Positions 1-34,216 of a stretch of DNA of 34,216 nt are shown piece by piece. Below the pieces are notes generated by a model, which saw nothing but the letters and a program-made list of their open reading frames with translations, made no database searches and was not told where the DNA came from. The first letter of the stretch is position 1. Every line of letters starts with the position of its first letter. Origin of the DNA: Gammaproteobacteria bacterium (GTDB lineage Bacteria > Pseudomonadota > Gammaproteobacteria > GCA-001735895). The stretch lies in contig JANTFI010000017.1 in the NCBI GenBank assembly GCA_024763505.1, forward strand, positions 1 through 34,216, read 5' to 3'. The translations under genes were made by a program, and so were the position numbers.

Positions 1-1513
1 GCCCCTGCTTTTTCTGCTGGCCTTGCTGTGGTTTATTCTTTTTCGATTGGCCAGATTTCGACTGTTCAGGTTTCTGATTTTTATTTTGCTGATTCTTTTT
101 CTGTTGTTGCTTCTTTTTCTTTTCCTGCTGCTGTTTTTTCAACAAATCTTGTACGCGCTTTTTATTGATTTTGGCATCGCGCAGATTCGGATTTTTCTTC
201 AACGCGGCATCATAGGCGGCGATGGCTTGCGGGTATTCTTTCAGGCGCGCCAGTGCATTACCCTTGTTGTAAAGGGCATCGGCGCTATCCGATTTTGAAA
301 AAGCCTGCAGTGCTTTTTCATAGTCGCCCTGTTTGTAGGCGGCGCTGCCGAGACGCAGCGGATCTTTCGCCAGTTTTTCTGCCTGTTTGAAGGCTCCCTG
401 ATGAAGCGCCTTGTCGGCTTGCTGATCCGGACGTTGCCACAGGCTATCCCAGCTTGAGGATGCCATCACCGGCTCAGGCGTAGACACTGTAATCAGCGCA
501 ACCATGCCGATAGATAATAGCCAGCCGCGGCGAAACGCCAGCGCAGCCAGCGGCAATATCAGCAACACCAGCAATGGTCCGTGAGTTTTCCACTGCTGGC
601 TTTGCAGATCGGACTGCTTGGCGGATTGATCCATTTGCATGTCTTGAGTCGCTTGCAACAATTCCTGCACATCGCGATCGGTCGGAGTGATATAGCGATA
701 CAGCCCATGCCCAGCGCTGGCGACGGCGTGCAAAGCTGGTTGCTGCAGTTTGACGATCACGGGCTTGCCCTGACGGTCGCGCACGCCGGGAATCGGGCCA
801 CCGTTTGCGCTGCCCACACCGAGAACCGAAACGCTGTAGCCGTCTTTCGCTAATCTGGCGGCTGCCGCTTTGGCCAGACTGGCATCCGGGCGATCCACAC
901 CATCGGCAATCAGGATGACTTGGCCATGGCTGAGGCCAGCTTGTTGCAACAGTTCTCCTGCCTTTTGCAAACCGAGATCGGCGCGGCTACCCTGGCTCGG
1001 CATGAGTTCAGGCGTGAGCGAAGGCAGCAGTGCACGGATGGTGTCGGCATCGCGCGTCAATGGTGTGACGGTGAAGGCATCGCCCGCAAACACCACCAGA
1101 CCGAGTTGGCCTTCTTCATCGCGCGCCAGAATGTCGTTGATCTTGAAGCGCGCGCGTTTCAGGCGCGATGGCTTCAGGTCGGCGATATCCATCGAAAGCG
1201 ATAAATCCAGCACGATGACACGCGCATTGTTGCTCTGGTACACCGGTCGTGGCAGTTTTTGCCAGGTCGGGTCGGCCAGTGCCAGTACTGTAATCAACCA
1301 GGCGATGGCCAGCAGCCATAACGGCAAGCGCTGGTTTTTACCCTTGGGCAGGGTGAGCAATAGCGGTTGCAGCAAAGGGTCGATGACTTGTTTCCACGGC
1401 GAATCCTGCGTGGCAGGGCGAAACACAAACCACAGGATCAGCGCCAGTGGCAACAATGCCAATAGCCATAACGGTTGCTGAAAGTGGAAATAGATTGAGA
1501 ATTGTTTAAGCAC
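1..1513 (-). CDS. BatB/BatC-type VWA-TPR membrane protein (3' end outside window)
   Basis: Read on the minus strand from a GTG at 1513, the frame stays open for 504 codons to the left edge, so the C-terminus is missing. The N-terminus has a hydrophobic segment, then a von Willebrand A domain with a MIDAS motif (DLSLS) near residue 94. A second membrane segment lies near residues 300-330. TPR-like helices follow (KALQAFSKSDSADALYNKGN, then AIAAYDAALKKNP), and then a very Lys/Gln-rich tail. This is the architecture of a BatB VWA protein joined to a BatC TPR region, common in gammaproteobacterial Bat clusters. The GTG start overlaps the last 8 bases of batA, which implies translational coupling. 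Bat proteins are thought to act in envelope stress or in maturing envelope or metallo-proteins with a MoxR ATPase. The exact role here is inferred. Confidence 0.85.
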   Translation of the reverse strand, partial: MLKQFSIYFHFQQPLWLLALLPLALILWFVFRPATQDSPWKQVIDPLLQPLLLTLPKGKNQRLPLWLLAIAWLITVLALADPTWQKLPRPVYQSNNARVIVLDLSLSMDIADLKPSRLKRARFKINDILARDEEGQLGLVVFAGDAFTVTPLTRDADTIRALLPSLTPELMPSQGSRADLGLQKAGELLQQAGLSHGQVILIADGVDRPDASLAKAAAARLAKDGYSVSVLGVGSANGGPIPGVRDRQGKPVIVKLQQPALHAVASAGHGLYRYITPTDRDVQELLQATQDMQMDQSAKQSDLQSQQWKTHGPLLVLLILPLAALAFRRGWLLSIGMVALITVSTPEPVMASSSWDSLWQRPDQQADKALHQGAFKQAEKLAKDPLRLGSAAYKQGDYEKALQAFSKSDSADALYNKGNALARLKEYPQAIAAYDAALKKNPNLRDAKINKKRVQDLLKKQQQEKKKKQQQKKNQQNKNQKPEQSKSGQSKKNKPQQGQQKKQG

Positions 1514-2522
1514 GGGGTAACTCCGAAGGGTGACGAGGCAGACGTGAACCCAGACTGCTGCCAAGGGCGATCAACAGGCTTAGCAACAGGGCGAGCGCCA
1601 GTGGCCAGTGGTAAAGTTCGGTCATCGGGCGATAGCTCAAATCGTCATTCGAGACTGGCTCAATCTTGTCCAGCACGCGATAAATGTTGGCCAGGCTGCG
1701 TACATCGCGAGCGCGAAAATAGCGTCCACCGGTTTTGCTCGCGATCGCTTGCAGCGTGCTTTCATCCAGCTCGCTGCCACTGATTTGCTGCACGCCAAAC
1801 GGTGTGTTGACCAGCTGTGAATCTGCGCCCACGCCGATGGTGTAAATGCGCACGCCTTGCTGTGCGGCCAGATCGCTGGCCTTGAGCGGATCGACGCTGC
1901 CAGCGGTGTTGGCACCATCGGTGAGTAAAATCAAAACGCGGTTCTTTGCTGGAATTTTACGCAGCCGCTTGATGGCCAGACCAATCGCGTCGCCGATGGC
2001 GGTTTGCTTTCCGGCCAGACCGATCTGGGCTTCATTCAATAAAATGTTGACGGTTTTTCGGTCGAAGGTAAGCGGCGCTTGCAAATACGCCTGACTGCCG
2101 AACAGAATCAGCCCGATGCGGTCGCCCTTGCGTTTCTGGATGAAATCGCCAGCGACCTTTTTAACCGCTTGCAAGCGATCCACCATTTGACCGCCAATCT
2201 GCATATCTTCAGTTTGCATCGAGCCAGAGATATCGATCGCCATCATCAGGCTGCGCCCGCTCATCGGGATGTGAACGGTTTTGCCGATCAGGCGCGGTTG
2301 TGCCGCGGCGCTGACCAGTAGAATCCAGCTGATGATGGCCAGCATCAGCCAGCCTCTGGAAAGGGGTTTTCCCGGTTTACTCAACCCGGCCTGCAAGCCG
2401 GAAAAAAACGGCATGCGCAACGCAGCCGGCAGCGCCGTGGCGGCGCGCGGCAGTAACAGGACCACCAGTATCGGCAACGGCAACAGGGCGAAAACCCAGG
2501 GCTGGAAGAATTCGATATTCAT
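1506..2522 (-). CDS. batA: BatA-type VWA domain membrane protein
   Basis: This is a 338-residue protein with an N-terminal membrane segment (about residues 8-25) and another near 55-72. A VWA domain follows with a complete MIDAS: DISGS, the Thr of the APLTFD region, and LLTDGANTAG. A C-terminal membrane helix (about 305-325) closes it. The domain would therefore sit in the periplasm, held by membrane helices. The family is BatA/aerotolerance VWA proteins, which work with MoxR ATPases. Its start overlaps the end of the DUF4381 gene by 4 bases and its end overlaps the next VWA gene by 8, so it is internal to the operon. Family assignment is firm. The physiological role is inferred from family knowledge. 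Confidence 0.88.
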   Translation of the reverse strand: MNIEFFQPWVFALLPLPILVVLLLPRAATALPAALRMPFFSGLQAGLSKPGKPLSRGWLMLAIISWILLVSAAAQPRLIGKTVHIPMSGRSLMMAIDISGSMQTEDMQIGGQMVDRLQAVKKVAGDFIQKRKGDRIGLILFGSQAYLQAPLTFDRKTVNILLNEAQIGLAGKQTAIGDAIGLAIKRLRKIPAKNRVLILLTDGANTAGSVDPLKASDLAAQQGVRIYTIGVGADSQLVNTPFGVQQISGSELDESTLQAIASKTGGRYFRARDVRSLANIYRVLDKIEPVSNDDLSYRPMTELYHWPLALALLLSLLIALGSSLGSRLPRHPSELPRA

Positions 2523-3052
2523 GCCTTGACCTCACGTGTAATCCATTTCACCCAGTTTTCAACCGCGTTGCTGAAACCTTCGATATCGCTGTCTTCGGGC
2601 AAGCGGTTTTGATAAGGCGCTGTACCGAGTAATTGCCCACTGCCCTGGGTGAATTCATCGGTTTCGCCGCTGCGATCGAGAAATTTCAGCCAGTCGTGAC
2701 CGGTCAGGCTGGCGACCTGTTCGCGTGGGAAAAACATCAGGGCAAGACGACGCAATAACTGGTTGATACTGGCAATGGCTTCGGGATCAGGTTGTTGCGC
2801 AAAATCCTGCTGCAAAACCTGCAATACATTCAAAATGTACTGGTGTTGCTGGCGAATTTTTCGGTAGCGATAAGCGCGTCGGGCGATAAACCCGATCACG
2901 CCGAGCAATAACGCCAAAGCGATCCACCAGCCGGGGGCCGGTGGCCACAACGAAGGCGTTGCCGGCAAGTGGATATCTTCCAGTTGCAGGGTTTGTTGTG
3001 CGGCTTGCACGGGGGCTGTGTTGTGCAACGTTGGGGTGCTGGCTTGAGTCAT
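2519..3052 (-). CDS. DUF4381 family membrane protein of the Bat cluster
   Basis: This is a 177-residue protein. A Pro-rich N-terminal stretch (LPATPSLWPPAPGWW) leads into one membrane helix at about residues 43-60. A basic stretch (RRAYRYRKIR) and a soluble helical domain follow, which suggests that most of the C-terminus is cytoplasmic. Sequence style, length and position between DUF58 and batA match the DUF4381 family, which occurs almost only in MoxR/Bat clusters. It shares one base with the DUF58 gene and overlaps batA by 4 bases. No catalytic motif is visible. It is probably an adaptor in the MoxR-VWA system, by context only. Confidence 0.82.
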   Translation of the reverse strand: MTQASTPTLHNTAPVQAAQQTLQLEDIHLPATPSLWPPAPGWWIALALLLGVIGFIARRAYRYRKIRQQHQYILNVLQVLQQDFAQQPDPEAIASINQLLRRLALMFFPREQVASLTGHDWLKFLDRSGETDEFTQGSGQLLGTAPYQNRLPEDSDIEGFSNAVENWVKWITREVKA

Positions 3053-4074
3053 CAGGCGGCTTTCTCCTTGACGGACAGGCGTTGCTTGCCGCCGGCAAAA
3101 TGGGTTTGCATCACGGCGCTGACATCATCGGCAGTGGACATCTGCAGCAGCGGAATATTCAACGGCTGTAACAGGGCTTGCAGTGCCTGATGATGTTGCT
3201 GAAAAAACTGGTTATAGAATTGCACGCCGTGCTGGGAACGGGTATCGAGAATGCCGCTGCGCTCACCATCGGTCACGGCATAGCGCGCCGGTGGTGGTGC
3301 CTGCATTTCGAGTGGGTCGGTAACCTGGATTGCCACCACGTCGACATGACGTTTCAGGCGCAGCAACAGGTCGCGTGTTTGTTCGTCAATGCCATAAAAA
3401 TCGCTGATCAGAAATACCAGTGAGCCGGGGCGGGCGAGTCGTCGCAGGCGACGTAATTCATCATTCAGCGACACGCTATCCTGCGCCTGCAGCATGCCCT
3501 TGCGCGGATCGCCCAGATTGACCAGCGTGCGGATAATAGCCAGCACGCCCGCCTTGCCCATTTTCGGGCGTAATTCCTGATGTTCGCCATTGAATAACAA
3601 TCCACCCACGCGATCGCCCTGTTTGGCGGCGGCCCAGGCCAGCATTGCAGCGATGCGCGCGACCACCACCGATTTCAGCGCGCGTTGCGATCCAAAAAAC
3701 AGGGTTGGCCCAAAGTCGGCCATGATGACGACCGGGCGTTCGCGCTCTTCCTGATACAGTTTGGTATGCGGTTTGCCGGCGCGCGCGGTGACGCGCCAGT
3801 CCATGTTGCGAATGTCGTCGCCGGCCTGGTAAATGCGCGATTCCTGATAATCCATGCCGCGCCCGCGAAAGCGCGACAAATGCTGACCGGCACCGATTGC
3901 CAGCGGCGGGCTGTTGCGCTTGATGTCGAGTTTGCTGGCCGCTTGCTGCAACAGAATCAGCGATTCCGTGTCGGCAAAGGTGGCGGCATTCAGCGGCACT
4001 TGCGGTGCAGGCTGGGTTGCTGCATCAGCGGGCACCGAGTCAGCTCGACCGCGCAGGGCGTTCAGCATGCTCAT
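3052..4074 (-). CDS. DUF58 domain-containing protein (VWA-like)
   Basis: This is a 340-residue soluble protein. The core DUF58 signature is present at about residues 70-110 (GRGMDYQESRIYQAGDDIR, then MDWRVTAR), followed by LYQEERERPVVIMAD. The C-terminal half is VWA-like, with a degenerate metal site (VIMADFG) and LVFLISDFYG. DUF58 proteins are encoded beside MoxR ATPases and are believed to be their direct substrate or adaptor partner. It starts at the last base of the moxR gene and ends on the first base of the DUF4381 gene, so the five genes are fused at the translational level. Confidence 0.87.
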   Translation of the reverse strand: MSMLNALRGRADSVPADAATQPAPQVPLNAATFADTESLILLQQAASKLDIKRNSPPLAIGAGQHLSRFRGRGMDYQESRIYQAGDDIRNMDWRVTARAGKPHTKLYQEERERPVVIMADFGPTLFFGSQRALKSVVVARIAAMLAWAAAKQGDRVGGLLFNGEHQELRPKMGKAGVLAIIRTLVNLGDPRKGMLQAQDSVSLNDELRRLRRLARPGSLVFLISDFYGIDEQTRDLLLRLKRHVDVVAIQVTDPLEMQAPPPARYAVTDGERSGILDTRSQHGVQFYNQFFQQHHQALQALLQPLNIPLLQMSTADDVSAVMQTHFAGGKQRLSVKEKAA

Positions 4075-5081
4075 CAGGCCACCGGCACCAACTGGATGAG
4101 TTGACGGATGAAGTCATCGCTGCTGATGCCTTCGGCCTCGGCTTCATAAGAAATCAGAATACGGTGACGTAGCACTTCGTAAGCCACGGCTTGCACATCC
4201 TGCGGCGAAACATAGTCATTGCCGTTAAGCCAGGCGTGCGCGCGGGCGCAGCGGTCGAGCGCGATGGTGGCGCGCGGGCTGCCGCCAAAACTGACCAATC
4301 GCGCCAGCTTGTCGCTGTAGGCGGCCGGGTCACGGCTGGCCAGCACCAGTTGCACCAGGTATTCCTGCACCGGCGCTGCCATGTGGATATTCAGCACTTC
4401 TTTCTGTGCCTGTTCGACTTGCTGGTTACTCAGCATCAAAGAGGTAGGTTCGCTACTGGCGAGTTCCTGCAGCGCTTGTTTGCGCGCCAGTTCGAGAATG
4501 TCGTTTTCCATTTCGGCATCGGGGTAACCGATAAAGATATGCATCAAAAAACGATCCAGTTGCGCTTCCGGCAATGGGTAAGTGCCTTCTTGCTCGATCG
4601 GGTTTTGTGTCGCCATTACCATGAACGGGTGTGGCAATTTGTAGGTTTTATGGCCGACGGTAATTTGGCGTTCGCCCATTGCTTCGAGCAAGGCCGATTG
4701 CACCTTGGCCGGTGCGCGGTTGATTTCATCCGCCAGAATCAGGTTGTGAAACAGCGGGCCTTGCTGGAATGCAAAGCTGCCGGTTTCCGGTCGATACACA
4801 TCGGTGCCGGTCAAATCGCCGGGTAATAAATCGGGGGTGAATTGCAGGCGGTGAAAATCGCCTTCGAGAATATTCGCCAGTTCCTTGATGGCCGTGGTCT
4901 TGGCCAGCCCCGGTGCGCCTTCCACCAGAATATGGCCATTCGCCAGCAAGGCGATGAGCATGCGATCAACCAGTACTTGCTGGCCGATAATGCGGCTTTG
5001 TAAATGTTTTCGTGCCTGCAAAAATTGCTCATGCAAGCTGGTATTGTTGAGTGGCTGTACTGCGGCTGTGGTCGTCATCAT
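4074..5081 (-). CDS. MoxR family AAA+ ATPase
   Basis: This is a 335-residue AAA+ protein, the usual MoxR length. Walker A is GAPGLAKT (about residues 58-65), Walker B is LILADEINRAP, and sensor 1 is MATQNPIEQEGTYPLPEAQ with LDRFLMH after it. The C-terminal lid contains SFGGSPRATIALDRCARA, typical of the family. MoxR ATPases act as chaperone-like remodellers with VWA partners; the DUF58, BatA and BatB genes directly downstream are those partners. Two ATGs stand side by side at 5081-5076. An AGGAAG lies 5 bases before the first and 8 before the second, so either may start translation. It is the first gene of the minus-strand operon, divergent from the gene at 5301. Confidence 0.92.
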   Translation of the reverse strand: MMTTTAAVQPLNNTSLHEQFLQARKHLQSRIIGQQVLVDRMLIALLANGHILVEGAPGLAKTTAIKELANILEGDFHRLQFTPDLLPGDLTGTDVYRPETGSFAFQQGPLFHNLILADEINRAPAKVQSALLEAMGERQITVGHKTYKLPHPFMVMATQNPIEQEGTYPLPEAQLDRFLMHIFIGYPDAEMENDILELARKQALQELASSEPTSLMLSNQQVEQAQKEVLNIHMAAPVQEYLVQLVLASRDPAAYSDKLARLVSFGGSPRATIALDRCARAHAWLNGNDYVSPQDVQAVAYEVLRHRILISYEAEAEGISSDDFIRQLIQLVPVA

Positions 5082-5300
5082 CTTAGCTTCCTGTGATCGA
5101 GTGTTTTCTGGATGAGTGCGACTATAGCGAGGTCAACCTTACAGGCAGGTTATGGAAACATTAAAGATTTGTAACTTTTCAGCGAGGGTGATTTGCGTTC
5201 ATAATATTTTTCAGGAATGCATGGTTCGACTGTCATCTGGGTTACTTTAATTGTCGTGTGGCGAGAGTAGACTGGGCGAAACGATAAACGGAGAGCAGAC
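5082..5300. other. Divergent intergenic region between moxR operon and AhpD-like operon
   Basis: These 219 bases separate two divergent operons and should hold both promoters. AT-rich stretches occur around 5157-5180 and 5195-5215. I cannot fix -35/-10 pairs with confidence on either strand, and I see no strong dyad or riboswitch-like fold. A GGAG at about 5290 serves the plus-strand gene. Confidence 0.4.
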
Positions 5301-5654
5301 ATGGGAAAGATGAAACAGAAGATGCAACAAGTCAGTGAATTAACTCATCGGTTGCAACAGGATCACCCGGTAGAAACGGCCGGATTCCTGAGTTTTCTCA
5401 AACATGCGGAAGAAGGTCAGGCACTCACGATCAAACATAAAGAATTGATCAATGTGGCGCTGGCGATTGCGGCACAATGCGAATGGTGTATCGCGTTTCA
5501 TGTAGAAGGGGCAGTCAAGGCGGGTGCGATGCGAGATGAAATCGTCGAAGCCGGTTACATGGCCATCATCATGCACGGCGGCCCGGCTTATATGTACATG
5601 ACTCCATTGCTGCAAGCACTGGATGAATTCCTGCCGGAAACTGCACAGGCATGA
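5301..5654 (+). CDS. AhpD-like carboxymuconolactone decarboxylase-family protein
   Basis: This is a 117-residue protein of the AhpD/CMD fold. Glu48, Cys60, Cys63 and His67 (…KELINVALAIAAQCEWC, then IAFH) match the AhpD catalytic pattern E-x11-C-x2-C-x3-H exactly, so a redox-active disulfide rather than a decarboxylase is expected. In mycobacteria AhpD takes electrons from lipoylated E2 and passes them to the peroxiredoxin AhpC. Here it heads an operon that ends in an E2 gene, so a similar lipoyl-linked thiol role is plausible (inference). The start has a GGAG about 8 bases upstream. Its stop overlaps the next gene by 4 bases (ATGA). It could instead be one of many CMD-family proteins of unknown substrate. 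Confidence 0.85.
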   Translation: MGKMKQKMQQVSELTHRLQQDHPVETAGFLSFLKHAEEGQALTIKHKELINVALAIAAQCEWCIAFHVEGAVKAGAMRDEIVEAGYMAIIMHGGPAYMYMTPLLQALDEFLPETAQA

Positions 5655-6616
5655 GTGCAAGTCAATCCAGTGATGTGCCGGCGGATGCGCCAGTAAAAGC
5701 CTGCCCGCGGCTGAATCAATTTATCGAACAGGCGCGACAATACCCGCCGATTCGGGTTGCCGTTATCGATGCCGGCGAAAGCCATGTGTTGCAAGGCATG
5801 ATGGAAGCGCGCGATGACGGGTTGGTCGAACCGATTTTGATCGGCAAACGGCACAAGATTGAGCGTTTATGCCAGCAACTCGGATTTGATCTTGCCGAAA
5901 TCCGGTTAATCGATGCCGAAACCGAAGCACATGCGATCGCGGCGGGTATCGAACTGGTCAAACAGCAGCAGGCCGATGCACTGGCCAAAGGCTGGATTCA
6001 CACCGATACGCTGATGCATCCGGTGCTAAAGGAACTGGGCAACGGGCGACGCGTGAGCCATGTTTTCGTGGCTGAAATGCCGACTTATCACAAATTGCTG
6101 TTCATCACCGATGCCGCGATCAATATTGCGCCCGATCTGCAAATCAAGGCCGATATCGTCGAGAATGCCATTTATCTTGCACGCCAGTTGGGCGTGCAAA
6201 CACCGAAAGTGGCGGCGCTGTCGGCAGTGGAAGTGGTCAAGCCTGCCATCGTTTCGACCATCGATGCGGCTTGCCTGAGTAAAATGGCACAAAGAGGGCA
6301 GATCAAGCACGCCATTATCGATGGCCCGCTGGCGTTTGATAATGCCATTTCGGCGGAAGCGGCCAGCATCAAAAAGATTCAAAGCCCGGTGGCCGGTGAT
6401 GTGGATATCTTGCTCGCCCCCGATTTGAATGCGGCCAATATTCTGGCGAAAGATCTGGAATACCTCGCTTCCGCCACGCTGGCCGGGCTGGTCATCGGCA
6501 CACGCGTACCCATTTTATTGCCATCGCGCTCCGATCCGCCACAGGCGCGCCGGGTCGCGGTGGCACTGGCTTCGATTATCCATGCGACTCACTCGCAGCC
6601 AGCGCAAACAACATAA
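5651..6616 (+). CDS. Phosphate acetyl/butyryltransferase family protein
   Basis: This 321-residue enzyme matches the Pta/Ptb fold: IRVAVIDAGESHVLQGMMEA near the start, then AKGWIHTDTLMHPVLKE in the middle. The C-terminal substrate-binding block is VDILLAPDLNAANILAKDLE with ATLAGLVIGTRVPILLPSRSD after it. The family moves acyl groups between CoA and phosphate. It most resembles the short phosphotransbutyrylase/bifunctional enoyl-CoA hydratase-phosphotransacetylase C-terminal type, not the long Pta with a DRTGG domain. No acetate or butyrate kinase is in the window. It lies between the AhpD-like gene (4-base overlap) and E1-alpha, so its acyl-CoA may come from the E1/E2 complex. The acyl specificity cannot be read from sequence. 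Confidence 0.85.
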   Translation: MSASQSSDVPADAPVKACPRLNQFIEQARQYPPIRVAVIDAGESHVLQGMMEARDDGLVEPILIGKRHKIERLCQQLGFDLAEIRLIDAETEAHAIAAGIELVKQQQADALAKGWIHTDTLMHPVLKELGNGRRVSHVFVAEMPTYHKLLFITDAAINIAPDLQIKADIVENAIYLARQLGVQTPKVAALSAVEVVKPAIVSTIDAACLSKMAQRGQIKHAIIDGPLAFDNAISAEAASIKKIQSPVAGDVDILLAPDLNAANILAKDLEYLASATLAGLVIGTRVPILLPSRSDPPQARRVAVALASIIHATHSQPAQTT

Positions 6617-6649
6617 CATTTTCCCGATGCGGGAGCGAAGGAGATAACA

Positions 6650-7702
6650 ATGGATCGTCAATTATTCCATGGCATGCTGAAAGATATGTTGCTGGCGCGT
6701 AGTTTTGAAGAACGCGCAGCGCAGGAATACAGCGCCGGCAATATCGCCGGGTTTTTGCACCTGTATCCGGGCGAAGAAGCGGTCGCCGTGGGCGTGATTC
6801 ATGCGGCCGATCAATCCGACTACATTGTCAGCACTTATCGTGAGCATGTGCATGCGATGGTGCGCGGCGTGCCACCGCGAGCAGTAATGGCCGAATTATT
6901 CGGCAAGCTCGATGGTTGCAGCAAGGGCATGGGTGGCTCGATGCACCTGTTCGATCGCGAACGTCGCTTCATGGGGGGTTATGCCATCGTCGGTGAAACC
7001 TATCCGGTCGCCATCGGGCTGGGTTATGCCATCGCCATGCAGCGTTTACCCGAAGCCGTGATCTGTTTTTTCGGCGATGGCGCCGTGAATCAAGGCACGT
7101 TCCATGAATCGCTCAACATGGCGGCGCTGTGGAAATTGCCGGTGCTGTTCGTGTGTGAAAACAATCATTACCAGATCGGCACGGAAATCCATCGACACTC
7201 TGCCGTCAGCGATGTCTATCAACGCGCCTGCGGCTATGATATTCCGGCGCACAAGGTGAATGGCATGGATGTGCTGGAAGTGCATGCGAAAACGGGCGAA
7301 GCCTTGCAACGCATCCGCGAAGGCACCGGCCCGCAATTGCTGGAAATGGAAACCTACCGCTTTCGCGGGCACTCGGTGTCTGACCCCGGCAGTTACCGCC
7401 CGCGGGTCGAAGTCGATGCCTTCCGCCAGCGTGACCCGATCAAGCAGGCCGAGCGTGAAGCGCAAAGCCTGTATCCCGATGCACAACAATTGAGCGCTGT
7501 GGGCGCAGATCATATTCAACTATTCAGCGCGCATCTGCAGCAGCAGGATTTGATCAACGAACAGGAAATTGTGAAGCTTCAGCAACAGGTCGATTCCATC
7601 GTCGAAGACGCAGTGCAATTTGCGCAGCAAAGCCCGCAACCCGACATGCAGCAGGCGTGGGATGCGCTGAACTGTAACCGCGCCGACGAGGTATTGATCT
7701 GA
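6650..7702 (+). CDS. pdhA: Pyruvate dehydrogenase-type E1 component, alpha subunit
   Basis: This is a 350-residue thiamine-diphosphate enzyme subunit. The ThDP motif runs from GDGAVNQG (residue 142) to the CENN near 171, and the active-site block is STYREHVHAMVRG. KLDGCSKGMGGSMHLFD and YRFRGHSVSDPGSYR follow, including the usual phosphorylatable-loop region. The wording of STYREHVHAMVRGVPPRAVM with GCSKGMGGSMH is, from memory, closest to cyanobacterial and plastid pyruvate dehydrogenase E1-alpha. Acetoin or other 2-oxoacid specificity cannot be excluded. The start follows a clear AAGGAG (about 6639). Its stop shares a base with the start of E1-beta. Confidence 0.9.
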   Translation: MDRQLFHGMLKDMLLARSFEERAAQEYSAGNIAGFLHLYPGEEAVAVGVIHAADQSDYIVSTYREHVHAMVRGVPPRAVMAELFGKLDGCSKGMGGSMHLFDRERRFMGGYAIVGETYPVAIGLGYAIAMQRLPEAVICFFGDGAVNQGTFHESLNMAALWKLPVLFVCENNHYQIGTEIHRHSAVSDVYQRACGYDIPAHKVNGMDVLEVHAKTGEALQRIREGTGPQLLEMETYRFRGHSVSDPGSYRPRVEVDAFRQRDPIKQAEREAQSLYPDAQQLSAVGADHIQLFSAHLQQQDLINEQEIVKLQQQVDSIVEDAVQFAQQSPQPDMQQAWDALNCNRADEVLI

Positions 7703-8691
7703 TGGTTGAACAAGTCACTTATTATCAGGCGCTCAACCGCGCACTGGATGAAGCCATGGCGGTCGATGACACAGTTTTCACGCTGGGCGAAGATGTCGGC
7801 CTGTATGGCGGCAGTTATCGTGTGACCGAAGGATTGTATGCGCGTTACGGTGCCTGGCGCGTGCGCGATACGCCGATTTCGGAAGGCAGCTTCACCGGCC
7901 TCGGTGTCGGCGCAGCACTGATCGGCATGCGCCCGGTGGTGGAAATCATGACCGTCAATTTTGCATTGCTGGCGCTCGATGCCATCATCAATATGGCGGC
8001 CAAGATTCCGTTTATGTCGGGCGGTCAATTCCCCATGCCGCTGGTGGTGCGCATGCCCGGAGGCGTGGCCAAACAATTGGCGGCGCAGCATTCGCAACGC
8101 CTCGAGCACACTTTGATGAATGTCGCCGGCATCCGCATCGCCGTGCCATCCACACCGCAGGATGCCTACTGGCAATTGCAGCAGGCGATTCGCTCGAATG
8201 AGCCGATCGTGCTGCTGGAACATGAATTGCTGTATTTCAGCAAAGCAGAACTGGATACGGTGCAGCCGGCGATTCCGATGCATCGCGCCGTGGTGCGCCG
8301 CAGTGGCTCGGATATCACGCTGATCAGTTATTCACGCACAGCCATTCTGGCGCAACAGGCCGCGCAGCAATTGGCCGAGCAGGGCATCGACGCCGAAGTG
8401 ATCGACCTGCGCAGCCTGCGTCCGATAGATTGGCAAACCTGTATCGACTCGGTCAACAAAACCCATCATGTGCTGATTATCGAAGAAGACAGCGTGTATG
8501 CCGGCGCGGGTGCCGAAATTGCCGCCCAGCTCGCCGAGCGATGTTTTTATATTCTCGATGCGCCAGTGGCGCGCCATGGCGGGTTGGACATGCCAACACC
8601 TTACAATGGGCAACTAGAAGCGTTGAGCATCCCCACGCTTGACAGCATTGCGCAAGCCGCCAGCAAAGTGCTGGAAGGAGAAGCCGAATGA
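7702..8691 (+). CDS. pdhB: Pyruvate dehydrogenase-type E1 component, beta subunit
   Basis: This is a 329-residue transketolase-like subunit that completes the E1 heterotetramer. Seen motifs are LGEDVGLYGGSYRVTEGL, DTPISEGSFTGLGVGAAL, SGGQFPMPLVVRMPGG, EHELLYFSKAEL and DLRSLRPIDW. The GEDVGLYGGSY and EHELLY wording again fits the cyanobacterial/plastid branch of pyruvate dehydrogenase. It decarboxylates a 2-oxoacid with E1-alpha and passes the acyl group to the lipoyl arm of E2. It begins on the last base of pdhA and overlaps the E2 gene by 4 bases. Confidence 0.91.
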   Translation: MVEQVTYYQALNRALDEAMAVDDTVFTLGEDVGLYGGSYRVTEGLYARYGAWRVRDTPISEGSFTGLGVGAALIGMRPVVEIMTVNFALLALDAIINMAAKIPFMSGGQFPMPLVVRMPGGVAKQLAAQHSQRLEHTLMNVAGIRIAVPSTPQDAYWQLQQAIRSNEPIVLLEHELLYFSKAELDTVQPAIPMHRAVVRRSGSDITLISYSRTAILAQQAAQQLAEQGIDAEVIDLRSLRPIDWQTCIDSVNKTHHVLIIEEDSVYAGAGAEIAAQLAERCFYILDAPVARHGGLDMPTPYNGQLEALSIPTLDSIAQAASKVLEGEAE

Positions 8692-9908
8692 GTACACAAG
8701 AGTTCACCATGCCGGGGCTGTCTGACACCATGCAAAGCGGCCATCTGGTGCGCTGGCTGAAACAGCCGGGCGATAAAATCAACAAGGGCGATGTCATTGC
8801 TGAAGTCGAATCCGACAAGGCGATAATGGATGTCGAGGCTTTCGGCTCAGGCTATCTGACCGGGCCGCTGGCGCAGGAAAACAGCGATTACCCGGTGGGC
8901 GCAGTGCTGGCTTACCTGAGCGATGAGGCCGGCGTGGCCGATCAACAAACGTCACAGAAAGAATCAACAGCCACCGAAATCGATGCTCAATTGAGTTCCG
9001 CTGCGACGACAGCTCAGTCGGCGAGTGATCCTGCACCGACGCATGAAGCAGCCGATGCGTCTGCGCAATCTTCAGCGCGCCCAGCACCGCATCCTGCATC
9101 ACATCATGCTTCCGGCAAGCACCGCGTATCGCCTTTCGCGCGCGGGCTGGCGCAAGAACTGGGAATCGATCTGGCGAGTGTTCCGGCCAATGCCATGGGC
9201 ATCATCAAAAGCCCGCAAGTGATTGCCGCCGCATTGCGTGGCCCGCAGCCGGATCTCGATGCCGGGCCACCCTGGCGTTATAAATTATTCACCCCGATGC
9301 ACCGCGCCGTTGCCGATCACATGCAAGCCACCGTGAGCACACCGAGCTTCCACGTCAGCGCCAATATCGGCATCGAGGCGCTGCATCAATTGGCGCAGCA
9401 AAAGCATTTGTCATTCACCTTGTTGCTGGCGCGCGTGCTGGCGCTGACCACGCTGGAACACCCGAACTTCAATGCCGCTTACACGCCTTTCGGGCTGGCC
9501 TTGCGCGATCGCGTCGATGTCGGTATCGCCGTCGATATGCCCGCAGGACTGGTGACACCGGTGTTGCGCGATATGGCTCAGCGTCCGCTGGATGAGTTGG
9601 CCAAAGAGTGGTCGGCCCTGAAAAAGAAAGTGCTGCGCCAGCGTCTGCAACCACAGGATTATCAGGGTGCCACCATTTACCTGTCGAACCTCGGCATGTT
9701 CGAAGGCATTACGCGTTTTGATGCCATCGTACCTTCCGGTGCAAGCGCGATATTGGCGTTAGGGGCCGCTCATGATGGCATTGCCGATGCCACTATCACG
9801 GCCGACCACCGTGTCGTGTATGGAGCCGATGCCGCGCGTTTTTTGCAAACGCTGAATAAAAAGCTGGCATTAGCCAGCGGCAGCCCTGAAGCTATCATTT
9901 CGCCTTAA
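8688..9908 (+). CDS. pdhC: Dihydrolipoyl acyltransferase (E2) with Tyr in the HxxxDG motif
   Basis: This is a 406-residue E2. A lipoyl domain occupies residues 1-80, with the lipoylated Lys44 in VESDKAIMDVE. A long Ala/Ser/Thr/His-rich linker runs to about 142. The peripheral-subunit binding domain is VSPFARGLAQELGIDLASVP (about 146-165), and the catalytic domain covers about 200-406. The catalytic motif reads TADHRVVYGADAARFL: His374 is present, but the usual Asp five residues into DHRxxDG is Tyr378. From memory, plastid and cyanobacterial E2 proteins share this Tyr, and the E1 subunits point to the same branch, so I read it as a working enzyme. No E3 gene follows, so dihydrolipoamide dehydrogenase must come from elsewhere in the genome. 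Confidence 0.9.
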   Translation: MSTQEFTMPGLSDTMQSGHLVRWLKQPGDKINKGDVIAEVESDKAIMDVEAFGSGYLTGPLAQENSDYPVGAVLAYLSDEAGVADQQTSQKESTATEIDAQLSSAATTAQSASDPAPTHEAADASAQSSARPAPHPASHHASGKHRVSPFARGLAQELGIDLASVPANAMGIIKSPQVIAAALRGPQPDLDAGPPWRYKLFTPMHRAVADHMQATVSTPSFHVSANIGIEALHQLAQQKHLSFTLLLARVLALTTLEHPNFNAAYTPFGLALRDRVDVGIAVDMPAGLVTPVLRDMAQRPLDELAKEWSALKKKVLRQRLQPQDYQGATIYLSNLGMFEGITRFDAIVPSGASAILALGAAHDGIADATITADHRVVYGADAARFLQTLNKKLALASGSPEAIISP

Positions 9909-9924
9909 TTACTTCGGTATAAAA

Positions 9925-10093
9925 AAATTACCGCAAAGGGCGCTAAGGTTCGCGAAGGTTTTTTTTGTTTGGGAGCATCTGATCCGGAAGCGGCAAAGAT
10001 TCGGCCGGAATACTTTGAATACAACACAGAAACGAGCACCATGAATTACCCGCTACTGTTCATTCAACCTTTGCGTAACTTTGCGGTTAATTT
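9925..10093. repeat. Small element with imperfect terminal inverted repeats (MITE-like)
   Basis: The left arm (9925-9960) begins AAATTACCGCAAAGG and continues with two more GCxAAGG-like units. The right arm (10066-10093), read as reverse complement, is AAATTAACCGCAAAG followed by TTACGCAAAGGTT. The two pair end to end, with the left arm carrying one extra unit of about 8 bases. About 105 bases lie between, with no convincing gene. I recall CGCAAAGG-type repeats as frequent intergenic elements in proteobacteria. It separates the E2 operon from the two-component genes. No target-site duplication is obvious. Confidence 0.6.
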
Positions 10094-10135
10094 ATTCATT
10101 GTTGATGACGCATTGGTGGTAACAGACTGAACCTC

Positions 10136-10813
10136 ATGCATATTTTACTGGTTGAAGACGATCACGATACGGCGGAATTTATCCGCAAGGGCATGTTGCA
10201 GCATGGCCATCAGATCGATATCGCCGACAATGGCGACGATGGTTTGCATCTGGCGCTGACCGGGCATTTCGATGCCATGGTCATCGATCGCATGTTGCCG
10301 GGGCGTGATGGCCTGTCGATCGTGCAGGCAATTCGCCAGCTCGATATCCATACCCCGGTGCTGATTCTGAGTGCGCTGGGCGAAGTCGATCATCGTGTCG
10401 AGGGCCTGCAGGCGGGCGGTGATGATTATCTGGTCAAGCCTTATGCCTTCAGCGAATTGCTGGCGCGGCTGCAAGCGCTGTTGCGGCGCAGTCAGCCTGA
10501 TCAAACTCAAACCGTTCTCAAGGTGCGCGATCTGGAAATGGATTTGCTCAAGCATCAGGTTACGCGCGCGAGCAAGGTCATCGACTTGTTGCCGCGCGAA
10601 TTCACCTTGCTGGAAGTATTGATGCGCCACGCCGAGCAAGTGGTCACGCGTACCATGCTACTGGAAAAGGTGTGGGATTATCACTTCGATCCGCAAACCA
10701 ACATCATCGATGTTTACATCAGTCGCTTGCGCAACAAGATCGACAAGGGATTCGATGTGCCGCTGCTCAGCACCGTGCGCGGTGCGGGATATATGCTGCA
10801 TGATCCGGGTTAG
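10136..10813 (+). CDS. OmpR-family response regulator
   Basis: This is a 225-residue regulator. The receiver domain (1-120) has the acidic pocket Glu7/Asp8/Asp9, phospho-acceptor Asp51 (MVIDRMLPGRDGL) and the conserved Lys in YLVKPYAF. The C-terminal winged helix (about 128-225) carries LLPREFTLLEVLMRHAEQVV and NIIDVYISRLRNKID. It resembles the CusR/QseB-like group, but the signal and targets cannot be read. The sensor kinase gene starts inside its 3' end. No Shine-Dalgarno is obvious before the ATG at 10136, and a 29-codon frame upstream (10041-10130) looks spurious. Regulated genes may include neighbours, but no matching repeated operator is visible. Confidence 0.93.
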   Translation: MHILLVEDDHDTAEFIRKGMLQHGHQIDIADNGDDGLHLALTGHFDAMVIDRMLPGRDGLSIVQAIRQLDIHTPVLILSALGEVDHRVEGLQAGGDDYLVKPYAFSELLARLQALLRRSQPDQTQTVLKVRDLEMDLLKHQVTRASKVIDLLPREFTLLEVLMRHAEQVVTRTMLLEKVWDYHFDPQTNIIDVYISRLRNKIDKGFDVPLLSTVRGAGYMLHDPG

Positions 10814-12236
10814 TCACACCACGGCGTTTCGCCTGTCGCTGATTTATGCCTTGTTGTTCAGCCTGATTGCGGCTGCTGTGCTGGCGCTGGCCTACCAATC
10901 TGCCTCGCGCGAGATCCGCCAGCAAACCGATGACCGGCTGCAACTGGAAACCAATATCTTGCTGAGCCGTTATTTTTCTGGTTCGTTTGAAGATCTCAGC
11001 CGCATGGTGGCGCATCGCATGAGCAAGGATTCCTCGCGCTTTTTTGTTTATTCGCTGGTGAATCGCGCTCAGCATGATTTCAATCAGGATGTCGCGCCCG
11101 ATAAAAAACTGATATTGGGGCAGGGCGGGCAACCCGACCTGAAACCGCTGTCAGCCGTTTTCGCCACCCTGCCATTGAGCCGACTGGGGCCATTTATCCC
11201 ATCCTCGCATCGGCACATGCAGACGCGTGTGCTGATTACCCGTTTGCCCAACGATACTCAATTGCTGGTGGGCAGCGATCTGGGTGAGCAGGAACTATTA
11301 TTACAGCACATTACCCGGGTGCTGCTGCTGGCGGTGCTGGTTATTTTCGCTGCGGCACTTCTGGGTGGCACATTACTTGGTCTCAGCAGCTTGCGGCACA
11401 TCGAAAATATTCGCCTCAAGGCACTGGAAATCATGCAGGGTGATCTGAGCCAACGCATGCCACTGCGTCGCAAGCGTCGTTTTAGCCTGTTGTCTCGAGA
11501 CGATGAATACGACCGCTTGAGCCGCGTCATCAATAATATGCTCGAGCGCATCGAAATCCTGATGCACAGCACCCGCAATGTGAGCAATAATCTGGCGCAT
11601 GATTTACGCAATCCGCTGAATCGCTTGCGTCACCGTCTGGAAGCACTGCGCGCGCAATTGCCGCCCGGCGAATCACAGCAGGAAGTGGGGCAGGCAGTGG
11701 AAGATGTCGATGCGCTGGTCGCGACCTTCAATGCGATTTTGAATATCGCGCAGATCGAAGCGCGTGTGCAGCGCGAGCACTGGGAAACAATCGATGTCAG
11801 CGCCATGCTGGATGAACTGGGCGAAATGTATTCGGTGGTGGCAGAGGAAGCCGGGCTGGCATTCGAGCAGGATGTCGAGCCGGGGTTATCGCTGCGCAGC
11901 GATAGACAGCTACTGGCGCAGGGGCTGACCAACCTGCTCGATAATGCCGTCAAATACACGCCACGCGGAGGCAATATTCAACTGCGTGGTCATCGATCTG
12001 ATCATCATTTAATGCTAACGGTTGCCGATAATGGCCCCGGCATTGCGCTAGCCGACAGAGAGAACGTTTTTGAGCATTTTACTCGACTCGACAGTGCGCG
12101 CAGCCAGCCTGGAAATGGTCTGGGCCTGAGTCTGGTGCAAGCGATAATGAATCTGCACCAGGGCAGCGAAATTAAATTGCTGGATAATCACCCCGGCCTG
12201 ATTGTGCAACTGATTTTCGCGTTGTCAGAAGATTGA
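10800..12236 (+). CDS. Sensor histidine kinase (HAMP, HisKA, HATPase)
   Basis: I place the start at the ATG at 10800 (MIRVSHTTAFRLSLIYALL), overlapping the response-regulator gene by 14 bases. The same frame is open upstream, but that part is an out-of-frame reading of the regulator. The protein has 478 residues: a first membrane helix (about 10-32), a periplasmic domain of about 140 residues, a second helix (about 175-200), and a HAMP region. The H-box is NLAHDLRNPLNRLRHRLE. The ATP-binding domain has NLLDNAVKYTP, DNGPGI and GNGLGLSLV. It is the cognate kinase of the regulator before it. The stimulus is unknown. The basic stretch PLRRKRRFSLL between HAMP and H-box is unusually charged. Confidence 0.92.
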   Translation: MIRVSHTTAFRLSLIYALLFSLIAAAVLALAYQSASREIRQQTDDRLQLETNILLSRYFSGSFEDLSRMVAHRMSKDSSRFFVYSLVNRAQHDFNQDVAPDKKLILGQGGQPDLKPLSAVFATLPLSRLGPFIPSSHRHMQTRVLITRLPNDTQLLVGSDLGEQELLLQHITRVLLLAVLVIFAAALLGGTLLGLSSLRHIENIRLKALEIMQGDLSQRMPLRRKRRFSLLSRDDEYDRLSRVINNMLERIEILMHSTRNVSNNLAHDLRNPLNRLRHRLEALRAQLPPGESQQEVGQAVEDVDALVATFNAILNIAQIEARVQREHWETIDVSAMLDELGEMYSVVAEEAGLAFEQDVEPGLSLRSDRQLLAQGLTNLLDNAVKYTPRGGNIQLRGHRSDHHLMLTVADNGPGIALADRENVFEHFTRLDSARSQPGNGLGLSLVQAIMNLHQGSEIKLLDNHPGLIVQLIFALSED

Positions 12237-12272
12237 ATCGGATCGATCCTCACACCAAAACTGTCCGATTCA
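12234..12272 (+). other. 9-bp inverted repeat overlapping the kinase stop codon
   Basis: TGAATCGGA (12234-12242, starting with the kinase stop codon) is mirrored perfectly by TCCGATTCA (12264-12272), with 21 bases between. No T-run follows, so a classic intrinsic terminator is unlikely. It may mark a 3' mRNA hairpin or an operator upstream of the oleate hydratase gene. A TATACT at 12290-12295 could be the -10 of that gene, but no good -35 accompanies it. Confidence 0.4.
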
Positions 12273-12370
12273 GAATTTGAAAAGAGCATATACTGGGAAT
12301 CCAAGCTGAAATCTGAAATTCACAAAATGTCGCCTGTTTTTAATTGCTGTGAAATTTAAAGGAAGAAATC

Positions 12371-13978
12371 ATGAAATCTGCAAAAAATACCAACCCAAAA
12401 GATTCTAAAGTCTATCTGGTCGGCAGTGGCATCGCATCACTGGCCAGCGCCACGTATTTGATAAAAGATGCCGGAGTGCCCGGCGAAAATATCCACATTC
12501 TGGAACAGGACGATATCGCCGGTGGCGCTTGTGACGGCGCAGGCTCGACACAGCAAGGCTATGTGGTGCGTGGCGGACGCATGCATGAAAAGCATTATGA
12601 ATGCTACTGGGATTTTTTATCCAACATTCCATCCTACGATGACCCCGATATTTCCGTCCGGGATGAATCTTTCGAGTTTAACAGCCGTTTCGTTTCTAAC
12701 GCACAGGCGCGCCTGCTGAAAGATGGTAAAAAAGTCGATGTATCGACCTATGGACTGTCTTTGCAGGATCAGGCAGAGCTGATCAAACTCACCTTTGTTT
12801 CTGAGCGCTCGCTCGATAATTTGCGTATCGAAGACTGGTTCAATCAGGCTTTCTTCGACACCAATTTCTGGCATATCTGGACGTCCATGTTTGCATTTCA
12901 GAAATGGAGTAGCGTGGCTGAAATGCGTCGCTACATGAAGCGTTTCATCCATCTGGTTGATGGTCTGTATAAAATTGGTGGCATCATGCGCACCAAATAC
13001 AACCAATATCACTCGGTGGTTTTGCCAACCCAGCGTTATTTGCAGCAAAGAGGCGTGCATTTTGATATGAACACTCAGGTGATGGATATCGATTTCAACC
13101 TGTCGGCCGATAAGAAAACGGCCACATTATTAAAGATTGTGAACCGCGATGGTATTGAGGATGAAATCGTGCTGGGTGCGAATGACTATGTCTTTATCAC
13201 CAATGGCTCGATCACCGAAAGCTCCGACAATGGCTCGTGGGACAAAGCGCCGGAATTGAAACAAAAATCGACCTCCGGAGCCTGGATGCTGTGGGAGAAA
13301 ATCGCAAAAAAAGACAAGGCTTTCGGCAACCCCGGTGCGTTCAGTGACCATATCGATTTACAGAAATGGTATTCATTTACCGCGACCTTAAACGATTCAA
13401 CCTTCCACGATTACATGGAGAATTTTTCGGGCAATGTCGATGGAACCGGCGGGCTGGTGACCATGACGGATTCCAACTGGCTGATGTCAATCGTGATCGC
13501 TCGCCAGCCCCATTTCCCCGATCAACCCAAAGACGTCAAAATATTCTGGGGCTATGGTTTGTACCCTGATCGCAAAGGTAATTTCGTCAACAAGAAAATG
13601 TCGGAATGTACGGGCGAAGAAATTCTGCAAGAGCTTTGGTATCACCTGAAGATTCAGGATTTAATGAACCCGGTTGTGGCAGCCGGCAAGGTTATCAATT
13701 GCATTCCGGTGGCGATGCCTTTCATCGACAGCCTGTTTATGCCACGTGCGCAGGGCGATCGACCACAGGTTTTGTCGGAAGGCTCAACCAACTTTGCATT
13801 TCTGGGACAATTTTCCGAAGTGCCCATCGATTGTGTGTTTACCGTCGAATATTCGGTTCGTTGCGCCCAGATGGCGGTTTATGGCTTGTTCAAAACCGAT
13901 AAAAAAGTCATTCCCGTGTATGACTCGATTCATCAGGCGAAATATCTGGTGAAGGCCATGAAAGCACTCTCGAGATAA
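12371..13978 (+). CDS. ohyA: Oleate hydratase (FAD, myosin-cross-reactive antigen family)
   Basis: This is a 535-residue flavoprotein. The N-terminal FAD motif is VYLVGSGIASLASATYLI (about 15-32), followed by GENIHILEQDDIAGGACDGAG. Family blocks include KHYECYWDFLSNIPS, MRTKYNQYHSVVLPTQRYL, VFITNGSITESSDNG, WGYGLYPDRKGNFVNKKM and FLGQFSEVPIDCVFTVEYSVR. The enzyme adds water to the cis-9 double bond of oleic acid to give 10-hydroxystearate. It is probably used for detoxifying or remodelling unsaturated fatty acids. The usual RGGREM is RGGRMH here (Met71, His72), so the conserved Glu tied to water activation is replaced. Some family members, such as the Rhodococcus type, are recalled to have Met at this place. 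AAAGGAAGAA lies just before the ATG. Confidence 0.92.
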   Translation: MKSAKNTNPKDSKVYLVGSGIASLASATYLIKDAGVPGENIHILEQDDIAGGACDGAGSTQQGYVVRGGRMHEKHYECYWDFLSNIPSYDDPDISVRDESFEFNSRFVSNAQARLLKDGKKVDVSTYGLSLQDQAELIKLTFVSERSLDNLRIEDWFNQAFFDTNFWHIWTSMFAFQKWSSVAEMRRYMKRFIHLVDGLYKIGGIMRTKYNQYHSVVLPTQRYLQQRGVHFDMNTQVMDIDFNLSADKKTATLLKIVNRDGIEDEIVLGANDYVFITNGSITESSDNGSWDKAPELKQKSTSGAWMLWEKIAKKDKAFGNPGAFSDHIDLQKWYSFTATLNDSTFHDYMENFSGNVDGTGGLVTMTDSNWLMSIVIARQPHFPDQPKDVKIFWGYGLYPDRKGNFVNKKMSECTGEEILQELWYHLKIQDLMNPVVAAGKVINCIPVAMPFIDSLFMPRAQGDRPQVLSEGSTNFAFLGQFSEVPIDCVFTVEYSVRCAQMAVYGLFKTDKKVIPVYDSIHQAKYLVKAMKALSR

Positions 13979-14012
13979 TAGGAAACGGTTGTAACAATTT
14001 ACGAGTTGCTGG

Positions 14013-14636
14013 TTATTCGGCTAGCCAGCTTGCCGATGTAAGGGTTTCACCCGATTGAGAAATACTGCCTTCGAAGTGGTCGCGGGTGATGATTTCACCC
14101 ACGCCTTTTGGTGTACCGGTCATGATGATGTCTCCATCATTCAGGGTCATGAATGTTTGCAATTCCTGAAGAATTTGCAGCGGTTGGTAAATCATTAAAT
14201 CAATACTGCCCTGCTGCCGAATCTGTTCGTTGATCTTCAGTTGCAAACTCAGGTCGAGGTTGCGTTCTTCGAATGTCACGAACGGACTGAACAGAGCAGA
14301 GCCATCGAAGGCCTTGGCGCGCTCCCACGGCAAGCCCTTGGTTTTGAGCCGGCTTTGCAACTGTCGTTTGGTGATGTCCAGTCCAAAACCGACTGCAGCC
14401 AGCCTGGAATCGATCACCATGAAACAGATTTCGCCTTCGTAGTGCAGAGGCTCCTGTGGATCAGCCCGCAAATGGTTGCTGATCGCCGAGTTGGGTTTGA
14501 TAAAGACAACCATATCGTCCGGGATTTCATTGCCGAGTTCGTGAATATGTTCGACATAGTTTCGACCAATGCAGACGATTTTACCAGGTGCGACCGGCTT
14601 GCCATCGAGCAACACGGTATTGGGTAGATTATTCAT
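14013..14636 (-). CDS. Fumarylacetoacetate hydrolase family protein
   Basis: I choose the ATG at 14636 ([15 protein letters not shown]), giving 207 residues, since the short FAHD domain starts there. The frame is also open to an ATG at 14663 inside the upstream gene. Family motifs are [27 protein letters not shown], the metal-binding [27 protein letters not shown] and [14 protein letters not shown]. Members hydrolyse acylpyruvates or decarboxylate oxaloacetate with a Mg ion. The substrate here is not decidable. It overlaps the DUF188 gene by 8 bases, so the two form an operon. It is convergent with the oleate hydratase gene, 34 bases away. Confidence 0.88.
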
Positions 14637-15084
14637 GAGTATTTTTAGCCAGAAAGCGGTCAAGATGATTGGCGAATTGTTGACGGTCCGATTGATTCAG
14701 TGGCGGTGGCCCGCCGGTATTGACGCCACTGGCGCGCATTGATTCCATGAAGTCGCGCATGTTCAGCCGCGAGCGGATATTTTCCAACGTATAAAGCTCA
14801 CCGCGCGGGCTTAATGCTGTTGCGCCTTTTTCGATCGCTTCCGCGGCCAATGGAATATCGCTGGTAATGACCAGATCACCGGCTTGCAGACGTTTCACGA
14901 TTTCATTGTCGGCAACATCAAAACCGGAAGCCACACGCAAGCTGCGAATATATTTTGAATTCGGTACCTGAACCGACTGATTGGCTACCAGTGTCAACCC
15001 GGTTTGCGTACGGTTTGCCGCTTTGAACAGAATTTCCTTGATGACGACCGGACAGGCATCGGCATCACACCAGATTTGCATCAA
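14629..15084 (-). CDS. YaiI/YqxD family protein (DUF188)
   Basis: This is a 151-residue protein with [20 protein letters not shown] at the N-terminus, [38 protein letters not shown] and [20 protein letters not shown]. These are the signatures of the widely conserved YaiI/YqxD family (PIN-like fold, acidic residues that could bind metal). Its function is not established. It is the first gene of a two-gene minus-strand unit with the FAA-hydrolase gene. An AGGAAATATTG-like stretch (minus strand, about 15085-15096) precedes the ATG. The divergent region to the beta-propeller gene is 123 bases. Confidence 0.9.
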
Positions 15085-15207
15085 TATTTCCTCGAGAGTT
15101 GCTTTTGGAATAGTAACCGATGCCCCGGCATTTCGGGTAAATAATTGGCTTGTTTTGAGAGCATTTTCGTTTCAGACTAGAGCTTCCCCGGCCTCTGGAG
15201 AAAGCCT

Positions 15208-17220
15208 GTGAACCAACTTACCCGCCAAATCTTGCCGAGCCTGTTTTTTGCCCTGATCAGTTCGCTTTTACTGCAAGCCTGCACACCTTCCGAACAAAAT
15301 GAGGAAGACGGTTTTCGTTATCGCAGCGCGCTCCAACCCTTTACCAGTTGTGATGAATTGACTGATTACCTGATCGAAACAGCGCAGCAGGAAAGCAAAC
15401 TGGTTGATTATTATTATGCGTTACCAGTGGTAGTTGATAGCCGGGTGATGGATGGAGTTTTGTCCGATGCAAGCAACAATGAAGCAGCGGGTACAGCGTC
15501 AGCAGAGGATTCTTCAGCGCAAGCCACAACCGCTATCGATCAATTTACCGGCACCAATAATCAGGTGAGCGGGGTCGATGAGGGGGATTTCGTCAAAACC
15601 GATGGCGAGTACAGTTATCTTCTCAGTGGCGGTTATCTGGTTATCATCGATAGCTGGCCTGCCGATCAGACCCATGAAGTATCCCGACTCAAACTCGAAG
15701 GAAGTCCGCAGGCGCTGTTCGTAAAAGACGATCTGCTATGGGTGGTGAGCCAGCTGTATCGTTACCGCGACAGTGAGCCGGTGCAGCCGATGCAATTCGT
15801 TTCCCGCAGTGAGCAGTGGGCGCAGGTGACAATGCTCGATATCAGTCAGAGAGATGCACCGGTGGTGGTTCGGAAGGTGGATTTTGAAGGCAATTACCTG
15901 GACGCCCGGCGTATCGATAATCAGGTTTATATGGTGTCAACCGCCCGACTGGATTTGTCGTCCTATCTGGATGCCAGCGGCGAGCTGGACATGGAAACCC
16001 TGTTACCGGTGTTTGAAGATACAAAAATATCAGGCGATTCAGCACAGCGAAGCCGCCACCTGATCAGTAAATGTGGTCAGATTTTTCGACCGGAAACTGC
16101 CAACGGCACAGGCACGTTATCGTTGATCAGCTTTGATCTGGCTGACCCTTATGCCGAGTTACAGCGACAAAGTATCATCAGTGATGGTGGACAGGTGTAT
16201 GCCAATCGTGATCATTTGTATCTCGCGATGATGGAAAATGAATTCTGGCGCTGGCAGCCGGTCATGCAGGAGCAGGCGGAACAACCGATACCCGGCACCA
16301 CGCTGCACAAGTTTTCCCTGTCCGGGCAACCGCAATATCTCGCCAGCGGACGTGTTGATGGGTATATGCTGAATCAGTTTTCGATGGATGAACAAGACGA
16401 CCTGCTGCGTATCGTCACCACCAGCGATGCCTGGTGGAGTGATGAGCCACCACAGAACAGCCTGTTCATTCTGCAACAGAATGGCGGGGAGTTGACTGTT
16501 CGCAGCAAGCTCGGCGGCCTCGGCAAGCCCGGCGAGCGTATTTATTCTGCACGATTTATCGGCGATCAAGCCTTTGTCGTGACCTTCGAACAGATCGACC
16601 CGCTGTACACATTGGATTTATCAGATCCCGATGCGCCACGGGTGGCCGGAGAACTCGAAGTGCCGGGGTTTTCCACCTATCTGCACCCGATCGGGGATGA
16701 CTTGCTGCTTGCCATCGGCCGCAACCCCGAGTCTGGCTCGGTCAAGCTGAGTCTGTTTGACACCCACATTTTTGACCAGCCGGAATTACTGCATAGTGAA
16801 GAACTGGGGCAGGGCAGTAATTCGGAAGCCGAATACAGCCACAAGGCATTCAGCTGGTTTGCCGCCGAGCAGACACTGGCGCTGCCGGTTTCCCGCTGGC
16901 GATCTGTGCTTGCCGGTGATGCTTATCAATACGATGTCTTCAACGGCTTGCAACTTTATCAGGTCGATCGTGATACTGGATTCCAACTGCGCGGCAGTAT
17001 CGATCACAGCAGTTTTTATCAGGATGATGAAACCCGGCGGTGGTTTTACCCGGAAGGGATACGCCGAAGCTTTTTCATCATGGACGAGCTACAGAACAGC
17101 TTTGTTTACTCGATCAGTGCCCGCGGGCTGAAAGTCAATGCGCTGGATGACCTGAATACTGATCTGGCCGCGGTTTCTCTGCCCGCGTATGATTGGCAGA
17201 ATATTTTTCTGGAGGATTAA
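15208..17220 (+). CDS. Beta-propeller domain lipoprotein
   Basis: This is a 670-residue protein. It starts at a GTG at 15208 behind CTGGAGAAA. A lipoprotein signal peptide ends at LLLQAC, with Cys25 the lipidated residue; position +2 is Thr, so outer-membrane sorting is likely. A low-complexity Ala/Ser/Thr segment (about 90-110) precedes NNQVSGVDEGDFVKTDGEYS, the hallmark of the secreted beta-propeller family (PF09826-type). Repeated blade-like strands follow (YLLSGGYLVIIDSW, QVTMLDIS, GSVKLSLFDTHIF). Function is unknown, and there are no catalytic residues I recognise. The next small lipoprotein gene starts 4 bases after its stop, so they are co-transcribed. It probably acts as a surface or periplasmic scaffold. 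Confidence 0.85.
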   Translation: MNQLTRQILPSLFFALISSLLLQACTPSEQNEEDGFRYRSALQPFTSCDELTDYLIETAQQESKLVDYYYALPVVVDSRVMDGVLSDASNNEAAGTASAEDSSAQATTAIDQFTGTNNQVSGVDEGDFVKTDGEYSYLLSGGYLVIIDSWPADQTHEVSRLKLEGSPQALFVKDDLLWVVSQLYRYRDSEPVQPMQFVSRSEQWAQVTMLDISQRDAPVVVRKVDFEGNYLDARRIDNQVYMVSTARLDLSSYLDASGELDMETLLPVFEDTKISGDSAQRSRHLISKCGQIFRPETANGTGTLSLISFDLADPYAELQRQSIISDGGQVYANRDHLYLAMMENEFWRWQPVMQEQAEQPIPGTTLHKFSLSGQPQYLASGRVDGYMLNQFSMDEQDDLLRIVTTSDAWWSDEPPQNSLFILQQNGGELTVRSKLGGLGKPGERIYSARFIGDQAFVVTFEQIDPLYTLDLSDPDAPRVAGELEVPGFSTYLHPIGDDLLLAIGRNPESGSVKLSLFDTHIFDQPELLHSEELGQGSNSEAEYSHKAFSWFAAEQTLALPVSRWRSVLAGDAYQYDVFNGLQLYQVDRDTGFQLRGSIDHSSFYQDDETRRWFYPEGIRRSFFIMDELQNSFVYSISARGLKVNALDDLNTDLAAVSLPAYDWQNIFLED

Positions 17221-17224
17221 CCCC

Positions 17225-17548
17225 GTGGGTTTGAGCCGCATATTTGCTCTGTCACTATTCGTAACCAGTTTGTCGGGCTGTACTACTGGCAGCACGGTTG
17301 TCAATGGACCAGTTACCGAAGCCATCGAGACCGCCGAGGTCAGTGTTCATTACCAGGCACCACCCTGTGCGTTTGAACCGGTTGCCGATATCGAATTGAA
17401 TGGAGGCTATTTTTCGCGTGCTGCATTGCTTGATGGTTTCCGCGAAAAGGCGGCCCAACTCGGCGCTAATGTGGTTCAGGTGACTTATCTGAAGAAGATC
17501 GGCAGCAATGAATACTACGGTAGTGCGCGGGCATTGCGCTGCCATTAG
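17225..17548 (+). CDS. Small lipoprotein (DUF4156/RcsF-like style)
   Basis: I choose the GTG at 17225, giving 107 residues, because a strong GGAGGA lies about 8 bases upstream and a lipoprotein signal peptide begins there (GLSRIFALSLFVTSLSGC, Cys19 lipidated). The open frame also reaches an ATG at 17189, inside the preceding gene. The mature part has two further Cys (PPCAFEPVADIELNGGYF and the terminal LRCH) and a block GFREKAAQLGANVVQVTYL. That layout resembles small envelope lipoproteins of the DUF4156 or RcsF kind, where a disulfide stabilises the fold. The family assignment is tentative. It sits between the propeller lipoprotein and the VgrG-like gene. Confidence 0.75.
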   Translation: MGLSRIFALSLFVTSLSGCTTGSTVVNGPVTEAIETAEVSVHYQAPPCAFEPVADIELNGGYFSRAALLDGFREKAAQLGANVVQVTYLKKIGSNEYYGSARALRCH

Positions 17549-17617
17549 AATAAATGAATCGCGTAAGTGAATCGCGGGCCCGGAGGCCAACCGGCAACAC
17601 CAAAAAAGGAGGGAATC

Positions 17618-19465
17618 ATGAACATCAAACCAATACTCATCGTTTTATTTAGTGCCAGCCTGTTCGCTGGCACTGCTCAGGCAGACTTGTCATCATGGTT
17701 CAAGGAGTGGGCGCAAAACAAGACGGCCCGATTACCTGCTGCTGCGTTAAACCAAAACCGCGCTTCAGATGAGCCAGAACATCGCGCTAAATCCCGCCAT
17801 TCGATTAGGAGCTGGTTTCGTAGTCGATTCTGGATACGCAATCCTGTACGCACATCCAGCCATCAGTGGCATTCCTCTTCAGATGATTCAGATGATTCAG
17901 ATGATTCGGATGATGATGATTCATCTGACAATGAACATGGTAACCAGCGAATTCATGCAGCTGTATTTGGTCGGCTGGCCGACTTGCAGCGCCAGATCAA
18001 TGCAATTGAATTAACACCCGGACCGCAAGGCGAGACCGGCCCCCCAGGTCCGGCTGGAGGCAACAGTCGCCTCGATGCGGTTGCTTCGCTGTTACCGACT
18101 GGTCAACTTCTGGCCGGTTTTCCGGCACAGACCTTTAATGCCTATCAATGCACGCAAAACAGTGGCAACGACATGAGCGTAAACATCGGCAGCAATCAGT
18201 ATCGAGGCATTGCCTTTGCCGGCAAGGATGAAATCTCGCAGTTGCCGGTGTATTACGCCGCGTTTGAAACCAGCGAAGCCTTGCCCGCCAATAGTCTGAT
18301 CGGAGCAGCTGCCAATGTCGCGCTGCAAATCGGTCAGCGCAGCTCGGCTTTCGGCGGGCTGGTAAGCGCAGCCGGGGTCGCCTCAGTCGATAATGGGCAA
18401 GTGATCATGGCTGTGAAAATCAAAAGTACACTGGCCCTTCTGGCCAGAAATCAGGCCAATCATGCCTATCAGGGGAACACAGTGCCGTCACTGCTGGAGT
18501 ATATTCTGCAAGCCAATGGTATCGATTTCAGCCTGTCACTGAACAATACCTATTCTGAGGAAGATTTCATTCTGCAGTATCAGCAAACCGATTTACAATT
18601 TGTATACAGATTATTAAGCGACAATGGAATGCTTTATCACTTTGCCGACGATGGTGAATTATTGATTACAGACCAGATATCCACGCAGGGTAATGCCATC
18701 GATACGCTCTACGCGGGACATTTGCAAAGCGGGCTGGACAATGCCCTGGCCACGTTGCGGCTGGCCGGAGCTTCCGGCAGCGCTGCTTTTAATGTCAGCG
18801 GTTTCAATTATCAGCAGGCAGGCACGCCATTATCGGCCAGCGAAACTGCGGACGGCTTTGGCACGATCGATGTTTTCAGCCAGTCTCTGGATAGTGCATC
18901 TGCGGTGCAGTCATTGGCCCTGTTACTGAAAAACCGGGATTTATCGACCCGCAGCCGCACCCTCGGTAGTGGCTATTACCCGGAATTTCGCGCCGGCAAG
19001 CGGATTAGCATCAGCGATCAATCGGCCTCGGCTGCATCCACTCAGTGGCTGCTTACTGGTGTGCGTCATGTCGCATTGCGCGATGCCGACAATGATTGCA
19101 TCAATTACGCCAACCAGTTTACTGCTTCCGGCAAGATCTCAGGCTATCAGCCCATACCGAAACAGCCTGACCAGAAAATCGCCGGGGTGATCACTGCCAC
19201 GGTGACCGGTCCTGCAGGTGAGCGTTATCACACGGATGAACTTGGGCGGGTTCAGGTTCGCTTCCATTGGGGTGATGATTCGGTCTGGCTGCGCGTGATG
19301 ATGCCAGCCGGAAGGCTCGAGGACAGTAATGTCTTTATTCCCGAAATTGGCGATGAAGTGGTGATCAGCTTTGTCGAAGGCGATCCGGATCGGCCGATCG
19401 TTATCGGAACGGTGTTCAATTCCGCCTCGCCACCCCCGATACCGCTACCGGACAGCCTCAACTAG
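17618..19465 (+). CDS. Sec-exported VgrG-like protein with Asp/Ser repeat and collagen-like triplets
   Basis: I choose the ATG at 17618 behind AAGGAGGG, giving 615 residues. The frame extends to 17567 without a ribosome site. Residues 1-22 form a Sec signal peptide ending AQA. A basic region (52-75) is followed by an Asp/Ser tract (about 87-104), a short helix (110-131), and collagen-like triplets GPQGETGPPGPAGG (135-148). From about 205 the protein is VgrG/phage gpD-like: NTVPSLLEYILQANGI, then ILQYQQTDLQFVYRLLSDNG. The C-terminus (about 545-615) is the gp5/gpV OB-fold: GPAGERYHTDELGRVQVRFH, VFIPEIGDEVVISFVEGDP, PIVIGTVFN. VgrG proteins form the spike of type VI or other contractile injectors and normally lack signal peptides. 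No such machinery is nearby. It may be a surface or secreted spike protein. Confidence 0.8.
   Translation: MNIKPILIVLFSASLFAGTAQADLSSWFKEWAQNKTARLPAAALNQNRASDEPEHRAKSRHSIRSWFRSRFWIRNPVRTSSHQWHSSSDDSDDSDDSDDDDSSDNEHGNQRIHAAVFGRLADLQRQINAIELTPGPQGETGPPGPAGGNSRLDAVASLLPTGQLLAGFPAQTFNAYQCTQNSGNDMSVNIGSNQYRGIAFAGKDEISQLPVYYAAFETSEALPANSLIGAAANVALQIGQRSSAFGGLVSAAGVASVDNGQVIMAVKIKSTLALLARNQANHAYQGNTVPSLLEYILQANGIDFSLSLNNTYSEEDFILQYQQTDLQFVYRLLSDNGMLYHFADDGELLITDQISTQGNAIDTLYAGHLQSGLDNALATLRLAGASGSAAFNVSGFNYQQAGTPLSASETADGFGTIDVFSQSLDSASAVQSLALLLKNRDLSTRSRTLGSGYYPEFRAGKRISISDQSASAASTQWLLTGVRHVALRDADNDCINYANQFTASGKISGYQPIPKQPDQKIAGVITATVTGPAGERYHTDELGRVQVRFHWGDDSVWLRVMMPAGRLEDSNVFIPEIGDEVVISFVEGDPDRPIVIGTVFNSASPPPIPLPDSLN
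17879..17931 (+). repeat. Short tandem repeat encoding Asp-Asp-Ser
   Basis: The 9-base unit TCAGATGAT is repeated about three times perfectly and then degenerates (TCGGATGATGATGAT, TCATCTGAC). It lies inside the VgrG-like gene and encodes an acidic Asp/Ser linker between the exported N-terminus and the collagen-like segment. Such direct repeats can change copy number by slippage. Because the unit is a multiple of 3, this would alter linker length without breaking the frame. Confidence 0.85.
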
Positions 19466-19573
19466 ACTTGCCAAACGTCAGACCCAATGCGCGGGATAAA
19501 GAATGCGAATCCGCTAAAGGGCTTGGTGCAAAGTATCCGTTCCTTGCCTAGCTCCCCGGTGCAGGTTTAGCGA

Positions 19574-21079
19574 ATGATGTTTTCCTTTTCGGCCCAGTAT
19601 TCGGACGCTGAAAACGGTTATAAACTGGTATCGGCGTTATTTCTGCGCGCACTGGCGGTGATTTATTGTATCGCCTTTTTTACCCTCACGTTTCAGATCA
19701 GCGGCCTCGCAGGTGAGCAGGGCATATTGCCGCTGGCGCAGTGGATCGAAAAGGCTTTGCAGACGATGGGCTGGCAAGCCTTCGTCTTTCATCCGATGCT
19801 GTTCTGGTTTGGCAGTAATGACTGGTTATTGCAGGCCGCCACCTGGTTGGGTTGTGGGTTGTCGCTGTTACTGTTTTTGAATATATGGCCGCGTGCTGTG
19901 CTGATCGCGCTGTTTGTGCTGTACCTGTCGCTGGTGACGGCGGGTGGCACTTTCATGAATTTTCAATGGGATGGCTTGCTGCTGGAAGCCGGATTTCTGG
20001 CGATATTTCTGCGCCCGGATTCGCGTGTGCTGATCTTTCTGATGCGCTGGCTGTTGTTCCGGCTGCGCTTCATGTCCGGTATTTCGAAGATCGTGATGGG
20101 CGACCCGGCCTGGACCGGTTTTACCGCGCTGTTGTTTTACTTCGAGACGCAGCCGTTGCCGCATGTCGGCTCCTGGTATTTTCACAATTTACCGCAGTGG
20201 CTGCTGATCGCGGCCACAGTGCTGGTGCTGATCATCGAAATCGTGGTGCCTTTCATGATGTTTATGTCCCGGCGTTACCGCTTTTTCGCGGCCTGGGTCA
20301 CTATCATCATGCAGCTTCTGATTATCGCGTCGAGTAATCACAACTGGTTCAATCTGTTGACACTCGCGCTGTGTCTGTTTCTGTTCGATGACAAGGCGCT
20401 GCGCAGGGTGGTTCCGGCTGCGGCCGAACGCTGGTTGACAATGACCTGGCACGATCGATTGCAGCATCGCCAGCAACCGTGGTCGGTGCTAGCCAGTTAT
20501 TTGCTGGCCTCTGTCATCGTCGGCACCGGGCTATTCAGCATACATCGCATGGTCACGCGGCAAAGTCTCGGTGTGTGGCCGGATCAACTGGTCGATGTTT
20601 TGCAGCAGTGGCATATCGTCAATGCCTTTCATGTGTTTCCAACGATGACGACGCAGCTGATCGAACTCAAGATCGAAGGTTCAAACGATGGCATTCACTG
20701 GAAGCGGTATCGGTTCAAATATCGGCCCGATGCACTCGATCAGCGTCCGCAAATTGTTTTACCGCATCATCCGCGACTGGACTGGATGATGTGGTTCGTG
20801 CCGTTTCATCCGCGTTTTCTGGATTGGTTCGATGATTTTCTGCTCAGTCTGTTACAGGGACGGCCACCGGTGCTGGCACTGCTGGCGGATAATCCTTTCC
20901 CGGATGCACCACCGAATCGTTTGCGCGTGCGCGCTTACCATTATCGTTTTACCACGCCGCAACAACGAGAACTCAGTGGGCACTGGTGGCAGCGACAGGA
21001 TCTGGGCATTTTCAAACCGATGCCGGGGATGTATCTACCCCCGGAATATTTGCCTGCTGCGACTCAGCCTGGCCAGTAA
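19574..21079 (+). CDS. Lipase maturation factor family membrane protein
   Basis: This 501-residue protein has 8 or more membrane helices in its first 340 residues. A soluble C-terminal domain follows, rich in Trp, Pro and Arg. Family blocks are MNFQWDGLLLEAGFLAIFLR, LRFMSGISKIVMGDPAW, FYFETQPLPHVGSWYFHNLP and HVFPTMTTQLIELKIEGSND. These match the lipase maturation factor (LMF1-like) family. In animals it assists folding of lipases in the ER. The bacterial members have no settled function, and a role in envelope folding or thiol chemistry is only analogy. Its 3' end overlaps the convergent gene by 16 bases. It is preceded by 108 bases with no notable structure. Confidence 0.85.
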   Translation: MMFSFSAQYSDAENGYKLVSALFLRALAVIYCIAFFTLTFQISGLAGEQGILPLAQWIEKALQTMGWQAFVFHPMLFWFGSNDWLLQAATWLGCGLSLLLFLNIWPRAVLIALFVLYLSLVTAGGTFMNFQWDGLLLEAGFLAIFLRPDSRVLIFLMRWLLFRLRFMSGISKIVMGDPAWTGFTALLFYFETQPLPHVGSWYFHNLPQWLLIAATVLVLIIEIVVPFMMFMSRRYRFFAAWVTIIMQLLIIASSNHNWFNLLTLALCLFLFDDKALRRVVPAAAERWLTMTWHDRLQHRQQPWSVLASYLLASVIVGTGLFSIHRMVTRQSLGVWPDQLVDVLQQWHIVNAFHVFPTMTTQLIELKIEGSNDGIHWKRYRFKYRPDALDQRPQIVLPHHPRLDWMMWFVPFHPRFLDWFDDFLLSLLQGRPPVLALLADNPFPDAPPNRLRVRAYHYRFTTPQQRELSGHWWQRQDLGIFKPMPGMYLPPEYLPAATQPGQ

Positions 21080-22224
21080 TCGGTGGCGATAGCTTCGCCA
21101 AGATCCGCCTTGATCAAGCGTTCGCGTACGGTCAGCAATTTTTCAATCAGCGCCGGTTCTGCTTGCTCGTAGGCGGCGGCATCCGGTGCGCGTTTGACCA
21201 CAACGCCGAGCAATTCGGTGATCGCATTGCCAATCGAATTCTGGCTGATGGTGACGATCCACTTGCCTTCGTCATTACGATAAATCAATTGCTTGAAAGC
21301 GGGTTGCCAGCGGATCGAGTTGGCATATTTGGCATCACGGATACAGTGGTCTCGTACAATCTTGGCGGTGCTCAGAAAATCATTGTTGAACAACAGTTTT
21401 TCGATGGCCTGTTGCGGATAGTAAATATCTTTTGGCAGCGGAGAATTACGCGATGACACCTGACTGAAGAAGGTGCGATAAAAATCGATGAAGCCTTTCA
21501 AAATGGTGTCGTATTCCTGCCAGAAACGGACTTCGTGGATGGTTTCCAGACCGCCGCTGATTTCCCAGCAGGGCAACCCTTGCGGATAGCCTGTGAGGGA
21601 AAGCTGCGAAGCATCTCCGTTCATTGGTTTGAGAATCTGCAAATCCAGCGTCGAGAAAAAGGCGCGATACACTTCGTGCATGTAACTCTGGAACAGGCTG
21701 TGCTGACCGCCGTCGGTCAGGTTCGGGTTATTCTGGTCGGCCAGCTTAGCAACGCGCAGTTGTTGCATGTCGAAAGCAATAAAATGATTGTGCAACATGC
21801 GAATGCTCGGAACACCGGGCGAGGTCATCGGCCAGGTCGCATCAAGGCTGGCTTCACCGCAGAGCAATAAATGCTGCGCCGGGTCGGGGAAGGTTTCCTG
21901 CATGTAATCGATCAGAATCTGGTTCATCCGGTTCCATACATTGAGCACCGCTTGCGGCACCTGTGTTCTGCGTACCGGTCGGCCCAGCGGGTCGAGGATG
22001 ATTTTCGACGTGTTGTATATGATCGAGGTGTCGAATACATTAGAATGCCCCAGCGCCTTGCGGTAAAGCAGCAGGTTTTCCGGGTTTTGCAGCAGGCCGT
22101 TATTATTGACCAGGTCGTTCAAATTTTCGGTGCTGTTGAAGAATTCGTTGGGTTTCATGCCTTCTGGCACATCCAGCGGAATGGGGCGAAACGGCGTGGT
22201 AATTTCTCTGGGACCTGTGGTCAT
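21064..22224 (-). CDS. Unrecognised 386-residue protein
   Basis: I choose the ATG at 22224 (MTTGPREITTPFRPIPLDVP), which follows AAGAGAAG. The frame also runs up to 22263. I do not recognise the family. The protein is soluble, with no signal peptide or membrane helix. Notable blocks are SIIYNTSKIILDPLGRPVRR, HLLLCGEASLDATWPMTSPG, IRMLHNHFIAFD, HSLFQSYMHEVYRAFFSTLD, GLPCWEISGGLETIHEVRFW and WIVTISQNSIGNAITELLGV. The His-Asn-His followed by alternating hydrophobics recalls the histidine-triad fold, but a full HxHxH is absent, so this is a weak idea. Codon use and length look like a real gene. It is divergent from the EamA gene and convergent with the lipase-maturation-like gene. Confidence 0.75.
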   Translation of the reverse strand: MTTGPREITTPFRPIPLDVPEGMKPNEFFNSTENLNDLVNNNGLLQNPENLLLYRKALGHSNVFDTSIIYNTSKIILDPLGRPVRRTQVPQAVLNVWNRMNQILIDYMQETFPDPAQHLLLCGEASLDATWPMTSPGVPSIRMLHNHFIAFDMQQLRVAKLADQNNPNLTDGGQHSLFQSYMHEVYRAFFSTLDLQILKPMNGDASQLSLTGYPQGLPCWEISGGLETIHEVRFWQEYDTILKGFIDFYRTFFSQVSSRNSPLPKDIYYPQQAIEKLLFNNDFLSTAKIVRDHCIRDAKYANSIRWQPAFKQLIYRNDEGKWIVTISQNSIGNAITELLGVVVKRAPDAAAYEQAEPALIEKLLTVRERLIKADLGEAIATDYWPG

Positions 22225-22311
22225 GGTTCTTCTCTTTTTCGAATTTTCCCAAGCATATCCCATTGGCGGGTGTTTTGATGTTCAAAAAAATTTAGCCTGT
22301 TATTGATTTAG

Positions 22312-23175
22312 ATGATTATTTCAGACAATGCGCGGGGCCTGATGCTGGCCGGTTTCGGGGTGTTTGTACTCAGTCCGGACAGCCTGCTGATTCGCCTGAT
22401 CGATATCGATTTGTGGAGCCTGATGTTTTTACGCGGATTGTTTATGGGGCTGTGCATGCTGGTGTTGAACCATTTCATCAATGGCGATCAATCGTGGCGA
22501 CAATTTCGCAACCTTGATCGCTATGCCTGGGGCATCATCATTCTGATGACGCTGAGTTCCTTCTTTTTCGTGGCTGCGGTACAAACCACCAGTGTCGCGC
22601 ATACCTTGATTATCGTCGGTTCGGTGCCGGTTGGAGCGGCGATTCTGGGCATCCTGTTTTTGCACGAAAGGGTTTCCCGATCGACCTGGCTGACCATTTT
22701 GACGGTGGTGATCGGTCTGGCATTTGTGGTTTACGATGGCCAGCAAAGCACGCTGGAGGGAGATTTCTATGCGCTGGTGGCCTGCCTGATGTGGTCAGTC
22801 AATTTCGTGCTGGCGCGAAAAACCCGCATGCCGAACATGATCGCAGCGATGTGTGTCAGCGGTTTTCTGATGGCGCTGGCCAGTCTGCCGCTGGTGCATC
22901 TGCAAAGCCTTTCTGCCGGTCAGCTCGGCCTGAGTCTGTTACTCGGCTTAGTGGTGGGTGTGGCCTTTTCGATGATTACGCTGGCACCGCGTTATATTCC
23001 CTCGGCCGAGGTGGCGGTTTTCATGCCGCTGGAATCGGTGTTCGGCTCGTTGCTGGTGTGGTGGTTTCTGGGTGAATACCCGGGCTGGATTTCACTGACC
23101 GCTGGCAGCGTGATTATCATTGCGATTATGCTCAACAGTTATTTTCAAATCAGCAATGCTTCCAATCGCGCCTGA
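22312..23175 (+). CDS. EamA/DMT-family transporter
   Basis: This 287-residue protein has ten predicted membrane helices in two EamA halves (about 8-140 and 150-283). Family features are VAAVQTTSVAHTLIIVGSVP, VGAAILGILFLHERVS at the end of the first half, and EVAVFMPLESVFGSLLVWW with FLGEYPG in the second. It would export small metabolites across the inner membrane. The substrate is not readable. The gene has a 48-base divergent gap to the unrecognised minus-strand gene, which must hold both promoters or share them. It ends 52 bases before fumC. Confidence 0.9.
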   Translation: MIISDNARGLMLAGFGVFVLSPDSLLIRLIDIDLWSLMFLRGLFMGLCMLVLNHFINGDQSWRQFRNLDRYAWGIIILMTLSSFFFVAAVQTTSVAHTLIIVGSVPVGAAILGILFLHERVSRSTWLTILTVVIGLAFVVYDGQQSTLEGDFYALVACLMWSVNFVLARKTRMPNMIAAMCVSGFLMALASLPLVHLQSLSAGQLGLSLLLGLVVGVAFSMITLAPRYIPSAEVAVFMPLESVFGSLLVWWFLGEYPGWISLTAGSVIIIAIMLNSYFQISNASNRA

Positions 23176-23227
23176 GCGGTTGTGATATATTTCTGCCCCG
23201 GCCAGAACCACTATCAAGAGCAAAAAC

Positions 23228-24607
<1,380 letters not shown>

Positions 24608-24626
24608 ACTGGCCCAGTGAACAACG

Positions 24627-25214
24627 ATGCAAGACCGGCATGGTGAAATCGCTTTGCAATCGGTGCAGCGCTGGTTCGAGCAAGCCGTGCTGGGTTTGAA
24701 TCTGTGCCCGTTTGCACATAAACCGCAGCACGAAGGCAGGATCGAATTCATCGTCTCGGATGCCGATAGCGACGAGGCTTGCCTGAGTGAACTCTATCTG
24801 AACTGTCTGAAACTCGACCAGCATACCGAAATCGAAACCCTGGTGATGATTTGCGCGCGCCATTTGAGCCATTTCGAAGCCTATAACCGGTTTCTCGATC
24901 TGGCCGATGGGTTACTGATTCAGGAAGGCTGGGAAGGTATTTACCAGCTTGCCAGTTTTCATCCGGACTATGTGTTTACCGATACGCAGCCCGATGCTCG
25001 AGCCAACTGGACCAATCGCTCGCCTTATCCTCTGTTACACCTGATTCGCGAAGAATCGGTCACCCGCGCGGTTGAAGCGCACCCGGATGTGGACTCGATT
25101 CCACAAACCAATATCAAGATGTTAAATCAACTCAGTGAATCCCGGATGCAGCAGATTTTCCCTGGATACCGGTCATCGACAATAAAGCGCGAAACAAAAA
25201 AAATGCCGGACTGA
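24627..25214 (+). CDS. DUF1415 family protein
   Basis: This is a 195-residue soluble protein. The family block VQRWFEQAVLGLNLCPFAHK is at residues 10-29. QLASFHPDYVFTDTQPD and NWTNRSPYPLLHLIREESVT lie near 110-145, and HPDVDSIPQTNIKMLNQL near the end. DUF1415 is widespread in Proteobacteria with no assigned function; the Cys and His residues in the first block are conserved in the family as I recall it. It follows fumC closely. Its stop codon lies inside the loop of the terminator hairpin, so transcript ending and gene end coincide. Confidence 0.9.
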   Translation: MQDRHGEIALQSVQRWFEQAVLGLNLCPFAHKPQHEGRIEFIVSDADSDEACLSELYLNCLKLDQHTEIETLVMICARHLSHFEAYNRFLDLADGLLIQEGWEGIYQLASFHPDYVFTDTQPDARANWTNRSPYPLLHLIREESVTRAVEAHPDVDSIPQTNIKMLNQLSESRMQQIFPGYRSSTIKRETKKMPD

Positions 25215-25228
25215 GCCGGCATTTTTTT
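25194..25228. terminator. Bidirectional intrinsic terminator
   Basis: ATGCCGG (25203-25209) pairs with CCGGCAT (25216-25222) around a 6-base loop. An A-run precedes and a T-run follows, so it works on both strands. It ends the fumC/DUF1415 transcript on the plus strand and the coiled-coil gene (which stops at 25247) on the minus strand. The DUF1415 stop codon (25212-25214) is in the loop. Confidence 0.9.
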
Positions 25229-25246
25229 CACGCTTTTGTAAACTGA

Positions 25247-26884
25247 TCAGCTTTTGACCGCTGCCAGCACATCGGCATTGGCAATCGGCGCAATGCGCTG
25301 GAAATTCATGAAATTCGGCATTTTTCTCATCAGTTCGGCGATTTGCTGTTCGCTGTCGAAGTTGCCACCATAGATCAGCGTGTACTGGTCGTCGGCGGTC
25401 TTGAAATAGCCCAGCTCTTCGGTGAAATAGCGGTTGTAGCGCTGCGCGATTTCATATAGTTCCTGCTTGTCGCTGACGGTGGCGATCTTGATGGAAAACT
25501 GGTCGGCATTCAGTTTGCTCAGCCACTCGGAACCATGAATGGTATTGTCCGAGCCAAAGTTGTAGAGCGGGGCAAGGTATTGCACCCGGCCATCCAGACT
25601 TTCCACCTGATCATTCATGCTGACCAGTTTTTCTTCAATCGCCTGGGCTTTTTGTTCGACCACCTGCTCGAGTTGCTGCGATTTTTCAACCAGTTGGGAT
25701 TTGACATCAGTTAGATTCTTTTGCAGTTCAACGATGTCGGAATAAAAGACCTGGGAAGCCATTTGCTCATCTTCCACGCGCAATTGTAAATCGCTGACCT
25801 GAGCATCCACAGTCTTGTTGACTTCGCCCTGTACCGCGAGGTCGGTATCGCGCTGATATTGTCCATAAAAGAATACGCCGAGCACGGCCAGCAGTAGCAG
25901 GATACTGGCTGCGGCCATCACGTTGAAGTGTTTGCGCTCGAGTGATGCCAGCGCCAGCATGGTGCGGGTGATCGAACTGGTTTTGTTTTCCAGACCATCG
26001 ATCTGGCCTTGTTGCTGTTCATTTTGCTCGGCCAGTTTGGCGGTATGATTTTCCAGCGCTTCTACATCGTCAACCAGCTTGGCTGTCAGCACATCCAGCA
26101 CTTCAGTACTATCACGCAGATTCTGGCTTTCGGCAATCAATTGGTCAGAAGTTACTTCCAGTGCAGCGGTTCGTTTTTCCAGAGCTTCATCCACGCTTTG
26201 CATCAGCAGCATCTTGGCTTTCTGACTGCTGATTTCTTCGTTGCTGGAATTGATGCGCTGATCCAGTTTACTGTCGCGAGCTTGCGAGATTTGCGCGACA
26301 TTCTCCAGCTCGGTAACAATGCGTGCTTCCAGTTCGGTCAGCGCCTTGTGGTTTTCCTTGATGCTTTTGCTCAACTTGGTGCTGATGGTTTTCACATTCT
26401 TTGACAGTTTCGCGGCGCGCTCGATGATATCATCCTGCTGCTGTTGCAAACCGGCGTTGACTTGCTGTTGGCTTTCAACCGCGCTGGAAAGTGCTTTCGA
26501 GGAGGATTTTTCGAAAGCTTTAATATCCTTGTTGACCTTTTTCAGATCCGAATTGAGTTGGCTGGAAGCCTGATTGAGTTGATCAAAGATTTGATCGATA
26601 ACACCCAGTTGCTTGTAGGTTTCGGTAACCTTTTCGGTGATTTCAGCATCCGAATCGGTCAAACGCGAAACATCGGTCTTGATCTGTTTGTTGGTGGCAT
26701 TGAGTTTTTTGGTCAATGCGGTGACGGATTTTTCCAGAGCCGTCATTTGTTTGTTGATTTCCAGCACCTGTTTTTCATTACCGTTTTCCGGCATGGAAAC
26801 CAGGTTGTCGGATGGATGCTCCACTGGCTGCTCCAGCGAGGTGGAGTCTTCCGGGAAGGTGTCTCGTTGTGTATTTTGTACCAT
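25247..26884 (-). CDS. Single-span coiled-coil protein with SPOR-like C-terminus
   Basis: This is a 545-residue protein. Residues 35-315 are almost wholly coiled coil (heptads rich in Leu, Lys, Glu, Gln). One membrane helix is at about 321-343 (VMAAASILLLLAVLGVFF). A second, periplasmic coiled coil (about 350-435) leads to a C-terminal domain from about 465: FSIKIATVSDKQELYEIAQR, YTLIYGGNFDSEQQIAELMR, FQRIAPI. This reads like a SPOR domain, which binds glycan strands stripped of stem peptides. The topology puts the long coil in the cytoplasm and the SPOR-like end at the cell wall. That suggests a link between cytoplasm and peptidoglycan, perhaps in division or cell shape. I do not recognise a named family. 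The start lacks a good ribosome site. Confidence 0.75.
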   Translation of the reverse strand: MVQNTQRDTFPEDSTSLEQPVEHPSDNLVSMPENGNEKQVLEINKQMTALEKSVTALTKKLNATNKQIKTDVSRLTDSDAEITEKVTETYKQLGVIDQIFDQLNQASSQLNSDLKKVNKDIKAFEKSSSKALSSAVESQQQVNAGLQQQQDDIIERAAKLSKNVKTISTKLSKSIKENHKALTELEARIVTELENVAQISQARDSKLDQRINSSNEEISSQKAKMLLMQSVDEALEKRTAALEVTSDQLIAESQNLRDSTEVLDVLTAKLVDDVEALENHTAKLAEQNEQQQGQIDGLENKTSSITRTMLALASLERKHFNVMAAASILLLLAVLGVFFYGQYQRDTDLAVQGEVNKTVDAQVSDLQLRVEDEQMASQVFYSDIVELQKNLTDVKSQLVEKSQQLEQVVEQKAQAIEEKLVSMNDQVESLDGRVQYLAPLYNFGSDNTIHGSEWLSKLNADQFSIKIATVSDKQELYEIAQRYNRYFTEELGYFKTADDQYTLIYGGNFDSEQQIAELMRKMPNFMNFQRIAPIANADVLAAVKS

Positions 26885-26915
26885 GGAATATGCCCTGAGA
26901 ATTTGAATGGACAGT

Positions 26916-26935
26916 ATATTAGCATATTCTAATAT
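26916..26935. promoter_or_regulatory. Operator-like palindrome upstream of the coiled-coil gene
   Basis: ATATTAG (26916-26922) and CTAATAT (26929-26935) form a perfect 7-base dyad with a 6-base spacer. On the minus strand it overlaps TAATAT/TATACT hexamers suitable as a -10 for the coiled-coil gene, whose start is about 32 bases further on. That placement suits a repressor operator. The sequence looks like the sites of small winged-helix (ArsR-type) repressors from memory, but no regulator gene is nearby. Confidence 0.45.
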
Positions 26936-26980
26936 TGATTGAAACCCGCTACACGATCCGAAGATCGATTGTGTTGCCAG

Positions 26981-26999
26981 TCCGGTTATAATGCCGGAT
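26981..26999 (+). promoter_or_regulatory. Probable -10 element upstream of the 27021 gene
   Basis: A consensus TATAAT sits at 26987-26992, 28 bases before the ATG at 27021. It is embedded in a small dyad, TCCGG (26981-26985) and CCGGA (26994-26998). No good -35 hexamer lies at the right distance, so the promoter may depend on an activator, or this may be chance. Confidence 0.45.
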
Positions 27000-27020
27000 T
27001 ATTGATGACAGGTATATTTT

Positions 27021-27434
27021 ATGAACTTCAGTTTTTCCGGTTTTGGTTTACGTTTCTTGTTTGCAGTCATTCTGGTTTTCGCCAGCTACAACCCAGAAGG
27101 GTATTCCTATTTTGACTGGGTTTATCAGGATTTCCCGAACGTATCCATTGAACAAGCTTTTGTTGGTGTCCTGTTATTGATAGGCTGGGTGATCTATCTC
27201 CGCGCCACTTTACGTTCGCTGGGCGTGATCGGATTGAGCCTGGCGCTAGCCTTTTTCGGTTTAATGGTTGCCATGCTGGTGAAATGGGAATGGATTTCTC
27301 TGGATGCGTCTCGCCCGTTATTATACATCGTACTGATCTTGATTTCGGCGATACTGGCGGTCGGTATGTCCTGGTCGCATATCCGCAGACGGATGTCCGG
27401 GCAAGTTGATATGGACGACCTGGATGACGATTAA
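27021..27434 (+). CDS. Small four-helix membrane protein (DUF6524-like)
   Basis: This 137-residue protein has four membrane helices (about 8-24, 44-62, 68-90 and 99-118). The loop between the first two is YNPEGYSYFDWVYQDFPNVS. The end is acidic (VDMDDLDDD). It matches what I recall of DUF6524, a family of unknown function in Proteobacteria and cyanobacteria. The very acidic C-terminal tail would lie in the cytoplasm. It is divergent from the coiled-coil gene and is followed by a structured 148-base gap before slt. Confidence 0.75.
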   Translation: MNFSFSGFGLRFLFAVILVFASYNPEGYSYFDWVYQDFPNVSIEQAFVGVLLLIGWVIYLRATLRSLGVIGLSLALAFFGLMVAMLVKWEWISLDASRPLLYIVLILISAILAVGMSWSHIRRRMSGQVDMDDLDDD

Positions 27435-27474
27435 CGAAGAGGACCGTTAGCCTTATAGGAGAGAAGACGAGTAC

Positions 27475-27545
27475 GATTCTGATGACTGATCCGGGTACAG
27501 AATCTTACAAGCAAAAGCCGCTTGCTTATTTCAGATTCGGCTTTT
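27475..27545 (+). promoter_or_regulatory. Attenuator-like competing inverted repeats upstream of slt
   Basis: Three mutually related pairings occur. GATTCTG (27475-27481) pairs with CAGAATC (27498-27504). GAATCT (27500-27505) pairs with AGATTC (27533-27538). AAAAGCCG (27513-27520) pairs with CGGCTTTT (27538-27545). The first and third can form together, while the second excludes the first and interferes with the third. That is the layout of an attenuator, or of a loop-to-downstream pseudoknot. The stretch ends 37 bases before the slt GTG. The T-run after the last arm is very short. Confidence 0.4.
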
Positions 27546-27582
27546 AGAATGCTCTCTAACATAATGAAATTAAAGGGTTTAC

Positions 27583-29610
27583 GTGTCTGAATCCAGACGT
27601 TTTCCAAGCACCCGATACCGCTATCTCCGTTTTATACGCAGACTCTTGCAAACCCTGTTGCCAGCCGTTTTACTGATAGCGGGATTACAGGCACAGGCCG
27701 GCATAACGTCGTTTCAACAGGAGCGCGAAATTTTCCGGCAGGCTTCACATGCACTGGAACAAAGAGACCGCCCACGCTTCGAACAATTACTGAAAGAACT
27801 GAAGCAATATCCGGCCCGGGCCTATTTACGTTTTGATGCTATCAGTCAGGATTTAGCCACGCTCGACAATAAGCAAATCCGCGAATTTCTCGAAACCTAT
27901 CGAGATTATCCTTTTGCCTATCATCTGCGTACTCGCTGGCTCAGCTTGCTGGCCAAGCGCGGGCAATGGCAGTCGTATCTGACTTTTTATGATGGGCGCA
28001 GTGCGGTCAAGTTTAAATGTCTGCAACTTACCGCACGATTGAAAACCGGACAGGTCGATGACAACAAGGCATTCAACCGGGAAATCCGCAAGATCTGGTC
28101 CAGCGGTTATTCGCAGCCTGAACAATGCGATATCCCTTTCGAGCATTTTTTAAGCACTTCTGAAGATATCGATCAGGCTATCTGGCAGCGAATTGAAAAG
28201 GCTTTTGCCGCACGGCGTCCTTCACTGGCCCGTTATCTCGCCAAGAAGCTGCCTGATGAGGAGCGTGCACAGGTCGAGCAGTGGTATCAGGCGCACCAGC
28301 GCCCGGCACAGCAACTAGAGCGTATGATAGATTTGCCCGACACCGCATTGAATCGCAAGATCATCATTCACGCACTGGATCGTCTGGCACGCAGAGACAG
28401 CCCCAAAGCCAGTCAATTCTGGGAACAATACCACCCGGTGTTTGCATTTAGCCCGGCGCAAAAAAACCGCATCCAGAAACGCATTGCACTGTCAGCTTCT
28501 TTACAACATTTACCGGAATCGAAAAAATTACTGCAGCAATTGCCCGACAAACTGAAATCCGACAATGCCCATCTATGGCTGGCACGTATTCATTTACGGG
28601 ATGAAGACTGGATCGGTCTGATCAAAACCATCCGCGCTATGCCCAGGCACTTGCGCAGCGAAGCTGAGTGGACGTACTGGCTGGCACGCGCCTACGAAGA
28701 AGCCGGCCAACAGGCAAAGGCCCAAATCCTGTATCAGCAATTGTCAAGACGGGGTAGTTATTACGGGTTTCTTGCAGCCGACCGGATAGGTCGGGATTAT
28801 CACATCGTGCAGCAATCAGCGGTCGAGGCCAGTCCGCTGGATGAATCAAAATTACTAGAATCGAATATCCATTTGCTGCGCGCACGTGAATTGTTTTTTC
28901 TGGATCGTCCACTGGATGCGCGCCGGGAATGGTTTCAGGGCATCCGCAAGCTGGATCAGCAGCAGATCAAGCAGGCCGCGAGCATGGCATCGGGCTGGAA
29001 ATGGTATGACAATGCGATCAAAACCGTGGCCAAGACGCCTCATCGCAATGATTACGATTTACGTTTTCCGATGCCGTTTCGCCAGCAAGTTACCCGCGCG
29101 GCCAGGCAAAAAGATCTGGACTTGTCGGTCGTGTACGGCTTGATGCGGCGCGAGAGCCTGTTCGACCCGCTGGCGCGCTCGCGGGTCGGGGCTCTTGGTT
29201 TGATGCAATTGATGCCGACCACGGCCCGCCATGTTGCCAAAGCACTGGGACTGAAACGCCCCCGGACGGGTGAAATTCTCAGTATCGACAAAAATATCCT
29301 GCTCGGTACCAGCTATTTTCGTTCGGTGTTAAACCGCTTCGATAACAATGTTTCACTGGCCGCTGCCGCTTATAATGCCGGGCCACGCAATGTGAGAAAA
29401 TGGTTGCCCAGAGATGAATCGATCGCAGCCGATTTATGGGTCGAAACCGTGCCATTCAAGGAAACCCGTAACTATGTGCAGGCGGTGCTGGCTTATGCCA
29501 CCATTTTCGACAAACATCTCGGCAAGCAAGTGCAAATCTCCAGCCGCATGGATGACGTCAAGCCGGATTATTCCAGACCGAACATCGAAAAGACCGCTAT
29601 CCAAAAATGA
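27583..29610 (+). CDS. slt: Soluble lytic murein transglycosylase
   Basis: This is a 675-residue periplasmic enzyme, near the length of E. coli Slt70. It starts at a GTG at 27583, with AAAGGG about 6 bases before. A basic N-terminus and hydrophobic stretch (TLLPAVLLIAGLQAQA) form a signal peptide cut near residue 42. Long alpha-helical (U/L-domain) repeats follow to about 490. The catalytic domain has VVYGLMRRESLFDPLARS with the catalytic Glu, then VGALGLMQLMPTTARHVAK, and AAAAYNAGPRNVRKWLP. It cleaves the MurNAc-GlcNAc bond to form 1,6-anhydromuropeptides. It may be controlled by the repeat-rich leader before it. The SPOR-like protein gene nearby concerns the same substrate. Confidence 0.94.
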   Translation: MSESRRFPSTRYRYLRFIRRLLQTLLPAVLLIAGLQAQAGITSFQQEREIFRQASHALEQRDRPRFEQLLKELKQYPARAYLRFDAISQDLATLDNKQIREFLETYRDYPFAYHLRTRWLSLLAKRGQWQSYLTFYDGRSAVKFKCLQLTARLKTGQVDDNKAFNREIRKIWSSGYSQPEQCDIPFEHFLSTSEDIDQAIWQRIEKAFAARRPSLARYLAKKLPDEERAQVEQWYQAHQRPAQQLERMIDLPDTALNRKIIIHALDRLARRDSPKASQFWEQYHPVFAFSPAQKNRIQKRIALSASLQHLPESKKLLQQLPDKLKSDNAHLWLARIHLRDEDWIGLIKTIRAMPRHLRSEAEWTYWLARAYEEAGQQAKAQILYQQLSRRGSYYGFLAADRIGRDYHIVQQSAVEASPLDESKLLESNIHLLRARELFFLDRPLDARREWFQGIRKLDQQQIKQAASMASGWKWYDNAIKTVAKTPHRNDYDLRFPMPFRQQVTRAARQKDLDLSVVYGLMRRESLFDPLARSRVGALGLMQLMPTTARHVAKALGLKRPRTGEILSIDKNILLGTSYFRSVLNRFDNNVSLAAAAYNAGPRNVRKWLPRDESIAADLWVETVPFKETRNYVQAVLAYATIFDKHLGKQVQISSRMDDVKPDYSRPNIEKTAIQK

Positions 29611-29677
29611 AGTAAGTCAGGAAGGTTGGGAGCACCCCTCGTAATTCGATTCAGACCTTCCGGAATCAATGCGTCGA

Positions 29678-30421
29678 TTAAATCCCGGAACAAACCGGGC
29701 AGTCCGGATTGCGCGGAATCTGCACCGGTTGCCATTGCATATTGATCGCATCAAACAGCAGTAGTTTGCCGACGAATTCCGCTGCATTGTCGGTCAGAAT
29801 CAATACTGCCTGCAAGGCTTGCAGGGTCCCCATCACACCGACCACCGGACCGAGTATGCCTTCCATATCGCAGGTCGCGGCATTTTCGTAAGTATCGCTA
29901 TACAGGCATTGATAGCAGGGGCCATCAGATTCGGGAACCACACTCATGATCTGGCCTTCCAGCCGAATCGCGGCGGCGGTGACCAACGGCGTGCGGTGTT
30001 GCACACAAAAGCGGTTGACTGCGAACCGGGTCGGGAAGTTGTCGCTGCAATCGAGCACCAGATCGGCCTTGCTGATTTGAATGGACAATTCTTCATCCTC
30101 AAGCTGATGCTCGAGGGTTTCGATCTGGCACTGGTTGTTCAGATCGAGTAGTGTTTTCTTCGCCGATTCAACCTTGAGTTGGCCGATTTGAGCCTGTCGG
30201 TGAATAATCTGCCGCTGCAGATTGGATTCTTCCACTACGTCGTAATCACTCAAAACCAGTTGACCGACACCCGCCGCGGCCAGATACATCGCCGCCGGAG
30301 AGCCGAGGCCACCCAGACCGATGATCAGAATCCGGCTGTGCAATAACTGTTGCTGACCCTCGCTACCAATCTGTGGCAGTTTGATTTGCCGGTCATAGCG
30401 CGATTCATCTTCGGGCAGCAT
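29678..30421 (-). CDS. MoeB/ThiF-like E1 adenylyltransferase of the AOR cluster
   Basis: This is a 247-residue HesA/MoeB/ThiF-family protein. The ATP-binding glycine motif is IIGLGGLGSPAAMYLAAAGV (about 32-51), followed by LSDYDVVEESNLQRQIIH. DLVLDCSDNFPTRFAVNRFC is the family block. Two CxxC pairs (CYQCLYSD at about 168-171 and the terminal CPVC) make a zinc site. It adenylates the C-terminal Gly of a ubiquitin-like sulfur carrier. The MoaD-like protein two genes upstream ends in Gly-Gly and is the obvious partner. It is the last gene of the AOR cluster here, so a dedicated role in molybdo/tungstopterin thiolation is likely (inference). Confidence 0.88.
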   Translation of the reverse strand: MLPEDESRYDRQIKLPQIGSEGQQQLLHSRILIIGLGGLGSPAAMYLAAAGVGQLVLSDYDVVEESNLQRQIIHRQAQIGQLKVESAKKTLLDLNNQCQIETLEHQLEDEELSIQISKADLVLDCSDNFPTRFAVNRFCVQHRTPLVTAAAIRLEGQIMSVVPESDGPCYQCLYSDTYENAATCDMEGILGPVVGVMGTLQALQAVLILTDNAAEFVGKLLLFDAINMQWQPVQIPRNPDCPVCSGI

Positions 30422-30425
30422 CGGG

Positions 30426-30737
30426 TCAGCCTCCGCCTTTATGGAAGTACTTGAAAAATTTAGAGAAAAACTGTTCCCGACATTCTGCGCAGTCAGACAA
30501 GTCGGTAAAATGAACCTTCAGCACCGGCAGTTCGATCAACCCCAGTTTGCGTGGTGGCTGGGCTTCGATCGATATCTCGGTTTCAAATCCTTGCCCGGGA
30601 TGCAACACCCGCCAGCGACCCGTATCGACTGGTCGAGATTGGTAGGGGGATTGCTCGCCGGTGAAATTTCCACCCAGAACGCGTTCAAACTCGGCCGCGC
30701 TATAGCCCATCTCAAAGGTCGTGTTGACAGGAAACAT
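30426..30737 (-). CDS. Small unknown protein in the AOR cluster
   Basis: This is a 103-residue protein that I cannot assign to a family. It begins MFPVNTTFEMGYSAAEFERV and has EISIEAQPPRKLGLIELPVL followed by KVHFTDLSDCAECREQFFSK. The pair of Cys (CAEC) in an acidic setting, after alternating strands, could bind metal or carry a thiol. The end is KYFHKGGG. It lies 12 bases after the MoaD-like gene and 4 bases before the MoeB-like gene, so it is surely co-translated with the pterin sulfur-transfer pair. No signal peptide or membrane helix is present. Confidence 0.75.
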   Translation of the reverse strand: MFPVNTTFEMGYSAAEFERVLGGNFTGEQSPYQSRPVDTGRWRVLHPGQGFETEISIEAQPPRKLGLIELPVLKVHFTDLSDCAECREQFFSKFFKYFHKGGG

Positions 30738-30749
30738 GCCCTAATCGAG

Positions 30750-31001
30750 TCATCCACCGGCTACCGGCGGCCAGATCGAAATGGTATCTTCTTCGCTGAG
30801 AATATGCGAAAGGCGGTCGTCTCCACACACAAACTTGCCATTGACCAGCACGATGTGTGCCTGTTCCGGCGGGATTTTGAATTGTTCGATCACCTGTTGC
30901 ACCGTGCTGTTATCCGGCATCGCGATTTCACGCCGAAAACGCTGGTTGCCAGGTGGCAGTAGCGGCATCAGAGAAGCATACAGTTCGATGAACAGTTTCA
31001 T
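30750..31001 (-). CDS. MoaD/ThiS-like sulfur carrier protein
   Basis: This is an 83-residue beta-grasp protein ending in Gly-Gly (SIWPPVAGG), the mark of MoaD-type carriers. It has LFIELYASLMPLLPPG at the start, a helix STVQQVIEQFKIP, and HIVLVNGKFV with DRLSHILSEEDTISIWPP. The carrier is activated by adenylation at the terminal Gly and then thiocarboxylated, and it donates sulfur to the pterin dithiolene. It is encoded 7 bases after the FAD-oxidoreductase gene. Since tungsten AOR needs a dithiolene pterin, a dedicated carrier fits well. Confidence 0.9.
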   Translation of the reverse strand: MKLFIELYASLMPLLPPGNQRFRREIAMPDNSTVQQVIEQFKIPPEQAHIVLVNGKFVCGDDRLSHILSEEDTISIWPPVAGG

Positions 31002-31008
31002 GGAAGTG

Positions 31009-32259
31009 CTAGATCTCCTGGGTTCGCGCCATCCATGCTTCCATCAGGCAATGGGGGTCCTGCATTAGCCGGTCTTTCCATTCGCCCAGTTTGATACCGG
31101 TTTCGATCAAACCACGTAGCACACCGACATGCTGGGTCATGCCACTGCAACTGGCACCGACCAGCCGATCTTCCTCAAACTGCAGATTGATGTAGCGAAA
31201 TTCATCGGCGTTATAGCGTTCGACCGAATCGCCTCCATCCACCCCCATCCATAAACCGAATGAGCAAGAGATCAATCCCAGCGTGTCGAGAATATTCATA
31301 TTCATTGAGCCATGATGCTCGGTTTCTTGTCCACTCATATTCAGTGCTGCAATACGCCCGTGATCGGTGGCGGTCGGTTGAATCGCCTGCACCTGATAGT
31401 CACCGGTAGACAAGTCCAGTGCCTGCGCGACATCGCCGGCAGCATAGATGTCAGGGTCGCTGGTTTGCAGGAATTGATTGACCAGTATTCCCTGATCGGT
31501 TTTCAGGTCGGCCGCCTGTGCCAGTTGCAGATTGGCGCGCACACCGGTGGCGGTGATAACCAGTTGTGCATCGAGCTGGCTGCCATCCGACAAGGTAACC
31601 CGGGCGGCATCGGCGCTATCTTCAATCGATTCCACGCTACAGGAGGTTTTGACCTGCACGCCTTTTTGCTCGCACCAGTCTTTCAGCAGACCTCCCGCTT
31701 TTTCATCCAGCATGCGCGGCACCATGCGATCGCCGGTTTCCACAACCGTCAGTTCGACGCCTCGTTTGACCAGCGATTCGAGCACGATGCATCCAATAAA
31801 ACCGGCACCGATCAATACCACGCGACTACCGGGTGTTGCCAGTTTCACGATGTTGCGGGCATCCTGCAAGGTCCAACAACTACTGACCCGCGGGTGATCA
31901 CGCCCAGGTATGGGCGGAGTGAAAGGGCTGGATCCATTGGCGATCAACAGTTTGTCATAGCTGTGCGAACGACCATCTTGCGCGGTGACCGTGTGGGCGG
32001 CAGCATCGATGGCTTCGACCTGTTGTGGAATCACTTCGATATAATTTGAGGAAAAATAACTTTCCGGGTCACGCAAATACGTGCCGGTCTCACTGATTTG
32101 ATCTTCCAGAAAATAGGGAATAGCCATGCGCGAATAGGGCGGTTCCGGCTCATTGCCGAACAGCGTAATGGCTGCGTCTTTATGTTGTTTTCGCAGGGTT
32201 TCTGCTGCGACGACACCCGCCGGACCGGTTCCGATAATCAGATATTGCATAGGATTCAT
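31009..32259 (-). CDS. aorC: FAD-dependent NAD(P)H oxidoreductase (AOR partner)
   Basis: This is a 416-residue flavoprotein of the pyridine-nucleotide disulfide/ferredoxin reductase fold. The FAD motif is LIIGTGPAGVVAAETLRK near the N-terminus. The NAD(P) motif is RVVLIGAGFIGCIVLESLVK (about 146-165). The second FAD motif is DIYAAGDVAQALD (about 272-284). The usual C-terminal domain includes CSFGLWMGVDGG. It lacks the redox-active CxxxxC of disulfide reductases. Beside an AOR gene it is probably the subunit that links the enzyme to NAD(P)H, as in the AorABC enzymes of Aromatoleum (recalled). A second ATG at 32250 (MQYLIIGTG) could be the true start. Neither has a strong ribosome site. Confidence 0.85.
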   Translation of the reverse strand: MNPMQYLIIGTGPAGVVAAETLRKQHKDAAITLFGNEPEPPYSRMAIPYFLEDQISETGTYLRDPESYFSSNYIEVIPQQVEAIDAAAHTVTAQDGRSHSYDKLLIANGSSPFTPPIPGRDHPRVSSCWTLQDARNIVKLATPGSRVVLIGAGFIGCIVLESLVKRGVELTVVETGDRMVPRMLDEKAGGLLKDWCEQKGVQVKTSCSVESIEDSADAARVTLSDGSQLDAQLVITATGVRANLQLAQAADLKTDQGILVNQFLQTSDPDIYAAGDVAQALDLSTGDYQVQAIQPTATDHGRIAALNMSGQETEHHGSMNMNILDTLGLISCSFGLWMGVDGGDSVERYNADEFRYINLQFEEDRLVGASCSGMTQHVGVLRGLIETGIKLGEWKDRLMQDPHCLMEAWMARTQEI

Positions 32260-32275
32260 TTCGACTATTCAGGGA

Positions 32276-32306
32276 AATAAAAAATCCCCGGTTGAGACCG
32301 GGGATT
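32276..32306 (-). terminator. Intrinsic terminator between the AOR gene and the FAD gene
   Basis: A perfect 10-base stem, AATCCCCGGT (32283-32292) with ACCGGGGATT (32297-32306), has a 4-base loop. On the minus strand it is followed by six T, then A and TTT. It sits 7 bases after the AOR stop and about 17 bases before the next gene on the same strand. It would end or attenuate transcription inside the cluster. Confidence 0.85.
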
Positions 32307-32312
32307 CTTGCT

Positions 32313-34166
32313 TTACAGAGACAGGCGGTTGCGAGTCTCTTCGGTGATTTCACCGTTTTCGGTCCAGCCGCGAATCTCGTAATATTTCGGCAGCATTTCA
32401 CCGAGCCGATTGACTTGCCCGTCGGTCGGGCCACCGACGATTGCGGTTTCCAGCATCCGTTTCGGCAACTTGTCATCGTCCGAGGTAAAACCGGCATCGT
32501 TGTTGAACTGTCGTTCCATATTCCAGATTCGCTCACCGACTTCCAGACATTTCTCGACTGTCCAGTCGCCTTCGCAGGCCGCATCGATTTGCGGTGCGAT
32601 ATTATCCATGCCCCAGGCAAAGGTGGTGAACAGGCACAAACCGGAAGAGTCCACCAGCGCAGTGGCATCCTGAAAAGCCTTGACCAACTCCGGCTTGCCA
32701 TCGGTATCGGTTTGTTCGGTCTTGACCGGAATCCCCAATACCTCGGAGGCGATGGTGTAGCCACGCAAGTGGCAGGCACCACGGTTGGAAGTGGCATAGT
32801 TCAGACCAATGCCCTGGATACCGCGTGGGTCATAGGCAGGGAATTCCTGCCCCTTGACCGTCATCGACAATTCGGGTTTGCCGTATTTTTCACACAGCCG
32901 CTTCGAGCCAAGCGCCAGATCTTTGCCGAAATCGGTACCGGCGACCAGGGCTTCGGCAGCGGCGGTAAAGGCCCTGGCGGATCCGAAATTCAATTCGATG
33001 CCATCGGTTTGCTCGGTGGTCAGCACGCCGTCTTCAAACAACTCCATAGCCGCAGCCAATGTGGAACCGAAGGTGATCGGGTCGAAGCCATCTTCATTAC
33101 ACAAAAAGTTGACATAGGTCAGGGCGTCGAGGTCGTCGACACCGGTATCCGCGCCCAGTGCCCACGCCGCTTCGTATTCGAGACCCCCGGATGCACCCCA
33201 GTATTCCGGCTTGTTTTCGACCGAGAAGTGTTGCTTGTCAACGGTGGAGATACGCCCGCAGGCGATGGTGCAGCCGAAGCAGGCAGCATTGGTGGTCAGA
33301 TTGGGTTTGCCGTCGGACTTGCGCGGCTCGTGCATGGCTTCGCCGGAGATATTTTCGGCACCATCGAAACCGGCATTTTTCATGTTATAGGCGGGCAGGG
33401 CACCGACCCCGTTGATGACGTTCATCAATACCTGGGTACCGTACGCGGGTAAGCCCTGACCGGTAACCGCGTTTTCTGCCAGCACGGCTTTGCCTTCGTT
33501 AACTGCCTGCATAAAGGCTTTGACATCCTTGATATTTTCACCGACGCCTAGCGTGCCACGCACGGCAACGGCCTTTAGATTCTTCGAAGCCATTACGGTG
33601 CCAACACCGGAGCGGCCGGCTGCACGGTGTTTGTCATTCATTACCCCGGCATAAAGGCAACCTGCCTCGGCAGTGCGGCCGATGCAGGCGATACGAATCT
33701 GCGGGTCCTGATGGATCTGGTGCAGAATGTCATCGGTTTCCCAGGCAGACTTGCCCCAGATAGCATCGGCCGAACGCAGTTCCGCCTTGTCATTTTCGAC
33801 CCACAGATAAACCGGTTCGGGCGATTTGCCTTCGAAGATGATCATGTCCCAACCAGCATTTTTGAATTCCTGCCCGAGAAAGCCGCCGGAATTGGAGCAG
33901 GCAATGGCGCCGGTCAACGGCCCTTTGGTAATGACTGAATAACGCCCTGCGGTGGATGCAGTGGTACCGGTCAAGGGTCCGGTCGCCATGATCATTTTAT
34001 TGTCAGCTCCAAGCGGGTCACATTTTGGATCGACTTCCTCGACCAGATATTTGGAAGCCAGGCCGCGTTGCCCGAGGTATTCATTGGCCCAATCCATATT
34101 GAGTGGCTCGGCTGTGCAGCTGCCTTCAGTCAGGTTGACGCGCAGTACTTTCTTTGTCCAGGACAT
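32313..34166 (-). CDS. aorB: Tungsten-dependent aldehyde:ferredoxin oxidoreductase family subunit
   Basis: This is a 617-residue protein of normal AOR length. The N-terminal pterin-binding domain is recognisable (RVNLTEGSCTAEPLNMDW, GPLTGTTASTAGRYSVITKG, SNSGGFLGQEFKNAGWD). The [4Fe-4S] cluster ligands are Cys296, Cys299 and Cys303 (NAACFGCTIACGR), with a fourth Cys in the LVDSSGLCLF block near 510. GVGTVMASKNLKAVAVRG is also typical. AOR enzymes hold W (rarely Mo) on a bis-pterin and convert aldehydes to acids or the reverse. A strong GAGGGGGAAATC precedes the ATG. Downstream genes supply the flavin subunit and a sulfur-transfer pair. The precise substrate range is not readable. Confidence 0.93.
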   Translation of the reverse strand: MSWTKKVLRVNLTEGSCTAEPLNMDWANEYLGQRGLASKYLVEEVDPKCDPLGADNKMIMATGPLTGTTASTAGRYSVITKGPLTGAIACSNSGGFLGQEFKNAGWDMIIFEGKSPEPVYLWVENDKAELRSADAIWGKSAWETDDILHQIHQDPQIRIACIGRTAEAGCLYAGVMNDKHRAAGRSGVGTVMASKNLKAVAVRGTLGVGENIKDVKAFMQAVNEGKAVLAENAVTGQGLPAYGTQVLMNVINGVGALPAYNMKNAGFDGAENISGEAMHEPRKSDGKPNLTTNAACFGCTIACGRISTVDKQHFSVENKPEYWGASGGLEYEAAWALGADTGVDDLDALTYVNFLCNEDGFDPITFGSTLAAAMELFEDGVLTTEQTDGIELNFGSARAFTAAAEALVAGTDFGKDLALGSKRLCEKYGKPELSMTVKGQEFPAYDPRGIQGIGLNYATSNRGACHLRGYTIASEVLGIPVKTEQTDTDGKPELVKAFQDATALVDSSGLCLFTTFAWGMDNIAPQIDAACEGDWTVEKCLEVGERIWNMERQFNNDAGFTSDDDKLPKRMLETAIVGGPTDGQVNRLGEMLPKYYEIRGWTENGEITEETRNRLSL

Positions 34167-34179
34167 GATGATTTCCCCC

Positions 34180-34216
34180 TCAGGATGCAGCCGCTTCAGC
34201 GGCAGGTAAACTCTTG
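34180..34216 (-). CDS. Probable 3' end of an upstream gene in the AOR cluster
   Basis: Reading the minus strand from the right edge, one frame gives KSLPAAEAAAS and then TGA at 34182-34180. This stop touches the ribosome site of the AOR gene, a spacing typical of operons. In NADH-linked AOR operons an iron-sulfur subunit gene (aorA-like) precedes aorB, so this could be its tail. Only 11 codons are visible, so identity is inference. Confidence 0.35.
   Translation of the reverse strand, partial: KSLPAAEAAAS

What the first reader, a model, noticed from the sequence alone, without database searches (positions are those of the whole stretch)
17618..19465. VgrG-like spike protein with a Sec signal peptide and collagen-like stalk
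The sequence shows a 22-residue signal peptide, a basic region, an Asp/Ser tract, collagen-like GPQGETGPPGPAGG, and then a gpD-like and gp5 OB-fold of the VgrG type. VgrG spikes are normally loaded in the cytoplasm and have no signal peptide. No sheath, tube, baseplate or ATPase gene is near. The protein may have been recruited as an exported, surface-anchored or released spike-like factor.
Basis: partly seen in the sequence, partly recalled or inferred. Interest (0 to 1): 0.65.

Follow-up and report, generated by a model that had tools for sequence, protein, structure and literature searches.

The report
Exported collagen-stalked VgrG hub protein
A gammaproteobacterium encodes a VgrG-like protein, normally the tip of an injection machine, that has lost its needle and gained an export signal and a collagen-like stalk; one distant relative, in a genome where no such machine was found, has the same layout, so the part appears to have been reused as an exported protein.

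Summary
The ORF at 17618-19465 (ATG after AAGGAGGG) encodes a Sec-type signal peptide, a basic stretch, an Asp/Ser tract, a short coiled coil, a collagen run (G135-N149) and a VgrG core (Phage_GPD 7e-29, OB fold 6e-15; TIGR03361 229 bits, cut-off 186). The model matches VgrG1 (4mtk, TM 0.82). The protein stops just after the OB fold, so it has no needle or PAAR seat. The genome has a separate canonical T6SS with its own unsigned VgrG. One homologue was found (SZUA-75 MAG, same family, 36% identical): same signal peptide, IELTPGP collagen start with 19 GXY triplets, VgrG core, no needle. That genome has no detectable TssC, TssK or TssF. Both proteins share two cysteines absent from 26 ordinary VgrGs, and an altered OB loop. 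A Nitrospinaceae protein has the same N-terminal module with a CTHRC1-type head. Best reading: a VgrG hub domesticated as the trimeric head of an exported collagen-stalked protein, independent of T6SS. What it binds, and whether it stays in the periplasm, sits on the surface or is released, is unknown. New variant of a known kind; only two members found.

The parts
17606..17613 (+). Shine-Dalgarno AAGGAGGG
   Evidence: sequence
17618..19465 (+). whole gene, 615 aa (P0001)
17618..17683 (+). Sec-type signal peptide, residues 1-22, AQA|D
   Evidence: hydropathy; homologue also ends ...VLA|D
17780..17869 (+). Arg-rich basic region, residues 55-84; a basic region is present in the homologue too
17873..17935 (+). 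Asp/Ser tract, residues 86-106; absent in the homologue
17948..18010 (+). coiled-coil-like segment, residues 111-131, leading into the conserved IELTPGP
   Evidence: heptad pattern read by eye
18020..18064 (+). collagen-like run of 5 GXY triplets, residues 135-149 (19 triplets in the homologue)
18149..18151 (+). Cys178, one of only two cysteines
   Evidence: conserved in homologue, 0 of 26 ordinary VgrGs
18266..19072 (+). Phage_GPD (gp27-like hub) profile match, residues 217-485
   Evidence: fold match VgrG1 4mtk
19097..19099 (+). Cys494, the second cysteine
   Evidence: conserved in homologue, 0 of 26 ordinary VgrGs
19229..19417 (+). gp5-type OB fold, residues 538-600, with PAGRLED loop in place of the usual WAGxxWG
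19418..19462 (+). C-terminal tail ending ...PPPIPLPDSLN; the needle that follows here in ordinary VgrGs is missing

Best explanation
It is a VgrG hub (gp27-like ring plus gp5 OB fold) taken out of contractile injection and reused as the C-terminal head of an exported, collagen-stalked protein. Proposed mechanism: the Sec machinery exports the chain and the signal peptide is removed at A22|D23 (inferred from sequence). Three chains pair through the coiled coil at residues 111-131 and zip into a collagen triple helix (inferred; both modules, and the VgrG hub, are three-fold). The VgrG cores close into a trimeric ring, possibly stiffened by a Cys178-Cys494 disulphide formed outside the cytoplasm (inferred). 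The result is a stalked trimeric head that works like other bacterial collagen-stalked binding proteins, with the hub/OB surface as ligand- or surface-binding head and the basic N-terminal region holding it to the envelope or matrix (inferred, weakest step). It does not act as a T6SS tip. Shown: domain content, absence of a needle, retention of the same layout in a second genome lacking T6SS markers, and attachment of the same kind of N-terminal module to another head.
For: VgrG core by profile and fold: PF05954 7e-29, PF04717 6e-15, TIGR03361 229 bits, PDB sequence hit to VgrG1 over residues 200-612, AlphaFold model pLDDT 79 / pTM 0.77, best Foldseek match VgrG1 4mtk TM 0.82. The homologue in G024 (MAG SZUA-75) keeps signal peptide, basic region, IELTPGP collagen start, GPD, OB and the needle-less end at 36% identity. 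G024 has no detected TssC, TssK or TssF and no ordinary VgrG. The own T6SS has its own unsigned VgrG. Window and G024 form a 100/100 clade on a long stem (1.56), apart from all ordinary VgrGs. Both cysteines are shared by the pair and absent in 26 ordinary VgrGs; the WAGxxWG loop is replaced in both. Same kind of N-module with a CTHRC1_C (C1q-like) head in a Nitrospinaceae protein (PMC7058181 for the domain). No signal peptide seen on the ordinary VgrGs read here, in line with PMC2492809, where SignalP found none on VgrG orthologues.
Against: Only two members are known, from about 770 whole genomes searched with the profile plus one narrow pattern scan of 85,000 species, so 'family' rests on one homologue. 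Both genomes are drafts; G024 is a MAG. The signal peptide was judged without SignalP. No anchor or outer-membrane route was identified; T2SS was not tested. The disulphide was not measured (no coordinates available), and the homologue has a third cysteine. The collagen run in the window protein is short (5 triplets). G024 is 88% complete, and T6SS genes cluster, so their absence could be one missing region. No conserved neighbour hints at a ligand.
Confidence: 0.62

Rival explanations
1. A T6SS spike after all: the hydrophobic N terminus is an uncleaved membrane-acting cargo extension on a VgrG that is loaded in the cytoplasm by the T6SS elsewhere in this genome, with the collagen segment as a linker.
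For: The genome does have a T6SS, and TIGR03361 scores above its cut-off.
Against: The needle that seats PAAR is missing in both proteins; the homologue sits in a genome with no detected TssC, TssK or TssF; the hydrophobic segment is signal-peptide sized with an A|D cleavage site in both; the OB loop WAGxxWG is lost.
Confidence: 0.1
2. An envelope-retained decoy or guard: the exported hub sits in the periplasm or on the surface and binds Hcp/VgrG parts, either of the cell's own T6SS or of an attacker, using the hub's tube-docking face.
For: The hub fold that docks the Hcp tube in VgrG is kept; export is likely.
Against: No direct evidence. The homologue lives in a genome without T6SS markers of its own, so self-control is unlikely there, and conservation of the tube-docking face was not tested. 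Very rare for a general defence.
Confidence: 0.13
3. A decaying vgrG remnant that happens to be fused to an upstream signal peptide and repeat region.
For: Loss of the needle and position away from T6SS genes.
Against: 615-aa open frame with a strong ribosome site; the same fusion, the same end point and the same two cysteines in a homologue 36% identical.
Confidence: 0.04
4. Assembly chimera in a draft genome.
For: The genome is a draft in 229 contigs.
Against: The independent G024 contig shows the same fusion at the protein level; no GC break across the gene.
Confidence: 0.02

Closest known systems
T6SS tip protein VgrG/TssI (TIGR03361; structures 4mtk, 7q5p)
   Same: gp27-like hub and gp5 OB fold across residues 198-612, TM 0.82 to VgrG1
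   Different: has a signal peptide, charged region, coiled coil and collagen stalk; lacks the beta-helix needle; lacks the WAGxxWG loop; found away from T6SS genes and, in the homologue, in a genome with no T6SS marker detected
Secreted bacterial collagen-like proteins (Scl1/Scl2, Lcl; Nitrospinaceae collagen-CTHRC1 protein L039)
   Same: signal peptide, GXY triple-helix repeat and globular head; with L039 also the coiled coil and the IELTPGPQG start in the same order
   Different: the head is a VgrG hub rather than a CTHRC1/C1q-like or adhesin domain; the stalk in the window protein is very short
Collagen-containing phage tail proteins EPclA/EPclB (PMC3368898)
   Same: collagen triple helix plus coiled coil joined to a phage-tail-derived trimer
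   Different: those are prophage tail-fibre-type proteins; this is a signal-peptide-bearing protein outside any phage genes, with a hub instead of a fibre tip
eCIS hub Afp8/Pvc8
   Same: gp27/OB hub fold
   Different: no contractile particle genes in the window; those are cytoplasm-assembled hubs (from general knowledge, not tested here)

Membership tests
VgrG/TssI | gp27-like Phage_GPD domain followed by gp5 OB fold, TIGR03361 above cut-off | tested here: met
VgrG/TssI | C-terminal beta-helix needle that carries PAAR | tested here: not met
   only 29 residues from the start of the EGDPxRP motif to the end, against 210 or more in ordinary VgrGs with that motif; TIGR03361 match stops at 456 of 513 while the own T6SS VgrG reaches 491
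VgrG/TssI | no Sec signal peptide; loaded in the cytoplasm | tested here: not met
   signal-peptide-like N terminus in both exported proteins, none on ordinary VgrGs (PMC2492809). SignalP itself not run
VgrG/TssI | encoded in or serving a T6SS | tested here: inconclusive
   own genome has a T6SS elsewhere; homologue's genome has none detected
Exported bacterial collagen-like protein | signal peptide plus GXY triple-helix repeat | tested here: met
   5 triplets here, 19 in the homologue, Pfam Collagen 2e-9 in the homologue; the window protein's own run is too short for Pfam to detect
Exported bacterial collagen-like protein | forms a trimeric triple helix outside the cytoplasm | not testable with these tools
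   needs CD, sizing and localisation
Lipoprotein or surface-anchored protein | lipobox Cys, LPXTG or autotransporter barrel | tested here: not met
   no Cys at +1 (AQA|D), no C-terminal anchor seen in sequence; Pfam scan lists only GPD, OB and DUF6484

The most novel reading that the evidence does not exclude
A VgrG hub has been exapted into a Sec-exported, T6SS-independent, collagen-stalked trimeric protein: the core of a contractile injection tip reused as the head of an extracellular or periplasmic binding protein, kept in at least two lineages of one family.
Probability: 0.6. Interest if true: 0.66.

Novelty: new variant of a known kind. Interest (0 to 1): 0.55.

Why it matters
VgrG is treated as diagnostic of contractile injection systems. 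A needle-less VgrG hub with a signal peptide and collagen stalk, kept where no T6SS marker is detected, would show that the hub fold can live outside injection machines, would warn against counting every TIGR03361 hit as a T6SS tip, and offers a hub that may fold and trimerise outside the cytoplasm. The literature searches here found no report of such a protein (open-access papers only).

Tried and rejected
Profile searches of 41 genomes of the order, 369 of the class and 398 of the phylum gave only the window and G024 as members; the weaker hits were read and none shows a signal peptide or collagen stalk. The GTDB pattern scan gave G024 and one N-module relative. Viral scans and plasmid/phage tblastn gave only ordinary VgrG-type matches, plus a phage protein sharing the collagen start (L037: collagen likeness only). 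The ELTPGPxGxxG motif occurs in 2 of 41 genomes of the order and in no other of 369 in the class. No other collagen match above cut-off in either genome. A functional link to the upstream lipoprotein-like genes was set aside because the homologue's neighbours (MOSC-like and M24-peptidase-like ORFs, read by eye) differ. The Burkholderia collagen paper cites VgrG only as T6SS background. The second structure job was not used.

Full report
OBSERVATION. The ATG at 17618 follows AAGGAGGG and the frame closes at 19465, 615 aa. The longer GTG start listed by the ORF finder (17567) would place the signal peptide 17 residues inside the protein. The N terminus reads MNIKPILIVLFSASLFAGTAQA|DL: a lysine, a hydrophobic core (9-residue hydropathy 2.64) and an A-X-A cleavage site; no later segment is hydrophobic enough for a typical membrane span. 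SignalP was not available. Then follow a basic stretch (55-84), an Asp/Ser tract (86-106), a coiled-coil-like helix (111-131, heptads judged by eye) and five GXY triplets (135-149). Shuffling the protein gives five triplets in 25 of 20,000 trials.

THE CORE. Residues 217-485 match Phage_GPD (7e-29) and 538-600 the gp5 OB domain (6e-15). NCBI's VgrG model TIGR03361 scores 229 bits against a cut-off of 186. By sequence the closest solved structure is 7q5p (VgrG1 of Pseudomonas protegens), residues 200-612. An AlphaFold model of residues 150-615 (nine sequences, mean pLDDT 79, pTM 0.77) matches VgrG1 4mtk with TM 0.82. The protein ends 29 residues after the start of the EGDPDRP motif; in the ordinary VgrGs of relatives where that motif is recognised, 210 or more residues follow. 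What is missing is the beta-helix needle and PAAR seat. It is therefore a hub, not a spike.

THE GENOME. The window's genome (3.08 Mb draft, 229 contigs, 91% complete) has a T6SS elsewhere: contig C58 carries TssC (partial), Hcp/TssD, TssE, TssF, TssG and a 1123-aa VgrG without a signal peptide; a full TssC lies on C160 and TssK on C155. No such gene was found among the window proteins scanned.

THE HOMOLOGUE. Across 41 genomes of the order, one other protein of this type was found: G024, whose contig corresponds to QIJI01000464 of MAG SZUA-75. It is 36% identical and has the same order of parts: signal peptide ending VLA|D, basic region, IAEIELTPGPPGE opening 19 GXY triplets (Pfam Collagen 2e-9), GPD, OB, and an end at PPVPLP. 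The Asp/Ser tract is not shared. G024 shows no TssC, TssK or TssF and no ordinary VgrG. It is 88% complete and T6SS genes cluster, so this absence counts as roughly one observation, not three.

SUBFAMILY MARKS. The window protein has exactly two cysteines, 178 and 494. Both are kept in the homologue; none of 26 ordinary VgrGs has a cysteine at either column. An exported protein could use these as a disulphide; I could not measure their distance. The OB-loop WAGxxWG common in ordinary VgrGs is PAG(R/K)LxD in both. In a tree of 30 hubs the two form a 100/100 pair on a stem of 1.56, away from the resident T6SS VgrG, which groups with those of sister species. This is not a recent copy of the resident VgrG.

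THE N-TERMINAL MODULE IS PORTABLE. The genome scan also brought in a Nitrospinaceae protein (L039 2129-2866) with a signal peptide, charged stretch, coiled coil, IDTIELTPGPQGDTGPQG collagen and then a CTHRC1_C head (1e-7). That domain is C1q-like, and bacterial collagen-CTHRC1 combinations have been described (PMC7058181). The same kind of stalk thus carries different heads. Collagen helix, coiled coil and VgrG hub are all three-fold (established knowledge of these families), which makes the fusion mechanically sensible.

MECHANISM. Shown: domain content, no needle, conserved layout in a second genome without T6SS markers. Inferred: Sec export and cleavage, trimeric stalk, disulphide, binding role. 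Anchor, outer-membrane route and ligand are unknown. The alternative that it remains a T6SS tip is weakened by the missing needle and by G024; a decoy for Hcp/VgrG is possible but untested.

NOVELTY. SignalP work on VgrG orthologues found no signal peptides (PMC2492809), and five open-access literature searches found no VgrG with a collagen stalk. With two known members, both from draft genomes, I rate it a new variant of a known kind.

Noticed in passing
L003 (G000:C58) 13012-16000: Just downstream of the T6SS vgrG/pentapeptide/PAAR-like block lies what reads as a two-partner secretion pair: a ShlB/FhaC-like ORF and the start of a filamentous-haemagglutinin-like ORF.
   Followed up: no
L039 2129-2866 (Nitrospinaceae MAG OFTM91): Signal peptide, coiled coil, 12-triplet collagen and CTHRC1_C head: a bacterial collagen-CTHRC1 protein sharing the IELTPGPQG start with the window protein.
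   Followed up: partly
window 15208-17220 and 17189-17548: A beta-propeller (PF09826) protein and a small protein, both with lipobox-like N termini, overlap each other and end 70 bases before the exported VgrG gene; they may be co-transcribed with it.
   Followed up: no
L003 4350-7721: The resident T6SS VgrG has a long C-terminal extension (1123 aa) and is followed by two ORFs rich in pentapeptide-like repeats.
   Followed up: no
window 25247-26884 (-): 545-aa ORF without a family above cut-off, only weak coiled-coil type matches.
   Followed up: no
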